Shown piece by piece: positions 1 through 64,000 of a stretch of DNA of 64,000 nucleotides. Each line of letters begins with the position of its first letter. Within the stretch, counting starts at the first letter, position 1. Position numbers and translations under genes: made by a program. The stretch spans positions 62,001-126,000 of the forward strand of contig WGMQ01000004.1 in NCBI GenBank assembly GCA_016125005.1, in the 5' to 3' direction. Under the pieces are notes generated by a model, which did not search any database, was not told where the DNA came from, and worked only from the letters and a program-made list of their open reading frames with translations. The stretch is from a bacterium. Lineage in GTDB: Bacteria > Sumerlaeota > Sumerlaeia > SLMS01.

Positions 1-1431
1 TCGGCGCACGCCGCGTGATGATGCGCGCGACCGTCGCGCTGGCGAGACCTTCGTTATCCACAGCGTACACTTCAACCATGTTGGTGCCCACGACCAGTGG
101 GACGGAGAAGCTCCACGATGTGGTGCCAGAAGCAGTCTGGAGATTCCCGCTGTTCACCCGCCACTGTATAGACGCCACCGAGCCGTCGATATCCGACGCA
201 GTGCCAGAGAAGTCGAAGCTGGTGATCGCGTTCGCAACGAACTGGTACGTGGTGGGAGCGGTCACGGTAATGCTTGGCACCACGTTCGGCGCACGTCGCG
301 TGATGATTCGCGTGACTGTGCTGCTCGCCAGGCCTTCGTTGTCGACCGCGTAAACCTCCACCGTGTTGGTGCCGATGGACAGCGGCGCCGCGAAACTCCA
401 AGACACAGTCCCCGTCGCCATTTGAAGACTTTCACCATTCACCCGCCACTGTATAGACGCGACAGAACCGTCGGAATCAGACGCAGTGCCAGAGAAGTCA
501 AAGCTGGTTGTCGCGTAGGCAACGGTCTGATCAGACGTGGGCGCGGTCACCGTGATGCCTGGCGCCACGTTCGGCGCGCGCCGCGTGATGACGCGCGTGA
601 CCGTGCTGCTCGCCAGGCCCTCGTTGTCGACCACGTAGACCTCAACCGTGTTGGCGCCCACGTCCAACGAGACGGAGAAGCTCCACGACGTCGTTCCCGA
701 CGCCGTCTGGAGGTTCCCGCTGTTCACACGCCACTGTATAGACGCGACGGTGCCATCACTATCCGACGCCGTGCCGGAGAAGTTGAAGGTGGTCGCAGCG
801 TTGGCAACCGTCTGATCAGACGTGGGTACGGATACCGTGATGGTCGGCGCCACGTTCGGCGCACGCCGCGTGATGATGCGGGTGACCGTCGCGCTAGCGA
901 GTCCTTCGTTATCCACGGCGTACACCTCGACCGTGTTGGTGCCGACTGTAAGGGGTGCGGAGAAACTCCACGCTGTGGTGCCAGAAGCAGCTTGGAGGTT
1001 CCCACTGTTCACCCGCCACTGTATAGACGCCACCGAACCGTCGTTGTCGACCGCGGTACCAGAGAAGTTGAAACTGGTCGCTGCGTTGGCGACAGTTTGG
1101 TCGGAGGTGGGCGCAGTCACGGCAATGCTCGGCGCCACGTTGGGCGCACGCCGCGTGATGATGCGGGTGACCGTCGCGCTAGCGAGCCCTTCGTTATCCA
1201 CGGCGTATACCTCGACCGTGTTGGTCCCGACGGACAGCGGGACTGAGAAGCTCCACGACGTGGTGCCAGAAGCAGCTTGGAGATTCCCGCTGTTCACCCG
1301 CCACTGTATAGACGCCACCGAACCGTCGTTGTCGACCGCGGTGCCAGAGAAGTTGAAACTGGTCGCTGCGTTGGCAACGGTCTGATCAGACGTGGGCACG
1401 GACACCGTGATAATCGGGGCGACGTTGGGCG
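1..1431 (-). repeat. 285-bp tandem repeats encoding 95-residue Ig-like domains
   Basis: The marker octamer GTATAGAC occurs at 166, 451, 736, 1021 and 1306, exactly 285 bp apart each time, so the unit is 95 codons and stays in frame. Units read as APTSDQTVANAATSFNF, then DGSVASIQWRVNSG, then NTVEVYAVDNEGLASATV, an Ig/cadherin-like beta sandwich. Copies at 736, 1021 and 1306 are almost identical, while those at 166 and 451 have drifted slightly, which suggests recent expansion by unequal recombination. At least five units are present and more may lie beyond the left edge. Such repeats usually form a stalk or adhesive region. Confidence 0.9.
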
Positions 1432-4400
1432 TGCTCACACATAACGGGGAAATGGATGGATCGAGGCCTCCGATAATGGTTCCTGTGGCATCCATGACCT
1501 CCCAAGGTTCCGTGGCCCCGTTGGTCCGTACCAGTTCCAGGCGATAGTTCAGGAAATCGAAGCCCGGCACCGGCGACACCGTGTCGATGATCTCGAGGCA
1601 GGACGTGTAGCTCCCTAAGGCCGGATTGTCGGGAGGGCAATCGCACGCCGCCTGCGGGAAGGAAATCGACAGTCCGTCCGTCCCGCCAACAAGCACCTCG
1701 GGGCCACCAAAGGCGCTGCTCCGGTAGGCCCTCGCCCCGCGATAGTTGGAAATCGTCAGACCATCCAACCCGATCGGGATCGACATGCGCTCGCCATCGA
1801 TCTGGATGGCCGCGCCGATGCGACCCGCGCCGACAAACTTCAGTTGCACGCGGTAGGATGCGCCCACGGGAAGTGACGTGAGCGGGATGCACTCTTCGGA
1901 CGGACTCGCGATGTTGCACAGCCGAGCGACGTAGCGCACGAACTCGCCGCTGCTTTGCAGGCCGATGACGACACGCCCGGCGATGGCGTCCGAGCTACTC
2001 ACCACGACCGGCTCAACATCGGGCCCGTCGACATAGGCGAAGACCTTCAGGATCGTGCCCTGGGGCACCACCATGTCGGAGAACTCAAGCTCGTACACTC
2101 CGGTCGTCTGATCGAAGACGATGCCCCAGTCCTCATCCGTCTCGACGTGGATCGTGTGGTCCTGAGGGACGCCCACCGCCAAGAGGTTCGCAGTGCCCGA
2201 TTCCGTGCTGTCGTTGTAGGGCGGGAACTCGTAGATGTCCGGCTGCGTCCCGCCGATCTGGAGAATCCGCGACTTTGCATCCGAGGTGTATCGGATGGAG
2301 GGAAGCAGCAGATCGTTGCGGTAAGCGACGTAGGTAATTGTATAGACACCGTCGCCCGGCAACAAATTCACGGGAAGGGTGCCGGACCATGTGGTCGTGC
2401 TCCCCTCGCGCGTCAACTCGACGGTCCCGACGTTGGCGATTGGCTCCCCCTCCTCAAACACGGTGCCCGACCAGGTGACGATGGCCTCGACGCCATCGAC
2501 CGGGCGGTCGCTGACGACCGCGGAAAGGGGGACTGGCTGTGGGCTGGAAACTTGCACATCGGAGTCGATCGAAAGCAGCTCCGGTGCGAGCCCGAAGCTG
2601 ATTTCCTCTACGCTTTGACGACCGAAGGGACTGGCGGGCCCGAGCGTCAGACGCGCCGCTTTGGCGCCGTCCACGCCCGCTGTATAGACACCGTCGCCGT
2701 CGTCGTCCATCCACGGCGATTGCGGCGCGAGCCTCGGCTGGCGCAGCGACTCGACGGCCTCCCTGGCGCGGTCGAAACCTTCCTGCAAGGTCACTCCCTG
2801 GAGCAGTGCCTGCAAGAGGAAGCCGGTGAAGGAAAGGCTGGCATTGCTGCCCCCGCCGTAGTTGGCAAGCCGCTCGTCCGTTGTGCTGGCGATCACCACG
2901 CGCCGCGCTCCGACGGGCGATCCCGCGGGGACGCCCGAACAGCGGCGCACGAATCCGCCTGCATAGCACATGTCGACCACAACTGCGAGATCCACCACGC
3001 CCCCCGTTTGGGCAGTGTCTAACATCTGGTCAAACTCCGTCGCCGATAGACGCTCCGGCGGACTCTGAGTTTCGTCCAGGTGGAAGTACCACTCATCCTG
3101 CTCAGGGTCGTACTGTCCATGATCCAGCAGGAACACGGTCAGGTGGCGCGCATCCGAGGCGAAGTCAGTGAGAGCCGCTTGGACGGTCGCTTTGGTCGCC
3201 GGCCCATTGACAAGCGGGTTCTCCACAGTCGTTTCGAAAGCGGACAGGTAGAGGATATTCTCCGGCTTGATACCACGAATCGTCGACGTAGCATGAGCCC
3301 GCCCGGCAAGAGCCTTGGTCTGATCGGCAATGTCATTCCCCAAATAGTTGCCTCCCCCGGCAACGATGAGCACCTTTTGCTTCACGCGAGAGGTGTTGAT
3401 GCCGGAGGGCCAGAGGGAAGCAGTGCCATCCCAGGATCCGGTGACGAATTGTGAACCGTCGGGGGAAAAGGCCACGGATTCCACGCTGGCGGTGTGGCCT
3501 TTGAAGGTTTGTAAAACTGCGCCCGTGCTGGAATCCAAAAGTCGCGCGGTGTTATCCCAGCACCCGGTAAGGATGCGGGTGCCGTCTGGGGAGAACGCCA
3601 CAGAATTGATAGAGGAGGTAATACCTCTAAAGGCTTGAGGTTCCGCACTTGACTCCACATCCCACAACTGCACATTGCCATTGGCAGACCCGGTGAGGAC
3701 GCGGGTGCCATCCGGAGAGAATGCCACAGAATACACCAAGTACGTATTCTCATTTGCGAAGGTTCGCAAATTCACCCCCGTGGTCGCGTCCCAAAGTCGC
3801 ACGGTCCTATCTTGTGACCCAGTCACTACGCGGCTGCCGTCTGGTGAGAACGCGACGGAATTTACCCAATTGGTGTGGCCGGTGAAAACCTGAAGCAGAG
3901 CCCCCGTGCTGGTATCCCAGAGTCGTGACGTGTTGTCGTCGGACCCGGTGAGTATTTGGCTTCCGTCCGGTGAGAAGACGACGGCGTTTACTCCTCCAGA
4001 GTGCCCGCGTATGGTTCGCAACGTCCACCCCGAGTTCGCATCCCAGAGCCGCGCGGTCGCATCATCGGAACCGGTAAGGAGGAGGGATCCGTCTGGCGAG
4101 AACGCCACAGAGGTCAAACTCCGGGAGTGACCGACCAAGGTTCGTTGCACGACTCCCGTATTCACGTCCCAAAGTCGCGCGTCGCCATTCGACCCAGTGA
4201 GGACGCGGGTGCCGTCAGGCGAGTAGGCCACAGCGTACACCCAACCGGTGTGGCCGCTAAAGGTCTGCCGCACAGCACCCGTGCTCGTCTCCCAAAGCCG
4301 CGCGGTACCGTCCCGAGACCCCGTAAGAACACGGGTACCGTCAGGCGAGTACGCCACACCCGCCACCGTATTGGTGTGGCCGCTCAAGGTGCGGAGCGCA

Positions 4401-6343
4401 GCCCCCGTACTTGCATCCCAGAGTCGCGCGGTCTTGTCGTTAGACCCAGTGAGGATGTCGGTGCCGTCGGGAGAGAACGCCACGGAATTCACTACCTCTG
4501 GATGCGCAAAGCTCTGGAGTTCCTGCCCTGTATTCACGTCCCATAGTCGCGCGGTGTTGTCGTAAGACCCGGTGAGGGTACGGGTGCCGTCGGGTGAGAA
4601 CGCCACCGACCGAACACTATTGGTATGGCCGATAAAGGTCTGGAGTACGATCCCCGTTCCTGCATCCCAAACCCACGCTTCGCCAGGATAGGAATGCTCT
4701 TCGCCATCAAAATGAAAACTCAGAGACCCCGTGAGGATACGGGTGCCATCTGGCGAGAATGCCACGGAGTTCACGGTGGAAATGTGGCCGGTGAAGGTTT
4801 GCAGCACCTCTCCCGTTTCCGTATCCCAGAGTCTCGAGGTCCTGTCGCTGGACCCAGTGAGGACGTTGGTGCCGTCCGGCGAGAACGCGACGGAGTTCAC
4901 GGTGCCGCCATGGCCGGAGAAAATCCGTACCTGCGCTCCAGTGCTCATGTCCCATAGCCGAGCGGTCGCGTCCCAAGATCCGGTGAGGACACGACTACCT
5001 TCTGGCGAGAAAACCACGGAACTCACGATAGACGCGTGCCCCACGAGTTCCCGCAAGACCTCCCCCGTCTCCGCATCCCAAACAAATGCCCCGGCACCAC
5101 CGCAAGTCGCGATGAAATTTCCGTCTGGCGAGTATGCCACCGAATAGAGCGTTCCCAACCCAAACCGCCTAGTGTAGTCCGTGACAATCTTATTGCCTAT
5201 TGGAGTAACCTCTCTTTGTATCGTTCTTGCCACAACCTCGCCCACCTGCTCGGTTCCGTTTACTGCGCGAAACTCGAATGTGTTGGCGCCAAGTGAAAGG
5301 GGGGCAGTGACACTGTAGGTGTCGTCAGTTCGAAGTGAAAAGCGGTCGAAAAAGGCAGTGTGAACGCGGGCTGCACCGACGATGGAAACATAGGGATCGT
5401 CGATAAAAAGGCCGACGCGTCCCGTTGTGCGCGCGCCTAGTGCGGTGTCGATGTAGTCAACCACTGGCTCCGGCGAATCATCCACGTAGATCTTCAGATG
5501 AGAGCCATCCACGACAGCTTTGATGCGGATCCATTCGTTGAATGCGGAACGCTGGGGATCGCGGATAACGGGTGATCCGGCAGGCGTGGAGAGCACTCCG
5601 GCGGTTCCCACCCGGAAGTAGATCCGCGAGAGCGTCGTCGCTGTCAGGATCGTTTGGCCCGGTTCAAGTCGATGAAGAGAGAGGTAGTGCCCAAAGACCG
5701 GGGAGTCGTCCATGCGCAGGTTGAGCAGGTAGCCCGCGCTCCCATCGTCTGCCATGTTGAGCGCGAGGCCGGGAAACTGCGTGGTGAATCCGTTGTGAAA
5801 ATCCTCATGGGTCCAGCCAATGAGGTCGGTTTGGACGGTATAGGCGGAGCGGGATTCGGTGTCGGCAAACTGGTAAATTCGCTGAGTCGCTCCGTCCAGA
5901 TTGTTGACCTCAGCCGCCAGCAGGTTTGCGTCGCCGCTCGGTGAGGGAGGGAGTGGCGGATTGTCGACGGAGGTCGGAGAAACGGCGCGCTCCCAGCGGT
6001 GATTCTCCGGGTTGACGCTGCTGGGGGCAACGACTGGTGCTGCCGTGAAGAAATCGGAGGAGGGTCCAAAGTCCTCGTGAATAATACCCGCGGCCGCGCC
6101 CGGCACGGGCTGCCAGGTGCCCCCGTTCACCCGCCACTCTATCTGAGTGACGTCGGTCGCCTCCTCATCGAGGGCGATCTGGAAATCCTGACTGGTCGTG
6201 GTTTCAGGGACCACGAGGTCAGAGGCGGGAGAAAGGATGTTAATCGGCCCGGCAACGACATGAACCGATGTTAGAGAGATCAGGACGGCGGCCAAGTTGC
6301 GGAGGAAGCCGCGAAGACCGACCTGGCTTCGGAATAGTACCAT
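1..6343 (-). CDS. Giant secreted WD40 / clan CD peptidase / Ig-repeat protein (C-terminus outside window)
   Basis: The frame is open from ATG 6343 to the left edge, at least 2114 residues, so the stop lies outside the window. Residues 1-32 form a signal peptide (basic start, LAAVLISL core, cleavage near VVA-GP). A lectin/laminin-G-like region spans about 100-350. Fourteen WD40 repeats, each marked by SPDG or SPEG and a following DATxRLWD-type strand, spaced about 42 residues, span 398-974, enough for two seven-bladed propellers. A caspase/legumain-type (clan CD) peptidase follows, with candidate catalytic His in LLDHGQ (near 1073) and Cys in VVDMCYAGG (near 1124). Ig-like 95-residue repeats run from about 1640 to the edge. 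The protein is probably exported and cell-surface or extracellular. Peptidase activity is inferred from the two motifs only; the substrate is unknown. Confidence 0.8.
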   Translation of the reverse strand, partial: MVLFRSQVGLRGFLRNLAAVLISLTSVHVVAGPINILSPASDLVVPETTTSQDFQIALDEEATDVTQIEWRVNGGTWQPVPGAAAGIIHEDFGPSSDFFTAAPVVAPSSVNPENHRWERAVSPTSVDNPPLPPSPSGDANLLAAEVNNLDGATQRIYQFADTESRSAYTVQTDLIGWTHEDFHNGFTTQFPGLALNMADDGSAGYLLNLRMDDSPVFGHYLSLHRLEPGQTILTATTLSRIYFRVGTAGVLSTPAGSPVIRDPQRSAFNEWIRIKAVVDGSHLKIYVDDSPEPVVDYIDTALGARTTGRVGLFIDDPYVSIVGAARVHTAFFDRFSLRTDDTYSVTAPLSLGANTFEFRAVNGTEQVGEVVARTIQREVTPIGNKIVTDYTRRFGLGTLYSVAYSPDGNFIATCGGAGAFVWDAETGEVLRELVGHASIVSSVVFSPEGSRVLTGSWDATARLWDMSTGAQVRIFSGHGGTVNSVAFSPDGTNVLTGSSDRTSRLWDTETGEVLQTFTGHISTVNSVAFSPDGTRILTGSLSFHFDGEEHSYPGEAWVWDAGTGIVLQTFIGHTNSVRSVAFSPDGTRTLTGSYDNTARLWDVNTGQELQSFAHPEVVNSVAFSPDGTDILTGSNDKTARLWDASTGAALRTLSGHTNTVAGVAYSPDGTRVLTGSRDGTARLWETSTGAVRQTFSGHTGWVYAVAYSPDGTRVLTGSNGDARLWDVNTGVVQRTLVGHSRSLTSVAFSPDGSLLLTGSDDATARLWDANSGWTLRTIRGHSGGVNAVVFSPDGSQILTGSDDNTSRLWDTSTGALLQVFTGHTNWVNSVAFSPDGSRVVTGSQDRTVRLWDATTGVNLRTFANENTYLVYSVAFSPDGTRVLTGSANGNVQLWDVESSAEPQAFRGITSSINSVAFSPDGTRILTGCWDNTARLLDSSTGAVLQTFKGHTASVESVAFSPDGSQFVTGSWDGTASLWPSGINTSRVKQKVLIVAGGGNYLGNDIADQTKALAGRAHATSTIRGIKPENILYLSAFETTVENPLVNGPATKATVQAALTDFASDARHLTVFLLDHGQYDPEQDEWYFHLDETQSPPERLSATEFDQMLDTAQTGGVVDLAVVVDMCYAGGFVRRCSGVPAGSPVGARRVVIASTTDERLANYGGGSNASLSFTGFLLQALLQGVTLQEGFDRAREAVESLRQPRLAPQSPWMDDDGDGVYTAGVDGAKAARLTLGPASPFGRQSVEEISFGLAPELLSIDSDVQVSSPQPVPLSAVVSDRPVDGVEAIVTWSGTVFEEGEPIANVGTVELTREGSTTTWSGTLPVNLLPGDGVYTITYVAYRNDLLLPSIRYTSDAKSRILQIGGTQPDIYEFPPYNDSTESGTANLLAVGVPQDHTIHVETDEDWGIVFDQTTGVYELEFSDMVVPQGTILKVFAYVDGPDVEPVVVSSSDAIAGRVVIGLQSSGEFVRYVARLCNIASPSEECIPLTSLPVGASYRVQLKFVGAGRIGAAIQIDGERMSIPIGLDGLTISNYRGARAYRSSAFGGPEVLVGGTDGLSISFPQAACDCPPDNPALGSYTSCLEIIDTVSPVPGFDFLNYRLELVRTNGATEPWEVMDATGTIIGGLDPSISPLCVSTPNVAPIITVSVPTSDQTVANAATSFNFSGTAVDNDGSVASIQWRVNSGNLQAASGTTSWSFSVPLSVGTNTVEVYAVDNEGLASATVTRIITRRAPNVAPSIAVTAPTSDQTVANAATSFNFSGTAVDNDGSVASIQWRVNSGNLQAASGTTAWSFSAPLTVGTNTVEVYAVDNEGLASATVTRIITRRAPNVAPTITVSVPTSDQTVANAATTFNFSGTASDSDGTVASIQWRVNSGNLQTASGTTSWSFSVSLDVGANTVEVYVVDNEGLASSTVTRVITRRAPNVAPGITVTAPTSDQTVAYATTSFDFSGTASDSDGSVASIQWRVNGESLQMATGTVSWSFAAPLSIGTNTVEVYAVDNEGLASSTVTRIITRRAPNVVPSITVTAPTTYQFVANAITSFDFSGTASDIDGSVASIQWRVNSGNLQTASGTTSWSFSVPLVVGTNMVEVYAVDNEGLASATVARIITRRAP

Positions 6344-6506
6344 GACGAGCCCCAGTTCAGCATGTTAACAAAGTGACAACACATGCCGACTAGATCAAGC
6401 AACCATTATTGAGCCCAAATTGCAGCTCATGGTGTCGCCCGATCTATTCCATTGCATCGGCTCCATTGGACGGGAGGTCCTGCCGATGGGAAACTCGGGA
6501 AATCCT

Positions 6507-9140
6507 CTACCCAATCCCCATCAGCAACCTCGCCCGGAGGGCCCAGAGTCCCATCCAGCGGTCCTTGAGTTGGGTGGCGCGGGTGGGGGTTTCGGCGGCT
6601 TGGATGGCGGCGGTTAGGTAGAGGAGGAAGGTGAGGTCCGCCAGGGCGCTGCCGCGCAGGGGGCCGGTACCGTGGGTGAGGGCTCCGAGGGCTTCCAGGA
6701 GGCGGTCGCTGTGGGTTCGGATGGTGGTGGGATCGTTTTGTTCGAGCTGGGCGAGGGCCTCCGCGATGGGGTCGGTCGGTTGGGGAGCGGCGGGGTCGGC
6801 GGGTGGACGGCCTTCGATCAGGTCCATGAGGCGCAGTTCCAGCCGCACGCGGCGAAGCTCGCGTTCCGGGACGGGGCGGAGTCCGACGAGGCGGCCGGCG
6901 GTTTCGCGGGCTTCAGTGAGGCGTCCGAGGTGGAGGAGCGCGTCGAGTTCCTCGCGCAGGGCGCGGAACATGGGAATGGTGGCTTCACTTCCGAAGCGCC
7001 GAAACACGGCGAGGGCCCGGAGCGGCTGTCCGGCGCGCAGCCGCCTTTCCGCCCAGCGAAGCCGCACGCGCGGCGCGAGCACGATGGGTCCGCCGACCAC
7101 GAAAACGGCGACGGGGATGATCCATTGCCACGGGTCGCGGTCGACGAAGGAAAGGCTGATCCAAGTGAGCGCAGTGAGGATGCAAAGGCCGATGGTCTCG
7201 CGCGGGTGGAAGAAGTCGCGCAGCAAAGGGCGCACAACGGCGCAGATCGCGAGCAGCGGAATGAGCGACAGCAGCGCGAGGTGCAGCCCGAGGAGCAGGC
7301 TGACGGCGCTCCCCCATCGCAGTAGCGCAATCATCAGGTTCACGGGCGCGACCAGTCCGACGATGGCGAGGAAGAAGTAGCGGGCCCGGAGTCCGTGGCG
7401 CGGGAAGGTTTGGATGCGGAGCAGGAACAGGATCAGCCAGCCGAGGATCGTGGCGACGGCCAGGTTGACGATGATGGCGGGGAAGAGTCCCACGAACAGG
7501 TTGGAGCCGGTGGAAACGTACAGGATCCAGTTGGTGACGATGAGGAGGAACGTGGGCTTGAGCTGCGCGAGGAGCGGATCATTCGCCTCGGACTCGGGTA
7601 CCATGACGAAGGAGCGGCGCATGTCGGGGAAGGGCCAGAAATCGGCCACTTCGTCATAGCTCATGCGCGTGCGGCGATAGTCGTTGGGATCCTGCACCAT
7701 CCAGGAACGCATGACGTCGTCATAGCCAACGACGACGCGGTAGTGGGCACCACGGGAGCCGAGCATCTGGAGCCAGAGGATCGGATGTCCGGCGTCGAGC
7801 ACCTCCTTCCATCGCTCGGGCGTACCCTCGAACTCGAAGCTCTTCAGGCCGAGGCTGGCGGCGTAGTTGTGTAGGACCTGGGGCGGCGTGCCGGCGATGC
7901 CTGTATAGACACGCTTGGCGATCTCGTCCTGGGTCTTGTCTATACCAGCGTGGCGCAGGATGACGCTCATGGTGGCGGGGCCGCAGTAGTTGCCCCGCTG
8001 TTGCAGGTAGCCGGGCGAAGGGAGCACGACGACGCGGTCCTGGTCGCTGGCGCTGAGGAGGCGGGCTCGCATGACGATGGCGAGGCGGTTCCATTGATCG
8101 GGCGGACGGGCGTCGATGTAGCGGGTCAGCTCGTCGATGGCCTCGGCGCGGCGACCTGCCAGGTGGAGGGCCTGCGCCCGGTAAAACCCGAGGGTCTCGA
8201 GGAAGGACTCGGCGTACTTGATCTTGGGGATGCCGTCGGAAACGGCCAGCGCCTCGTCCCAGCGATTCTGGTCCATAAGGAGCGTGAACAGCTCGAAGCG
8301 AAAGTTGGCGTCGTTGGGCGCCTTGGCGGTCCAGAGTTGGGCCCAGGCCAGCGCCTCGTCGCCGAGCCCGAGTTGGCGCAGCACGCGGAGCTTCTGCAGC
8401 GCGAGCGAGCTGCTTTCGGGGAACTTGTCGAGACCTTCCTCCAAGAGGTCGAGGATCGCGTCGTAATCGGTCCAGAATTCCTGGTCGAGCAGGTCGGCCT
8501 TGGCGCCGTAGATTTCCGATCCGGGACCCTTGGCGAGCGCCTCCTCCACGGCGGCCCAGTGGGCCGTGCTGCCGCGATCGAAGAGGTTGAAGTAGTTGAG
8601 GTATGAGGCCCAGGAGGCGGCGAATGTCGGATAGTCGTCAACGAGTTGCTTGAACTCGCGCCCGAGGGCTTCCTTGTCTGGGTTATCGCCGTTGCGGCGC
8701 GCCACGAGGGCGATGCGGCGGAGCTCGAACCGAGGGCGCGGTGCTAGGCGCAGGGCCTCGGCGCTGGCGGTGCGGGCGGCCTCGATGTCGCCGATGAGGA
8801 TGGAACTCCACGCGAAGACGTAGAGCGCCTTGACCTTCGCGTCGTTGTCCGCAGCAGCCTGGGGGTTGTAACGACCGAGCAACTCGGGGAGCCTGCGGCT
8901 GTAGACGGCCGCGAGACAGAGCGCCCGGTGGGCCTCCAGCGAATCTGGGAAGCGGGCAACGGCGTCGTTGGCGAGTTCCCACCCACGATCCCAATCGCGG
9001 CGATCATTGGCGAGTTCTGCCGCTTCGACGGCGACACGCTCCTCGTCGGAGGCAAACTCGCCCCCCGCAACGAAGGAGGCGGCCAGGCCCGGCATCAGGC
9101 AGATCAGGATGGCCAGAAGCTTCAGGATCGGTGAACGCAA
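6507..9140 (-). CDS. TPR protein with C39-like cysteine peptidase domain and membrane segments
   Basis: 877 residues. The apparent start is TTG at 9140, chosen because it gives a clean signal peptide (MRSPILKLLAILICLMPGLA). Residues 30-370 are helical TPR-like repeats (DSLEAHRALCLAA and similar). A papain-like C39 domain covers about 375-520: Cys in GNYCGPATM (near 385), His in GAHYRVVVGYDD (near 467) and Asp in VQDPND (near 483), the order expected for a C39 triad. Residues 545-745 hold six or seven hydrophobic segments, and the tail is again helical and soluble. In bacteriocin exporters the C39 domain is fused to an ABC transporter, but no ATPase is seen here. The domain may instead process or tether peptides at the envelope; the substrate is unknown. 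Confidence 0.72.
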   Translation of the reverse strand: MRSPILKLLAILICLMPGLAASFVAGGEFASDEERVAVEAAELANDRRDWDRGWELANDAVARFPDSLEAHRALCLAAVYSRRLPELLGRYNPQAAADNDAKVKALYVFAWSSILIGDIEAARTASAEALRLAPRPRFELRRIALVARRNGDNPDKEALGREFKQLVDDYPTFAASWASYLNYFNLFDRGSTAHWAAVEEALAKGPGSEIYGAKADLLDQEFWTDYDAILDLLEEGLDKFPESSSLALQKLRVLRQLGLGDEALAWAQLWTAKAPNDANFRFELFTLLMDQNRWDEALAVSDGIPKIKYAESFLETLGFYRAQALHLAGRRAEAIDELTRYIDARPPDQWNRLAIVMRARLLSASDQDRVVVLPSPGYLQQRGNYCGPATMSVILRHAGIDKTQDEIAKRVYTGIAGTPPQVLHNYAASLGLKSFEFEGTPERWKEVLDAGHPILWLQMLGSRGAHYRVVVGYDDVMRSWMVQDPNDYRRTRMSYDEVADFWPFPDMRRSFVMVPESEANDPLLAQLKPTFLLIVTNWILYVSTGSNLFVGLFPAIIVNLAVATILGWLILFLLRIQTFPRHGLRARYFFLAIVGLVAPVNLMIALLRWGSAVSLLLGLHLALLSLIPLLAICAVVRPLLRDFFHPRETIGLCILTALTWISLSFVDRDPWQWIIPVAVFVVGGPIVLAPRVRLRWAERRLRAGQPLRALAVFRRFGSEATIPMFRALREELDALLHLGRLTEARETAGRLVGLRPVPERELRRVRLELRLMDLIEGRPPADPAAPQPTDPIAEALAQLEQNDPTTIRTHSDRLLEALGALTHGTGPLRGSALADLTFLLYLTAAIQAAETPTRATQLKDRWMGLWALRARLLMGIG

Positions 9141-9222
9141 GGAATCAGCCTGTGGTGAAAGTCGCCCGGGCGCCCGCGGACTCTGCCGGGGGAACAGGGA
9201 GCGGAAGCAAATCGCCTTCCAC

Positions 9223-10245
9223 TTACTGGGGGAGCTGAACTCGGCGAATCTCGCCGTTGCTTAGTGACAGGAGCACGTCGGTATCGCTGAGGAAGGCGGC
9301 ATCATTGACGCCACCCGACTGAAACCGCCAGACGGTGGTGCTGCTTGGCCTCCCGTCGCGGACGCCAAAGCGCACAAGCTGGGCGCCGGCGGGACCTTCG
9401 CAAACCATCAGGCGGGAACCGGGCGAAAAGACCACGCGCTTGACGTCCGGTCCCTTTGGATCGGGGCTCGGCAAAGGAGGGATTTCCATCAACAGGACGG
9501 GGGCCTTCGGATCGCGAATCGATAGCACGCGCGCCCCAGCGCGCCGGTCAGCGATGGCAACGGTGTCGCCGGCGAGGGCGACCGAGTCGACGAATCCACG
9601 GGTGACCGTGGCGAGGTGCACGGGGCGCACGGGGTTGGACAGGTCGAGGACTTGCAGTCCCGTATCCCAGTTATCCGCCAGCACGCCGAGGCCATCGGGG
9701 CGCATGCGTATTTCCTTGCTGTAATCGACGAAGGGATAGCGGCTGGCGAGAGTCGGGGTGGTGGAGCCATCCCACTCAAAGGTAAGCAACCCAGCGCCTG
9801 CGGAGGCGACGAGAAGGTGGTTTCCAGTGGCCCAAAGGCCGGTTGGGGTGCCCTCGACGGGCCATGAAGCCAACTCGGTTGCCCGGCAGGGTTCGGTCCC
9901 GGTGTCCACCGTAACGAGACGAAGCAGGCCGAAGCGGTCGGCCAGAAGGAACCGCCCACCTGGGAGCGCCAGCGCGTCGAGTGTCGGCCAGTCGGGATGG
10001 ATATCGGGCGAGCCGAGACCGTCCTTCGTGACGGTCAGGAAGGCGGCGCCCTTCAGCATCATCCCCGCGGCAAGCACACCGGTTTCCGGATGGAGATCGA
10101 TCTGGCGGGCTCCCTGCGTGAGCTTGATTCGATCGGCTGCCTCGGCCGAGCCACAGCAGAGCAAGCCAAAGACGAGGGCGGTGAGCCATTTGCGATTGAC
10201 GTTGGGGGCGCACGCAATGCGATGTCTGCCCTCCGCGCGACGCAT
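9223..10245 (-). CDS. Secreted LVIVD-repeat beta-propeller protein
   Basis: About 340 residues from ATG 10245; an in-frame TTG at 10275 would add ten residues but abuts the divergent gene. The N-terminus has a hydrophobic export signal (WLTALVFGLLCCGSAEA). Propeller-type strands follow, with two clear LVIVD-like repeats (GLQVLDLSNPVRPVHLATV and GARVLSIRDPKAPVLL). The family is structural and found in surface proteins; no catalytic residues are evident. It lies 82 bp upstream, in the direction of transcription, of the C39/TPR gene and may share its transcript. The intergenic space to the divergent gene at 10276 is only 30 bp, so promoters must overlap or lie inside the genes. Confidence 0.68.
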   Translation of the reverse strand: MRRAEGRHRIACAPNVNRKWLTALVFGLLCCGSAEAADRIKLTQGARQIDLHPETGVLAAGMMLKGAAFLTVTKDGLGSPDIHPDWPTLDALALPGGRFLLADRFGLLRLVTVDTGTEPCRATELASWPVEGTPTGLWATGNHLLVASAGAGLLTFEWDGSTTPTLASRYPFVDYSKEIRMRPDGLGVLADNWDTGLQVLDLSNPVRPVHLATVTRGFVDSVALAGDTVAIADRRAGARVLSIRDPKAPVLLMEIPPLPSPDPKGPDVKRVVFSPGSRLMVCEGPAGAQLVRFGVRDGRPSSTTVWRFQSGGVNDAAFLSDTDVLLSLSNGEIRRVQLPQ

Positions 10246-10275
10246 TGGCGTTGCAAGCCTGACGACGGAACTCAA

Positions 10276-10788
10276 GTGTCCCTACCTCCCCAGCTACCGC
10301 CCAAGCCACCGGCCAGTGCTCTCTGGATTTGCGCTGCCAATTGGCTGATTCCCGGACTTGGATTCATCCTTGCCGGAGACAAATCGCGGGGAATCGCCCT
10401 CTTCGTGCTGATCATGTCGGTGGCCAGCGTCGGCATCGCCATGGGCGGATATATCCTTCCGCCGGTGTGGAACTTCCGCAATCCTGATTTCAACCCGGTG
10501 GCCCTGCTCACCTATCTGGTCCAGATGTTCCACGGCAGCATGTGGCTCGGGCTTCAGGGACTCCAGCACGCGGCGGAGGGAACCCCCTCGGCGTTCTTCA
10601 ACATGCAGCGGCTGGCGGCCACCAACAGCTACTCGGATATCGGGAGCTTTCATCTGGTGGTGGCGGGCGGGCTGAACTATCACTCGACGGTTCGTCTTTA
10701 CGACCTGTTGACGGGTTCGCCGGAACTGAGCGCGCCGGACTACGAGGCCGAGCGGGCGCGGGCGGCCGGGGAGACGGAAGCGAAATGA
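10276..10788 (+). CDS. Small membrane protein, DUF6677-like
   Basis: 170 residues from GTG 10276, the last start before the first hydrophobic segment. A proline-rich start precedes WLIPGLGFILAGDKSRGIA, a membrane hairpin motif like that of DUF6677 proteins (W-hydrophobic-PGxG-GxxxRG). Another segment (FVLIMSVASVGIAMGGYIL) and a soluble tail ending in charged residues follow. Only a weak purine-rich stretch precedes the start. The stop overlaps the next ATG in an ATGA arrangement, so the two genes are probably translationally coupled. Family assignment is from the first segment only; function is unknown. Confidence 0.6.
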   Translation: MSLPPQLPPKPPASALWICAANWLIPGLGFILAGDKSRGIALFVLIMSVASVGIAMGGYILPPVWNFRNPDFNPVALLTYLVQMFHGSMWLGLQGLQHAAEGTPSAFFNMQRLAATNSYSDIGSFHLVVAGGLNYHSTVRLYDLLTGSPELSAPDYEAERARAAGETEAK

Positions 10789-10970
10789 CGCCGGGATTCG
10801 TCTTTGTGGGGACCGCTCTGTACCTCACGTTGGTGGTGGCGGTGGTCTACACGCTCAACGAGCGGGGGTTTTCGCGAGGGTTTGCTTTCCAAACGGGGCG
10901 CCGATGGGGTAAGTTTTTACTGCTTCTGGTCGTTTTGGGGATAGTGACGCAGATTCTCACGCTGATTTAG
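10785..10970 (+). CDS. 61-residue two-segment membrane protein
   Basis: Starts at ATG 10785, overlapping the stop of the previous gene by 4 nt (ATGA). The product has two hydrophobic helices (VFVGTALYLTLVVAVVYTL and FLLLLVVLGIVTQILTLI) separated by a short basic loop with GFAFQTGRRWGK. Size, coupling and shared membrane location suggest it is a partner subunit of the DUF6677-like protein. No family was recognised. Confidence 0.6.
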   Translation: MTPGFVFVGTALYLTLVVAVVYTLNERGFSRGFAFQTGRRWGKFLLLLVVLGIVTQILTLI

Positions 10971-11059
10971 AGAAACACTCAAGTTTCACCTTTTACACTC
11001 GTTTTTTTGACCTTGACGCATGAGGGCCGGGGCGGGACATCTCATCCGACCTGTAAAGG

Positions 11060-11077
11060 CTGCTCCCTGGGGAGCAG
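11060..11077 (+). promoter_or_regulatory. Hairpin in the leader of the pilin gene
   Basis: Stem CTGCTCC with GGAGCAG around loop CTGG, about 35 nt before the pilin start and just upstream of its strong AGGAGGG ribosome site (11098-11104). There is no U-run, so it is not a terminator. A 5' hairpin of this kind could stabilise an abundant mRNA; that role is inference. Confidence 0.35.
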
Positions 11078-11110
11078 AAACTCCAATCTCCCGGAAAGGA
11101 GGGAAGCTCA

Positions 11111-11803
11111 GTGAAGAAACTTCGCGGCTTTACCCTCATCGAACTGCTGATCGTGGTGGCCATCATCGCCATCCTGGCAGCAATCGCAGTCCCCAACTTC
11201 CTCGAGGCTCAGACTCGCTCGAAGGTCGCTCGCGTTCGTTCCGACCAACGCTCACTGGCCACGGCTATCGAAACATACTACGTGGATAATAACGAATATC
11301 CGGCCATGACGTTCGACGGTTCGCTCACGGCGGACAGCGGTCTGTACCGCACTGCGACCACCGGTAACAACTCCGTTGGCCGTACCTTCCGCGTTCGTAA
11401 CAGCACCCAGCTGCTGACCCTCACCACCCCGATCGCCTACGTCACCAGCAACTTCCCCGACCCGTTCGCCGACACCCGCGGCATCGGCTTCCGTTATTTC
11501 ACGGACGCCCGCGGCTGGATCCTCGGCTCCTTCGGACCGGACGTTGACGAGTCCGCCGGCGGCGACGGCTTCTGGAATGGCGGCACGCTCCAGGTCGAAG
11601 AGACCGCGGGCAACCCCTATCCCACCAACCGCACCGACGCTAACTGCGTTGTTGAGACCCTGTATGACGCCAAGGTTGCTCAGCCCACCTTCCAGCTGAA
11701 CACCTTCGCCCCGACCACCGTTACCAACGGCCGTGGTGCTTTCACCTACGACCCGACCAACGGCACCATCTCCGAAGGCGACGTCTGGCGCGTTAAGCAG
11801 TAA
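11111..11803 (+). CDS. Type IV pilin / type II pseudopilin-like protein
   Basis: 230 residues from GTG 11111, with AGGAGGG at 11098-11104. The N-terminus MKKLRGFTLIELLIVVAII is a textbook class III prepilin signal: cleavage after Gly6 by prepilin peptidase, Phe at +1 and Glu at +5, then the hydrophobic assembly helix. The following helix (SKVARVRSDQRSLATAIE) and the YPAMT/DPFAD segments match the pseudopilin-G-like proteins that are numerous in uncultured phyla such as Sumerlaeota and Hydrogenedentota. Codon use looks biased toward CGT, GTT and ACC, as expected for high expression. It is monocistronic, closed by a perfect terminator. Assembly genes are not in the window. Confidence 0.92.
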   Translation: MKKLRGFTLIELLIVVAIIAILAAIAVPNFLEAQTRSKVARVRSDQRSLATAIETYYVDNNEYPAMTFDGSLTADSGLYRTATTGNNSVGRTFRVRNSTQLLTLTTPIAYVTSNFPDPFADTRGIGFRYFTDARGWILGSFGPDVDESAGGDGFWNGGTLQVEETAGNPYPTNRTDANCVVETLYDAKVAQPTFQLNTFAPTTVTNGRGAFTYDPTNGTISEGDVWRVKQ

Positions 11804-11834
11804 CGCCAGCTTTACCTTACAGGTCAGAACCATT

Positions 11835-11867
11835 GTTGACCGCCTCCCCCGAGGCGGTCAACTTTTT
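11835..11867 (+). terminator. Intrinsic terminator after the pilin gene
   Basis: A perfect 12-bp stem (GTTGACCGCCTC with GAGGCGGTCAAC), loop CCCC, then CTTTTT. It lies 32 bp after the pilin stop and ends only 4 nt before the ATG of the next gene, so read-through would be needed for that gene to share the pilin transcript. Confidence 0.92.
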
Positions 11868-11871
11868 GCCC

Positions 11872-12675
11872 ATGCCAAAGTCGCTCAATCAACAGCGCAC
11901 ACCCGCCGAAATCAGGGCTGCCCGGATCAGGGCTACCTTCCTTTCACTGTTCGGTGTGCTTCTTGTCGCTCTCCTTCTGTCGGTCGCATGGGCGGGCATC
12001 GCTCTCACTCGGCGGACTCCACCGACCTCCGCTTCCCTCCCCGGCGTCTCCGTGCAGGGCACACTAACCTTTGACGTCCCCATCATCGTCCGCAATGGCC
12101 TGCATCAATTGGCCTTGGGCGAAGATGCCGTTGAATCGGACCTGAAGCAGCAGGTGGAGCCGATTCTGCGTGGGACGCTGCACCAACGCGCCCAAGTCTT
12201 CTTCTATGAGGATTCCCGGACCGAGGTCCAGTGGGCGGCCTGGCTGCCCACCCGTCGCCCACAGCGCGTCGCTCACGAGGAGGTGGCCCGCCTGCTGGCG
12301 GCGACCTCTTATTTCTCAGGGCTGGGTTCTTCCAAACCCGAGAACGAGTCCTTTGCCGGTTGGTTTCAGTCCCAACGGCAGGGCTTCCTGCTGAGTTCCC
12401 AGTTGGCAGTGCCGGGCATTCGCGTGGAGCGGACTCCCGTCCAGGGGCAGGTGGCGGCTGAGTATGTGACGAGCAGCGACCTAGTGCTTGACGCATGGCT
12501 GGAGGCTGTCCCCCGCCCTCAGGCCGAGGCGATTCGAAGCGGTGTCGTCAGGCAGATCCTTTGGCACTCCCCCGCCGCGGACCAGTCTGGCGGCAGGGTG
12601 GAGTTTTTTCTCGAGGACTCCACGGTGGAAACCCCTTGGTTCAACCCGCTGTTGCCGTTGAGCATTCCACCATGA
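11872..12675 (+). CDS. Unknown single-pass membrane protein
   Basis: 267 residues from ATG 11872. A basic cytoplasmic start (QQRTPAEIRAARIRA) precedes one transmembrane helix (FLSLFGVLLVALLLSVAWAGIAL), leaving about 230 residues outside the membrane. That outer domain has no motif I recognise. The ATG directly follows the terminator U-tract and has no Shine-Dalgarno of its own, so either transcription starts in the terminator or the gene is translated from a leaderless mRNA. It overlaps the next gene by ATGA. Neighbours (GT4, LURP-one-like, ThiE) do not define its role. Confidence 0.62.
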   Translation: MPKSLNQQRTPAEIRAARIRATFLSLFGVLLVALLLSVAWAGIALTRRTPPTSASLPGVSVQGTLTFDVPIIVRNGLHQLALGEDAVESDLKQQVEPILRGTLHQRAQVFFYEDSRTEVQWAAWLPTRRPQRVAHEEVARLLAATSYFSGLGSSKPENESFAGWFQSQRQGFLLSSQLAVPGIRVERTPVQGQVAAEYVTSSDLVLDAWLEAVPRPQAEAIRSGVVRQILWHSPAADQSGGRVEFFLEDSTVETPWFNPLLPLSIPP

Positions 12676-13802
12676 GCACTGGAAATCCCGTCGTTTGCCG
12701 AGTCATCACCTGGTTGCCCGTCGGCGGAATCGAGCGCCGCCTAGTAGCGGTCGTCCCCCGTCTTCGGGACTTGGGATGGCGGATGAATGTCGTCTGTATC
12801 CGGGAAGAGGGACCGTTGGCTGCGGAACTCAAGGACGCGGGCATCCCGGTCACCGTGATCCCTCAGCGCTCGCGACTCTCCCCCAGCGGCATCCGAAGGC
12901 TTTCGAATCACTTCCGATCCATCGGGACCGAGGTGGTTCACTCCCACATGTACCGTTCGAATATCCCGTCGACGGTGGCCGCGCGCATGGCAGGTGTGCC
13001 GGTGATCCTCGGGCAAGTTCACAACGTGGATAGCTGGGACTCCGGGCGTCAGCGCTTCGTCGACCGGATCGTTTCCCGGTTTCGGACGCGGACGCTGGCG
13101 GTGTCCGAGGCAGTTCGGCGGGACGTTCGAAGCGCGCTTTCCCTGCCTGATGACCGCGTCTCCCTGCTCTACAACGGCGTCGATACGGGCGAATTCCGGC
13201 CCGATCCGAGTCTTCGTCAGGTCGTGCGCGCCGAATGGGGAGTCTCGGATGATCAGCTACTCTTTGTGGTACCAGCACGTCTCCACCCGCAAAAGAACCC
13301 CATCGGGGTCCTCCACGCCTTCGCGCGCGTGCGCGCGGCACATCCCACGGTCCGTCTGGCCTTCGTGGGTGCGGGGAAGTTGGACGCGGAGTTGGGCCAG
13401 GCCGTTGGTGAGGCAGGACTGGGCGGGGCGGTCATCCTCGCCGGTCGCCGTGATGACATGCCGGCGGTTTACAACGCGGCGGATGCCATCGTCCTCAGCA
13501 GCCTGAAGGAAGGGTTTTCCAATGCGGTGGTTGAAGCACTGGCGTGCGGTAAGCCAGTCATTGCCAGTGATGTGGGTGGCAATCGCGAGGCGGTGGATCG
13601 ACCCGGAATCGGATGGATTCATCCGGCCGGAGCTGCGGACATGCTCGTGGCCCAGATGAGCGAGGCAACCCAGCGGGGTATCATCGGGTTGACCGCCATG
13701 GGAGAAGCCTGCCGGGCGCGGGCGCTTGACTTCAGCATCGACGCGCTAGTGCAAAACACCCACCAGCTTTACGGATCCCTGCTGGGGAGGTTTCCATCGT
13801 GA
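12672..13802 (+). CDS. Glycosyltransferase family 4 protein
   Basis: 376 residues from ATG 12672, which overlaps the preceding stop. It has the two-Rossmann GT-B layout: acceptor-side start with VITWLPVGGIERRL (the GGxE-type loop of GT4 enzymes), HSHMYRSNIPS, then the nucleotide-sugar half with VPARLHPQKNP and the family signature EGFSNAVVEALACGKPVIA (E-x7-E). It transfers a sugar from a nucleotide donor, probably to a lipid- or polysaccharide-linked acceptor at the inner membrane; donor and acceptor cannot be read from sequence. It is coupled to the following gene by a GTGA overlap. Confidence 0.88.
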   Translation: MSTGNPVVCRVITWLPVGGIERRLVAVVPRLRDLGWRMNVVCIREEGPLAAELKDAGIPVTVIPQRSRLSPSGIRRLSNHFRSIGTEVVHSHMYRSNIPSTVAARMAGVPVILGQVHNVDSWDSGRQRFVDRIVSRFRTRTLAVSEAVRRDVRSALSLPDDRVSLLYNGVDTGEFRPDPSLRQVVRAEWGVSDDQLLFVVPARLHPQKNPIGVLHAFARVRAAHPTVRLAFVGAGKLDAELGQAVGEAGLGGAVILAGRRDDMPAVYNAADAIVLSSLKEGFSNAVVEALACGKPVIASDVGGNREAVDRPGIGWIHPAGAADMLVAQMSEATQRGIIGLTAMGEACRARALDFSIDALVQNTHQLYGSLLGRFPS

Positions 13803-14581
13803 GCCACTCTCCGGGCACCCACCAATTTGACGCTGCATGGGAACAGTGGCTCGCCGAGCGCTTTGCATGGAATGTCCTCACGGTTCGCCAGAAGCTGCTT
13901 ACGCTGGCGCAGCGCTATGTGGTGTGCGACCAAAACGAGTTCCCACTCTTCCACGTGGTGCGTCCTCCGCGCCTAGCGATGAATCTGGTGGCGGTCGTGG
14001 CCTCGGCCATCGTCCGCCTGGTCTTTGTACTGGTCGCCTTCGCCTTGGTTTTTCGCGGGGAAGCCCTCCTCGGTCTGGCGATGCTATTCGTCGGTGGCTT
14101 CGTGGCGTGGGTGGTGTACATCCTGATGGTGCCCTTTCGGGACATTCGGGTCTTCGCGGACGAGGCGGAGCAGTGTCCTCTCCTCACCATCACCCAAGAT
14201 AACAAACTCGGCCTTTATCAGACCTATACGATCTACGATGCGGTCGGTCAGCCGGTCGCGATTGCCAAGCGCCTGGTGCCCCTGGCGTGGTTTCGTCGCA
14301 ATTGGGAGGCGGTGACCCTGGATGGGCGGCGCATTGTCAGGGTCCTGGAAGACAGCCTGATCCTGTCGCTGCTGAGGCGCTATCTGGGCCCGCTTTGGGG
14401 TCTGCTTCGGACGAACTTTGACATCCTCCTGCCTAATGGTGTCCGCATTGGCGAGTACAACCGGAAGCTGACGCTGACCGACCAGTACGTGCTGAACCTC
14501 TCAGCCGACCCTCAACTCCTCGTTGATCGGCGGGTTGCGCTGGCGCTGGCGATTCTTCTGGATACGGCAGAAGGGCGATGA
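13799..14581 (+). CDS. LURP-one / scramblase-like (tubby-fold) membrane protein
   Basis: 260 residues from GTG 13799 with GGGGAGG just upstream. Two hydrophobic segments (VVASAIVRLVFVLVAFALVF and LAMLFVGGFVAWVVYILMV) follow a soluble start. The C-terminal half shows the beta-barrel pattern of LURP-one/scramblase-related proteins: TYTIYDAVGQPVA, then WFRRNWEAVTLDGRR and the closing helix DRRVALALAILLDTAE. Bacterial members are membrane-associated and of uncertain function. It is coupled on both sides by 4-nt overlaps (GTGA, ATGA), to GT4 and ThiE. The fold call is from pattern only. Confidence 0.62.
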   Translation: MSHSPGTHQFDAAWEQWLAERFAWNVLTVRQKLLTLAQRYVVCDQNEFPLFHVVRPPRLAMNLVAVVASAIVRLVFVLVAFALVFRGEALLGLAMLFVGGFVAWVVYILMVPFRDIRVFADEAEQCPLLTITQDNKLGLYQTYTIYDAVGQPVAIAKRLVPLAWFRRNWEAVTLDGRRIVRVLEDSLILSLLRRYLGPLWGLLRTNFDILLPNGVRIGEYNRKLTLTDQYVLNLSADPQLLVDRRVALALAILLDTAEGR

Positions 14582-15237
14582 GTGCGCGTCCCCTCTTGCC
14601 TCGGCTCTTCGCGATCACCGACTCGAGGTTCTGTGGCGGGCCTGATGCACTCGTGACCCGCGTGGGTTCCTTGCTGGAGGAGGGCTTACGCGCCGTCATC
14701 CTGCGCGAGAAAGATCTGCGCCCGCGTGACTTGCATGCGCTGGGACGGCGTCTTCTGGTGCTCTGTCGCCAGCGCGAGGCACTACTTCTTGTGAATGACC
14801 GGATCGACGTCGCGCTGGCTCTGGGCGCCGATGGGATTCAGCTGCCAGGAGGATCATTGGCGCCGCTAGTGGTGCGGCCGATGATCCCGCCCCACTGGCT
14901 GGTGGGCTGCAGCTGTCATGATGCACGACAGTTGCGCGAAACCACCGGGGCTGATTTTGCGCTGGTCTCGCCCTACCGCCAGCCCGGAAGTCACCCCACG
15001 GAACAGGCACCGCTGGGTGAGGAGGGGCTCCGTCGTCTGGTCGGGGCGGCGCGAGGACTTCCGCTTCTGGCCTTGGGGGGAATCGAGCAGGAGGACATCC
15101 CCGGCGCCCTCGCGGCGGGAGCATGGGGGGTGGCCGCGATCAGCGGGCTCCTGCGACCGGGTGCGTCCCTGTCGCCTTGGCTTCAGCGATTGGCAATGGC
15201 GGGAAAGAACTCGCCCGCCTCGTCCTCGCCGGGTTGA
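14578..15237 (+). CDS. thiE: Thiamine-phosphate synthase (ThiE/TenI family)
   Basis: 219 residues from ATG 14578 (ATGA overlap). A TIM barrel with ThiE marks: LFAITD at the first strand, ILREKDL (the YREK-type lysine loop), LLVNDRIDVALALGADGIQLP for diphosphate and substrate binding, VGCSCHDARQL, and LLALGGIEQEDIP near the end. ThiE joins the thiazole and pyrimidine phosphates to make thiamine phosphate. No other thi gene or TPP riboswitch is nearby, so a TenI-like side activity cannot be excluded. The last 55 bp overlap the convergent gene at 15183. Confidence 0.83.
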   Translation: MSARPLLPRLFAITDSRFCGGPDALVTRVGSLLEEGLRAVILREKDLRPRDLHALGRRLLVLCRQREALLLVNDRIDVALALGADGIQLPGGSLAPLVVRPMIPPHWLVGCSCHDARQLRETTGADFALVSPYRQPGSHPTEQAPLGEEGLRRLVGAARGLPLLALGGIEQEDIPGALAAGAWGVAAISGLLRPGASLSPWLQRLAMAGKNSPASSSPG

Positions 15238-16067
15238 AGCCCGATCGGCGACAGCACGTTCCGCCAGCCAGCCACCAGTCGACGCGCCTCCGCCTCTTGC
15301 CCGTCGGGCATCGTGCCGTCGAACTCAGCAGCAAATCGCTTTGTCAGGCTGATGACCCCATCAAGGATGACCTCGGGCTTCCAGGTGGCCGGGATGGAGG
15401 GCATGTAGACGGTGAAGGTACCTTGCGACCAAGCCAGGACGACCCCGAGATCGGCGTCGCGCCAGACGCCCGGGAGGATCGGTTTGCCCATCTCGGCGAA
15501 GTCCGCGAAATCGCTGACCTCTTCGTCCGTTGCGTTGGAGCCGGAGACGGTCAGGACCAGGTGGCGCTGAAAGACCGGAAGCTTCTTCAGGTAGGAGGAG
15601 TATTGTTGGGCGACGCGGAAAGCGTCCGCGGCCGGGCGATCAAACTCGGGGGCGATCATCTTGGGGATCGAAGCGGAGGATGAGCGGCGGGAGAACCACC
15701 CCTTTGGCATGTGCAGGTTGGTGAGTACATCGCCGACCTTGACGCAGAACTCGCCGAACTGCGCGATGGCGTGGTCACTGGCAGCGTCATAAGTCTTCGG
15801 ATCGCACAGCGTCAGGGCCATACGCAGGTCGAAAATCGGCCCCTGAAGATTGATGTTTGTCGGCAGAGCCTGTGGCTGGGCAGCAGTCTGACGGCAATAG
15901 AGGGGGTAGAAGAACCCCTGTTCCTGGAACAGGGGTTGAATGGCCTTTGCCGCTGGCTCGAAATCGGGAATCGAGGTGCAATCGAACGTGGCAATGAGTC
16001 GATTCCGCGAAGCAGGTACCATCTGTACCGGCCTGTCGACCAAGGTCTTTTGGACAAGGCGGCTCAT
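15183..16067 (-). CDS. Unknown 294-residue protein
   Basis: Starts at ATG 16067 with an AGGGG site nine bases upstream. No signal peptide or membrane segment. Alternating helix and strand segments end in an amphipathic helix (ISLTKRFAAEFDG). The FDCTSIPDF and YLKKLPVFQRHLVLTVSGSN stretches look like a cytoplasmic alpha/beta domain, but I recognise no family. The 3' end runs 55 bp into thiE on the other strand. That is an unusually long convergent overlap and would produce antisense-paired transcript ends. Confidence 0.55.
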   Translation of the reverse strand: MSRLVQKTLVDRPVQMVPASRNRLIATFDCTSIPDFEPAAKAIQPLFQEQGFFYPLYCRQTAAQPQALPTNINLQGPIFDLRMALTLCDPKTYDAASDHAIAQFGEFCVKVGDVLTNLHMPKGWFSRRSSSASIPKMIAPEFDRPAADAFRVAQQYSSYLKKLPVFQRHLVLTVSGSNATDEEVSDFADFAEMGKPILPGVWRDADLGVVLAWSQGTFTVYMPSIPATWKPEVILDGVISLTKRFAAEFDGTMPDGQEAEARRLVAGWRNVLSPIGLQPGEDEAGEFFPAIANR

Positions 16068-16092
16068 TCAACCCCTATGACCAGAACGGCGA

Positions 16093-16845
16093 TCAGACCT
16101 TGGCGCGAATCAGTGCGTACCGCTCCGAAACCCGCTTCCAGTTGATGACCTGCGGGAACGCCTTCACGTAGTCCGCGCGCCGGTTCTGATACGTCAAGTA
16201 GTATGCATGCTCCCAAACGTCATTGCACAGGATCGGGAGGATGCCCCACTGCGTTTGCAGTTGATGGTTTCGAGATTGCAGCACGACGAGCTTCGCTGCT
16301 GCAACAGAATACCCCAGGATCCCCCACCCCGATCCCTCGACCGAGGTGCAGGAAGCCGCGAACTGGGCCAGGAAGCCATCGACACTCCCGAACTCCTTGT
16401 CCAAATCCTTCTTCAGATCACCTTCCGGTGCGCCACCCTGACCCACCGGACCGATGGAGTCCCAGAAGACGCAGTGGAGAAAATGACCCGCGCCGTGGAA
16501 GGCTGCCTTGGCGAGGTGGTGGTCGAGCAGGTCGAACTTGCCGGCAGCGCGGGCTTCCGCCACGGCCGCTTCGGCGGCGATCAGGCCCTTGACGTAGCCA
16601 AGGTGGTGCTTGTCGTGGTGGAGGCTCATCGTGGCCGCGTCGATCACTGGTGCCAGCGAATCAACGGGATAGGCGAGGGGCGGAAGCTGGTAGACGCCGT
16701 TGGCGTCCACAGCGCCTGGGAAGATGGTCGACAGCGCGGCGGCGGTTGCCGGGGTGGGCGTGGCAGCGGTGACTCCGGTGGCCACGGCGGCAGCGCCGAG
16801 GACGGCGGCTGCACCGAGAAATTCTCTGCGGGAAGTGTCTAGCAT
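16093..16845 (-). CDS. Tat-exported Fe/Mn superoxide dismutase
   Basis: 250 residues from ATG 16845, AAAGGA upstream. The first 40 residues are a twin-arginine signal (TSRREFLG, then an Ala-rich hydrophobic stretch), so the enzyme is exported folded with its metal. The mature part has the Fe/Mn-SOD ligands: His in MSLHHDKHH, His in GAGHFLHCVFW (usually NHxxFW) and Asp/His in DVWEHAYYL; VEGSGWG and SRNHQLQTQWG also match. It dismutates superoxide in the periplasm. Periplasmic Fe/Mn-SOD is less usual than Cu/Zn-SOD. The Asn to Gly change beside the second ligand is noted; the ligands themselves are intact. The metal cannot be told from sequence. Confidence 0.9.
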   Translation of the reverse strand: MLDTSRREFLGAAAVLGAAAVATGVTAATPTPATAAALSTIFPGAVDANGVYQLPPLAYPVDSLAPVIDAATMSLHHDKHHLGYVKGLIAAEAAVAEARAAGKFDLLDHHLAKAAFHGAGHFLHCVFWDSIGPVGQGGAPEGDLKKDLDKEFGSVDGFLAQFAASCTSVEGSGWGILGYSVAAAKLVVLQSRNHQLQTQWGILPILCNDVWEHAYYLTYQNRRADYVKAFPQVINWKRVSERYALIRAKV

Positions 16846-16947
16846 GCGAAAGTCCTTTCGACGGTCAGCGATTCAGCGTTAGCCGTTGCAGGATTGGGGC
16901 CGCACCGCAAGTGTGGCTATTCAAATGAGAGTCCGGAGTATCCGAAC

Positions 16948-17547
16948 GTGGAAAACATGGACATGTTGGCCCTCGGGGCGGGAGGCGCGCTCTTGGTCGC
17001 GGGATGGCTGCTCTACTTTGCGGCGCTCTGGATCGTCGGCGGTTGTCTGTTCGGCGCGATCGGGCTCGGGCTGGGTCTACTGCTGATCGATTGGTTTGCC
17101 GTGCCCGAGCCTTGGAGCTGGGTGATGGTGGGTCTGATGGCGGCGGTGGCGGGAGCCATCGGGATCTGGGCGATCACCACCTTCCACAAGATGACATTCT
17201 TCGTGGCTGGCTTCTTTGCGGGCATGGCACTGGGCTGGGTCACCCGCGAGGCGGTGGCCGACTTTGGCCTGGAGGCGCTGCATTGGGTCGGCACCCCGGC
17301 GGGAGGAGCCGTATGGTGCGTTAGCTTGGCCGCGTTGGCAGCATTGACCGTCACTGTCATTGACTGGCTACTAATCGCGGCGGGATCGGCTCTGGTGGGG
17401 GCCCTCATCATGACACGAGGGCTGGAGCTCTCATCCATGCAAGAACTGGGAGTCCTCGGCGGGGGCTTTCTTGTTCAGGTTGGCTTGGCCGTGTTGATTC
17501 ACCGCAAGCGCTCGGTGAAGGAGAAGGAAGGGGAAGGGGAAGAGTGA
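16948..17547 (+). CDS. Polytopic membrane protein (DUF4203-like)
   Basis: About 199 residues from GTG 16948 (CCGGAG nine bases upstream); ATG 16957 is an alternative. Six or seven short hydrophobic, Gly/Ala-rich segments (for example LALGAGGALLVAGWLLYFAA and FFVAGFFAGMALGW) and a charged tail of Glu and Lys. This resembles DUF4203/TM7S3-like proteins, with low certainty. Its stop (TGA, 17545-17547) abuts the stop of the convergent gene, so there is no room for a terminator between them. Confidence 0.58.
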   Translation: MENMDMLALGAGGALLVAGWLLYFAALWIVGGCLFGAIGLGLGLLLIDWFAVPEPWSWVMVGLMAAVAGAIGIWAITTFHKMTFFVAGFFAGMALGWVTREAVADFGLEALHWVGTPAGGAVWCVSLAALAALTVTVIDWLLIAAGSALVGALIMTRGLELSSMQELGVLGGGFLVQVGLAVLIHRKRSVKEKEGEGEE

Positions 17548-17970
17548 TCAGGCCGCAGGCTGCTGGCCTGAGTCGGCCATCTGCATCGCTTCCATTTCCT
17601 TCTTCGTGAGCCTGGCGATCATTTTGCCGAGGGCGCGATTCATGTCGATGAACGCGGTGTGCCAGGCGATCTGGAGCTTGCTGAAGGTTGCCTCGGGCAT
17701 GGCCTTCAACGTGGACAGATTGCCAGCCTCGGCGAGGATCTTGATGACCTCGCCCGGGTCCTTCATGAACTCGCCACACAGCTCCTGAAACTTATAATTG
17801 TTCAGTGCCAGAATCCCGATGAGTCCCTCGAACTCCTTCTCCATCTGTTCCGTGATCTGGACCTCGGAAAGGTCGTCACTGAAGAATTGGAAGAAGGCCT
17901 GCCACAGGTGGGCGTATTCACGGCAGACCGCGATCCGGTTGGGCATGCTGAGGTGCGGGTTGGGAGCCAT
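17548..17970 (-). CDS. Unknown 140-residue helical protein, last gene of envelope operon
   Basis: All-helical, soluble, no signal peptide. The segment FSKLQIAWHTAFIDMNRALGK resembles the segment around KEWHTSMIYLSRTVGAF in the 170-residue protein of the same operon (21490-22002), sharing W-H-T, spacing and the Arg-hydrophobic-Gly end. This hints at a distant relationship or a common binding surface. The start is ATG 17970, 28 bp after the stop of the 43-residue gene. No known domain. It may be the cytoplasmic component of the membrane assembly encoded upstream. Confidence 0.55.
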   Translation of the reverse strand: MAPNPHLSMPNRIAVCREYAHLWQAFFQFFSDDLSEVQITEQMEKEFEGLIGILALNNYKFQELCGEFMKDPGEVIKILAEAGNLSTLKAMPEATFSKLQIAWHTAFIDMNRALGKMIARLTKKEMEAMQMADSGQQPAA

Positions 17971-17998
17971 CTATGTCAGTTCCGAATGCGCGAGAGGG

Positions 17999-18130
17999 TT
18001 ACTTGGGCTTTTTGAGGAGGCCCAAGGCATTGAAGATGAACAGGAGAACCAGAACGATGCTGATGATGACAAGCAACTCGATACGGTAAACGTAGTTCAG
18101 CTTCTCAAGCAGGCCGGTGATCGCACCCAT
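17999..18130 (-). CDS. 43-residue single-pass membrane peptide
   Basis: Read from ATG 18130 to TAA at 17999-18001. The sequence begins MGAITGLLEKLNYVYRIELL, continues with a long hydrophobic run (VIISIVLVLLFIF) and ends in a basic Lys-Lys-Pro-Lys tail, so the C-terminus is probably cytoplasmic. It sits 25 bp downstream of the 1065-residue lipoprotein gene and 28 bp upstream of the 140-residue gene, fitting an operon. Small size and position suggest an anchor or regulatory subunit of the same complex. It is short, so chance cannot be ruled out, but spacing and composition favour a real gene. Confidence 0.6.
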   Translation of the reverse strand: MGAITGLLEKLNYVYRIELLVIISIVLVLLFIFNALGLLKKPK

Positions 18131-18155
18131 GGGCTATTCCTCCGTCGGTTGCAGG

Positions 18156-21100
18156 TCAGCGAGCAAGGGCACCGGCTCGGTTGTTCACGAGGCGGAAGCG
18201 AACCTCGTCGGAAACAAGCTGCTTCTGGACTTCGCCGACGAGGCGGTTCGAGTTGTTCATGCGGATGTAGGCCTGATCGATCAGCAGACCGGCCTCGTTG
18301 AGAGACACACGGTTAAGGATCGCGAGCTTCTCGAAATTGAGGGCGGCGATGCGGCCTTCAGCCAAGGACTGGATGACGGCTTCGTGAATCGGGGCGAGTC
18401 CGTTCGGGACCTTGATGGCGATCGCGTCGCCGTAGAGCTTGTCAACACCCTTGCGGAACTCGGCGGAGGAGATCTGTGTGGAGATCGCCACTGCCTGGGC
18501 GGCGCCATTGGGGCCGATGGCGAGGTCCTTCAGCTCCTGTGGCGACAGCGTGAGGATGTTGTCGTAGGCGAGCTGGAGCTTGCGGTAATCGTTGAAGAGC
18601 ACCTCAACCTGACGGGAGTAGGCTTCCTGAGCCTCGCGGGCTTCGATCTCGTTGATGAGGCGAATGGCGCGATCGAGGTTCGAGTGGGCCGACTTGTAGA
18701 GACCACGCTGGTAGTCGAGCTGGGCGAAGCGGAGGCCCTCGCGGGCTTCCTTGACTTCGACCGAGGCGAACTGATCCGCGCCGCCATCCACAAGCGCGTC
18801 AAGTCGCTCACCCTGCTGCTGGGCCACGGTGGCCACCATCTCGTCGGTGGTATCGAGCGTTCCGCGGACGGAGCCCTCGAGCTTCTTCACCTCGACCATG
18901 ATGAGTTCGTAGTTGTCGACGGTGTATTCGTTCTGGAGGCGGGCGATCTCGCGGCGTGCGTTGATGGCATCCTCGGGCTGGAAGAAGTTCACGCCCTGGG
19001 CGGTGCCCTGCTTCAGGTTCTCGCGGAGGTTGGCGATGCGCGTGTTGAAGTTGTGGTTCTTGGCGTCCACCGTGAGGCTGGCGGCGGTGGAGGCTGCGGA
19101 GGCAGCGCGGGAGCGGCTGGCCTCGTACTGGTTCTTGTCGAGGAGGGCGCGGGCCTCGCGAAGGTCCGTATTGGCGCGGGCGAGACGACCGTTGTCGAGT
19201 TCCCAACCGCCGACGGCCTGGGCGTTGGCGATCTCCGCTTCTGCCTCGTTGATCTTCTTGAAGAGGGCGGCGACGGCCCGGGAGGTGGCGGAGCGGGCCA
19301 GATCCTCGGCCTTCACGTAGTCGCCGTTGGCATAGACCGTCTTGGCGGAGCTGAGGAGCTTGCGGGAGTCTTCAACTTCGCGGCCGGCGTAGAGCTCGGA
19401 GCCCGCATCCTGCGCCTTGACGAGTGCCTGGCTGGCTTCGCTGATGCGATCATCGGCAGAGAGCTGGTTGGCTTCCGATTCGGCCTGGCGGGCGAGGCCG
19501 GTTGCTTGGTCGGCCGTCTCGACGGCGAGGCCAAGGCGCTCGGCGCGGAGGTGATCACGAGCGGTCTCGATGAGCGTGGCCACTTCGTCGAGCTTGGCCC
19601 CGCGGTACTTGCGGGTCTTCTCGGAGCTGGCGGTGCTGAGCGCGGATTCGGCTTCGCGCAGGTTGACGGTGGCGCGGCCGGCGATGGCCTGGGCCATGAG
19701 TTCGACGTCGGCGCGGGCTTCAGCGGCCGTTTCGACTGCCTTCTGGTACTCGCCCTCGGCGATCTGCTTCTTGACGGCTTCCAGCTTTTCGCTGGAGCGA
19801 CCCAGCTCGGCGTTGGCGTACTGACGGGCGCCTTCGCGCTCGTAGCGGGAAATCATGCGGGCCAGTTCGATGGAGGCATTGTGGGCGACCGTGTGATAAA
19901 CGGCGCCGAGGATCGTGGCGGAGAGTTCTTCCACTTCGCCGGCGAGGATGATCGCCTCGCGGAATCGACCTTCCTGCTGGCGAAGCTCTGCGGTCACGAT
20001 GCGGACGTTTGCTTCGTTGAGCTGGCCGTTGAGGTTGTTCTGGCGAACAGCCTTCTGGGCTTCGAAGGCGCGCTCGTCGGCAGACATCTCACCGTCGATG
20101 GTCTGGAAGATGGCCTGCATGCGGTCGTAAACGCCGCGGGTGGTTTCCAGTTTGCCCTTGGCCTCGCGGATGCGGGCGATAGCGACGGCCTGGAACTGAT
20201 TGCGGATGAGTTCCGTTTCGGCATCGGCCTCAACGTAGATCGCCTTCACGGCGTCAAAGGCGGCCTCGTTGTCCTTCTCGTTCTCTGCACGCATGCGACC
20301 GAGCTTCTCGCGAAGTCCGGAGAGGGCGTTGGGGACGTATTCATTCACGCCGCCGCGATCGAGTTCCTCGATGGCGCGGGCCTGATTTTCGATGCGCTCG
20401 CGAGCCGCGGCGCGCTTGGTCTGGACGACCAGCGTCTGGGCGTCTTCGGCGAGGCGGCTGGAAGCCTCGAGAACGGTGGTGAAGGCGCCGTCACGGAAGC
20501 TCTTGTTGAGTTCTTCAACGCGGCGTGCCAGCTCGGCATACTCGTCGGGGCGGTACGTCTCGGCGCCTTCGATCAGGGCCGTGGCGAGGAATCCTTCGAT
20601 CTGTTCGAGGGCTTCGCGGGACTTTTCGGAACGGACGAGCGTGATGCCCTTGTCCGCGCGCTGGATGGCGTCGTCGAAGCGGTTGGCGGCCAGCTGGTAG
20701 TCGCGGTCACGTTCGACGATGCGGACGGCCTGATTGATGACGTCCTGCACCTGCACGGTGATTTCGGGCGCGTAGCGGTTGCCTTCGTTCTGCCGGAGTT
20801 CGGTGAGAGCCGCGTCGGCGTCGAGGCGCTTGCGATCGGCGCGGGTCTTGACGGGGGCGAGACCGGTGGAGACTTCCGCCACCGCTTCGTCGGACAGACG
20901 AATAACGTCGTCCCACTTGTTCTGGCCATTGGCCGCATTGGCATCGGTGATGATGGTACGGATACGCGAGTAGCGCTCCGGGTCGGTACGGATCAGGTCG
21001 TTAATGTCGGCGACGCGAATTTCTTCGTTGGCGCGGGCGAGGCGAACGCTGGCTTCCTTGGGGCGAACAGCCTCAATGAGCAGGTCGGCCTCGGTGCGTG

Positions 21101-21353
21101 CCTGGGAGGCAGTCTCGAGGGCCAAGCCGGGGTCGGACGCCAGCAGGTTGCGGGCGTTTTCGAGCTGCGTCTTGAGGGCATTGACGCGGTCAGGCTCGTG
21201 AGTGAGACCGCCGTACTTCTGCTCGATCTCCGACATGATCTGGGCAGTCTTCTTCAGCGAGTTCTCCGCGCGGTATTTCTGGCAGCCGGTGAGCGGTACC
21301 ACGACAAGCGCGAGGATCGCGAGGAACCATGCGAGACGTTGTTGAGCAAACAT
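18156..21353 (-). CDS. Very long helical-repeat lipoprotein (1065 residues)
   Basis: Start ATG 21353. Signal peptide II: LAWFLAILALVVVPLTGC, lipobox LTGC with Cys24. The rest is almost entirely amphipathic helix made of degenerate repeats of 35-45 residues with pattern A-x2-L-x2-A-x6-A-x3-A (for example DPGLALETASQARTEADLL and AERLGLAVETADQATGLAR), like DUF4398 or TPR-like solenoids. It would form an extended rod or superhelix anchored by its lipid in the periplasm or outer membrane. No enzyme motif. It is the largest member of the six-gene operon at 17548-24674. The opposite strand is also open over the full length, but that frame lacks any such organisation. Confidence 0.78.
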   Translation of the reverse strand: MFAQQRLAWFLAILALVVVPLTGCQKYRAENSLKKTAQIMSEIEQKYGGLTHEPDRVNALKTQLENARNLLASDPGLALETASQARTEADLLIEAVRPKEASVRLARANEEIRVADINDLIRTDPERYSRIRTIITDANAANGQNKWDDVIRLSDEAVAEVSTGLAPVKTRADRKRLDADAALTELRQNEGNRYAPEITVQVQDVINQAVRIVERDRDYQLAANRFDDAIQRADKGITLVRSEKSREALEQIEGFLATALIEGAETYRPDEYAELARRVEELNKSFRDGAFTTVLEASSRLAEDAQTLVVQTKRAAARERIENQARAIEELDRGGVNEYVPNALSGLREKLGRMRAENEKDNEAAFDAVKAIYVEADAETELIRNQFQAVAIARIREAKGKLETTRGVYDRMQAIFQTIDGEMSADERAFEAQKAVRQNNLNGQLNEANVRIVTAELRQQEGRFREAIILAGEVEELSATILGAVYHTVAHNASIELARMISRYEREGARQYANAELGRSSEKLEAVKKQIAEGEYQKAVETAAEARADVELMAQAIAGRATVNLREAESALSTASSEKTRKYRGAKLDEVATLIETARDHLRAERLGLAVETADQATGLARQAESEANQLSADDRISEASQALVKAQDAGSELYAGREVEDSRKLLSSAKTVYANGDYVKAEDLARSATSRAVAALFKKINEAEAEIANAQAVGGWELDNGRLARANTDLREARALLDKNQYEASRSRAASAASTAASLTVDAKNHNFNTRIANLRENLKQGTAQGVNFFQPEDAINARREIARLQNEYTVDNYELIMVEVKKLEGSVRGTLDTTDEMVATVAQQQGERLDALVDGGADQFASVEVKEAREGLRFAQLDYQRGLYKSAHSNLDRAIRLINEIEAREAQEAYSRQVEVLFNDYRKLQLAYDNILTLSPQELKDLAIGPNGAAQAVAISTQISSAEFRKGVDKLYGDAIAIKVPNGLAPIHEAVIQSLAEGRIAALNFEKLAILNRVSLNEAGLLIDQAYIRMNNSNRLVGEVQKQLVSDEVRFRLVNNRAGALAR

Positions 21354-21489
21354 TCGGATTCTGCCTCCGAAAAATCGTTCTGTCCCATCTGGGACAGGCT
21401 TCCCCTCAGTGTTCTACGCTCTGCGAGAAGGTCATACGGTGCGGAGGGAGCGCAATTGATATTTCCGTATGGCCAATCGGCTGAAGGTC

Positions 21490-22002
21490 CTACACGATGT
21501 TGAGGAACTTCAGCAGCACAACAATGACAACAATGGCGACGATGGAGCCGACACCGATGGCGATGGGGACGATCGGTACTCCGCCCCCCTTGCCCTTCTT
21601 CTTGGCACCCGGGGTCTTGGGCTCCGGGGGAACATAGCCTTCGCTCATGAACTTAAAGGCCCCGACGGTCCGACTGAGGTAGATCATCGAGGTGTGCCAC
21701 TCTTTGTAGAAGTTCTTGCGGTCCATCTCCGGCATGTTGCGCATGTGGGTGATGGAGATCACATTCTTCAGCTGGCTGGACACTTCATTGGTGCGGCTGG
21801 GGAAGCGCTTCTCATCGATCTTCTGGGCAAGACGACGGACGTTTTGGGCCAAGGCACTGGTGGTTTCCCGGAACTCAACGTCTTCCTGGGGGCTGATGGG
21901 TTCTTCCGAGACGGCCTTGAGATAATACTGCCGGTACCTGATCCATTGACCAAGGACCGACTGGGAAAGTTCGAGGACTTCGAGGATGTCTCTTTGTTTC
22001 AT
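21490..22002 (-). CDS. Tail-anchored helical membrane protein (170 residues)
   Basis: Start ATG 22002. Residues 1-125 are a soluble helical domain containing KEWHTSMIYLSRTVGAFKFM; a Pro/Gly/Lys linker (PPEPKTPGAKKKGKGGG) precedes one C-terminal transmembrane helix (PIAIGVGSIVAIVVIVVLL). There is no signal peptide, so the topology is C-tail anchored with the bulk in the cytoplasm. The WHT segment is echoed in the 140-residue protein of the same operon. Gene spacing is 51 bp to the upstream gene and 136 bp to the downstream one. No family recognised. Confidence 0.58.
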   Translation of the reverse strand: MKQRDILEVLELSQSVLGQWIRYRQYYLKAVSEEPISPQEDVEFRETTSALAQNVRRLAQKIDEKRFPSRTNEVSSQLKNVISITHMRNMPEMDRKNFYKEWHTSMIYLSRTVGAFKFMSEGYVPPEPKTPGAKKKGKGGGVPIVPIAIGVGSIVAIVVIVVLLKFLNIV

Positions 22003-22053
22003 GCGGAATGGGCGATTTCAGTGAGGTGCGCGGGCTTGGGGTTTGGGCGTGGA

Positions 22054-23340
22054 TCAGAAGTAACGGCTGCTGGCGGCGCCAATCGGCTCGCCGGTGACAC
22101 CGTTGGGGTCGCCACCGTCTCCGACGACCGGTCCACCTCCGGCACCGCCGGCCCCACCAACGCCCGCCACGGTCTGGGCACCCTCAGGGAGGGCCTTGTC
22201 CGTGAAGGTCGCGGGGAGCGGAATGTTCGGCGCCTTGGGGGGCGGGGGAAGGAACGTGGGGAAGAAGGCGGACCTTAGGTTGTCGGGCTCGGTGCGGTAA
22301 TCATGAAGGCGACGATCCACCCACTCGCGCAGTCGCTTGTCCTGCTCGGTTTCCAGATCGACCATGCGGGGGACGGCGGCCAGGGGGTACAGGGAGAGGG
22401 AACCGGTCAGCGGGTCAGCGCTCGTGCGGGTGATACGGATATAGCGACCGGGATCGTCCCCGTCGAGTACCAACGCCGTCTGGCCGTAGGTGATGCGGAT
22501 CGGATTGCCGAAGCTACCCTGCTCTGCGCGGAAGCGAACGCTGTTGGGGCCGACCGCTTCCAGACGGGCACGCTGGGCATCCTCGATGTCGGCGGAGCCG
22601 CTGCGCAGCACGCCGCTCGAAACCAACTCGATGTTAATGTTGTCGAGGCCGTTGAAGGCGGCGCGCCAACCGGGTGCACGATCAGGCGTGTGCTCGGTGG
22701 TGGCAACCTCAGCCAGATTGAACTTCATGGGGCTCAACTCGGAGGCGTACTGCAGGGTCTGGATGACGCGGGTCTTGACCAGATGGACTTCCGGACTGAT
22801 GTAGTTGCGATTGATGGTGATGTTGGTGTAGATGTTGTCGCCGGCAACGGCGTCGTTCCCCTGCTTGCCGTCGTCATAGTAGCTGCCAACCTTCGAGACC
22901 ACGATGTTGATCTCGCGAGCGTCCTGAAGGACCTGGCCGGTACGGTGGCAGATGATGCGCTCGCCGCCCCAGGCGGAGAGTTCGGCCTCGGCCACGGGGC
23001 TGAGGGGAATCGGTCCGGAGGCGAGGCCAAAGGGGCTTGGCCCTGCTCCGAAGGGGCTCGGGGTATTGCCACCAAAGGAACTGAAACCGCCGCCGCCTTC
23101 CGCTCCAAAGGGGTTGGCAGCGGGATCGGAGGCGCCGAAAGGGCTCCCTTGAGTGGCCGCGACGGCGCCGCGGGCTCGATCAAGGGCGCCACCGAAGGCT
23201 GCACCATCACCAACGGAGCCGCTGTTGAGCGTGTCCAAGGCCTCCGGCGGTGCAAATCCACCGGCAAGTTGGGCGTGGGCGGGCACCGTGGCGCCTGCGG
23301 CCGCGGTGACCAGTGCGATGACGAGCAAGTTGCGAATCAT
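22054..23340 (-). CDS. Secreted protein with SPFG/NPFG repeats (428 residues)
   Basis: Start ATG 23340, chosen because AGGAGGT lies 11 bases upstream and the product then begins with a signal peptide (MIRNLLVIALVTAAAGATVP, cut near AHA-QL). Residues 30-110 are disordered, Gly/Ala/Pro-rich, with SPFG, NPFG, SSFGG and SPFG motifs. Residues 120-370 form a soluble domain (INIVVSKVGSYYDDG, DNIYTNITINRNYISPEVHL). The tail is Pro- then Gly-rich (FFPTFLPPPPKAPNIPLP). No known domain. It is the second gene of the envelope operon. The PF motifs recall those in the protein at the right edge of the window. Confidence 0.6.
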   Translation of the reverse strand: MIRNLLVIALVTAAAGATVPAHAQLAGGFAPPEALDTLNSGSVGDGAAFGGALDRARGAVAATQGSPFGASDPAANPFGAEGGGGFSSFGGNTPSPFGAGPSPFGLASGPIPLSPVAEAELSAWGGERIICHRTGQVLQDAREINIVVSKVGSYYDDGKQGNDAVAGDNIYTNITINRNYISPEVHLVKTRVIQTLQYASELSPMKFNLAEVATTEHTPDRAPGWRAAFNGLDNINIELVSSGVLRSGSADIEDAQRARLEAVGPNSVRFRAEQGSFGNPIRITYGQTALVLDGDDPGRYIRITRTSADPLTGSLSLYPLAAVPRMVDLETEQDKRLREWVDRRLHDYRTEPDNLRSAFFPTFLPPPPKAPNIPLPATFTDKALPEGAQTVAGVGGAGGAGGGPVVGDGGDPNGVTGEPIGAASSRYF

Positions 23341-23429
23341 GCCGTTACGACCTCCTGCCTCATGCTGCGTGCGACTTTGGGAAAAGATTCGAGGATTGCC
23401 GGGGAAGGGTGCCAACCAAATTATGCGGA

Positions 23430-24674
23430 TCAGTGCACTTCCTGAATCCGGAAGTGCGGGTCGATCTTCTTCACTCGGGTTTCGATGTCGGTGATCTGGG
23501 CGAGGATCGCGTTGGAATGAGAGGGCACAAGCGTGGCCAAGCGACGGACCTCGGCGTCCTTGCTCTTCTGTGCAGTCATGGCCAGCTTAACGCCCAGATC
23601 ATTGAGGCTATTGAGTTTGGTCCGTGCCTCGGTAAGTTCGTTTCCGGCCTCGCCTTCCATCGCCTTGCCGAAGGGGGCGGCGGAGACCTGCGCGCAGAAT
23701 CGCGCGAGCGAGTCCTGAGTGGAAAGGGTGGCCTGATGAAACTCGCGTGCGAGCTGGGCGGCGGCGAGGCGCTCTTCGCTGGTCTCGCGGAGGTCCAGGA
23801 TCAGTTCCTTGCTGACCAGGTTCTCGGTCGGAGCGGAAAGATTGAGGACGATATCCGATGCGTTCTGGGTGACGGCCGTCTGAACGGTGATGCCGGTGAC
23901 CCGGCTCTGGGCGTTGCCAAGGACGGCGAGCAGACCGGGGGCCTGAAGCTTGTCGCCCTCGCGGGAGCGTTCGCCGGCACCCACCTGGGAGACGCTGGCT
24001 TCCACCAGCTTGCGGCGCGACTGGGACAGCATGTCCGCCAAGGCGCTTTCGCGCTTATCCCCCATCACGGCAATGATGCGCAGCTTGTCGAGGCGGCGCT
24101 CACGCTCGTCGTTGGGGAAGGAATACTCGAGCCCAACCACCTCGTCGATCTGCCAGTCGTTCACCTCAAACTGGTAGGAAATGGGGTGCTGGGAGGAGCG
24201 AATGACGACATAAGCGGACTTCCACTGGATGCCGCTGGAGTTCTTGACGCCGAGTTCGACGGTCATCGTGGCGGAATCGGGGAAGGTACGGCGGACCACC
24301 TGGAAGGGGTAGAGTTCGGGAAGGGGAACTGGGACGCCATCAGGGAGCTGGGTTTCGCCGATGAAGCGACCACGCCGCTGGGGCTTGAGGCGGCTCTCGT
24401 CGGCGGGGGTGGCGGCAACCTCACCCTTCTTGGGAGGGCGGCGGGGGGCCTCGTCAGCCTTGGGCTCCTGGGTGGCGGCGGCGGCAGCAGCGGCTTTCCG
24501 ATCAAACGTCGCCCCTTCACCCGCCTTGTCCGACTTGGCGGCGGGCTTGTTCTTCGTGTCGGCGCCTTCGGGCTTACGGCCCGGCGCACCACCTGGGTTC
24601 GAGGCGATGTAGGCAGCTATTCCACCGACGAAGACCAGCAGAATGAGGGCAATCGGCGCGATGGCTTTTTTCAA
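23430..24674 (-). CDS. Unknown N-terminally anchored protein, first gene of envelope operon (414 residues)
   Basis: Start TTG 24674, chosen for the GGAGGT seven bases upstream and the resulting MKKAIAPIALILLVFVGGIA membrane anchor. A Lys/Ala/Pro/Glu-rich linker (residues 30-100) separates the anchor from an exported domain with beta strands (SATMTVELGVKNSSG, SAYVVIRSSQHPISYQFEV) and then long helices (EERLAAAQLAREFHQATL, EARTKLNSLNDLGVKLAMT). No recognised family. It precedes the SPFG protein by 89 bp. Divergent spacing of 250 bp to the carboxypeptidase-like gene leaves room for the operon promoter. Confidence 0.58.
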   Translation of the reverse strand: MKKAIAPIALILLVFVGGIAAYIASNPGGAPGRKPEGADTKNKPAAKSDKAGEGATFDRKAAAAAAATQEPKADEAPRRPPKKGEVAATPADESRLKPQRRGRFIGETQLPDGVPVPLPELYPFQVVRRTFPDSATMTVELGVKNSSGIQWKSAYVVIRSSQHPISYQFEVNDWQIDEVVGLEYSFPNDERERRLDKLRIIAVMGDKRESALADMLSQSRRKLVEASVSQVGAGERSREGDKLQAPGLLAVLGNAQSRVTGITVQTAVTQNASDIVLNLSAPTENLVSKELILDLRETSEERLAAAQLAREFHQATLSTQDSLARFCAQVSAAPFGKAMEGEAGNELTEARTKLNSLNDLGVKLAMTAQKSKDAEVRRLATLVPSHSNAILAQITDIETRVKKIDPHFRIQEVH

Positions 24675-24706
24675 GTCGGTACCTCCGGCGGGTTCGAACC
24701 GGCCTG

Positions 24707-24718
24707 TTGTCTGGACAA
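24707..24718. promoter_or_regulatory. Inverted repeat TTGTC-TG-GACAA upstream of the envelope operon
   Basis: A perfect 5-bp inverted repeat with a 2-base centre, 33 bp upstream of the TTG start at 24674, in the divergent interval. The position suits an operator. It is short enough to arise by chance and no second copy was seen. Confidence 0.2.
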
Positions 24719-24924
24719 TAACGATAGTGTGGTGGCCAGTGTCACGCAAGCAGAAGCCGGTGCCCACAGCGTAAGAATGAGCGGATGTGATCCCAGCTGG
24801 GGTTTTCCCGGCGCGGTTCTCAGATTGCCCGATAGCCCGTGGACGATGTGGAGCGTGGCGATTTGCCGTTGCGACTCCCAACGGAGGGACGTTGCCTTGG
24901 TCCTGTCACTCACCAGGGGGTATC

Positions 24925-26115
24925 ATGACTATTTCCGCGGCAATTCCGACAACACTTTCCGGCATGACGTTCGACTCGAACTTTGAGTGCGGCAACGCCG
25001 TTAGCTTCGCGGAGTTGGAAGATGGCGTCATTTCCTTCCGACTGGCGCCGGACACCAACGGCAAAGACCGCCAATGGTATCTGTTCCGAGTTCGCGGTGG
25101 GCGCGGACGCCGGGTGACGTTTCGTCTCGATGGGCTTTCGGAAACAAACGTTCCCATTCACTGGAAGGATGCTTGCCCCGTGATCGGCCCGGGGCTCGCC
25201 GGGCCTTGGGGGCGTTCAGGTGGGAATTGCGGGGTCATTGGCGATGGGTGGGAGTTCACTTTGGTGATTCCGTTCGATGAGACCTATATCGGGTTTCATC
25301 ATCCCTACGGCTACGAACGGAACCTGCGGCAAATCGAGCGCTGGTGCAGTCATCCTTCAGTGACGAGGGAGGTCATCGGCCACAGCATCGAGAAGCGTCC
25401 CATCGATCTGCTTCGCGTGAGGGAAGGCGGAGTCGAGGCGGGGCGACTCGGGGTTTGGGTGACATGCCGCCAGCACGCCGGGGAGTCGAATGCCTCGTGG
25501 TTCCTCGATGGGTTCATGGAGTGGTTGCTCTCGGCGGAGGGCGCTCCGCTGCGCAAGGCCGCGACCGTCAACGTCGTGCCGATGATCAATCCCGACGGGG
25601 TAATCGCGGGGAATTACCGGCTGAATGCGGCTGGGGTGAATCTGAATCGCGTGTGGAACAAGCCGGACCCGGCGACATCCCCGGAGATTCTGGCAGTGAC
25701 CTCGGCAGTCAGGCGTTGGGTCGATTCGGGAAATCGCTACGATTTCTTCATTGATCTCCACGGAGATTCGGAGGCCCTCGCCTGCTACGCTTTCCAGCCC
25801 GGGGCAAGCATCAAGCCGCCCAAGTATCACAGCCCGCATCGCTATCACGCCGATTCGAGGCGCTACATCGCGATGGTGGCCTCGCGAGCACCGGACTTCC
25901 ATCCGGATGAAGGGGTAGTGGAGACAGATGATGTGGGCCTCAGCCGCCAGTTTATGACGTTTGAATACGGTGTGATGGCGGAACTGTTCGAGATGGGATA
26001 CAGCACGGTTAACTACGGTCCCAATGCGGGACTGTGGCTGACGCCGGAGCGGCACGGGGCCATTGGCCGGGCCGCCGGTGAATCACTGGCTGAGTACCTG
26101 CTTGGTGGCTGTTGA
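24925..26115 (+). CDS. M14-family carboxypeptidase of the cytosolic carboxypeptidase (CCP/Nna1-like) type
   Basis: 396 residues from ATG 24925 (AGGGGG upstream). The N-terminal beta domain has the CCP hallmark FDSNFECGNA followed by strands to GWEFTLVIPFDE. The metallopeptidase half has Zn ligands in RQHAGESNASWFLDG (His, Glu, near 184) and DLHGDSE (His, near 279). NPDGVIAGNYRLNAAGVNLNR is the M14 substrate loop, and the general-base Glu is likely the one in MTFEYGVMAE (near 347). Eukaryotic CCPs remove polyglutamate from tubulin. Bacterial members have mostly unknown substrates. No signal peptide, so it acts in the cytoplasm. Confidence 0.85.
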   Translation: MTISAAIPTTLSGMTFDSNFECGNAVSFAELEDGVISFRLAPDTNGKDRQWYLFRVRGGRGRRVTFRLDGLSETNVPIHWKDACPVIGPGLAGPWGRSGGNCGVIGDGWEFTLVIPFDETYIGFHHPYGYERNLRQIERWCSHPSVTREVIGHSIEKRPIDLLRVREGGVEAGRLGVWVTCRQHAGESNASWFLDGFMEWLLSAEGAPLRKAATVNVVPMINPDGVIAGNYRLNAAGVNLNRVWNKPDPATSPEILAVTSAVRRWVDSGNRYDFFIDLHGDSEALACYAFQPGASIKPPKYHSPHRYHADSRRYIAMVASRAPDFHPDEGVVETDDVGLSRQFMTFEYGVMAELFEMGYSTVNYGPNAGLWLTPERHGAIGRAAGESLAEYLLGGC

Positions 26116-26203
26116 CACTGGCTTCCGATGGTTTGTGAATAGCTGACCGGGCTTCACGATACCCCCTCCCCGGCCGTTCGTTGTCGAGGTTCCAACCGAA
26201 GCC

Positions 26204-27271
26204 ATGCCACAGAGGGCGCTTCGCACCTACATGGGGGCGATCCACATCCACAGCGACAAGAGCGACGGCGAGGGCTCCCTTGCCGACATCGTGTCTGCTG
26301 CCCGACAGAGCGGCGTGGACTTTGTCGTCCTGACGGATCATGGAACACGCGGCTATGGAACCGAGGGGAAGGAAGGCTGGCACGACGGCGTGCTGGTGCT
26401 TTGCGGGGAGGAGGTCAGCAACGACGACGGACACCTGCTGGCATTCGAAGGTCGCGACGACATTGGCGAGCAGATGGATGTGGAATCGGCGCTGGCGGCG
26501 GTCTCGGCCCAGCACGCCACGTCGGTCTCGATCCACCACCAGCTTCCATCGCTGGGCCCCGAGGCAACACTCATCCCGCCCCCCGTCCCCATGCAGCGGA
26601 CCAACATGGTCGAGGTCTGGTCCTTCATGGACGAGTTTCTGGCCCGGGTCCAGCCGCGCTACTTCCTTCAGGCATGCACGCGTCCGGACAAGCTGATCAA
26701 CGGCCCGTCCCGCTCGATCCTGAGGCAGTGGGACCGGGTCCTTCAGACGCGCCGCATGGCGGCCTTCGCGGGGCTGAATGTCCACGCGCGCAAGCAACCG
26801 CTCATGGAATGGAAGACGGTGTTCAGCTACCAGGTGGCGTTTCAATCACTGGTGACATGCATTCGCTGCCAGGAACTGCCCGGCGTGTCGCTTCGCGCAC
26901 GGGACCTGGTCTGGGCAGCTCTGCGCGAAGGACGCTCCTTCATGCTGAACCGCTCGGTGGGCGACGAGAAGAACTTCGATTTCCACTTCCAGTCGGCCGA
27001 TGGGCGCATCCGCTTCATGGGTGATGAATGCACCTATGACCCGCGCGGGCGGTTCTATGTGTCGCTGTCGCGCGACGCCGAGGTGGTGCTGCGGCACAAT
27101 GGGCAGCCACTGTTCTGGTCGACGGTGAAGGAAGCGTCTTTCCCCGTGGCGGGGCCGGGGAGCTATCGCATCGAGGTGCTGCTGAACCGGCGCACCTGGA
27201 TCCTGACCAATGCGATTCGCTTGGTTGACGATGAGGGCACCATGCAGCCGACGGTCAGCGATCTGACCTGA
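26204..27271 (+). CDS. PHP-domain metal-dependent phosphoesterase-like protein
   Basis: 355 residues from ATG 26204. The PHP metal site is clear: HIHSDKSDGEGSL (motif 1), VVLTDHG (motif 2), GEEVSNDDGHLLA (motif 3) and IHHQLPS, the order seen in PHP amidohydrolase-type enzymes. The C-terminal third is a beta-rich domain (GRFYVSLSRDAEVVLRHNG), common in PHP proteins that act on sugars or glycans. No signal peptide. It follows the carboxypeptidase-like gene by 88 bp in the same direction. Substrate unknown. Confidence 0.8.
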   Translation: MPQRALRTYMGAIHIHSDKSDGEGSLADIVSAARQSGVDFVVLTDHGTRGYGTEGKEGWHDGVLVLCGEEVSNDDGHLLAFEGRDDIGEQMDVESALAAVSAQHATSVSIHHQLPSLGPEATLIPPPVPMQRTNMVEVWSFMDEFLARVQPRYFLQACTRPDKLINGPSRSILRQWDRVLQTRRMAAFAGLNVHARKQPLMEWKTVFSYQVAFQSLVTCIRCQELPGVSLRARDLVWAALREGRSFMLNRSVGDEKNFDFHFQSADGRIRFMGDECTYDPRGRFYVSLSRDAEVVLRHNGQPLFWSTVKEASFPVAGPGSYRIEVLLNRRTWILTNAIRLVDDEGTMQPTVSDLT

Positions 27272-27274
27272 CGG

Positions 27275-27934
27275 TCAGGGGCGTTCGACGCGGAAGGCGT
27301 CCACTTTGGTGACGCCGCGGGAAACACGACGCGCATAGCTTTCAAAAAGCGCAAGCTGGCTGGAGAAATTGCTCGTCTTGTCCCAAGGCATCGTCCAAAC
27401 CACGTTGCCGGTGGAGACATCGTAGATCTGCACGTCTGCCTCGGCATGGCTGTACCACCAGGTAAAGGTGCGATTCACCACGGTGACGCTCTCGGTAACG
27501 GTTGGAGCCACGACAAAATCCACATTCAGGGAGCGGCCGTAGTCGAGCGGGTCCTGGCGAACCAGGATGTCCTTTCGCTGGGTGCTGCTGAGGGACGGAT
27601 AACGCCGACGGAGCAGGCGCTCCTTCTGCGACATGTAGATGGTCAGGTCTTCGCGCGAGTAGACCTCGACACCGGGTATGCGGTCGAGTTCGCGGGCGAG
27701 GGACTCGGCGATGAGGGACCCGGCGTTAGGAGACTTGAAGCGGTCATGGGCGCCGAGCCACCAGCCCTTGGTGACGACCTCGCCCTTGGGGGCCACTTCG
27801 TAAAACACCGGCGCGTCAATCACGGCAACCTTGACGGTGCGGAGATTATCCCGCTGCTGGTGGGCGCAACCGGCGCCGAGCAGGGCCATGAGCCCGGCGG
27901 CGAGGAGGAAGAACAGGTGGTAACGAGACGGCAT
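27275..27934 (-). CDS. CsgG-like lipoprotein
   Basis: 219 residues from ATG 27934, giving a signal peptide II: LFFLLAAGLMALLGAGC with lipobox GAGC. In-frame starts further upstream would only lengthen the signal. The mature part has alternating beta and alpha elements (VKVAVIDAPVFYEV, SLARELDRIPGVEVYS, VDFVVAPTVTESVTVV, ADVQIYDVSTGNVVW) typical of the CsgG/TolB-N/FlgT-like fold of envelope lipoproteins. No enzyme motif. It converges on the PHP gene with a 3-bp gap and lies 65 bp downstream of the permease gene on the same strand. Confidence 0.68.
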   Translation of the reverse strand: MPSRYHLFFLLAAGLMALLGAGCAHQQRDNLRTVKVAVIDAPVFYEVAPKGEVVTKGWWLGAHDRFKSPNAGSLIAESLARELDRIPGVEVYSREDLTIYMSQKERLLRRRYPSLSSTQRKDILVRQDPLDYGRSLNVDFVVAPTVTESVTVVNRTFTWWYSHAEADVQIYDVSTGNVVWTMPWDKTSNFSSQLALFESYARRVSRGVTKVDAFRVERP

Positions 27935-27999
27935 GGCGGCGCTTTCCAGACGGTTGACGAGGGACATCATTAGGCGACCGGCCAGCGGGTCAAGTGCCC

Positions 28000-28983
28000 T
28001 CACCGGGAGCTGGGGTCGAGGGCATCACGCAATCCATCGCCAAACAGGTTGAACGCCAGCATGGTGATGCTGATGGAAACCGCGGGGAGGATGAGCAGGT
28101 GCGGGGCGTTGGAGATCTCCGCCAGTCCGTCGCTAGCCATGGTGCCCCAGCTCGCCTGTGGCGCGCTGACACCGATGCCGACGAATGCTAGGAAGCTCTC
28201 CGTGAAGATGGCCTGCGGAATGGCAAGGGTCGACGCGACCGCCAGTGGGCCGATGCAGTTGGGCAGGATGTGGAAGAAGAGGATGCGGTAGCTCTTCTGG
28301 CCGAGTGAGCGGGCGGCCATCACATAGTCGGAGCCCGCCTGGTTGATGACCTCGCCGCGCGCCAGACGCGCCATCGTCAGCCAGTTGGTGACGCCCAGCG
28401 CGATATAGACGCAAAGAAGGTCGGGGGTGAGCAGCAGGGGGATGTTGGCGCGATCCCATCCGTGCGAGGCCAGATAGTTCTCGATCCACTTGCGAACAAA
28501 GACCTGGAGCAGCACCACGATGAGGATCACGGGGATGCTGTACAGGATGTCGACGATACGGGTGAGGACCGTGTCGAGAAAGCGCCAGGATGCCCTGCTG
28601 GACGAGTAGGCCCAGCCGGACACGACGCCGATGGCCACGCCGATGATTAGGTTGATCACCATGGCAATGACGCCGACAGCGAGGCTGATGCGGGCGCCGA
28701 CCAGAAGGCGGGCCAGCACATCGCGACCCTGTCGGTCGGTGCCGCCGGGATAATCCCAGCTCGGCGCCAAAGGCTGACCGGTCAGCTTCCGGTCCATGAA
28801 GGTCGGATCAACACTGTATATCATTGGTCCGAAGGTTGTGGTGAGGAAGAGGAGGGCGATGACAACGAGGGAGATGACGGCGGCCTTGTTCTGGAAGAAG
28901 CGGGCGGCGGCAGGATAGCGACGACGCCAGTTTTCCTTCTCTGGCGCGACAGCGGGGAGGGGCGATGCAACGGCGGTGCTCAG
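28000..28983 (-). CDS. ABC peptide transporter permease, OppC/DppC type, with apparent CTG start
   Basis: 327 residues if translation begins at CTG 28983. The frame is bounded upstream by a TGA and contains no ATG, GTG or TTG before ATG 28824, which falls after the first transmembrane helix (AAVISLVVIALLFLTTTFGP). The CTG is part of CTGA, the stop of the upstream gene, with AGGAG eight bases before. The rest is a typical permease: GTDRQGRDVLARLLVGARIS, a hydrophobic core, the EAA-type loop in ARSLGQKSYRILFFHILPN, and LAFNLFGDGLRDALDPSSR at the end. It imports peptides or related solutes with an OppB, ATPases and a binding protein, none of which is adjacent. Confidence 0.83.
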   Translation of the reverse strand: MSTAVASPLPAVAPEKENWRRRYPAAARFFQNKAAVISLVVIALLFLTTTFGPMIYSVDPTFMDRKLTGQPLAPSWDYPGGTDRQGRDVLARLLVGARISLAVGVIAMVINLIIGVAIGVVSGWAYSSSRASWRFLDTVLTRIVDILYSIPVILIVVLLQVFVRKWIENYLASHGWDRANIPLLLTPDLLCVYIALGVTNWLTMARLARGEVINQAGSDYVMAARSLGQKSYRILFFHILPNCIGPLAVASTLAIPQAIFTESFLAFVGIGVSAPQASWGTMASDGLAEISNAPHLLILPAVSISITMLAFNLFGDGLRDALDPSSR

Positions 28984-30038
28984 GTCTGGGCTCCTCGTTC
29001 GTGCTTGTCAATCTGGCGAAGCAACCCGGTGGCTCCCGGGTGGCGGGGCCACTCCATCAAAAGGGCCTCGCAGAGTCGCCGCGCGGCGGCCTGCTGGTCA
29101 AGCGCACAGAGTGCCTGTGAGATGAGGAATGTGGTCTGGGCCTCGCGGTCGGAATGCAGGGGGATCTGCTCCTTGAGGGTGGCCACGGCCCCTTGCAGCT
29201 CGCCGGAGCCGGGACGAAGGCGGGCCTTCACCAGCCGGGCGACCACATGCCCGGGCGCCCATTCCATGCACAGGGCCAGGCGGCGGATGATCTCGCTCTT
29301 GTCCCAGCCACACTGGATGCCGAGGTGCGCCACCCAAGCCTGCGCATTGGCGCCGGCGACCGGGTGCGAGGTCCATTCCTCGAAGCGATCCAGCAGGTCG
29401 GGAGAGCCACTGTCGCGGCGTGCCGAGGCCAGCAACGCCCGGTAGACAAGCCAATCATCTCCCAGCAACTGCTCCCGCAACGATTCCTCCCGCAGGCGGG
29501 TGCGGTTCAGCTTCCCGTCGGCGTCCGCCAGATAGAAATGGTGGACGAACTGATCCTCGATGAAGCGGCTTTCGACGACCAAATCCTGTCCGCGACCGGG
29601 GAGATGACAGAACGTGTAGGCGGCCACCAGACGCGAACGTTCGGGAACGCCCTGGTCGGTCACGCCCTCAAAGAACTCCGCCTCCAGGGCCTCGGTGAAG
29701 GAATCGAGTCCCTCATCGGTGCGGAGGAAAAGCTGGCGAAAGCTGGAGACGTGGGGACGATCCCCGCCCGTGCCATCGGCCCAAAAGGCCAGCAGCAAAT
29801 CGGGCGCATCGCTTCCGAAGAGCGCGCACAGGTAGCGACGATCCTGCAGGATACTGGAGCTGAGGTACTGGAACGGCCGATACGATGGAGGGGTCGGCGC
29901 TGGATCGTCCGCAGCGATTTCGCGCTCAGCCGCGGCGGCCATGGACTGAGAGCGAGGGTCGCGTTGCAGACCCCAGAGGAGTATCCCCATCAGTGCAGTC
30001 AGCACGCATGGGATAACCAGCCATTGCCAGTCCTGCAT
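28980..30038 (-). CDS. Membrane-anchored protein with TPR-like C-terminus
   Basis: 352 residues from ATG 30038, the start that places the membrane helix at the N-terminus (WLVIPCVLTALMGILLWGL). A disordered linker leads to an alpha/beta region (QYLSSSILQDRRYLCALFG, LVVESRFIEDQFVHHFYLA) and then TPR-like helices (QAWVAHLGIQCGWDKSEII, LISQALCALDQQAAARRL). It overlaps the permease gene by 4 nt and so is likely its partner, perhaps a scaffold on the transporter. No family recognised. Confidence 0.6.
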   Translation of the reverse strand: MQDWQWLVIPCVLTALMGILLWGLQRDPRSQSMAAAAEREIAADDPAPTPPSYRPFQYLSSSILQDRRYLCALFGSDAPDLLLAFWADGTGGDRPHVSSFRQLFLRTDEGLDSFTEALEAEFFEGVTDQGVPERSRLVAAYTFCHLPGRGQDLVVESRFIEDQFVHHFYLADADGKLNRTRLREESLREQLLGDDWLVYRALLASARRDSGSPDLLDRFEEWTSHPVAGANAQAWVAHLGIQCGWDKSEIIRRLALCMEWAPGHVVARLVKARLRPGSGELQGAVATLKEQIPLHSDREAQTTFLISQALCALDQQAAARRLCEALLMEWPRHPGATGLLRQIDKHERGAQT

Positions 30039-30257
30039 TCTCGCACCAAGGACGGAAAATAGGCGCCTCGTCGGCAGGCGACGCGCACGGTAGCGTGTCG
30101 AGGGGTCGGCCTTCTGACAAGCGGGAATTGGCCGAGGGGGGCGAGCAAAAGGTAGCGCGTGCGTCCCGCGCGCGAGTGGGCCCACGCGACGGAAGGGCCT
30201 CGGCTTCAACTCAGGACGGATCGGTTGGATGCGGGGCGGGCGGTGCGACTTGGCACT

Positions 30258-30276
30258 CGCGGGCAGGATGCCCGCG
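30258..30276. repeat. Palindromic hairpin CGCGGGCA-GGA-TGCCCGCG
   Basis: A perfect 8-bp inverted repeat with a 3-base loop, in the divergent interval before the riboswitch, followed by GGTACC and no T-run. The surrounding interval (30039-30350) has no convincing gene. This resembles the short intergenic palindromes seen scattered in many GC-rich genomes; its role is unknown. Confidence 0.4.
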
Positions 30277-30350
30277 GTACCTTTGCTCCCCTGATGGCAC
30301 CTCGGCTTGACCCGGGGTGGTGGGCTGACGTTTGCTCCCTCGCGTATCGG

Positions 30351-30550
30351 TTCGGCCGGTGGGACGCCAGTCCTGGCTGGTCGAGGCAAGAGGGAATCCG
30401 GTGTGAATCCGGAGCTGCCCCGCAGCGGTAAGCAGAAACGAACGCCACAAGTTGCGCACTGGGGTCAGGCCCTGGGAAGCGGTGGTTAGTAGAAACCGAT
30501 GGGATCAGGCATCCTATCGTAGCGTCTGCAAGTCCGAAGACCTGCCGGTA
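30351..30550 (+). ncRNA. Cobalamin (B12) riboswitch
   Basis: The conserved blocks occur in order: GGCCGGT near 30354 (P1 5' side), AGGGAA at 30391-30396, TCCGGTGTGAATCCGG at 30397-30412, GCTGCCCCGCAGCGGTAA at 30414-30431, CTGGGAAG at 30472-30479, and the B12 box AAGTCCGAAGACCTGCC at 30530-30546 with the P1 3' side. Layout and spacing match the btuB-type class I adenosylcobalamin switch. It lies on the plus strand, about 170 nt before the start of the secreted propeller gene at 30722; the intervening segment must hold the expression platform, and CCCTCGAGGG at about 30587-30596 is a small palindrome there. Confidence 0.95.
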
Positions 30551-30721
30551 TCGGTCGACCCCTTTGGGGCGGCCGCGAGTGACCGATCCCTCGAGGGAAG
30601 GGAAAGTCGGACGATGCACTTGCCGGGGCGCGCCATGGGCGTCCCGATGACCGGTGCCTCCACCGCTTTTCGTCGCATCGACGCGTTCGGCCTCTCACCA
30701 ATCCTCCCAATGAGGGAACCG

Positions 30722-32032
30722 ATGAGAACGGCCTTTTCGCACCTGTCCTGTCTGGCAGCAACCGCCCTGGTGGCGGGTGTCGCTGCCCAGCCAACCATCT
30801 TTCGCGCTCCGGAGCAGATCACCGACAGCGCCACCACCTACCAACTTTCCCGCAACCCGAACGGCTGCCTTGTCATGGCGCCCGGTCGACAACTCCACCT
30901 GGTCTATTGGTCCGGTGGCGAGACAACCACCGTATCCTCGCCGAGCTACGTCTACTACCGCGGCTGGAATCCGCTGACCGGATGGAGCGCGCAGGTGAGC
31001 CTTGCCGATTCGTTCGTGGGCGGCACCACCTACGTTGGCGGTCGGCAGCCGATGGCGGCCCTGACCACGGATGGCACGCTGTGGGTCACCTGGCACGACC
31101 ACCGCAACGGCACCTCGGGTTCGCCCGGGAACAACAACGACAATATAGAAATCTATACAGATCGCCTTCCCGTCGGCGGTGCCTGGTCCACGTCCGACTT
31201 CCGCGTGACGACGTCGGGGGCGGGGACGCTTGGCGACAACGGCTTCCTGCCGCGAATCGCGGCGCAGGCCGATGGCTCGCTGGTGGTGGCGTGGTACGAC
31301 TTCCACTACAACGTGGGGGTCTCAGAGATCATGGCGCGGCGCTCCGACAACACGGGCTTCTTCGAGCCGTCGACCGCGATGAACACGATGCGCTTAACCG
31401 ATGCGTCGACGCGGGGCGGGACGTTGAGCTATACAGTGCCCGACCTGGCCGTGGACACGGCCGACACCGCCCATGTGGTCTGGAGCACCGGCACCGGCGG
31501 CGCAGCCCCGCTCTACTACGCACCGCTCGCCGAGCCGATCGGCCTGGTGACGGAGACGCAGATCGCGAGCAGCACCGGTGGCTACTTCAACCCGGCCCGC
31601 CTGACGGCGGCCCCGAACGGGGACCTGTGGGTTGTCTATACGAACGACCCGAACGGTGCCAGCGACATCGTGGCGCGCCGCAAGCCCGCGGGCTCCGGCA
31701 CCTTCGATGCAGCGATCACCCTGGCGGGCGGCTCACCGCTGACCTCGGCGGCGGACCTGGAAGTCGGAGGCGATGGGAAGCTGCACCTGGTCTGGGTCGA
31801 CGAGCGCGATGGGCGACACGTCTATTATGGACGTTTTTCCGGCGCGGGCTCGCTGGAGTTCGAGGTGAAGCTGACGGAGGACGCGGGCAACTGGCAGCGT
31901 CCCACGCTGGCGCTCGACTCCGAGGACCAGCCCTTCGTGGCGATGGAACTGGATGGCGTCTCGACGAACGACCTGTGGTTCACGTTCCCGGAGGAAGCAC
32001 TGGGGGCAGAACACTGGGAGCTGTGGAAGTAA
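30722..32032 (+). CDS. Secreted BNR/sialidase-like beta-propeller under B12 riboswitch control
   Basis: 436 residues from ATG 30722 (GAGGG upstream; ATG 30710 is possible). Signal peptide MRTAFSHLSCLAATALVAG, cut near VAA-QP. The mature part is built of six or seven repeats of the form LxVxWxDxRxGxxxxYYxR (LWVTWHDHRNGT, LVVAWYDFHYNVG, AHVVWSTGTGGAAPLYYA, LWVVYTNDPNGASDIVARR, LHLVWVDERDGRHVYYGR), the pattern of BNR/exo-sialidase-like propellers, though no sialidase catalytic set is evident. The cobalamin riboswitch upstream implies a role in B12 capture or in a B12-related process. By analogy, Bacteroides BtuG is a surface beta-propeller that binds B12. Binding is inference. Confidence 0.75.
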   Translation: MRTAFSHLSCLAATALVAGVAAQPTIFRAPEQITDSATTYQLSRNPNGCLVMAPGRQLHLVYWSGGETTTVSSPSYVYYRGWNPLTGWSAQVSLADSFVGGTTYVGGRQPMAALTTDGTLWVTWHDHRNGTSGSPGNNNDNIEIYTDRLPVGGAWSTSDFRVTTSGAGTLGDNGFLPRIAAQADGSLVVAWYDFHYNVGVSEIMARRSDNTGFFEPSTAMNTMRLTDASTRGGTLSYTVPDLAVDTADTAHVVWSTGTGGAAPLYYAPLAEPIGLVTETQIASSTGGYFNPARLTAAPNGDLWVVYTNDPNGASDIVARRKPAGSGTFDAAITLAGGSPLTSAADLEVGGDGKLHLVWVDERDGRHVYYGRFSGAGSLEFEVKLTEDAGNWQRPTLALDSEDQPFVAMELDGVSTNDLWFTFPEEALGAEHWELWK

Positions 32033-32058
32033 GCCAGATGAAGCGCGGCGCGGGTCGG

Positions 32059-32712
32059 TCAGTTCGACGGCTTGCGCCGCGCGATCACGTACTCGGCAAA
32101 GCCCATCAGGTCCCAAAAAAGGCCGCCGGTGAGGTGCCCGAACTTGAAGAACGTGCGCACGGCCAGGAGCGGCAGGAGCACGATGCGCGCGATGTCTCGT
32201 CGGGTCCCGGCGCGGCGGACCGTGCAACCGCTTCGGATCAGGACGTTCGCCACTTCCTTCACGTCATAGACGCGCACATGCGTGGGATCGTCGGAGAAAT
32301 TGAGGGTCATCGGCATGCTGCGAAGCGCGAGGCTGCGCGGGCCGGGATACTCGATGTATAGATGTCCGCCCGGCGCGAGCTTCGTGACCAGGCGCGCCAG
32401 CACCTCGTCGCCGTTGTATAGATGCTCGATCACGTGGGCGATGACGATCACGTCGAAGTGATTGTCGGGAACCTCGGAATAGTCCAGCTTCGTCAGATCG
32501 ACCTGATAGAAGGCCTTCATGACGCGGAAGTCCGCCTCGTTCATCTGGTAGTCACGAACGATGTCGAGGCCGTGGTACTCGCACTTGGGAAAATGACCGA
32601 CGGTGATGGAGGGGGAATGATTCCCAGCTCCCACGTCGAGCATGCGAAAGGGCCGGTCGCCAACGATCTCGCGGACTCGCTTGAGCTTGTACGGGAGGAG
32701 GGGGGAGATCAT
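32059..32712 (-). CDS. Class I SAM-dependent methyltransferase
   Basis: 217 residues from ATG 32712. Motif I FRMLDVGAGNHSPS binds S-adenosylmethionine, Asp at the end of beta 2 is in YHGLDIV, and motif post-II is FDVIVIAHVIEHLYNGDEVL with motif III in LAPGGHLYIEYPG. It belongs to the Methyltransf_11/23 type and acts on a small molecule or glycan. The C-terminal hydrophobic stretch (GHLTGGLFWDLMGFAEYVI) may sit on the membrane. It lies 109 bp downstream of the DegT-fold gene, so a shared sugar pathway is possible. Confidence 0.8.
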   Translation of the reverse strand: MISPLLPYKLKRVREIVGDRPFRMLDVGAGNHSPSITVGHFPKCEYHGLDIVRDYQMNEADFRVMKAFYQVDLTKLDYSEVPDNHFDVIVIAHVIEHLYNGDEVLARLVTKLAPGGHLYIEYPGPRSLALRSMPMTLNFSDDPTHVRVYDVKEVANVLIRSGCTVRRAGTRRDIARIVLLPLLAVRTFFKFGHLTGGLFWDLMGFAEYVIARRKPSN

Positions 32713-32821
32713 GGGAGGGGGGCCTTGGCCGATGATGGGGCTCGCGGAAACACCAGACTCCGCATGGCTCAGGAGGCGTCGACCGGGATGGGACGCCTCC
32801 TGAGTGATCGGTGCGGCCTCG

Positions 32822-33928
32822 TTACTGGCCGTAGAACTCCAGGATCGTCTTGGCGACTTCCTGAACTTCCTTCTTCTTGAGGCCCGGGGCCACGGGGAGG
32901 GAGATCACGCGGCGGGCGAGATCCTCGGACACGGGGAAGGCGCCTTCCTTGTAGCCCAGGTACTGGAACGCGGGCTGGAGGTGGAGCGGCGTCGGGTAGT
33001 ACACCGAGTGGCCGATGCCCTTCTCCGTGAGGTGGGCGGCGAGCTTGTCGCGATCCGGAACCAGAACCGTGTACATGTTGTAGATGTGGGAGAGGTCCTC
33101 GCGGAAGGGCGGGGTGACGACGGGCGAGCCCTTGAAGAGGGAGGTGTATAGACGGGCGTTCTCGACGCGCTCGAGGTTGTTCTCGTCGAGTTCCTGCATC
33201 TTGAGGAGGAGGAGCGCGGCCTGGATCGGGTCGAGGCGGCTGTTGTAGCCGACGACATCGTGCTCGCCCTTGCCGTTCGCGCGGCCGTGCTCGCGCAGGC
33301 GACGGAGCTGCTCGGAGAGCTTGTCGTCACCGGTGGAGACCAAGCCCGCATCGCCGACGGCGCCGAGGGAGCGGGTCGGATAGAAGCTGAAGCAGCCGGC
33401 CTGGCCGAAGCTGCCGAGGCGACGTCCGCCGACGCGGGCGCCGGAGGCGTGGCGGCAGTCCTCAAGCACATAGACCGAGTAGGTGCGGGCGATCTGGCAA
33501 AGGCGGTCGATTTCCGCGGCCATGCCGAACAGGTGCACGACGATAATGGCCTTGGTCTTGGAGGTCATGGAGGCCAGCGCCAGATCGGGGTCCAGGCAGA
33601 AGGACTCGGGGCGCACGTCGACAAAGACGGGGGTGGCGCCGAGGCGGGCCACCACGTCCGCGCAGCGACCGTAGGTGAAGGCGGGGCAAAGGACTTCGTC
33701 GCCCGGACCGATGCCCAGCGCGTTGAGCGAAAGGAGCATCGCATCGGTGCCGGAGTTCGTTCCAACGCCGAACTTGCAGCCGACGTACCGGGCGAACTGT
33801 TCCTCGAACTTCTGGACCGTCGGTCCGTTGACGAACTGACCCGACTCGAAGATCTTCCGGATTTCCTCCTGATAGTCCTCCAGGAAGTGGTCATTCACAG
33901 CGTGAAGGTTGATAAACGATACGGGCAT
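32822..33928 (-). CDS. DegT/DnrJ/EryC1/StrS-family protein with the PLP lysine replaced by arginine
   Basis: 368 residues from ATG 33928. The family marks are complete: FVNGPTVQKFEEQFARY, NSGTDAMLLSLNALGIGPGDEV, CPAFTYG, FVDVRPESFCLDPD and VLEDCRHASGARVGGRRLGS. The lysine that normally forms the aldimine in SFYPTKNLGA reads Arg (near residue 184) in SFYPTRSLGAVGDAG; the codon on the coding strand is CGC. The family normally transaminates keto-sugars with glutamate. A His at this site is known in PMP-dependent 3-dehydratases, but Arg is not typical. The protein may be a pseudoenzyme, a PMP-dependent enzyme or a regulator. HIYNMYTVLVPDRDKL and YPTPLHLQPAF are otherwise normal. Confidence 0.85.
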   Translation of the reverse strand: MPVSFINLHAVNDHFLEDYQEEIRKIFESGQFVNGPTVQKFEEQFARYVGCKFGVGTNSGTDAMLLSLNALGIGPGDEVLCPAFTYGRCADVVARLGATPVFVDVRPESFCLDPDLALASMTSKTKAIIVVHLFGMAAEIDRLCQIARTYSVYVLEDCRHASGARVGGRRLGSFGQAGCFSFYPTRSLGAVGDAGLVSTGDDKLSEQLRRLREHGRANGKGEHDVVGYNSRLDPIQAALLLLKMQELDENNLERVENARLYTSLFKGSPVVTPPFREDLSHIYNMYTVLVPDRDKLAAHLTEKGIGHSVYYPTPLHLQPAFQYLGYKEGAFPVSEDLARRVISLPVAPGLKKKEVQEVAKTILEFYGQ

Positions 33929-34146
33929 TAGTTGGTCGTCCTTTCCCGGATAAAGCGCGCTGGTTGGGGACCGGTTGCATGCACCGGCCACCCCTGCGGC
34001 GGTGAGACTTGGCGAGCCGGGAAATCGGAGTCAACTGATTGTGAACCGATCGACGATTCTGCGGCTTGGGAGGCGATGACCTCTGCTCTCGATTGGCAGG
34101 GGACAGCGCTCCGGTGCCGTCATGGCAAAGTCGCTCTCGCTGGTGA

Positions 34147-34311
34147 TCACGGCCCAGCGATCCCGAACGCCCTGCCGAACTCCTCCCCGGGGACCGCTAC
34201 CTGCTCGCCATCCACCACCCGGTATCCCTGGAGTGTGACGCGCAACTCATCCAGCGGGGCGGAACCGGTATTTTCGAGGCTCAGTGTCGCCCGAAAGACC
34301 GTCCGCGTCAT
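34147..34311 (-). pseudogene. Ig-like domain fragment in a gene-poor interval
   Basis: A 54-residue frame from ATG 34311 (extendable to 34431) encoding VFRATLSLENTGSAPLDELRV, a beta-sandwich pattern common in domains of large secreted proteins, and ending abruptly. There is no ribosome site or signal. It is probably a remnant of a larger gene. The rest of 33929-34436 contains nothing I can support as a gene. Confidence 0.35.
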
Positions 34312-34436
34312 CACGGCCTCCTGAGAGAGAGACGAATGCGAACACGGGGACAGACGGACTGGGCGGCAGAGTCCGTCGGCCAACCAACCCCAAGCAGCAG
34401 TAGTGTGGCAAGCAACAGGCGCTTCGTTCATCTACC

Positions 34437-35447
34437 TCAGTCTGGATAGGTCGTGCGTAGATTGCGGGAACCATCTGGATTGTACAGCAGACTGCCCTGG
34501 ACATACGGCCTTTCCGACAAAAGTATGGGTCGCGCCTTCGGGAACGAGAGATTCGGAAATACACAAATCTTTCCATAAATTCCTCCCAGCCTGATGAATA
34601 TGATATGCACCTCTTCTCGCTCAAACCATTCGTAAGGGAGTAGCATCTGCTTTTGATATCCGGTCGCAGGGGCCTCAGGAGTTGTGTTGCCAAATTGATA
34701 ATTACTAGCAATCACCCCCGAATCAAGGAGTCCATCTTCCTCATCAGAGGAACAAACTCGAAGGACAATCTGGTATCCGTCGGGATAGAACGGTTCACGG
34801 TAGAGGACTTGCGTTGTGGGGTAATCCACGGCAGCATATGTAGAAAGCAACATCGCGGCGTCGCATGGCGTATCGGAAAGATCAGAATTCAATTCCGTTG
34901 TCTTCAGTAAATGCTTGCCAGCATCTACTTTGTGCTCCAGCGCGGCCCATCCATTCAACTCAACAAGCCCATCCTCTAGGTCAGGACGCTGAGAATGCGG
35001 GAACCGCTTCAGTACCGCATCAAACTGAAGCATAACGGTGGACCCATCTCTCCCGACCTGCCATTCTGCTGGGTTTAGATCGTCAAGAAGCCATTCCTTC
35101 TCGATCATTTCGAAGTTCTCGGCATCCTCCGCCTCAAGCCGCAAGACAAGATGGCTAACACCGCGCAACTCGATGCGGCGAGCACCGTCGATCAAGAACC
35201 GCTCCCCTCCGTATCCCCCCTGAGATCCAACTGCCTTGAAGTACTCCAGCTTTGCATTGGCCCGCATCGGAGTCTCAGCCTCGTCCTTGACAGTCACCGA
35301 CAAAACCACGTTCGCCTTCCAAGGCTTTGTCATCATTTCCATCCCGGCGGCGTCACTGGCGCCGCGGCCTCTGGACCACATGAACCCCGCAACGATCAAG
35401 GCCGGAATGGCGATCAACGCGATGAGAATTATGATGGGCTTCTTCAT
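34437..35447 (-). CDS. Membrane-anchored unknown protein, intact copy of a tandem pair
   Basis: 336 residues from ATG 35447 with GAGGAGG upstream. N-terminal anchor MKKPIIILIALIAIPALIV, then an exported domain starting with a beta-sandwich (KPWKANVVLSVTVKDEAETP, RIELRGVSHLVLRLEAE), a middle region with YREPFYPDGYQIVLRVCSS and an end LLYNPDGSRNLRTTYPD. It is a clear paralogue of the frameshifted gene directly upstream. Base composition here is more AT-rich than flanking genes, which suggests later arrival. No family recognised. Confidence 0.65.
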   Translation of the reverse strand: MKKPIIILIALIAIPALIVAGFMWSRGRGASDAAGMEMMTKPWKANVVLSVTVKDEAETPMRANAKLEYFKAVGSQGGYGGERFLIDGARRIELRGVSHLVLRLEAEDAENFEMIEKEWLLDDLNPAEWQVGRDGSTVMLQFDAVLKRFPHSQRPDLEDGLVELNGWAALEHKVDAGKHLLKTTELNSDLSDTPCDAAMLLSTYAAVDYPTTQVLYREPFYPDGYQIVLRVCSSDEEDGLLDSGVIASNYQFGNTTPEAPATGYQKQMLLPYEWFEREEVHIIFIRLGGIYGKICVFPNLSFPKARPILLSERPYVQGSLLYNPDGSRNLRTTYPD

Positions 35448-35458
35448 AGGTGGCCTCC

Positions 35459-36518
35459 TCAGTCTGGATAGGTCGTGCGTAGATTACGGGAGCCGTCCGG
35501 GTTGTACAGTAGATTCACCGACAAGATTGGTCGCTCGACAGGATCAATGGCATCGGGGTCAAGAATCATAACTTCCTCCCCAAAGACGATCATCTTGCCG
35601 TACAGTCCACCAAGTCGCACAAAAACCACTCCGTCTTTTTTCTGCTCAAACCATTCATAGGGAAGTACCAATTCCTTGGTATAGCCGTCAGGCGGGGCCT
35701 CGGCAGTGGTGTTGCCAAATCGAGCGTTCGCCACGAAGACTTCAGAAAACTGCAATCCGTCTTCCGCAAGGGGGGAGCAAACTCGAAGCACCACATGCTT
35801 TCTGTTAGGATAAAATTTCTCTCTCCCAATCACGATTGGTGAAATCTGCTCCGGTGCTTCCACATAGGCAGAAAGAAGCCGCGGCGTAGCGCACTGATCC
35901 GTTATCAAAGGGACATCTACTTCACGAAGGGAGCTCCCTTCGGGTAGCGCTCTGTATGAAACAACAATGTCTCTTTCTCGCTCACGATACCTCTTGAGGC
36001 GAGCAAAAACCGTCTCAAGTTTCGGTCGGTCTGCGCGGGGATAAAGAACGAAGGACAGAGTCGTGTCGAACAATGATAGTCTGCCCATCTGGACCGAACC
36101 TAAAATCGTCCGGCCTCAGGTCGCTAAAGCTCCAATCAACATAGTCGCTCTCATATATTCCTTCGTCATCAGAAATATGGATCGAGATAAAGTGGACTCC
36201 ACGGTACTCCAGCCGCTTGGCGCCGTCGATAAAAACGTCCTCATAATCCTCACCGCCCTCCCTACCGATCGGCAAGAACATCGATACGTGGGCATTGGCC
36301 TTCAAAGGATTCCCATCCTCATCCTTTACGGTGATCTCCACCACCACATTCGACTGAAATGGCTTCGAGATCATGTCCGTCACGCCATCATCGCCCAAAA
36401 AAGCTCGAAACTGGCGCTTCAGCGCCCCATAGGCCATCAAGGGTAAGCCGCAGCAGCACATGACAAACACCAGCACGTACAAACCGATAGCGATTCTGCG
36501 TTGAACTTGCGGCGTCAT
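35459..36518 (-). pseudogene. Frameshifted paralogue of the 34437-35447 gene
   Basis: The 5' part runs from ATG 36518 (GGGAGGG upstream) in one frame through a membrane helix (IGLYVLVFVMCCCGLPLMA) and NVVVEITVKDEDGNPLKAN to a stop near 36015. The 3' part continues in another frame from about 36085 to 35459. Relative to the intact neighbour (STVMLQFDAVL), the frames join near 36070 (QTIIV / LFDTTL), so one or two bases are lost there. Both copies end in the same 17 residues (LLYNPDGSRNLRTTYPD), with near-identical DNA. It is either a broken gene or a sequence error. Confidence 0.68.
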
Positions 36519-36775
36519 GATCCCTCCCCCCCCACGAAATGTTGTCAATGCATCATTCCCGAACCCTGACGGACGTAAGTTCAGATTGCTCGCTTGATTG
36601 CGCATGGGGGGCTAGGGTTTTCGCGGGGGTAGAGGTCCGTCCGGTGGGCGGCGCGGGAAGCCGAGGCCTCGGCATAGTCCATCATTGACACCGCCGCGGC
36701 GCCGTCCCTTCGATCTATCGTTCCAAGAGACGCTCTAGGCGCCCGATCAACCACAGCGGAAGGCAGTTTCCACTC

Positions 36776-38026
<1,251 letters not shown>

Positions 38027-38100
38027 GCGGTCGACTGATGGTGGAGCGAAGCCACCATTGAAGGCCATTGACAGTGTGATCGGCTGGGCTAGAGTAAGGT

Positions 38101-38133
38101 GCAGGGTTTGTTTGGTGGCTGAACAAACCCTGC
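38101..38133. terminator. Perfect 12-bp hairpin downstream of icd
   Basis: GCAGGGTTTGTT pairs with AACAAACCCTGC around a 9-base loop, about 75 bp after the icd stop. There is no U-run on either side, so it may act as an mRNA 3' stabiliser, a Rho-assisted terminator or a binding site. A second, smaller hairpin (ATGGTGG with CCACCAT) lies at about 38038-38059. Confidence 0.45.
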
Positions 38134-38178
38134 GCCGGTTCACCTTCACCCCCTCCCCTCACCTACAGGAATGCCCCG

Positions 38179-38433
38179 ATGGCATCACCCAATTCAAAGC
38201 GCGCGTCATCGAAAGCCGGGAAGAATGCGGCTGCTCCGCGCTCTAGAGCGGCATCAAGCGCCCCGTCTGCGATCGCACCGAAATCGCCATTGCCGGGAAT
38301 AAAGGCGAGTGAACTGGCGGCGGAAATCCGCGTGACCCAAGCCAACGCCCAAGCCCTTCGACTTGCGGTAAGGACTGTCTCAGGAGCCGGTCGCGAACTC
38401 GATGAGATCGCCTCGGCGCGCCTCAAGAAATGA
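38179..38433 (+). CDS. Small basic Ala/Ser/Lys-rich protein
   Basis: 84 residues from ATG 38179 with AGGA eight bases upstream. The first 45 residues are disordered and basic (MASPNSKRASSKAGKNAAAP); the rest is one amphipathic helix (ITQANAQ-type, ending ELDEIASARLKK). The kinase gene starts 22 bp further on in the same direction, so the pair is likely an operon. Its Ser-rich tail could be a kinase substrate; that is inference only. Confidence 0.5.
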   Translation: MASPNSKRASSKAGKNAAAPRSRAASSAPSAIAPKSPLPGIKASELAAEIRVTQANAQALRLAVRTVSGAGRELDEIASARLKK

Positions 38434-38454
38434 TCCGAAGCCAGGAGACCCCCG

Positions 38455-39948
38455 ATGGGAGCATCGGACTTCCAGCCTGCCGGGTATAGTCAACTTCGGC
38501 TACTAGATCGAGGTGGGCAGGGAGAGGTTTACCACGCGCTCGACGAGACGGGTATCCCGGTCGCCATCAAGCGGCTCCTCGCACTTCCCCGAACGGATTC
38601 TATCCTTCGCTTCCACCGGGAGGCGGATGCTCTCCGCGCGTGTAAGCATGATGGCATCGTGCACCTGATCGAGTTCAACTTCGTCGATCCGAACAGTCCT
38701 TATCTCGTGTTGCCTTTCGTGGAATCCCCCCGCAGCGAGAGGAAAAAGCCATTTGGGGAGAGTCTTGCAGCATTTCTGGAGGGAACCCGGCGGCACCTGT
38801 CTCCCGAGCAGGTGCTTGAGATCGGCATCCAGGTAGCCGATGCACTGGCGCACATGCATTCGCACGGGATCGTACACCGCGACCTAAAGCTGCAGAACCT
38901 TCTGGTGAGGAATCCCCGCGTCGGCAACCGACTCGGCTTCGAGGTGGTCATCAGCGATCTGGGGATTGCATTGGTGGCCGACAAGACTCGGATCACCCCC
39001 GAGGGCGTTTCAATGGGATCGGTGCATACGATGGCTCCCGAGCAACTCAATTCGCGAGAGTACAGTAAGATCTGCGACCGAACCGATGTATTTGCGTTGG
39101 GCTGTATCCTCCACGAGTTGTTCACAGGTCAGCAGGTCTTTAAGAGCACCAACCCCCACAGCAGATTCTTCGAGATCTCGGACAGCAAGCCGACCGCTGC
39201 CGCCTTGCTCTCGGCAGGGGTCTCTCAGGAAGTGGCAGACTTGGTCCTGCAGATGATTCAATACGAGGTCGCCGCGAGACCAACGGCACGTGATGTGGCG
39301 AGTCGGCTTCAGCGTGGGCTTCTTGACGAGGCGGGGGCCCTGTCGAACCTGCTGGAACTATCGAATCGGATGCACTCTGCGGTCGGACGGCTGACGCTCG
39401 ACTATCTGGCAGAGCGGAAGCATGCGCCCGGGGCTGACGCCTTGTATCTAAGCAACGCAACGCACGAGATCATGAAAGCCATCGTCCAGTTCTGGCACTT
39501 CGTCGCCCCCGACCAGTCAGTCCTAGAGGTCACCTTGGCGCGGATGGATTCGGACGGACTCATCCAGGAGTTGGACTTCGCCTACCCGCTGGAGAGGTTC
39601 GATGACCGCACCATGGGGGAACTGCGTTACCCGGACGCCACTTTCTCCCGAGCCCTCCAGTCAAGCGGCGAGGACGGCCTCACGATTGTTTGCTCCTGCA
39701 CGGAGGAGGCTCGCAAGAGCCCGAACGGGCAGTATCGTCCCACTTCCTGGATGCCTCACTCTCAGCCGGGCTCCATCCTGGCTTTCACGGTGGGCGTTAA
39801 CGAGAAATCGAAGTTGAGTCAGGTCGTTTGCATCTATGTCGACCGAGACTATTTCTTCAGTCCCGGCTCGGTGAGACTCTATCGACGTCTGGTGACTCCA
39901 TTCCGCGAGAAACTGGCCGAGATTCTGGCGTTCGCCGCGGTTCCATAA
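38455..39948 (+). CDS. Ser/Thr protein kinase with C-terminal sensor-like domain
   Basis: 497 residues from ATG 38455, AGGAG upstream. Active Hanks-type kinase: glycine loop LLDRGGQGEVYHA, Lys in VAIKRLL, catalytic loop IVHRDLKLQN, metal Asp in ISDLGIA (DLG in place of DFG), MAPEQ, and Asp-Val-Phe-Ala-Leu-Gly of subdomain IX. Residues about 300-497 form an alpha/beta domain with QELDFAYPLERFDD and ILAFTVGVNEKSK, reminiscent of a GAF-like sensor. No membrane segment. Upstream is a small basic protein; the two pseudokinase genes lie about 2 kb downstream on the other strand. Confidence 0.88.
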   Translation: MGASDFQPAGYSQLRLLDRGGQGEVYHALDETGIPVAIKRLLALPRTDSILRFHREADALRACKHDGIVHLIEFNFVDPNSPYLVLPFVESPRSERKKPFGESLAAFLEGTRRHLSPEQVLEIGIQVADALAHMHSHGIVHRDLKLQNLLVRNPRVGNRLGFEVVISDLGIALVADKTRITPEGVSMGSVHTMAPEQLNSREYSKICDRTDVFALGCILHELFTGQQVFKSTNPHSRFFEISDSKPTAAALLSAGVSQEVADLVLQMIQYEVAARPTARDVASRLQRGLLDEAGALSNLLELSNRMHSAVGRLTLDYLAERKHAPGADALYLSNATHEIMKAIVQFWHFVAPDQSVLEVTLARMDSDGLIQELDFAYPLERFDDRTMGELRYPDATFSRALQSSGEDGLTIVCSCTEEARKSPNGQYRPTSWMPHSQPGSILAFTVGVNEKSKLSQVVCIYVDRDYFFSPGSVRLYRRLVTPFREKLAEILAFAAVP

Positions 39949-39952
39949 ACGC

Positions 39953-40387
39953 CTATTCCTCGCGGTTATCTTTCGCGATCTTGCGGTCGAGCGAGCGGCT
40001 CATGGTCTGTCGCTTGGGTTTGCCGAGTCCCGCGAGGGCGCGCAGGCCGGCGCAGTATTCCTCGGCATCACGAGGGCGCCAGTCGAAGGGGAAGCCGCGG
40101 CATTGGTCCGGCTTGGCGCCGTGGATGCGGCAGCCGAAGAGCCCCTTCTCCTCGAAGAGAAAGATGCAGGACATGAGGGCGTCGCCCTGGGAGATGACCT
40201 CCCAGCTTCCGCTCTTGGTCTGCTGGCAGTACTCGCGAAGGAACTCGGAGACCGGGATCCCGAGGAACCGGGCGGCGTTGTCGATCTCGCCCTCGGTGAC
40301 GGCGACGAAGCCTTCTCCGCGGCAGCAGTTGCCGCAGCGGTGGCATTCGAATTCACGCTTGTAGGGCCAGCCGATCTCACGGGCCAT
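39953..40387 (-). CDS. YkgJ-family cysteine-cluster protein
   Basis: 144 residues from ATG 40387. The family pattern is clear: FECHRCGNCCRGEGFV (CxxCxxCC), then CIFLFEEKGLFGCRIHGAKP and QCRGFPFDW. The cysteines are thought to bind zinc or an iron-sulfur cluster, and the biochemical role of YkgJ proteins is not settled. It lies 29 bp downstream of the pseudokinase/PKD gene and shares its strand, and it converges on the Ser/Thr kinase gene with a 4-bp gap. Confidence 0.85.
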   Translation of the reverse strand: MAREIGWPYKREFECHRCGNCCRGEGFVAVTEGEIDNAARFLGIPVSEFLREYCQQTKSGSWEVISQGDALMSCIFLFEEKGLFGCRIHGAKPDQCRGFPFDWRPRDAEEYCAGLRALAGLGKPKRQTMSRSLDRKIAKDNREE

Positions 40388-40416
40388 TGTTGGTGGGGTG
40401 CTCCGGTGGGGTGGGC

Positions 40417-41994
40417 TCAGAAGGCCGGGGTCACTTCAAAGGTGAGCGGGACAGCGTCGCTCCAGGAAATGCCGTCGCTGACGGTGAGCTGGATGGTGAC
40501 GGTGCCGGGCTTCATGAACTGGGCGATGACCTCGCCGTCGGTGGTGAGGAACAGGCGGGTGTCCTTGCCGACTCGGTCGCTTGGCTTGGTCCAGATGACG
40601 GAGGTGGTATCGGGGGCGGTGACTTCCCACTTGTAGCTGAGCGTGGCGTTTTCCGGGTCGTTGGAGCCGCGCGCGTCGAAGCGGATGCGCTCCTCGGCCT
40701 TCACGTTGAGGGACGCGGGAGCCTTGATGACGGCGGTGGGTTTCTCGTTCGGCTTGGCGCTGGCGGAACGGAGCACGTCGACAAGCACATAGCCGCCGAC
40801 GAGGACCAGCACGACGGCGACTGCCGCTCCAATCAGGGCAATCGGCGGTTTCTTTCCCGAGGGGACCTTGCGGCCGATGGTGGGCGAGGAGGAGGCGGAA
40901 ATGGGATCGGGACGTGGCCCGGCGGAGGGCGGGTCGGCAGTTGGGCCGACGGCGCCGGCGGGAGGCGCGGCCCAGGGATTCTCGTCTTCGGCAGCTGCGG
41001 CGACGCCCCAACTGCGCGGTGCCGGGTCGTTGTTGGCCGTGGGCAGCGCGGCGGGTGCAGCCCAAGGGTTGGTTTCCTCGGGTGCGGGACTCGCGGTGCG
41101 GCGTGGTGTAGGCGCGGGCGCTGAGGAAGCAAGGCTTCCGACCGTGGTGGCTGGGGAGGAACGGGGCGGGGGCGGGGCCGATGCGAGGGCCTGTGCCTGC
41201 ATTTCCTTCTGGTGGCGACCGGCCTCGGCTTCGTGCATGGTGCGCAGTTCCGCCTGCAGCCGGTCCAGCGATTCAAACTCACCCTGGAGGACCCGTTCAA
41301 TCAGCTGGCTGACAATTCCGTTGTGGCCGTACTCGGGGCGCGGGGACTTGGCGAGCCAACCGTCCAGATCCTGCTTGGTGGAAGCGCAGATCATTTGGAG
41401 CAGAAGCGTGGCGATGACCTTGCGCTCGCCGGCGGCGTCGACCTGCGAGGAGGCTGTATAGACGCCGATGCGGGGGAGCTGATGAAGTCGCTTGAGGAGC
41501 GGGCTGCGTTCGAGCGCTTCGGGGCTGGGGCTGCCGATGGGCGAGCGGTGATGCACGCGGAGTTGCTCGCAATCGCCGATGACGATCTGGGTCGCGTCGA
41601 GTCGCTCGAAGCAGACGTTCGAGCGGCGTAGCTCGGCCAGTTCGCCAACAAGGCGAATTGCCCAGCGACAAAAGTGGAGTGTCTTCTTGCAGCCCTCGTG
41701 ATTGATCAAATCCTCGAGAGTCCGTCCCTCGATGTACTCAAAGATGACGCTGGTGCCGCCTTCGAGGGTTTCGAGCTGGTAGACGCGGGGGAGGGCACTG
41801 GGGTTGCAGGCGGCAGCGAGGCGGACCTGGCTGACGATTTCCTCCATCGCGGCCTCGTCGCCTGAGACGGCGGCAGAGAAGGTGCGGCGGATGGCCCGAT
41901 GCTCCGTCACGAGGTGTTGCGCGACGGTATCTTCCCAGTAGTTGGTTTCATCGAGTGGGGCGACGAAGCGCCATGCTTCCGAGGTCGGGATCAT
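40417..41994 (-). CDS. Pseudokinase with membrane helix and PKD domain
   Basis: 525 residues from ATG 41994, overlapping the upstream stop (ATGA). Residues 30-240 are kinase-like (SALPRVYQLETLEGGTSVIF, EYIEGRTLEDLI) but the catalytic loop reads NVCFERLDATQIVIGDC: no HRD, no DFG, no APE. A Pro/Ala linker carries two NPWAAP motifs. A transmembrane helix follows (IALIGAAVAVVLVLVGGYVL), then an exported PKD-type beta sandwich (RIRFDARGSNDPENATLSYKW). Likely a transmembrane receptor or scaffold with an inactive kinase domain inside and a PKD domain outside. Confidence 0.75.
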   Translation of the reverse strand: MIPTSEAWRFVAPLDETNYWEDTVAQHLVTEHRAIRRTFSAAVSGDEAAMEEIVSQVRLAAACNPSALPRVYQLETLEGGTSVIFEYIEGRTLEDLINHEGCKKTLHFCRWAIRLVGELAELRRSNVCFERLDATQIVIGDCEQLRVHHRSPIGSPSPEALERSPLLKRLHQLPRIGVYTASSQVDAAGERKVIATLLLQMICASTKQDLDGWLAKSPRPEYGHNGIVSQLIERVLQGEFESLDRLQAELRTMHEAEAGRHQKEMQAQALASAPPPPRSSPATTVGSLASSAPAPTPRRTASPAPEETNPWAAPAALPTANNDPAPRSWGVAAAAEDENPWAAPPAGAVGPTADPPSAGPRPDPISASSSPTIGRKVPSGKKPPIALIGAAVAVVLVLVGGYVLVDVLRSASAKPNEKPTAVIKAPASLNVKAEERIRFDARGSNDPENATLSYKWEVTAPDTTSVIWTKPSDRVGKDTRLFLTTDGEVIAQFMKPGTVTIQLTVSDGISWSDAVPLTFEVTPAF

Positions 41995-42788
41995 TTGATG
42001 AGGCTCCCCAGCTTGCCAGTCTGCCACGCCTTGAGCGCATCGGCCGCCGAGTCGTAGAGCGGCGCGACTCCGATGAATCCGTTGAGGCATCGCTCGAAGA
42101 ATGCGGTGAGGTCGTCCCCGAGTCGGTGCGAGCGCAGCTTCTTGACGGCCTGCTCAAGCTCGTAGGCATCCCACTTGTCGCCGAGCGTCTGCGCGATGAG
42201 TGGTTCGCCGGTGTGGAGCAGCAGCACGACGCTGGCCCACTGGGCAATGTCGAGGCCGGATAGGTTGTTGGCGAGCGTGAACTGGGATTGCTGGTCGGAG
42301 CGGACGCAGCGGACCAGCGCGCGGTCCAAGCCTGTGTCATCGAGGAAGATCTTCCCCTGTCTGCCGGTGATGAAGCACTGGGGCGTGAGGGCGCTGTGGA
42401 CGATATTGCAGCGGTTGAGCGCCACCATCAGGTGCAGCGTGTCCTCGAACAAATCGGATTTGGCGCGGACCTGATCCTTGAAGGGATTGTTGTCGAGACC
42501 GAGCGGGATTCCGGCTTCCTTGAATTCGACGCCGCAGATATTCTCGGGGCTGACCCAGCCGTCGGCGAGGCGCGGGGTACGCGGGGCGCGGAGCAGGCCA
42601 TAGCGCCGCATGGTGGCGACGGCGGCCTGTTCCCCTGTGCTGCTGAGCGATGGTGGGACGGCGATACGGTGAAAGAAGCAAGGCGCGCCGGTGGAAAGCT
42701 CCTGCGCCCGGTGGATCGTGTATCCGTCCCCCTGCCTGACCACATCCCCAATTTCATACCCTGCTTCGCGACTGTCCAAGCGAGTCAT
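41991..42788 (-). CDS. Pseudokinase, cytoplasmic
   Basis: 265 residues from ATG 42788 (AGGAAGCGGAG upstream). It keeps a kinase-like order (YEIGDVVRQGDGYTIHRA, then a hinge FEDTLHLMVALNRCNIVHS) but the catalytic motif reads HSALTPQC in place of HRDxxxxN and the metal motif LDDTGLDRAL in place of DFG. The glycine loop is also degenerate. Catalysis is unlikely; a scaffold or nucleotide-sensing role is possible. Its gene overlaps the next pseudokinase gene by 4 nt, so the two are probably made in equal amounts and work together. Confidence 0.72.
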   Translation of the reverse strand: MTRLDSREAGYEIGDVVRQGDGYTIHRAQELSTGAPCFFHRIAVPPSLSSTGEQAAVATMRRYGLLRAPRTPRLADGWVSPENICGVEFKEAGIPLGLDNNPFKDQVRAKSDLFEDTLHLMVALNRCNIVHSALTPQCFITGRQGKIFLDDTGLDRALVRCVRSDQQSQFTLANNLSGLDIAQWASVVLLLHTGEPLIAQTLGDKWDAYELEQAVKKLRSHRLGDDLTAFFERCLNGFIGVAPLYDSAADALKAWQTGKLGSLIK

Positions 42789-42866
42789 CGTGCTCCGCTT
42801 CCTGAAGCCATGAACTAGGTTATTCGGCGTCGATAGCGCTGAGGCTACCCTGCATCCCACGCGATA

Positions 42867-43781
42867 TTATGTTACCCACAGCTCCTGAACGCCTGCAAGC
42901 CGCAAAGCGGCCTCCCCGTGTAGGTATTTATTGGCCACAATGAGACCTTCGTCAACATAGACGTCGGGCTTGTTGTAGGTGATGGGGCGGCCTTTCATGT
43001 CGGTCATGACGCCGCCCGCGGCGCGGATGATGGCGTCCGGGGCGCAGGTGTCCCACTCCTTGCAGAAACGGCGTGAGGTGTTCAGGTACAGGTCGGCGCG
43101 GCGTTCCGCCACGTGGGCGACCTTCACGCCGAGCGAGCCTGCCTGGTAGCTCTCGCGCGGCTGAAGCGCGGCCATCGCTGTCCGCAGCCGACGGCCCATG
43201 TTGGAGCGCGTGACGACAAGGGTGCATTCCGATAGCGACTCGACCTGTGACACCAGGAGGCGCTCGCGGGAGCCGAGCAGGACGTTCTCCCGCCACGCGC
43301 CGAAGCCGGTGGCCCCGAGGTAGAGCATCCCCGCCACCGGCTGGTAGACGACGCCAAGGACTGGGTCGAAGGTGCCTTCGGAAGTGCGGATCGCGAGCCC
43401 CACCTGTACGGCGAAGTCCGCTCCCCCATCGATGAAGTCGCGAGTGCCATCGATGGGGTCGATGATCCAGCAGAAGTCCCGTTCCATGCGCTCGGGCTTG
43501 TTGGCGGCCTCCTCGCTCAGGTATCCGAACCGGTCGGTGGGATAGCGGTCGGAAAGCCACGAGACGATGAACTTGTCGGCGATGATGTCAGCCTCGGTGG
43601 CGGGACCATCGGAATCCTTCTCGAAGACCTCGAAGGTTCCGCGATAGAACCCGGCGATGCGCTCCCAGGCGAGGAGCGCCACGAGGCGTGCGTCCTCCAG
43701 GGCGCGTACGATGTCGATGGGGGAAGTCTGTGGCTGCACGGCGAGGCTTTCGGAGAGCGATGGACTTGCGCCCCGGTCCAC
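42867..43781 (-). CDS. Inositol-monophosphatase-family phosphatase (CysQ-like)
   Basis: 304 residues. Metal sites of the Mg-dependent phosphatase fold: Glu in LSEEAANKPE, WIIDPIDGTRDFIDGG (motif 1), and EWDTCAPDAIIRAAGG (motif 2). The DPIDGTRDFI form fits 3'-phosphoadenosine bisphosphate nucleotidases (CysQ) as well as IMPases. The substrate is not determined. The upstream neighbour is divergent and may share the promoter region. Confidence 0.82.
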   Translation of the reverse strand: MDRGASPSLSESLAVQPQTSPIDIVRALEDARLVALLAWERIAGFYRGTFEVFEKDSDGPATEADIIADKFIVSWLSDRYPTDRFGYLSEEAANKPERMERDFCWIIDPIDGTRDFIDGGADFAVQVGLAIRTSEGTFDPVLGVVYQPVAGMLYLGATGFGAWRENVLLGSRERLLVSQVESLSECTLVVTRSNMGRRLRTAMAALQPRESYQAGSLGVKVAHVAERRADLYLNTSRRFCKEWDTCAPDAIIRAAGGVMTDMKGRPITYNKPDVYVDEGLIVANKYLHGEAALRLAGVQELWVT

Positions 43782-43868
43782 TGCGGCGCCAGCTTGTGTC
43801 AGCTTCCGGCCACGGTGCCGACGCCGTCACGCCCGAATTTTCATCACAGCGTTCCAAAGGGTTGCCCG

Positions 43869-44345
43869 ATGAAGAAAGTCTATTTGGCCGGTGCCATGGA
43901 GTTCGCCCATGATGGGGGCATCGGTTGGCGCCAGGAGTTCGCCGGGTGGCTGGCGGAACGCCTCGGTCATGGCGTCCTGGACCCGACCGTCTTCGAGCAC
44001 GACCAGTTGTCGGACGAGGAACGGAACTCCATCAAGGGACTGAAGTCGCAGCGACGCTTCGACGAAGTGCGTCGGCTTGCTTCTCGCATCGTCCACTATG
44101 ACGCGCGGTTGCTGCTTGAACAGAGCGACTACGTGGTGTGCCTCTGGAACGAAGCGACGCAGCTCGGTTGCGGCACTGCGGGCGAGATCACCCTGGCCTG
44201 CTGGGCCGGGAAGCCGGTTCACCTGCTGCTCGACTATCCCGACGAGCGCGCCAGCACTTGGATGATCGGCTGCACAACGACCATCCACCACGACTGGGAC
44301 GACCTGAAGCGCACCCTCATCCAACACTACGCGAGCACGCCATGA
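43869..44345 (+). CDS. Nucleoside 2-deoxyribosyltransferase-like protein
   Basis: 158 residues from ATG 43869. The Rossmann-like NDT fold is suggested by MKKVYLAGAMEFA at the first strand, GWRQEFAGWLAERL, SDYVVCLWN and GCGTAGEITLACWAGKPVHLL, where the Glu after GTA aligns with the nucleophile of deoxyribosyltransferases (GTAFEIGYA). It may cleave or exchange bases on nucleosides or act on nucleotide debris. It is coupled by ATGA to the LdcA gene. Confidence 0.68.
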   Translation: MKKVYLAGAMEFAHDGGIGWRQEFAGWLAERLGHGVLDPTVFEHDQLSDEERNSIKGLKSQRRFDEVRRLASRIVHYDARLLLEQSDYVVCLWNEATQLGCGTAGEITLACWAGKPVHLLLDYPDERASTWMIGCTTTIHHDWDDLKRTLIQHYASTP

Positions 44346-45277
44346 AGATCCGTTTCCCACTTCCCGTTTCGCGCGACGCGCGTGTCGCGCTCCTTGCTCC
44401 CGCGAGTCCTCTGTCCAACGCCGGGGAGCTGCCTTCTGTCGTCGCAGCGGCCTCTTCCTTTGGATTCCGGGTGAAGGAGTTTCCCTCGCTGACCCGACGG
44501 CTGGATTACGTGGCCGGAACGGGAGTCCAGCGCGCAGCCGACCTGACGAAAGCCTTCACAGATCCGAAGCTCGAGGCCGTGTTCTGCCTCCGCGGTGGCT
44601 ATGGTACTGCTCACACGCTCCCCCACTTGGACTTCAAGGCACTGGGCGCGACGCGGCGCATGTTCGCCGGGTACAGCGACCTGACGGCGCTGCTGAATCC
44701 GCTCGCCACGCTGGGGGGTCTTGTGGGCCTTCACGCGCCGACTATGAACTTCTTCCAGCGCGATGATGAACCGACGCGCATCAGCCGCGCGATCTTCGAA
44801 AAGTTCCTCTTCGAGCCGATCGGGGCACTTTCCTACCGCGAGGCGGCCGGCGCTTCCTTCGTTCCGGTCACGATACGGAAGGGCGTCGCCGAAGGGCGTT
44901 TGCTTGGCGGCAACCTGTCGGTCTTTGCCTCGCTGATCGGCACGCCCTACGAGCCCCGCGGCAAGGACATCGTGCTCTTCATCGAGGAGATCGGCGAGAA
45001 GGCCTACCGCCTGGATCGGATGCTGACCCAGGTGATCCAGTCCGGCTTCATGAATCGGGTGGTCGGCGTCGTGATCGGACACCTGACGGATTGCGGCCCC
45101 GCGGGGAATGACACCGACGACGCGCTGACCGTTGTGAAGCGGGTGCTGGATCCGCTCCGCATTCCCACCTTGGCGGGCTTCCCCGCGGGGCACGAGCGCC
45201 CCTCGTTCCCGCTCCCCATCGGTGCCACCGTGCGGCTTGATGCGACGCGCGGCGACCTTCACATCATCGGAGCCTGA
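44342..45277 (+). CDS. ldcA: Muramoyltetrapeptide L,D-carboxypeptidase (S66 family)
   Basis: 311 residues from ATG 44342 (overlaps preceding stop). Family marks: ALLAPASPL at the start, VFCLRGGYGTAHTLPHLD, the nucleophile loop FAGYSDLTALLNPLAT, LHAPTM, GRLLGGNLSVFASLIGTPYE, and the Glu/His pair in FIEEIGEKAYRLDRML and VIGHLTDC. It removes the terminal D-Ala from tetrapeptides in peptidoglycan recycling in the cytoplasm. A role in self-resistance to microcin-type peptides is known for related proteins, but nothing here supports that. Confidence 0.92.
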   Translation: MKIRFPLPVSRDARVALLAPASPLSNAGELPSVVAAASSFGFRVKEFPSLTRRLDYVAGTGVQRAADLTKAFTDPKLEAVFCLRGGYGTAHTLPHLDFKALGATRRMFAGYSDLTALLNPLATLGGLVGLHAPTMNFFQRDDEPTRISRAIFEKFLFEPIGALSYREAAGASFVPVTIRKGVAEGRLLGGNLSVFASLIGTPYEPRGKDIVLFIEEIGEKAYRLDRMLTQVIQSGFMNRVVGVVIGHLTDCGPAGNDTDDALTVVKRVLDPLRIPTLAGFPAGHERPSFPLPIGATVRLDATRGDLHIIGA

Positions 45278-45282
45278 CCGCC

Positions 45283-45567
45283 ATGCCCGCCATGTCCGAA
45301 CCCCGTATAGACAAGCTGGCCAAGGCAATGGCCCGCGTCATCCTCACGAAGGGCTATGCGAAGATGACCGCGGGGCCGGATGGCCTGGCGGACCTGATCG
45401 CCCGGGAGCTGAAGATTGATCAGCGCGTGGAGGCGGAAATCGAAGCGGAAGCGCACGCCCAGCTCGCGAAGAACAAGAGCCTCCCACCACGGGGCACGGG
45501 ACAGTATCAAGCCGCGCTGACGCAGATGAAGCAGGCCATCGCTGTGCGGAAGGGCTATCCGCTCTAG
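45283..45567 (+). CDS. Small helical protein (DUF507-like, uncertain)
   Basis: 94 residues from ATG 45283 (ATG 45292 possible), 5 bp after ldcA. Helices IDKLAKAMARVILTKGYAKM and LADLIARELKIDQRVEAEIE fit the repeated helix pattern of DUF507 proteins in part, but the tail differs. Its last 4 nt overlap the convergent gene. The word GTATAGAC at 45305 reads Arg-Ile-Asp here. Confidence 0.45.
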   Translation: MPAMSEPRIDKLAKAMARVILTKGYAKMTAGPDGLADLIARELKIDQRVEAEIEAEAHAQLAKNKSLPPRGTGQYQAALTQMKQAIAVRKGYPL

Positions 45568-46952
45568 GCGATCTCGCCCGCCTTCAGCTTTTCCATCTCC
45601 GCGCGGCTGACGAGCGGCAGGATTAGCTGCACGCAGAAGCCGTTTTCCAGCCCGCGCGTGAGGCGGAACTTGCCGCCGGACTTTTCCATGTAAAGTTGGA
45701 GCATCTGGAAAAGGATGCCGCCGCCGCGACGAAGGCGGGGGTGCTGGGTCGTGTTGAGCTGGGCGCGGACCAACAGGTTGCCGGGGTTGATTTCTCTCGC
45801 GTTCTGGCCGAGGTCCTCAATCTCGAGCGAGACGAATCCAGCCTCGACGCGGTCGGGATTGTCGTCGGTGCGAACGATCAATTCGGTGCCCTCGGGGCAG
45901 AAGGAGACGCTGAACTTGATGATGCGCTCCACCATCTTGAGGATCGTTTCGCGATCGCCGGACAGGTAGATGTTGCGGGTGTTTTCCTCAAGGCGGAGGC
46001 GCACCTGCGCGGTCATGCACTCGTCTGTGGCCATGGTATAGATCGAACGCACCAATTGCTGGAGGGAGAAGGCTCCGCGTCGTGGGCGAACCTCAGGGTG
46101 GGCGAGGCTGGCCATGTTGGCCAGGTTGCGCAGGATGCGCCTCATTTGCCGGGCGGTGGCGTAGGCCGAGGAGGCCAGCTCGTGGGAATGCTCCTGGCCT
46201 CGGGTCAATTCGCTCAGCTTCTCGGTGGCCGCCAAGTTCTGGTTCAGCAGGGTACGCAGCTCACCGGTCAGGTACTGGAGGAACGAGGCTTCGGAGAGGG
46301 TTTGCTCGCGGTTGGCGGTGGGTAATGGAGTCGGGGCGATCAACTGGCTGAGGTTCATGCGGCTTGCCTCGCCGGAGCTGTCGCGAACCACGCCCATCAT
46401 GAGCTTGATTTCCTCGTCCTGACGGCGGGTCATTTCGCGGTGCTGGTAGAGTTCCAGGAGCGGGATGGCGTGGGCCCGGATGATGGGGAGCAGTTGGCCA
46501 ATCTCATCAGGCTGGAGAAACTCGCTGACGGTGCCGTCGTGGATGACGAGGCCCATGACCAGCGAGGAATGGGGACCATCGAAGCAGATCGCCTCGTAGA
46601 AGGCGATCTCCCGGCGCTTGGGCGAGCCGGGAATCTCACACGCGACGGCGAGGGGGTACTCCTCCTTGATGATGCGAACGCCGGCGGGGCGGGGTCCGAG
46701 GAAGATGTCGACGGTCTGCTCGGTCAGGTACAGGTGAGGCGGGTGGTCGCCGAGTGGCTCCTTCTCGCCCGAGGCGGCGAGGAGTGCGTTCGGCATCCGG
46801 GGGACACGGCTGACCCCGAACAGATAGGCCTCGTGGTCCGGCTTGACGGATTGGAGCCCCTCGAGAAACGCGTGCGCCCATTTGTCGATCCGGTCGACTG
46901 CACCCGTCATCATGACGGTGCGGAGCAAGTCGGTGATCCACGAATTGTCCAT
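45564..46952 (-). CDS. Degenerate histidine-kinase-like protein without the phospho-acceptor His
   Basis: 462 residues. The N-terminal part (1-200) is an alpha/beta sensor-like region. The dimerisation helix reads FLQYLTGELRTLLNQNLAAT, where the usual HELRTPLN sequence has Gly in place of His. A HATPase-like fold follows: GDRETILKMVERIIKFSVSF in place of an N-box with NLLxNA, LEIEDLGQNAREINPG for the G1 box, and GGGILFQMLQLYMEKSGGKF for G2. Without the His and the canonical Asn it is unlikely to autophosphorylate; it may bind nucleotide and act through protein contacts. No membrane segment. Confidence 0.68.
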   Translation of the reverse strand: MDNSWITDLLRTVMMTGAVDRIDKWAHAFLEGLQSVKPDHEAYLFGVSRVPRMPNALLAASGEKEPLGDHPPHLYLTEQTVDIFLGPRPAGVRIIKEEYPLAVACEIPGSPKRREIAFYEAICFDGPHSSLVMGLVIHDGTVSEFLQPDEIGQLLPIIRAHAIPLLELYQHREMTRRQDEEIKLMMGVVRDSSGEASRMNLSQLIAPTPLPTANREQTLSEASFLQYLTGELRTLLNQNLAATEKLSELTRGQEHSHELASSAYATARQMRRILRNLANMASLAHPEVRPRRGAFSLQQLVRSIYTMATDECMTAQVRLRLEENTRNIYLSGDRETILKMVERIIKFSVSFCPEGTELIVRTDDNPDRVEAGFVSLEIEDLGQNAREINPGNLLVRAQLNTTQHPRLRRGGGILFQMLQLYMEKSGGKFRLTRGLENGFCVQLILPLVSRAEMEKLKAGEIA

Positions 46953-47033
46953 TCGCCTGCTCAGCCCTCTCGGGAAATATGACTTTGCCAGCTTGATAGC
47001 GACTCGGTCGGTGACTCCAGCGTTTTCTTGTCC

Positions 47034-48074
47034 TCAGCGCCCGATCAAAGACAATCCGACCGCAATCCAGAGGGGCAGGATGAGAAGAGCCGAACTGTTG
47101 GTGACAAAAAGAATCGAGCTAACCGTCTCCCAGTCGCCGTCGTAACGCCTGGCCGCGAGCGCCAGATTGGTGGCCGGCGGGCTGGCAGCGCTCAGCATGA
47201 GGACAAACGGCAGCCAACCGTGGGCGGGGATCCAACCGGACCTCAGCAACAGGTACGTGAAGGCGGGGATCAGGCCGAAGCGAATGACGAAAACCGGAAC
47301 CAGGATCCTCCAATTGAGCGCCTGGCGCAGCTCGCACTGGGCGATGAGGGATCCGAGAATGATCATGGCCAGCGGCGGCATGGCCGCGCCGATGGTTTCC
47401 GCGGAGCCGACCAGCATCCGCAGCAGGAGAGGGGATTCGAGCTGATGGTTGGCGGCAGCGACGATGGGGGGGAACTGGGCAAGGATGGCACCGACCACAA
47501 TCCCGACCACCGGGCCGTTCCAGGCGTACTTCAGGTACTGGCTCCAGTGACGCTTGGCTCCCTCGGCACTCCCGGCGGTGACCAGGACCGTCCCGAGAGT
47601 CCACTGAAGCGGGTTAATGCTGAGGACGCTGATTCCCACCAGCGCCGCCACGGCGTCCCGCTCCTCGATCGCGGCTCCGAGCGCGAGCGTCACCGCCAGA
47701 GCCACGGGATAGGGAACATAGAACGAGTTTGGTATCGCTGAGAGGGCCATGGCCGCCGACCCCTGCGAGGGACGCGGTGTGCGAACAAATCGGAACCACA
47801 CCCAGGCAAGCCCAACGCCGAGGAAGATCATCGCTGCGGGGTGAATCAGCACGGGCCAGTTCTCGGCCACCATCCCCAGATGGAACTTCTTCATCATGGA
47901 GACAGCGAGGGAGCAGGGCACCACCACATCGATGGTCAGGCGGGTCAGGCCGCTCATGATGTCGGACTTGAGCATGCCGCGCCGGGCCAGCACAAAGCCC
48001 AGGGCGGCGATGAGAAACAGCTTTCCAACCGCCTCGAAGGAGATGCTGAGCGATTGGGCGAAGGTAAGCTCCAT
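47034..48074 (-). CDS. AEC-family (auxin efflux carrier-like) transporter
   Basis: 346 residues and ten hydrophobic segments arranged as two five-helix halves, each with a Pro-broken helix (VVVPCSLAVSMMKKF and LMLSAASPPATNLALAA). The start is SISFEAVGKLFLIAALGFVLA. AEC family proteins export or exchange organic acids such as malate; the substrate is not readable. The gene is isolated, with a divergent kinase gene 256 bp away. Confidence 0.83.
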   Translation of the reverse strand: MELTFAQSLSISFEAVGKLFLIAALGFVLARRGMLKSDIMSGLTRLTIDVVVPCSLAVSMMKKFHLGMVAENWPVLIHPAAMIFLGVGLAWVWFRFVRTPRPSQGSAAMALSAIPNSFYVPYPVALAVTLALGAAIEERDAVAALVGISVLSINPLQWTLGTVLVTAGSAEGAKRHWSQYLKYAWNGPVVGIVVGAILAQFPPIVAAANHQLESPLLLRMLVGSAETIGAAMPPLAMIILGSLIAQCELRQALNWRILVPVFVIRFGLIPAFTYLLLRSGWIPAHGWLPFVLMLSAASPPATNLALAARRYDGDWETVSSILFVTNSSALLILPLWIAVGLSLIGR

Positions 48075-48330
48075 GACGACCTGCGTGGTGGGGATGGCAT
48101 CCTGCGAGGGAGGGGAGGGTGGGTGGCAGGCGGCTCCGAACTCAAGCCTTATGGGCCCTTGAGGTCTGGTGCAGGGTCCAAGCGCCGTGCATCCAGCGGG
48201 TCACCGTCCACATCGGCCCCCTACCTGAGGGTTACCAAAACCCCTAGGGACAGCGGTGTTTTTGACGTTGCAGGCCCCCAATTGTCTCCGTAGCGTACGC
48301 TGACCCCAGCCTGTTGGAGCCACCATTGTC

Positions 48331-51237
48331 ATGAACAAGAGCATCTTCGTCGGTCTTTCGGTCCTTTTCTGGATTGCATTGGCGCTCGCTGTGCTCGCCT
48401 CGAAGGGCTCGATCGATGCGCAATGGGGGGGCGAGGACGACACCATGCTGATGGTCGTCTATGTGGTCATCGGGGCAGGGTTCCTTGGGGGGATTTTGGT
48501 CAACACGATGCTGGCCGACAAGTTGTTCGTTGCCTCGATTCTGGAGGGCGGGGTGGACAAAATCCCTCTGGCACAACGGCAGAAAATCGCCGAGAAGCAG
48601 GCGAAGGCTGCCTTGACGGCGGGGCGCCCCCGCGAGGCGATCGCGGCCTATGAGACCGCGGGACTGATCGACCAGGCTCTGGCGCTGGCGCAGGAAAAGG
48701 GAGAGCACGCGCAGGCTGCACGGTTGTTCCTGAAGGTCGGGCGAAAGGATCATGCACGCAAGGCGGCCATCAGGGCGGGCGACCACTTGCTGGCGGGACA
48801 CCTCTCGCTGGCTTTGAAGGACTTCAACATGGCCCGGGACGAGTATGCGCTCCATGTGGCAGGCCTGCCGGAGAGCTTCAAGCCGATTGAGCGGGCCAAG
48901 CTTCTGGATCGCGCCGGGCGGTATGGCGAGGCGGCGGCGATCTACTCCAGCCACGGTGACTTCATCCGCGCCGCCGATTCGTGGTTGTTGGCGCAGGCCC
49001 CCGAGCAGGCGGCAGCGGCACGCGAGAAGGCCAGCGTGCTCCTCGCCGTGGAGCGAGGACGGGAGAGCAATTCGTCCCAGAGCGTTCGCACCCGTTTGAT
49101 CCGCGATGGAGACGTGGCGAAGGAGCAGGGCGATCTGTTTCATGCCGCATGGTGCTATCGGGAGGCAGGATCGCCCCGAACCGCCGGAGAGGTTTTTGAA
49201 GGGATCGAGGAGTGGGTCCGTGCGGCCAGTTGCTACGAGCAGGCGGGCGAGAACGCCAAGGCCCAGCTCATGTGGGCAAAGGCGGAGGAGTCGCTCATCA
49301 AGGCGCCGCCGCCCCCGCCGATGACCGTTTCGATGACCCAGGACACCGGCCCGTTTCCCTCTTCGCAGCGGCCGGGTCAGCGCGCCGCCGTCGGGAGCGC
49401 CCAAGCCCCCCCGTCGGGTGCATCTTCATCTGGCGGCCCGCCGCCGCCCTTTGGCCCTCCGAGCGCGAACCCGCCCAAGTCCCCGTGGAAGCCGCTCGAT
49501 CCCAAGACTGCGCCGCCCAGCGTGGTGGTCCCCAATTCCTACATGCAGGCCGCCAATCTGCGCCAGACTCCGCAGACCACCGAGGGGTGGCGCGATGTGG
49601 CAAAGACCCTGGCGCTTTCCGGTAACCTGAAGGGAGCCGCGGACGTCCATCTCCAGTGCGGTGACCTGGGAGAGGCGGTGAGTTGCCTGGTCGATGCGGG
49701 CCAGCCGCGCGAAGCCGCCATGTTGGCGCTGGGCGGCGGCGACTACGCCAAGGCCGCCGAATTGCTGGTGGACCAGATCGATGCGGGTGTGCGTGGCGAC
49801 ATCGGAGAGTTGCTTGGCCAGATCCTCATCAACCTGAAGGAATTCGAACTCGCCGACCAGTTGCTGCGCAAGCGGCTGGCACCGAAGATCAACCAGGAGT
49901 CCGCAGGGGTAGTCTTTCAGTTCGCCCGCATGTTCGAGGATGGCGGCGCGCTCATCCAGGCGGAGTGTCTATACGAGGACCTGGTCAAGTCCGGTGCCAC
50001 GTCGGGCGAGTTGGAAGCATGTCTTCGTTCCGTGCGCAGGCGCCTCAGCTCCGAGGATGGAGCCTCCTCGCGCACCGGCACCCAGTCGGGCCTCCTGACC
50101 AGCCAGATTCGTCGCAAGCTCAACGCATGGGACTTTATCCAGGCCGCCATTGCCGATTCGGACGACATGGTCCCGAAGCCGACGAGCGAGGCGGTGGAAA
50201 AGCCCACTGCCCCGACCATGAGACCCTACGCTTTTACGCCTCCCAAGCCCTCATCCACGACCATCGAGTTGCCCATGCGCGAGCTGCCAACCAGCGAGCT
50301 CACGGCAGCGCCCACCAAACAGACGAAGCCGCCGAAGCCGCGGCACCAAGTGACGATGCTGGGCTCCGCCTCCATCGGCGCCGAGAGAAAGACGGGGATG
50401 CCGGAGGACCCCTTCAATATCCCCGAACGCTATCGCCTCGACCGGGAGGTCGGACGTGGCGGCATGGGCATGGTCTACCAGGCGCACGACCTGTTGCTCG
50501 ACCGTCCGGTTGGGCTCAAGGTGCTCCATTCCTTCGGATCGACCGGCGATTCGCTTCGGCAGTTCATGCTGGAGGCGCGCGCAATCGCCCGCCTCAACCA
50601 CCAGAACGTGGTGCGCGTCTTCGACATGGGCGTGATGGACCTCCAGCACTACATCGCGATGGAGCTTGTCACGGGCGGCGACCTGCGCAGTCACATCACG
50701 AAGGCGGGCCGATTGTCGTGCCGCGACGCACTCAAGTACCTCGTCCAGATTGCCGAAGGTCTTGGGGCCGCTCATCGCGCAGGCATCGTGCACCGCGACA
50801 TCAAGCCGGGTAACGTGCTCCTGACCGACGACCTGAATGTACGCATCGTGGACTTTGGGCTGGCCAAGCTGGAAACCCCGGGCGACGGCGATGAGCCGAC
50901 CATGTTCCGGTTCGCCGGAACCCCCGGTTTCATGGCCCCGGAGCAGATTCGTGGCGAGTCGGCGGGACCTCCCGCCGACATCTATGCGCTGGGCATCACC
51001 CTATTTCAAATGCTGGTGGGATCGGCGCCGCACAGGGCCATGAAACTGACCTCGGCCGAGCAGGCCGTGGAGATGACGATGGCTGGAAAGCTTCCTCCGC
51101 TCCCGGAGTTCTGCCCCGGAGTTCCACCCGCCATCGAGCAGCTCTATCGCTACTGTACGGCAACCGATGTGGCGGAGCGATTCCAGCAGGTGGACGACTT
51201 CCTCCCCAGCGCGCGCAAGTGGATGGAGGCGCTCTGA
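48331..51237 (+). CDS. Membrane TPR protein fused to an active Ser/Thr kinase
   Basis: 968 residues from ATG 48331. Two membrane helices at the start (IFVGLSVLFWIALALAVLA and MLMVVYVVIGAGFLGGILV), then TPR-like helical repeats (REAIAAYETAGLIDQALALA, HAQAARLFLKVGRKDHARK). A Pro-rich linker about residues 325-390 is followed by more repeats to about 580. The kinase is C-terminal (about 690-968): VGRGGMGMVYQAHD, Lys in GLKVLH, IVHRDIKPGNVLL, VDFGLAK, TPGFMAPEQ. Repeats and catalysis are thus in reverse order to most bacterial TPR kinases. All catalytic residues are intact. Substrates unknown. Confidence 0.87.
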   Translation: MNKSIFVGLSVLFWIALALAVLASKGSIDAQWGGEDDTMLMVVYVVIGAGFLGGILVNTMLADKLFVASILEGGVDKIPLAQRQKIAEKQAKAALTAGRPREAIAAYETAGLIDQALALAQEKGEHAQAARLFLKVGRKDHARKAAIRAGDHLLAGHLSLALKDFNMARDEYALHVAGLPESFKPIERAKLLDRAGRYGEAAAIYSSHGDFIRAADSWLLAQAPEQAAAAREKASVLLAVERGRESNSSQSVRTRLIRDGDVAKEQGDLFHAAWCYREAGSPRTAGEVFEGIEEWVRAASCYEQAGENAKAQLMWAKAEESLIKAPPPPPMTVSMTQDTGPFPSSQRPGQRAAVGSAQAPPSGASSSGGPPPPFGPPSANPPKSPWKPLDPKTAPPSVVVPNSYMQAANLRQTPQTTEGWRDVAKTLALSGNLKGAADVHLQCGDLGEAVSCLVDAGQPREAAMLALGGGDYAKAAELLVDQIDAGVRGDIGELLGQILINLKEFELADQLLRKRLAPKINQESAGVVFQFARMFEDGGALIQAECLYEDLVKSGATSGELEACLRSVRRRLSSEDGASSRTGTQSGLLTSQIRRKLNAWDFIQAAIADSDDMVPKPTSEAVEKPTAPTMRPYAFTPPKPSSTTIELPMRELPTSELTAAPTKQTKPPKPRHQVTMLGSASIGAERKTGMPEDPFNIPERYRLDREVGRGGMGMVYQAHDLLLDRPVGLKVLHSFGSTGDSLRQFMLEARAIARLNHQNVVRVFDMGVMDLQHYIAMELVTGGDLRSHITKAGRLSCRDALKYLVQIAEGLGAAHRAGIVHRDIKPGNVLLTDDLNVRIVDFGLAKLETPGDGDEPTMFRFAGTPGFMAPEQIRGESAGPPADIYALGITLFQMLVGSAPHRAMKLTSAEQAVEMTMAGKLPPLPEFCPGVPPAIEQLYRYCTATDVAERFQQVDDFLPSARKWMEAL

Positions 51238-51286
51238 CATCACCGATGTGGACCTTGAGGAAGTGGAAGCGCCCTGCATGTGATGG

Positions 51287-51535
51287 GCACCTCGGCCTTC
51301 AGACGCCCGAAGGGCGGACCTCTTTCGATTAGCCCAGGGCAAGGCCTCAAGGCCGCAGCCCTGGGATCCGCGGCGTGCGGCGATTCGGCCCCGCAAGGGG
51401 TCGTCCTACATCCCGCCGGGCGAACAGGAGCACGCCTTCGGCGCGCGGTTCCCGATTCGACCGGTTCCCGGCGCTACGGCCTAGAGGCCTTGCGACCGGG
51501 CTAATGGTGAGAGGTTCGCCCTTCGGGCGCGAAAG
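51287..51535. repeat. Intergenic cluster of short tetraloop hairpins
   Basis: A run of compact inverted repeats: CGCCCGAAGGGCG near 51304, CCCAGGGC with GCCCTGGG (about 51333-51364) enclosing GGCC-TCAA-GGCC, CCCCGCAAGGGG near 51389, GCCTTCGGCGCG near 51433, GCCTAGAGGC near 51479 and CGCCCTTCGGGCG near 51517. Loops are TTCG, GCAA or GAA-like. It resembles multi-hairpin intergenic elements seen in many copies in planctomycete-like genomes. No real gene was found in 51238-51669. It could be a decayed mobile element or a structured RNA. Confidence 0.5.
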
Positions 51536-51625
51536 TTGGTTTCTGTACTCGGGGGACCGCAGTGGAGGAAAAGCGGGGGAAGCGTTTGCCAAACATATAG
51601 ATTGATAGACATCTATACTTATATA

Positions 51626-51652
51626 CGGCCCGCCGGGACTCCCCGACGGGCC
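51626..51652 (-). terminator. Hairpin after the VWA gene
   Basis: CGGCCCG with CGGGCCG, extended by CGGG-CCCG across one mismatch, 18 bp beyond the stop codon at 51670. The sequence that follows in transcription direction is AT-rich (TATATAAGTATAG) rather than a pure T-run. It may be an imperfect intrinsic terminator. Confidence 0.55.
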
Positions 51653-51669
51653 GTGTGATTGTTGGGCCT

Positions 51670-53745
51670 CTACTTGGTCTCGTGCAACTCGCGATAGCGC
51701 TGCATCAGGTCGATCATCTCCGCCCGCTCCTCGCTGTGGGGGCCTCCCTTGGCCACATCGGCCAAGTCGATCATGCTCTGCATGTCCGCCACTCCCCGTT
51801 GCTCGCTCTCGCGGAGCGTCAGCGCGAAGTTCGCCACGGTTGCCGCCCAGATGAAGTCGTCGCTGCAAACCTCCAGCTTCGCGACGCGATCCTTCACGGG
51901 AACTTCCTGCAGGCGACTCACGTCTCCGTCCAGCGGCTTGTGGCGGAGCTTCACCGTGAGGAGCTCGTCGCTTCCGCTGCCGGTGGCGCGATTCTGGTAC
52001 TTGAGCGGATCGACGGGGACCGGGTTCACGTCGCTGTCGAGCCCCACAGGAACAACCTCATAGAGCGCCGTCACCGCGTGCCCCGCGCCGATTTCACCGG
52101 CGTCCTTCTTGTCGTCGTTAAAGTCCTCGGCGGCGAGGAGCCGATTCTCGTACCCCACAAGGCGGTACGACGCGACGCGCTCGGGATTGAACTCGACCTG
52201 GATCTTCACATCGCGCGCCACCGTCATCAGCGTGCCGGCCGCGTTCGCCACCAACGCGCGGCGCGCTTCCTCCAGCGTGTCGATGTAGGCGTAGTTCCCG
52301 TTCCCCTTGTTGGTGATTTGCTCGAGCATTGCATCGTTGTAATTCCCCATACCAAAGCCGAGCACGCTGAGGAAGACGCCCGACTTGGCCTGATCCTCGA
52401 CGAGGCGAACCAGCCCGCCGTCGTTGCTCACGCCGACGTTGAAGTCGCCGTCCGTGCACAGGAAGACGCGGTTGATGCCCCCTTCGATGAAGTTCTCGCG
52501 CGCCGCATCGTAGGCCAGTTGGATTCCCGCGGCGCCGTTGGTGGATCCACCTGCCTGCAACACGTCCAGCGCGGTCTTGATCTCGGCGTGATAGGAACCG
52601 GGCGTGGGCGGGAGCGCCATGCCGCTGGCGCCCGCATAGACAGCGATGGTGACGGTGTCGCGGGCATCAAGCTGATCGACCAGAAGCGCCAACGACTGCT
52701 TGAGCAGCGGCAGCTTGTTCTCGGCGTTCATGGAGCCGGAGACATCGAGGAGGAAGACGAGGTTCGCCGGTGGGCGTTGGTCGAGTGTCACGTCGCGCGC
52801 CTTCAGCCCGATGCGCACGAGACGATGCTCCACATCCCAGGGGCACTGGCCCACCTCGGTGGAGATGGAGAAGGGATCACTGCCGGTGGGTTCGGGGTAG
52901 TCGTACTTGAAGTAGTTGACCAGTTCCTCGGTGCGCACCGCGTCGGCGGGAGGGAGCTGGCCATTCATCAGGAACCGGCGGACGTTGGAGTAGGAAGCCG
53001 TGTCGACGTCGATGGAGAACGTGGAGAGGGGCTGGGCCTGGGGCGTGTGGAAGCGATTGTCGTCGAGCGCCTGATAGCGCTCCGAATCATTTGCCATCGG
53101 GTCGCCAGCTTCGGGCTTGATGCGCCAGACATCCCCAGAGGAAACGCTCGCGCCGGCGGCCATGGAGCTGTCGAAGTACATGTGGAGATTCTCCCCCTCG
53201 CGCGTGCGGGCTGGGGCGGAGGCTACGACATCGACCTTCGTCGCGACCGCGGCCTTCTTCTCGGTGGAGGCGAGCGGCGTGTTCGCTGCCGAGCGGCGGC
53301 TCTCAATAGCGGGGAGTGGTGACGAAGTGGATGGGGCCATTAGCCCGAGTTGGCGCGATGACCCGCTAGAGGGACTGGCAGCGCCACTCTGTACGACGGT
53401 AATATCGGCTGGCGTGGCCACGACGTTGGCTCCCGCCACGGGCTTGCGCTTCAACCACTCGGCAGCGCGCTCCTTCGAGGGGAAGTCGAAGGACGAGAGC
53501 ACGAGCCACTTCCCCTGGGACTCGACGACGGCAATCAGGCGAAGGCCCTGCTTCTCGGCCAGCTTCTTCGCATGGGCTTCGGCGGCGTCCTTGGAGGAGA
53601 AGCTGCCGAAGAGGATGCGGTGCGGAGCCTTGGCTGGGACGTTGACAGAAGCGTCCTGTGCGATGGCGCGGATCGGCAGGTGAGCGGAGAGGCCGGTGGC
53701 GAGGGCGGTGATGGCGATGAATGCGAGTGAACTGCGAGTCTTCAT
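51670..53745 (-). CDS. Exported SPOR plus von Willebrand factor A protein (YfbK-like)
   Basis: 691 residues from ATG 53745, giving a signal peptide (SLAFIAITALATGLSAHL, cut near AIA-QD). Residues 40-100 are SPOR-like (ILFGSFSSKDAAEAHAKKLA, GKWLVLSSFDFPSKERAAEWL), a fold that binds denuded septal glycan. After a Ser/Ala-rich linker comes a YfbK-type N-region (LSTFSIDVDTASYSNVRRFL, NYFKYDYPEP), then VWA with the MIDAS motif FLLDVSGSMNAENK, a Thr later and DGDFNVGVSNDG, and a DUF3520-like C-terminus. It probably binds ligand with a divalent metal in the envelope. SPOR and VWA on one chain is not a combination I know well. Confidence 0.85.
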   Translation of the reverse strand: MKTRSSLAFIAITALATGLSAHLPIRAIAQDASVNVPAKAPHRILFGSFSSKDAAEAHAKKLAEKQGLRLIAVVESQGKWLVLSSFDFPSKERAAEWLKRKPVAGANVVATPADITVVQSGAASPSSGSSRQLGLMAPSTSSPLPAIESRRSAANTPLASTEKKAAVATKVDVVASAPARTREGENLHMYFDSSMAAGASVSSGDVWRIKPEAGDPMANDSERYQALDDNRFHTPQAQPLSTFSIDVDTASYSNVRRFLMNGQLPPADAVRTEELVNYFKYDYPEPTGSDPFSISTEVGQCPWDVEHRLVRIGLKARDVTLDQRPPANLVFLLDVSGSMNAENKLPLLKQSLALLVDQLDARDTVTIAVYAGASGMALPPTPGSYHAEIKTALDVLQAGGSTNGAAGIQLAYDAARENFIEGGINRVFLCTDGDFNVGVSNDGGLVRLVEDQAKSGVFLSVLGFGMGNYNDAMLEQITNKGNGNYAYIDTLEEARRALVANAAGTLMTVARDVKIQVEFNPERVASYRLVGYENRLLAAEDFNDDKKDAGEIGAGHAVTALYEVVPVGLDSDVNPVPVDPLKYQNRATGSGSDELLTVKLRHKPLDGDVSRLQEVPVKDRVAKLEVCSDDFIWAATVANFALTLRESEQRGVADMQSMIDLADVAKGGPHSEERAEMIDLMQRYRELHETK

Positions 53746-53830
53746 CTGAGGGTCTCCTGCAGGTTGGTTGAAGCACCGTTCTGTCTGTCCGACACTGAGA
53801 CCCTCCCCCGTGTTCCCGAGATTGTTGTAC

Positions 53831-53869
53831 AAAAGAAAATTCGCCGGAAGCGCAAGGCTCCCGGCGAAT
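53831..53869 (-). terminator. Intrinsic terminator of ilvN
   Basis: In transcription direction, ATTCGCCGGGAGC pairs with GCTTCCGGCGAAT (13 bp, one G-U) around CTTGC, followed by TTTCTTTT. It starts 26 bp after the ilvN stop, so ilvN and the downstream VWA gene are separate transcription units. Confidence 0.92.
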
Positions 53870-53894
53870 GAGAATGAGGCTGGAGGATGTGGGG

Positions 53895-54464
53895 TTACTT
53901 CGCGACGGAACGGGCTTCCTCTTCGGCGACGCGCTCGATGAAGGAGCTCTGGAGGCCACCGGCGCCGCGGTTCATGGCGACGACGCCGCTGCGGCTGATC
54001 TCGCTGATGCCGAAGGGCTGGAGGAAGAGGATGAAGTTGTCGAGCTTCTCCGGCGCGCCGATGAGCTGGAACGTGAGCGAGCCGAGCGTGTAGTCGAGCG
54101 CCTCGGCCTTGAAGAGCGTGGCGATGTTGAGCAGCTCGACGCGGGACTTCTCATCGCAGCCGACCTTGATGAGCATGAGTTCGCGGGCGATGAACCCGTT
54201 GCCCTCGCTGAGGTCCTGGACGGCGACCACTTCGACGAGCTTGTTGAGCTGCTTGCGCACCTGGTCGATGATGGTGCGGTTGCCCTTCACGACGATGGTC
54301 ATGCGGGACATGGTCTCGTCATGGGTGGGGCCAACCGTGAGAGAGTCGATGTTGAAGCTGCGGGCGGCGAACAGACCGGCAATGCGGGCCAGGACGCCGG
54401 CCTCGTTCTCGACGAGGATGCTCATCACGTGGGTTTCTTCGGTGGTCATCGGTGCGGTCGGCAT
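53895..54464 (-). CDS. ilvN: Acetolactate synthase small (regulatory) subunit
   Basis: 189 residues from ATG 54464 (AAGGAGAA upstream). The N-terminal ACT domain is canonical: THVMSILVENEAGVLARIAG, LFAARSFNIDSLTVGPT, SRMTIVVKGN, KQLNKLVEVVAVQDLSEG. The C-terminal ALS_ss_C domain follows (ELMLIKVGCDEKSRVELLN). It binds valine and activates or inhibits the catalytic subunit IlvB in branched-chain amino-acid synthesis. The catalytic gene is not in the window, so this gene is expressed alone. It has its own attenuator leader (54525-54651) and terminator. Confidence 0.95.
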   Translation of the reverse strand: MPTAPMTTEETHVMSILVENEAGVLARIAGLFAARSFNIDSLTVGPTHDETMSRMTIVVKGNRTIIDQVRKQLNKLVEVVAVQDLSEGNGFIARELMLIKVGCDEKSRVELLNIATLFKAEALDYTLGSLTFQLIGAPEKLDNFILFLQPFGISEISRSGVVAMNRGAGGLQSSFIERVAEEEARSVAK

Positions 54465-54524
54465 GGCCGGTGATTCTCCTTGGGTCAAGAGTGTTGGTGT
54501 CAGGTTGCTGGCGCTCTGGCGGGC

Positions 54525-54550
54525 AAAAAAAAACCGCCGGTACCCGGCGG
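54525..54550 (-). terminator. Attenuator terminator in the ilvN leader
   Basis: CCGCCGG pairs with CCGGCGG around GTA, followed by nine T in the transcript direction, 61 bp before the ilvN start. Between it and the leader peptide lies GGTGGCG (near 54580-54587), which can pair with CGCCGCC of the terminator 5' arm (7 bp with one G-U) to make an antiterminator. The same segment (GGCGGGTTGC) can instead pair with GCAGCCGCC inside the leader peptide coding sequence. These are the four interacting segments of classical attenuation. Confidence 0.85.
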
Positions 54551-54600
54551 CGCTCTGCAATCTTTCCAGTCGGAATGGATGCAACCCGCCACCGCTGCTC

Positions 54601-54651
54601 TCAGGTGAGAGCTACGAGTACCTCAACGGCTACGGCGGCTGCAAACGTCAT
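54601..54651 (-). CDS. ilvN leader peptide, rich in Val, Leu and Ala
   Basis: A 16-codon gene, MTFAAAVAVEVLVALT then TGA, from ATG 54651, with GAGGAAG eight bases upstream. It contains four Val, two Leu and six Ala in 16 residues. Val and Leu are the end products of the pathway that IlvN controls, as in the enteric ivbL and ilvL leaders. It ends 50 nt before the attenuator stem. Ribosome stalling at Val/Leu codons when charged tRNA is scarce would free segment 2 to form the antiterminator. Clustering of Val and the position are the evidence; stalling itself is inference from known systems. Confidence 0.8.
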   Translation of the reverse strand: MTFAAAVAVEVLVALT

Positions 54652-54677
54652 GGCGACACTTCCTCGACAGTGGCGGG

Positions 54678-54707
54678 ATCACAACCACGCAGGGACGGGC
54701 ACGTCAA
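54678..54707 (-). promoter_or_regulatory. Possible sigma-70-type promoter of ilvN leader
   Basis: In the transcript direction, TTGACG (54702-54707) and TGTGAT (54678-54683) are 18 bp apart, and the leader ATG is 26 bp beyond the second. The -35 match is good, the -10 moderate. Confidence 0.35.
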
Positions 54708-54800
54708 CGGAAAACGGCGGGAGTAGGAGAGGGTTCTCGGGACGAAGGATCAGAGGAACGGAATCGCCCTGAAGTGAGGGATGGCTGTGTTCCGCACCAT

Positions 54801-55862
54801 TCACTCCTCTGTCTCTGCGGGTACAAGGACCCAGACGCGCTTGAGTGGTAGTTCGGCCTGAACCTCGGCCGGAAGTCGTTCATAAGTGCGATATATCGCC
54901 TCAACAAGGTCGCGGCTGTCCCAGAGTCGCACTGTGAAGTGACTCTGGCGGGCCTCCGCGAGCACGGCCTTGTTGAATCCTCCCCAACAGACGAGGAGCC
55001 CCTGCTCGGCCTTGAAGGATTGCATGGTGCCTTGCAGGGACCGGTAGACATTAACGTCGGCAGCGCTGGGCTGTGACTTCACCTGAACACAAAGCCGAGG
55101 CGCGTCCAGCCCGAGCGACCCCCGCCCCGCGAGAATATCGACCCCGCCGTCCGCTCCTGGGGGAGAGTTCTTGGTCACCCAACCATCCGCACGCAACACA
55201 GCCTCCACCAATAGCGAAAGAGGGTGTCCTGCGAAACGCGCCTGAATATGGGCGACAATCTGATCGTGGGCATGTTGGACGAGGTCCGGAGCACCCTCGG
55301 GGTCCAGATCGACAGGATCAGCCATGGGCTTTCGACTCTTGCCGGGCGCGACCACGAGCGGGCCCGGGTCCGACTTACCGGAAAGAACGATGGCAACACG
55401 TCGCTCTGCGTCGTTGCGGGACACCTGACACACCGTCATGAAGGCACCGAACGAGTAGAGGAGATCCTGCTCAAAGGCGGTACGCGGAACGTCGGGTCGA
55501 ATCCAATCAACGGGGCGGACATGGCGGAACCGGTTCCCAATCTTGCGATACTCGTAGGGGCCCTTGATTCGGCCGAGTGCAATTTGCGAAGTCCGCTTGC
55601 GCGGGAGGACAACAATGTCCCCCACCTTCATCGAGATGGCGAACGCCCAGAGCTGACCGGCCTTGTTGCCGACTGCGCGCGGCTTCGCATCCACCCAATC
55701 CTTCTCGACAATCTTGGAGATATCGTCGTAGTCCTTGGCTGCCTCGAGAGAGGGGACTTCCAGAAAGCCGATCACAGCGAGGCCGCTCTCGAGAGCAAGT
55801 TCTTCATCCTCACCGCTCCCACCGGCTCGGGTCAGGAAGACTCTGGCGTTTTCAGTGGTCAT
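54801..55862 (-). CDS. Mrr-type restriction endonuclease
   Basis: 353 residues from ATG 55862. The N-terminal domain (1-180) begins VFLTRAGGSGEDEELALESG and includes VGDIVVLPRKRT, a winged-helix/reader-like region of Mrr and related proteins. The catalytic half has LLVEAVLRADGWVTKNSPPG, then GADGGVDILAGRG and LCVQVKSQ, the Asp and QxK of the PD-(D/E)xK nuclease of the Mrr_cat family. Such enzymes cut methylated or foreign DNA (type IV-like restriction). No methyltransferase is adjacent, so it may act alone on modified DNA. It lies between two core metabolic genes (ilvN and dxs). Confidence 0.83.
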   Translation of the reverse strand: MTTENARVFLTRAGGSGEDEELALESGLAVIGFLEVPSLEAAKDYDDISKIVEKDWVDAKPRAVGNKAGQLWAFAISMKVGDIVVLPRKRTSQIALGRIKGPYEYRKIGNRFRHVRPVDWIRPDVPRTAFEQDLLYSFGAFMTVCQVSRNDAERRVAIVLSGKSDPGPLVVAPGKSRKPMADPVDLDPEGAPDLVQHAHDQIVAHIQARFAGHPLSLLVEAVLRADGWVTKNSPPGADGGVDILAGRGSLGLDAPRLCVQVKSQPSAADVNVYRSLQGTMQSFKAEQGLLVCWGGFNKAVLAEARQSHFTVRLWDSRDLVEAIYRTYERLPAEVQAELPLKRVWVLVPAETEE

Positions 55863-56119
55863 GGGTGCTCTCCACAGGTATTTGTCTATGTTGCTTGGGG
55901 TAGCCGCCCCGGTATCAGAATGTCGACACGGATTTGCGTCGATGTCGAAACTCCGAAGAGGCCGAATCCGGCTGTGAGGACCGGACCCGGCTGCAAGGCA
56001 ACGAACGTCCTGTAAGCCAACGACTTGGCCCTCAAATCGCTGCGTCGCCCTCCCGTTTCCCTTGCACGGCCCTCGGGCTTGACGGACGCTTGAAGGCTCA
56101 ATCGTCGGACGGTGCGCCT

Positions 56120-58078
56120 ATGACATCACACGCGGAAAAACTTCCCATCCTCCCGGCGGCTTCTGGCAGCGAAAAGGCCGTCGTGGAATCCAGTCAGGGT
56201 GCCTCGATCCTTTCCCGGATCACCAGCCCCGCGCAGGTGCGCGAGCTTGATCTGGAACAACTTAAGCAGCTTGCCGCCGAGGTTCGTCAGCGGATCATCA
56301 CGGTGATCGCGGAGAAGGGCGGGCACTTCGGAGCACCGCTCGGTGCCGTGGACCTGACGGTGGCGCTGTTGCACGTCCTCGATTCGCCGACCGACAAGGT
56401 GGTGTGGGACACGGGGCACCAGGCCTATGCGTGGAAGATCCTGACGGGGCGCAATGACCGCTTCGAGTCGATCCGTCAGTATCAAGGGCTTTCCGGGTTC
56501 CTGAAGCGGGACGAGTCAGAGCACGACGCCTTCGGCGCGGGGCACGCCTCGACGAGCATCGCGGCGGCTTACGGCCTAGCCGAGGGGCGCGCCCAGCAGG
56601 GGCGGAACAATCGCGTGGTGGCGGTGATCGGCGACGGCGCGATGACGGGCGGCATGGCCTATGAGGCGCTCAACAACGCGGGCCTTCGCCGGACGAACAT
56701 GATGGTGATCCTCAACGACAACGAGATGTCGATCAGCGACAACGTCTGGGCCGTTCACAAGGGCCTCTCCAACCTGATCACCAGCAGTGGGTACAATCGC
56801 GTGAAGCAGGACGTGAAGTCGGTGCTCCGCACGATCATGGGGGAGCGCATCATCCACGCGGCGCACAACCTGGAGGAGGCGGTGAAGGGCCTTCTGGTGC
56901 CGGGCCTGTTTTTCGAGGAACTGGGCTTCCGCTACATCGGCCCGGTGGATGGTCACAACCTGGACGAGCTGGTGCCGATCCTCAAGCGCGCCGCCGAGTT
57001 GGAGGGCCCCATTTGCCTTCACGTGGTGACGCGGAAGGGAAAGGGGCTGACCTATGCCGAGGCAGACCCGATCACCTATCACGCTGCCACGGCGAATATG
57101 AAGATCGAGACGGGCGAGATGGCGAAGTCGAGCGCGCCGCCCGCCTATACGAAGGTTTTTGGCAAGACGCTGGTCGAGTTGGCGCGCGAGAATCCGCGCG
57201 TGGTGGCAATCACCGCGGCCATGCCCGGCGGCACCGGCACCGACCAATTCCAGAAGGCCTTCCCGTCGCGATTCTACGACGTGGGTATTGCCGAGGAATG
57301 CGCCGTGACGATGGCGGCCGGTATGGCGGCCGAGGGACTTGTCCCCGTCTGCGCCATCTACTCGACGTTCCTCCAGCGCGCCTTTGACCAGATCATCCAC
57401 GACGTGGCGCTCCAGCACCTGCCCGTTCGTTTTGTGCTGGATCGTGCGGGGCTGGTCGGAGCGGACGGACCCACGCACCATGGCACCTTCGATCTTTCCT
57501 ACCTGCGCATGATTCCGGAGCTGGTGCTCATGGCACCGCGCGACGAGCAGGAGCTGCGTCGCATGACGCGCACGCTGGTCGAGTACAACGCGGGGCCGTC
57601 CGCGGTGCGCTATCCGCGCGGCAATTGCTCGGGGCGCATCGACCTGGACGGGATGGATTATCCGGCGCTGGAAATCGGGCGTGGCGAGTTCATCCAGAAG
57701 GGCCGTCGCGTGGCCCTCATCGGCATCGGCAACATGACCCAGCACTGGATCGAGGCGGCCCCGGACATCGAGGCGGCGCTCGGTCACGAAATCACCGTCT
57801 TCGACGCGCGCTTCGTTCGTCCGCTGGACCGCGAGGCGTTGCTTTCCATCGCCGCCGATCACGAGTTCCTCTTCACGGCGGAGGACAACACGATCCGTGG
57901 TGGCTTCGGCAGCGCGGTGAACGAGCTGCTCAACGAGGAAGGTGCCCCGCGCCTTGCCACGGTATATGGCCTCCCCGACCGCTTTGTGGATCACGGCACG
58001 CCGAAGGAACTGTACGGCGAGCTGGGACTTCTCCCGGCCCAACTGGCCGAGCGCGTCATCCGGAAGGTCCAAGGCTGA
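56120..58078 (+). CDS. dxs: 1-deoxy-D-xylulose-5-phosphate synthase
   Basis: 652 residues from ATG 56120. ThDP enzyme that condenses pyruvate and glyceraldehyde 3-phosphate, first step of the MEP isoprenoid pathway. Conserved pieces: [32 protein letters not shown], the ThDP-metal motif [36 protein letters not shown], and [20 protein letters not shown]. One variant: the first His loop reads [16 protein letters not shown] in place of GHLGSSLGVVELTVAL, so Ala-Pro replaces the usual Ser-Ser pair. The panD gene follows 8 bp later. Confidence 0.96.
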
Positions 58079-58085
58079 TCGACGG

Positions 58086-58472
58086 ATGCTTCGCGAATTT
58101 CTGAAGTCCAAGCTGCATCAGGCGCGCGTCACCGAGGCGAACCTGCACTACGTCGGCAGCATCACCATCGACCTGGACCTGATGGAAGCGGTGGATCTGC
58201 TTCCCAACGAGAAGATCCTGATCGTGAACAACAACAACGGCGCGCGCTTCGAGACCTACGTCATCGAAGGGGAGCGCGGCAGCGGCGTGATCTGCCTGAA
58301 CGGAGCGGCGGCGCGTCTTGCGCAACCCGGCGACGTGGTGATCATCATGAGCTTTGCGTTGCTCAACGATGCCGAGGTCCGGGACCACCAGCCGAAGGTC
58401 GCGGTGCTCGACAGCGAAAACCGCATCGCCGAGATCCTCTATCAGGAACGGGAGCGCCAGCTCCTTCGCTGA
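58086..58472 (+). CDS. panD: Aspartate 1-decarboxylase
   Basis: 128 residues from ATG 58086, 8 bp after dxs. The pyruvoyl enzyme makes beta-alanine for pantothenate and CoA. Its self-processing site is present: [16 protein letters not shown], cut between Gly and Ser to create the pyruvoyl group; [21 protein letters not shown] and [20 protein letters not shown] complete the active site. No PanZ or other pan gene nearby. It is co-transcribed with dxs by position. Confidence 0.97.
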
Positions 58473-58480
58473 TTCGACGC

Positions 58481-60292
58481 CTACTCCGGCAGCAGGTGAC
58501 CGTGCTCGCTGGAACCCATCTCCATCCCGGCGGGGAAATACTCCTTCCAACGCTTCGTGACGCGGTCCGCCACGGCGGGGTCGCAGGCAACGATGCCCGG
58601 GTACCAGGGTTTGAGGCGCGCGTCGATCACGAGGGGCCCCGTGTAGGCCACATGGGAGCGGATCACGCGGGTCTGGGCCGCGTGGAGATCCGCGGCGGGC
58701 TCGAAGCGGGTAAAGACCGTCCAGAGGAAGTTGGGCTCGGAGGCACACGCATGGTCCGGGTCGTCGGCAAGGATCACCAGCGGCCAACCTTCGAAGGCAC
58801 CAGAACGGGCCAAGGCGGAGGGGTACTCGGGATCGTCGCTGTAACTTGGGCCGCTCACCACGACGCAGCCCTTGGCGAAGACACGAGCCTTGCGCACGCC
58901 CGAGGGGACGGGGCCGCTGAACTCGCCGGGAAGCTCGCGGATGGCGGGGCCGAGGCCCACGATCACGCCCTTGCTCCCCTTGTTCACCTCGGGACCCGTG
59001 TAGTCGAGCGTATCCATCGACAGGTTGCTGAAGACGTATAGATCGGTCTCCCAGTTCACGCGCGCGAGCAGGTGCTCCAGCACGTCGCGGAACCGGCGAA
59101 GGTCCATCATGGTGTCGGTGAGCAGCAGGAACTTGGTGAGGGAGAGCTGGCCCTCGCCAAGGATGCGGAAGGCGCTTTGCAGGGCCTCGCGCGGGTAGCG
59201 ATCCTTGACGACCGCGGCGGCGAGTGAGTGGAAGCCGGTCTCGCCGTAGCTCCACAGGGACTTGACCGACGGCATGACGAGCGGGAACAGGGGGCTGAGC
59301 AGTTCCTGCAGGTAATCGCCGATGAAGAAGTCCTCCTGGCGAGGCTTGCCGACGACGGTGGCAGGATAGATCGCGTCGCGACGGTGGCAGACGGCGTGGC
59401 ACTTGAAGACCGGGTAGCCGTGCTTGAGCGAGTAGTAACCGTAGTGGTCGCCGAACGGACCCTCGGGGCGCCGTTCGTGCGGGGGGACCTCGCCGACGAG
59501 CGCGAACTCCGCTTCGGCGATCAGCGAATGGGGACCGACGGGATTCTTCGCGAGGGGGAGTTTCTCGCCCAGTAGCAGCGAGGCGAGCAGCATCTCCGGG
59601 ACATCCTCGGGAAGCGGGGCGATGGCGGACAGGATCATCGCGGGAGGACCGCCGACAAAGATCGTCACGGGGAGGGGCTTGTTGGCCTTCTCCGCCTCGT
59701 GATAGTGGAAGCCGCCGCCCTTGCCGATCTGCCAGTGAATGCCCGTCTCGCGATCGTTATAGCGCTGGATGCGATACATGCCGAGGTTCGGCTTCCCGTT
59801 GTGCGGGTTCTCTGTATAGACAAGCGGGAGAGTGACGAAGTGGCCGCCGTCCTCGGGCCAGAGCTTCAGGAGGGGAATGGTGGTCAACTTGGGATCGCGC
59901 TCGACGACCTCGAGTACCGGCCCCGTGCCACGACGCTTGAAACCGATGCCGAGGGCCTGTGTGAAGAGGTGACGGAAATGCCAGAGCTTGGCGGGTGTCG
60001 GCGGGAGCGCCTCCATCGCGAAGCGGGCCGCATCGGCGACGAACTTCTGGGGTCGCTTGCCGAAGGCGCGTTCGGTGCGCCGCAGCGTCCCGAAAAGGTT
60101 GGTCACGACGGGGAACGGGCTCCCCTCGACATTCTCGAAAAGGATGGCCGGGCCACCCGCCGCCACGACGCGGCGATGGATCTCGGGGATCTCCTGGTCG
60201 GTGGAAACCGGTGCCTTGATACGAACCAGTTCCCGGTCCCCATCAAGGATCTGGAGGAACTGGCGAAGATTGCGGACGGGGGAATCGCTCAT
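58481..60292 (-). CDS. UbiD-family prenylated-FMN decarboxylase
   Basis: 603 residues. Typical UbiD length and motifs: NLRQFLQILDGDRELVRIK, NPHNGKPNLGMYRIQRYND, IGKGGGFHYHEAEKANK and the catalytic Glu/Arg/Glu region ERRPEGPFGDHYGYYS, then YPATVVGKPRQEDFFIGD. It decarboxylates an aromatic or unsaturated acid with prenylated FMN made by UbiX, which is not here. In lineages lacking ubiquinone the likely pathway is menaquinone, in the futalosine route, but this is inference. It converges on panD with an 8-bp gap. Confidence 0.85.
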   Translation of the reverse strand: MSDSPVRNLRQFLQILDGDRELVRIKAPVSTDQEIPEIHRRVVAAGGPAILFENVEGSPFPVVTNLFGTLRRTERAFGKRPQKFVADAARFAMEALPPTPAKLWHFRHLFTQALGIGFKRRGTGPVLEVVERDPKLTTIPLLKLWPEDGGHFVTLPLVYTENPHNGKPNLGMYRIQRYNDRETGIHWQIGKGGGFHYHEAEKANKPLPVTIFVGGPPAMILSAIAPLPEDVPEMLLASLLLGEKLPLAKNPVGPHSLIAEAEFALVGEVPPHERRPEGPFGDHYGYYSLKHGYPVFKCHAVCHRRDAIYPATVVGKPRQEDFFIGDYLQELLSPLFPLVMPSVKSLWSYGETGFHSLAAAVVKDRYPREALQSAFRILGEGQLSLTKFLLLTDTMMDLRRFRDVLEHLLARVNWETDLYVFSNLSMDTLDYTGPEVNKGSKGVIVGLGPAIRELPGEFSGPVPSGVRKARVFAKGCVVVSGPSYSDDPEYPSALARSGAFEGWPLVILADDPDHACASEPNFLWTVFTRFEPAADLHAAQTRVIRSHVAYTGPLVIDARLKPWYPGIVACDPAVADRVTKRWKEYFPAGMEMGSSEHGHLLPE

Positions 60293-60324
60293 GTGAAGCC
60301 TTCAAGCAAAGCCCGGGCCGTCCA

Positions 60325-61470
60325 TCATGCCTCCAGGACGGTGCGGCGTATATACAGCTCGATCAGGATGAGGGCCAGGAGGACGGCGGTGAGGAACACG
60401 GCGCCGCCGCTGGCGATGACGCCGCGCAGGGGCGAGGTCCGCGACTCGGGAAGGATCGGCTTGGCGAGGATGCCGAGGTCGCCGGAGACCTCCGGGTTGA
60501 GCGGGTCGGGGATCAGCGTGGCGTCGGCGGTCGTGGTGGTGAGGATCTGGCGCATCTGGCCGGCCTTCTCGCGCACGACAAGCAGGTCGCGACGGACGCC
60601 TTCCAGCTGGTTGCGCACCGCGGCGCGGTCCTTGTTGACCATCTCGATTTCGCCGTTGGTCTGGCGGATCATCTCGTTGACGCGCTCAAGACGGGTGCGG
60701 AGCGCAGGTGTCTTGTCGCTGTTGGCGCCGGCCAGTTCCAGCTCAAGACGGGCCTTCTCGCCGAAGAGTCCGCCAGGCATGACTTCCGCCTCGGAAGGGG
60801 CGTTCATCGTGGGGGTGGCGCTGCCGGACAGGAGCGTCTGGCGCGAGGCGTAGAGCGCGTCGAGTTCGTCTCGGCGGAGTTCCAGGTCGGTCTGCTTGGC
60901 GGCAAGCTCGGCGGCCTGCGCGGAGAATGCATCGAACTTCTCCCCCGCCGTCTTCTGAATGGCGAGGGCTTCCCGCGAACGAAGCTGGCCGAAGCGCTCG
61001 ACAGAGAGGTTGGTCCATTCCTCGGCAAGGAACAGGGCGATCTCCGGTGTTTTTCCGCGTGTGGTCAGGATCACGGCCGGCGAGTAGGAGGACTGCACCG
61101 TGGTGTCGCGGGTGATGATGGTCTTCACCTTGAAGCTGCCCTTGATCTTCTCGAAGTTACCTTGGGGGTAGTCGGGGAATTTGGCGCGGGCCGCCTTGAC
61201 CACATCGAGCAGGATCTCGTCCGAAGAGAGCATGTCGGGGATGGAAGGGGCGTCGACTTTTTCGAGACGAGGACCGTCGCGCAGGGACGAGGGCACGTTG
61301 CGGATCAGGAGCGTGGAGCTGGTCTCGAAGACCTCTCCCATGAAGTAAATCGTATATGCGTAAGTCAGGACGAAGAAGATGCCGGGGGCCAGGAGGAGAA
61401 GGTAACGGCGCGACCACAGATGGCGGACAATGTCCGTTGAGGTGACGCTGGGCTGATCTTCGTTCGACAT
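60325..61470 (-). CDS. Wzz-like polysaccharide chain-length determinant
   Basis: 381 residues. Two transmembrane helices flank a long periplasmic coiled coil: YLLLLAPGIFFVLTYAYTIY near 30 and VIASGGAVFLTAVLLALILI near 355. The loop begins with strands (SSTLLIRNVPSSLRDG) and continues with heptad-rich helices (ELAAKQTDLELRRDELDALY, EMIRQTNGEIEMVNKDRAAV). The Pro-rich motif before TM2 (PDPLNPEVSG, PILPESRTSPLRG) fits the Wzz/PCP family. It sets polymer length in surface polysaccharide export. It sits alone, 32 bp after the UbiD gene end. Confidence 0.85.
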   Translation of the reverse strand: MSNEDQPSVTSTDIVRHLWSRRYLLLLAPGIFFVLTYAYTIYFMGEVFETSSTLLIRNVPSSLRDGPRLEKVDAPSIPDMLSSDEILLDVVKAARAKFPDYPQGNFEKIKGSFKVKTIITRDTTVQSSYSPAVILTTRGKTPEIALFLAEEWTNLSVERFGQLRSREALAIQKTAGEKFDAFSAQAAELAAKQTDLELRRDELDALYASRQTLLSGSATPTMNAPSEAEVMPGGLFGEKARLELELAGANSDKTPALRTRLERVNEMIRQTNGEIEMVNKDRAAVRNQLEGVRRDLLVVREKAGQMRQILTTTTADATLIPDPLNPEVSGDLGILAKPILPESRTSPLRGVIASGGAVFLTAVLLALILIELYIRRTVLEA

Positions 61471-61637
61471 GAGGGACGGCTCTCCAAGGATTCGCTTTGG
61501 CCACGGTCTAGGGGGGCGGCGAAGGGCGTCAAGGAGTTGTCTCCTCGCCGCAAGTGCCTCGTCCGCAGATTAGGTGCATGAGAGCGTGGGGATCGGGGCG
61601 GCGCCCCCCGCTGCGTCGCCGCGAATCTCGTCGTCCA

Positions 61638-61970
61638 TTATTCGCCCTCGCGGCGATCCTTCATTTTCGCAGCGTTGATCCGGGTGTGGTACTCCCGGCG
61701 GCGCTGGAGGTACTCCTCCTCGGTGAGGCCAAGGTCGACGATGACGTTGGGATCATCCTTCGTTGCCTCGAAGATCTTCTCCAGGAAGGGAATGCACCAA
61801 CCACAGCCAGTCCCGGCTCCGAAGCACTCGGAGAGTTGGGACGTGACGCGGGGGCGTCGCTGGCGGATGAAGGCCTGAATCTTGTGGAGGGGGACGTGAA
61901 AGCAGACGCAGACGTTCGAGGGCCGGGGCGCCAGCTTGACTGGCGGGCGCTCGGGCAGCTCGTCGCTCAA
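61638..61970 (-). CDS. BFD-like [2Fe-2S]-binding protein
   Basis: 110 residues from TTG 61970, which overlaps the upstream stop as TTGA, as other pairs here do with ATGA. The BFD-like pattern is CVCFHVPLHKIQAFIR (CxC), then ECFGAGTGCGWCIPFLEKIF (CxxC); these four cysteines would hold one [2Fe-2S] cluster. A charged tail (REYHTRINAAKMKDRREGE) is extra. BFD-like proteins help iron release from bacterioferritin or act as small electron carriers. Coupling to the acidic TPR protein suggests a joint role. Confidence 0.78.
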   Translation of the reverse strand: MSDELPERPPVKLAPRPSNVCVCFHVPLHKIQAFIRQRRPRVTSQLSECFGAGTGCGWCIPFLEKIFEATKDDPNVIVDLGLTEEEYLQRRREYHTRINAAKMKDRREGE

Positions 61971-62515
61971 CGAAGGTACTTCCGCGCCTCTTCGAGGTCG
62001 GCTTCCACGTCGGGCTGATCCTCGTCGAGCTTTAGCGAGGCTTCCCATGCCTTGACCGCCTCGCGGTGATCATCGCGCAGCATGTGGGCGGCCCCGAGGA
62101 GGTTAAGCGCCTCAATGTACTCAGAGTCCATGGCGAGGGCCTCGTCGAGTGTGGCGAGGACTTCCTCGTGGAGGACGGCCGCTTCGGCGCTGGAATCCCA
62201 GGCGCCGCCGGAGAGCACCTCCTCGCACAGGAGGCGGAAGGTGGCGTGTGCCTTGTAGAAATAGACCACGGGCTCGTCGGCGAAGCGATCAATGACGCGG
62301 CGCCAGAGGCGCACGGCTTTGCGGAATTCGCCCCGGTCACAAAGTTCTTCTGATTCCTCGACGAGCGCGGCGATTTCCTCGAGGACTTCGTCACTCGAGG
62401 TTTCCTCGGCTTCTTCTTCAGATTCGTCCTCGTCGTCCTCTTCGGCGTCCGACTCGAATCCGTCCTCCTCCCAGTGTTCTTCCTGCTGCTCGTCGTCTTC
62501 TTCGTAGCGTGGCAT
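61967..62515 (-). CDS. Acidic TPR protein
   Basis: 182 residues. The first 45 are extremely acidic (YEEDDEQQEEHWEEDGFESD). The rest is three TPR-like helix pairs (GEFRKAVRLWRRVIDRFAD, AVLHEEVLATLDEALAMDSE, YIEALNLLGAAHMLRDDHRE). Cytoplasmic. Such an acidic tail could mimic nucleic acid or bind basic partners; no known function. It overlaps the BFD-like gene start by 4 nt and follows the DPF-rich gene by 61 bp on the same strand. Confidence 0.65.
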   Translation of the reverse strand: MPRYEEDDEQQEEHWEEDGFESDAEEDDEDESEEEAEETSSDEVLEEIAALVEESEELCDRGEFRKAVRLWRRVIDRFADEPVVYFYKAHATFRLLCEEVLSGGAWDSSAEAAVLHEEVLATLDEALAMDSEYIEALNLLGAAHMLRDDHREAVKAWEASLKLDEDQPDVEADLEEARKYLR

Positions 62516-62576
62516 GATTGTTCAGGGCTTCCTTGTGCGGTTCGGAAGGGGAATGCGGACTGCGGAGTATGAAGGG

Positions 62577-64000
62577 TTACTGCTTGGACGGTCCGCGGAG
62601 GGTACCGTCCTCGTTCAGGATGTCGTAGGGGGTCAGATCGTAGTCGGTGACGACGATGTTGGCCCCGCGGACAGTCTGGGTTGGGACGTTGTCGGGCGCA
62701 TAGAGTTCATAGCGAACGCCGGCGATGACGGTAACTTCGCCTTCGTAACGCCGGTTCCACTCACGGACGTACTCCATGACGGCGTCGAGCTGGCTGCCTC
62801 GCCATTCCTGATAGGAGCGACGGGCGCTTTCGCGCGAATCGAGCTGGTCGAGCAGGTCGCTGACGAACTTTGTCTGGAAGGCCTCGTAGTTGCGGAGGGC
62901 TTCCAAATACTGGTTGTAGGTAACCTTGGTCTGTTCGTCCATCTGCTTGGGATCGAACACGACCTTGCCCTGACTGCCTGGGCGGGTGTCGGCGAGGGGG
63001 TTGAAGTCCGCCAGTTGATCGTCGAGGGAGCGGTTTTCGTTGTAGATATTGTCGGGGCGTTGCGGACGTGCGCCGCCGCCATCCTTGCCACCACCGGCGT
63101 CATCAGCGAATCCGGCACCGCCGCCAGCAGCCGCCTCTGTTCCGCCGTCGGTCGCGTCGCCGGGGAAGCTGATGTTCACGCTCTCGGCATCAAACTCGGC
63201 GCCAACCAGCACGATGGTTTCACAGTACTTGCGCCAAAGTTGCACCTGATACGCGTAGGCGTTCCATTGGACCCAATCGTCGAGATTATCGAGGCCAGCC
63301 TGGTAGCCGGGGAGTTCGCCACGGGTTCCGAGGTCTCGATAGAAATCAGTGATGGTGCGGTCGAAGGCCTCCGCCTCTTCGCGGGTCATGCTCTTGCGAA
63401 CGACGGTACGAATGCCGTCGGCGCGGCGCGCTTCCATGAAGCGGAACTGGAAGAGCTTGGCGACGCCGCCACCCTCACTGTTGGCATCAGCAGCAGGGGT
63501 GTCGCCGAGGGCGAAGGGGTTTGATGAGGTCGCTGCCGCGGGGGCGAGTCCGAAGGGATCACTCGGCATGGGAGAGCCGGAGGCCACATCGGGGGTTGCA
63601 GGCGCCGGGGCAGCGGAACCGAAAGGATTGTCGCCGGCGGGGGGTGGAGCACCGAACGGCATGTCACCGCCCGGGGGCGGGGCGGGGGCCGCGGCGAAGG
63701 GATCCGCCACAGCGGAGCCGCCGCCAAAGCTGGGTGCGAATGGGTCGGGAGAGGCGGGCGGGGCCGCGGCAGGCGGTGCACCGAAAGGATCGGAACCGGG
63801 GCTGCTGGGGGCACCGCTAAAGGGATCGGCCACGGTACCTGCCGCGGGGGCGGGGGCGGCAGCAAACGGGTCCGCGGCTGCAGGTGGCGGAGCGTTGGAG
63901 GCAGAGAACGGGTCAGCAGGAGCGCCACCAGGGGCAGGGGCGGCGGAGAAAGGATCAGCAGCAGCGGGCGCTTCGTAGGGGTTGCCTGAAGCCAGGAACG
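62577..64000 (-). CDS. DPF/NPF-motif-rich unknown protein, N-terminus outside window
   Basis: The frame stays open from the stop at 62577 to the right edge, so about 474 residues are visible; GTG 63833 is not a convincing start because the same repeat pattern continues upstream of it to the edge (ADPFSAAPAPGGAPADPFSA). The visible N-terminal part, about 150 residues, is disordered Ala/Pro with eight DPF, two NPF and one MPF motif (SDPFGLAPAAATSSNPFALG). Two helical domains follow (FDRTITDFYRDLGTRGEL; YLEALRNYEAFQTKFVSDLL) and a short beta end (GVRYELYAPDNVPTQTV). No family recognised. Similar PF motifs occur in the protein at 22054-23340. Confidence 0.62.
   Translation of the reverse strand, partial: FLASGNPYEAPAAADPFSAAPAPGGAPADPFSASNAPPPAAADPFAAAPAPAAGTVADPFSGAPSSPGSDPFGAPPAAAPPASPDPFAPSFGGGSAVADPFAAAPAPPPGGDMPFGAPPPAGDNPFGSAAPAPATPDVASGSPMPSDPFGLAPAAATSSNPFALGDTPAADANSEGGGVAKLFQFRFMEARRADGIRTVVRKSMTREEAEAFDRTITDFYRDLGTRGELPGYQAGLDNLDDWVQWNAYAYQVQLWRKYCETIVLVGAEFDAESVNISFPGDATDGGTEAAAGGGAGFADDAGGGKDGGGARPQRPDNIYNENRSLDDQLADFNPLADTRPGSQGKVVFDPKQMDEQTKVTYNQYLEALRNYEAFQTKFVSDLLDQLDSRESARRSYQEWRGSQLDAVMEYVREWNRRYEGEVTVIAGVRYELYAPDNVPTQTVRGANIVVTDYDLTPYDILNEDGTLRGPSKQ

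Follow-up and report, generated by a model that had tools for sequence, protein, structure and literature searches.

Why should a cobalamin riboswitch stand in front of a gene for a secreted beta-propeller? The question was raised by a 64,000-nucleotide stretch of DNA from a Sumerlaeota bacterium (the window), for which an earlier note, made from the sequence alone, suggested either an unrelated or distant B12-capture propeller comparable to BtuG of Bacteroides or a corrinoid-linked glycan protein. It bears on how a vitamin of 1.3 kDa crosses the outer membrane of diderm bacteria that lack BtuB. The locus probably belongs to a vitamin B12 capture route that has not been described, and it seems reasonably likely that the propeller is exported and captures corrinoids within a pilin-linked uptake system of B12-scavenging Sumerlaeota, as an analogue of BtuG with no relationship to it.

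Riboswitch, leader and propeller in the window

The features of the locus, in window coordinates, are the following.

30331-30563, + strand: cobalamin riboswitch aptamer (RF00174; cmscan 102 bits, E 2.2e-24, full length over model positions 1-189)
30564-30721, + strand: presumed expression platform and 5' leader, with a weak terminator-like hairpin at 30652-30665
30722-32032, + strand: seven-bladed beta-propeller protein P0001, predicted to be exported, 436 aa (gene call, AlphaFold, Foldseek, 18 full-length homologues)
30722-30787, + strand: predicted signal peptide, about residues 1-22, without a lipobox (MRTAFSHLSCLAATALVAGVAAQ at the N terminus)
32003-32029, + strand: disordered C-terminal tail with the motif HWELWK (W-x-x-aromatic-x at the C terminus; pLDDT < 50 at residues 428-436)

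The aptamer score far exceeds the RF00174 gathering cut-off of 31.5 bits, and the B12 box AGTCCGAAGACCTGCC lies at about 30531-30546. These data bear out the clear cobalamin riboswitch of the earlier note, whose start at 30351 lies inside the aptamer. RF00174 gives the sole gathering-level Rfam match in the whole 64 kb window, and no second copy turned up in the genome assembly (88.5% complete).

The 30652-30665 hairpin is the only + strand terminator-like site between the riboswitch and the propeller gene. Three such sites were found in the region, compared with 1.1 ± 1.0 in shuffled sequences, which is the chance level; the earlier note had named an end of transcription before 30722 as a refutation of its proposal. 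The hairpin could equally be the riboswitch's own expression platform. Folding of the leader revealed no structure beyond chance (z −0.85), and no sigma-70-type promoter was seen at the locus. The riboswitch ends 159 nt before the propeller start codon. The flanking genes are both on the opposite strand, which leaves riboswitch and propeller as a unit with a single gene in the window.

The P0001 gene runs from an ATG at 30722 to a stop codon at 32030-32032, and this start was preferred over an in-frame ATG at 30614 because it yields a signal peptide, in agreement with the earlier note. The N termini of its homologues are hydrophobic as well, with no conserved cysteine in the 19 N termini. Against Pfam, P0001 gave only a sub-threshold match to BNR_2 (15.7 bits against a curated cut-off of 31.4; E 0.0099), and no relative was found in the PDB by sequence. 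An AlphaFold model built from alignment A1, which comprises P0001 and its 18 full-length homologues, is a seven-bladed propeller (pLDDT 88.9, pTM 0.89). Among the best 50 Foldseek matches of the model, the closest are seven-bladed lectins, lyases and sialidases (top E 2.6e-11, identity 10-16%), namely PLL lectins, lyases acting on rhamnose-glucuronate or ulvan, and sialidases. Model and matches together argue for seven blades, not six, which narrows the "six or seven BNR-like blades" proposed earlier and leaves the BNR assignment below threshold. The mature protein is acidic (pI 4.6). No binding site could be named from the model.

These structural matches suggest another explanation, namely that P0001 is a secreted carbohydrate-active propeller (a lectin, lyase or sialidase-like protein) that binds or releases glycans, with B12 serving as a proxy signal or with corrinoid sources that are glycan-bound. 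The Foldseek ranking and the sub-threshold BNR_2 match are consistent with this explanation. Propeller folds are promiscuous, however, and the resemblance of P0001 to the PLL, PL25 and GH33 seven-bladed lectins, lyases and sialidases concerns the overall fold (Foldseek E 1e-11 to 1e-8); at 10-16% identity there is no common family, and the genomic context differs. Moreover, the second position of a conserved W-x-D-x-R stretch in the propellers varies (H, Q or N), unlike a catalytic histidine.

Riboswitch-linked genes in other Sumerlaeota

Full-length homologues of the propeller occur in 18 relatives, 17 of the same class and one of the same phylum. The named relatives are all MAGs, and genes at their loci were called by a simple script. 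With P0001 included, 19 of 19 propellers have a cobalamin riboswitch upstream on their own strand, at a distance of 122-2553 bp. The propeller is the first gene after the riboswitch in six cases (the window's genome, G004, G010, G011, G025 and G039); the other 13 leave space for one intervening gene, and a gene is usually called there. The chance of such linkage is at most 0.0018 per gene, an upper bound, and because the pair, for which the earlier note had proposed a search in relatives, is kept in 19/19 genomes from many genera, chance pairing is excluded. It has to be considered, nevertheless, that the pairing in the window is decayed, the riboswitch having formerly controlled btuFCD or some other gene before the propeller drifted in behind it. 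The propeller of the window does stand alone, with the other operon members elsewhere or not found. Given the breadth of the linkage and the first-gene position in five further genomes, only a version in which this one locus is a remnant survives, and we regard it as highly improbable. The consistent tie to B12 riboswitches also weighs against a glycan-directed propeller, as does the occurrence of btuF, and in some cases btuD and btuC, in the same gene run in several relatives; we consider that explanation unlikely.

The earlier note had also stated that its proposal would fail if the riboswitch in relatives preceded a different gene and the propeller was absent. This arrangement was found in about half of the genomes. 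The slots concerned are mostly filled by the pilin or by different exported proteins that share the C-terminal motif, which points to an interchangeable module rather than a chance pairing. Across the 40 Sumerlaeota genomes examined, 55 cobalamin riboswitches were found in 37; two are cut by contig ends, leaving 53 readable. As many as 51 of these head a motif-tagged exported protein (42), a pilin without a tagged protein (8, including L172, a weak match with E 1e-15) or btuFDC alone (1). The propeller is missing from about half of the Sumerlaeota, which carry different tagged proteins in its place. Exported proteins thus seem to be the main targets of the cobalamin riboswitch in this phylum.

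The remaining two riboswitches head metE (G030; L170:3856-6129, − strand) and nrdD (G019; L083:4313-6511, − strand), the latter accompanied by an NrdG-like radical-SAM gene. Both metE and nrdD are classic B12-repressed, B12-independent isozymes, so the switch apparently behaves in the ordinary way in Sumerlaeota. The same two cases lend some weight to the proposal that the propeller is itself a B12-independent substitute, or else a structural or secretion part, for instance an adhesin associated with pili or an envelope protein, whose repression by B12 has nothing to do with uptake. Co-regulation of the pilin, and the presence of the C-terminal motif on exported proteins without a riboswitch, are also compatible with this proposal. 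On the other hand, no enzyme family was recognised in the propeller, and the unrelated exported families that fill the slot beside btuFDC fit receptors better than isozymes. We judge a substitute or structural role to be quite unlikely.

Evidence for a link to B12 transport comes from the gene order in relatives. Where more of the genes are present, they most often run in the order riboswitch, exported protein(s), propeller, prepilin-like protein, btuF, btuD and btuC. This order is complete, with a tagged protein in the exported position, at L064 (G002) and L052 (G009). L067 (G006) has it too, with the contig ending inside btuC; L053 (G008) follows it as far as btuF, and at L073 (G001) and L075 (G005) the propeller's place is taken by a different tagged protein. 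The modules can also be separate, as in G017, where one riboswitch serves btuFCD and a second heads propeller and pilin. Pfam searches on sampled operon members supported Peripla_BP_2, ABC_tran, FecCD and N_methyl. A possible btuB was considered for the gene that separates the riboswitch from the propeller, and this was ruled out. Of the two neighbours that the earlier note had named, btuF lies in the same gene run in several relatives and btuB in none.

The pilin belongs to a family present in 31/40 Sumerlaeota genomes and riboswitch-linked in 25 of those 31. Its alignment, A2, shows about 61-68% identity to the first member, with one dedicated copy per genome (for example, L067:2015-2695, − strand, and G000:C73:1831-2502), and matches to the A2 profile are from Sumerlaeota (BRC1) or from MAGs without a taxon name, apart from one weak N-terminal match, which places the window's genome as a Candidatus Sumerlaeota MAG. 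The pilin shares the N-terminal prepilin motif (N_methyl, PF07963) with type IV pilins and type II pseudopilins, and differs from them in its usual linkage to a B12 riboswitch and in its conserved C-terminal part (GNGPAAGGSWDG, PRFHNFRYAYN), which matched no named pilin family above the curated cut-off. AlphaFold modelled it poorly past the N-terminal helix (pLDDT 57.6).

In the window's genome (G000), the propeller is alone behind the riboswitch, and the pilin is encoded elsewhere without one. A FecCD gene on contig C86 was considered as BtuC and rejected, as it adjoins the heme genes HutW and HutX. Since this is the sole full-length FecCD permease that was found, a cognate BtuFCD was not identified in the 88.5% complete assembly. 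Separately, an Acido-Lenti-1 RNA (RF01687) was observed at L112:600-646 (− strand), near a partial propeller and the pilin of G012.

The C-terminal motif

In each of the 19 propellers, a linker of variable sequence leads to an aromatic motif at the very end of the protein, and W432 is conserved in 18 of them. The motif is common to several unrelated exported families (loci L052-L091 and L164-L179; also G000 and G015). Over 58 riboswitch-linked exported proteins, the propeller included, the consensus is about [SA][AS]VxDWxLYE, with exactly four residues after the tryptophan in 48. One of the other families, A3, is an NHL-like propeller (for example, at L086, L168 and L091) that is often the sole recognised gene behind its own cobalamin riboswitch. 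Another, A4, comprises exported proteins of 257-300 aa behind cobalamin riboswitches (for example, at L177, L169 and L075) and is related, below threshold, to the Leptospira LIC_13355 lipoprotein family. Further carriers are a PQQ-type propeller family, a three-member family and three singletons.

The motif is absent from the sampled ends of BtuF, BtuC and BtuD. Its use as a B12-specific mark was rejected, since about 4-5% of the remaining secreted-like proteins of G000 and G015 carry it as well; the regular expression used is loose, and enrichment over internal positions in these two genomes is modest. NCBIfam gave no match of the sorting-signal type on P0001. We read the motif as a possible sorting or anchoring signal, perhaps one not yet described.

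Proposed corrinoid capture and passage through the envelope

The window's genome encodes B12-dependent methionine synthase (MetH) and methylmalonyl-CoA mutase. CbiC, a marker of corrin synthesis, was absent from all 40 Sumerlaeota genomes, in which control genes were detected, making de novo corrin synthesis unlikely. A TonB plug domain was found in 4/40 genomes and was missing in 36/40; TonB barrels were found in 4/40, one of them below the cut-off. The window's genome has neither plug domain nor barrel, and no riboswitch contig in Sumerlaeota carries a TonB receptor. Secretins are present in all 40 genomes, and within the operon no part of an outer-envelope machine is recognisable except the co-regulated pilin. 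Here, then, is a phylum that uses B12 and that, with no CbiC and few TonB receptors, has retained B12 riboswitches ahead of propellers, the pilin and BtuFCD. The idea of an unrelated or distant B12-capture propeller is well supported at the level of the pathway, through the riboswitch linkage, the btuF/btuD/btuC runs, the missing CbiC and the scarcity of TonB receptors.

Comparison with known systems helps to place the propeller. We take BtuG to be the Bacteroidetes surface B12-binding lipoprotein family PF16819, with BtuG2 as PDB 3DSM. P0001 resembles BtuG in being an acidic, seven-bladed propeller with predicted export under a cobalamin riboswitch, with homologues beside btuF, btuC and btuD in relatives. 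Unlike BtuG, it lacks a lipobox and has the C-terminal W-x-x-Y motif in place of a lipid anchor, and its partner, in relatives, is a pilin rather than BtuB. No PF16819/BtuG match to P0001 was found by sequence, either with Pfam or with the family profile against the PDB, and BtuG is absent among the best 50 Foldseek matches. P0001 is not a BtuG, differing from it in sequence family, lipid anchor and BtuB partner. BtuG has been reported only from Bacteroidetes (PMC6143338). It forms a lid on BtuB, and in BtuG2 a negatively charged face binds the corrinoid, which carries positive charge (PMC10404256). By analogy, P0001 probably works like BtuG. The comparison drawn in the earlier note thus holds as an analogy and fails for sequence relation, lipoprotein signal and a neighbouring btuB.

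Two other systems offer partial parallels. BtuH and BtuJ are B12-binding, exported accessory proteins with a DUF4465 jelly-roll, co-regulated with B12 transport (PMC13398666, PMC12751083). The propeller is likewise an exported protein co-regulated with B12 transport genes, but it has a different fold, and neither it nor the riboswitch-linked first-slot proteins scanned against Pfam matched DUF4465. The E. coli-type btuB/btuFCD system shares the riboswitch family and the BtuF, BtuC and BtuD families with Sumerlaeota. It differs in what the riboswitch heads, which in Sumerlaeota is exported propellers and a prepilin, the TonB plug being mostly missing. A literature search for Sumerlaeota with cobalamin or pilin, or for a cobalamin riboswitch with a pilin, returned no paper on this subject.

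If the propeller is a capture protein, low intracellular cobalamin would cause the riboswitch to permit expression of its gene, and the product would be exported by the Sec pathway. The C-terminal W-x-x-[YW]-x tail may then send it beyond the periplasm or hold it at the cell surface, where it would capture corrinoids, or their carrier or conjugate, to be handed on to BtuF and BtuCD. In place of BtuB, the prepilin-like protein that is co-regulated in most relatives may form an outer-membrane route together with a secretin. A more specific version is B12 import that is BtuB-free and pilin-based, in which the corrinoid is caught at the surface by propellers and further tagged proteins, and the B12-regulated pilin carries it, or its carrier, via the secretin to BtuF and BtuCD. 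We put this version forward tentatively, as less likely than not.

The riboswitch-linked exported proteins provide a concrete candidate set of B12-capture proteins unrelated to BtuG, which would be a case of convergence. The linkage also hints at what some of the numerous functionally unassigned prepilins in such phyla may do.

As a separate observation on prepilins, the window's genome encodes about 40 prepilin-motif proteins at 40 places. At G000:C86:8650-15289 (L144), ABC uptake genes are followed by a prepilin-like gene and the HutW/HutX heme-degradation genes, forming a heme locus with a pilin.
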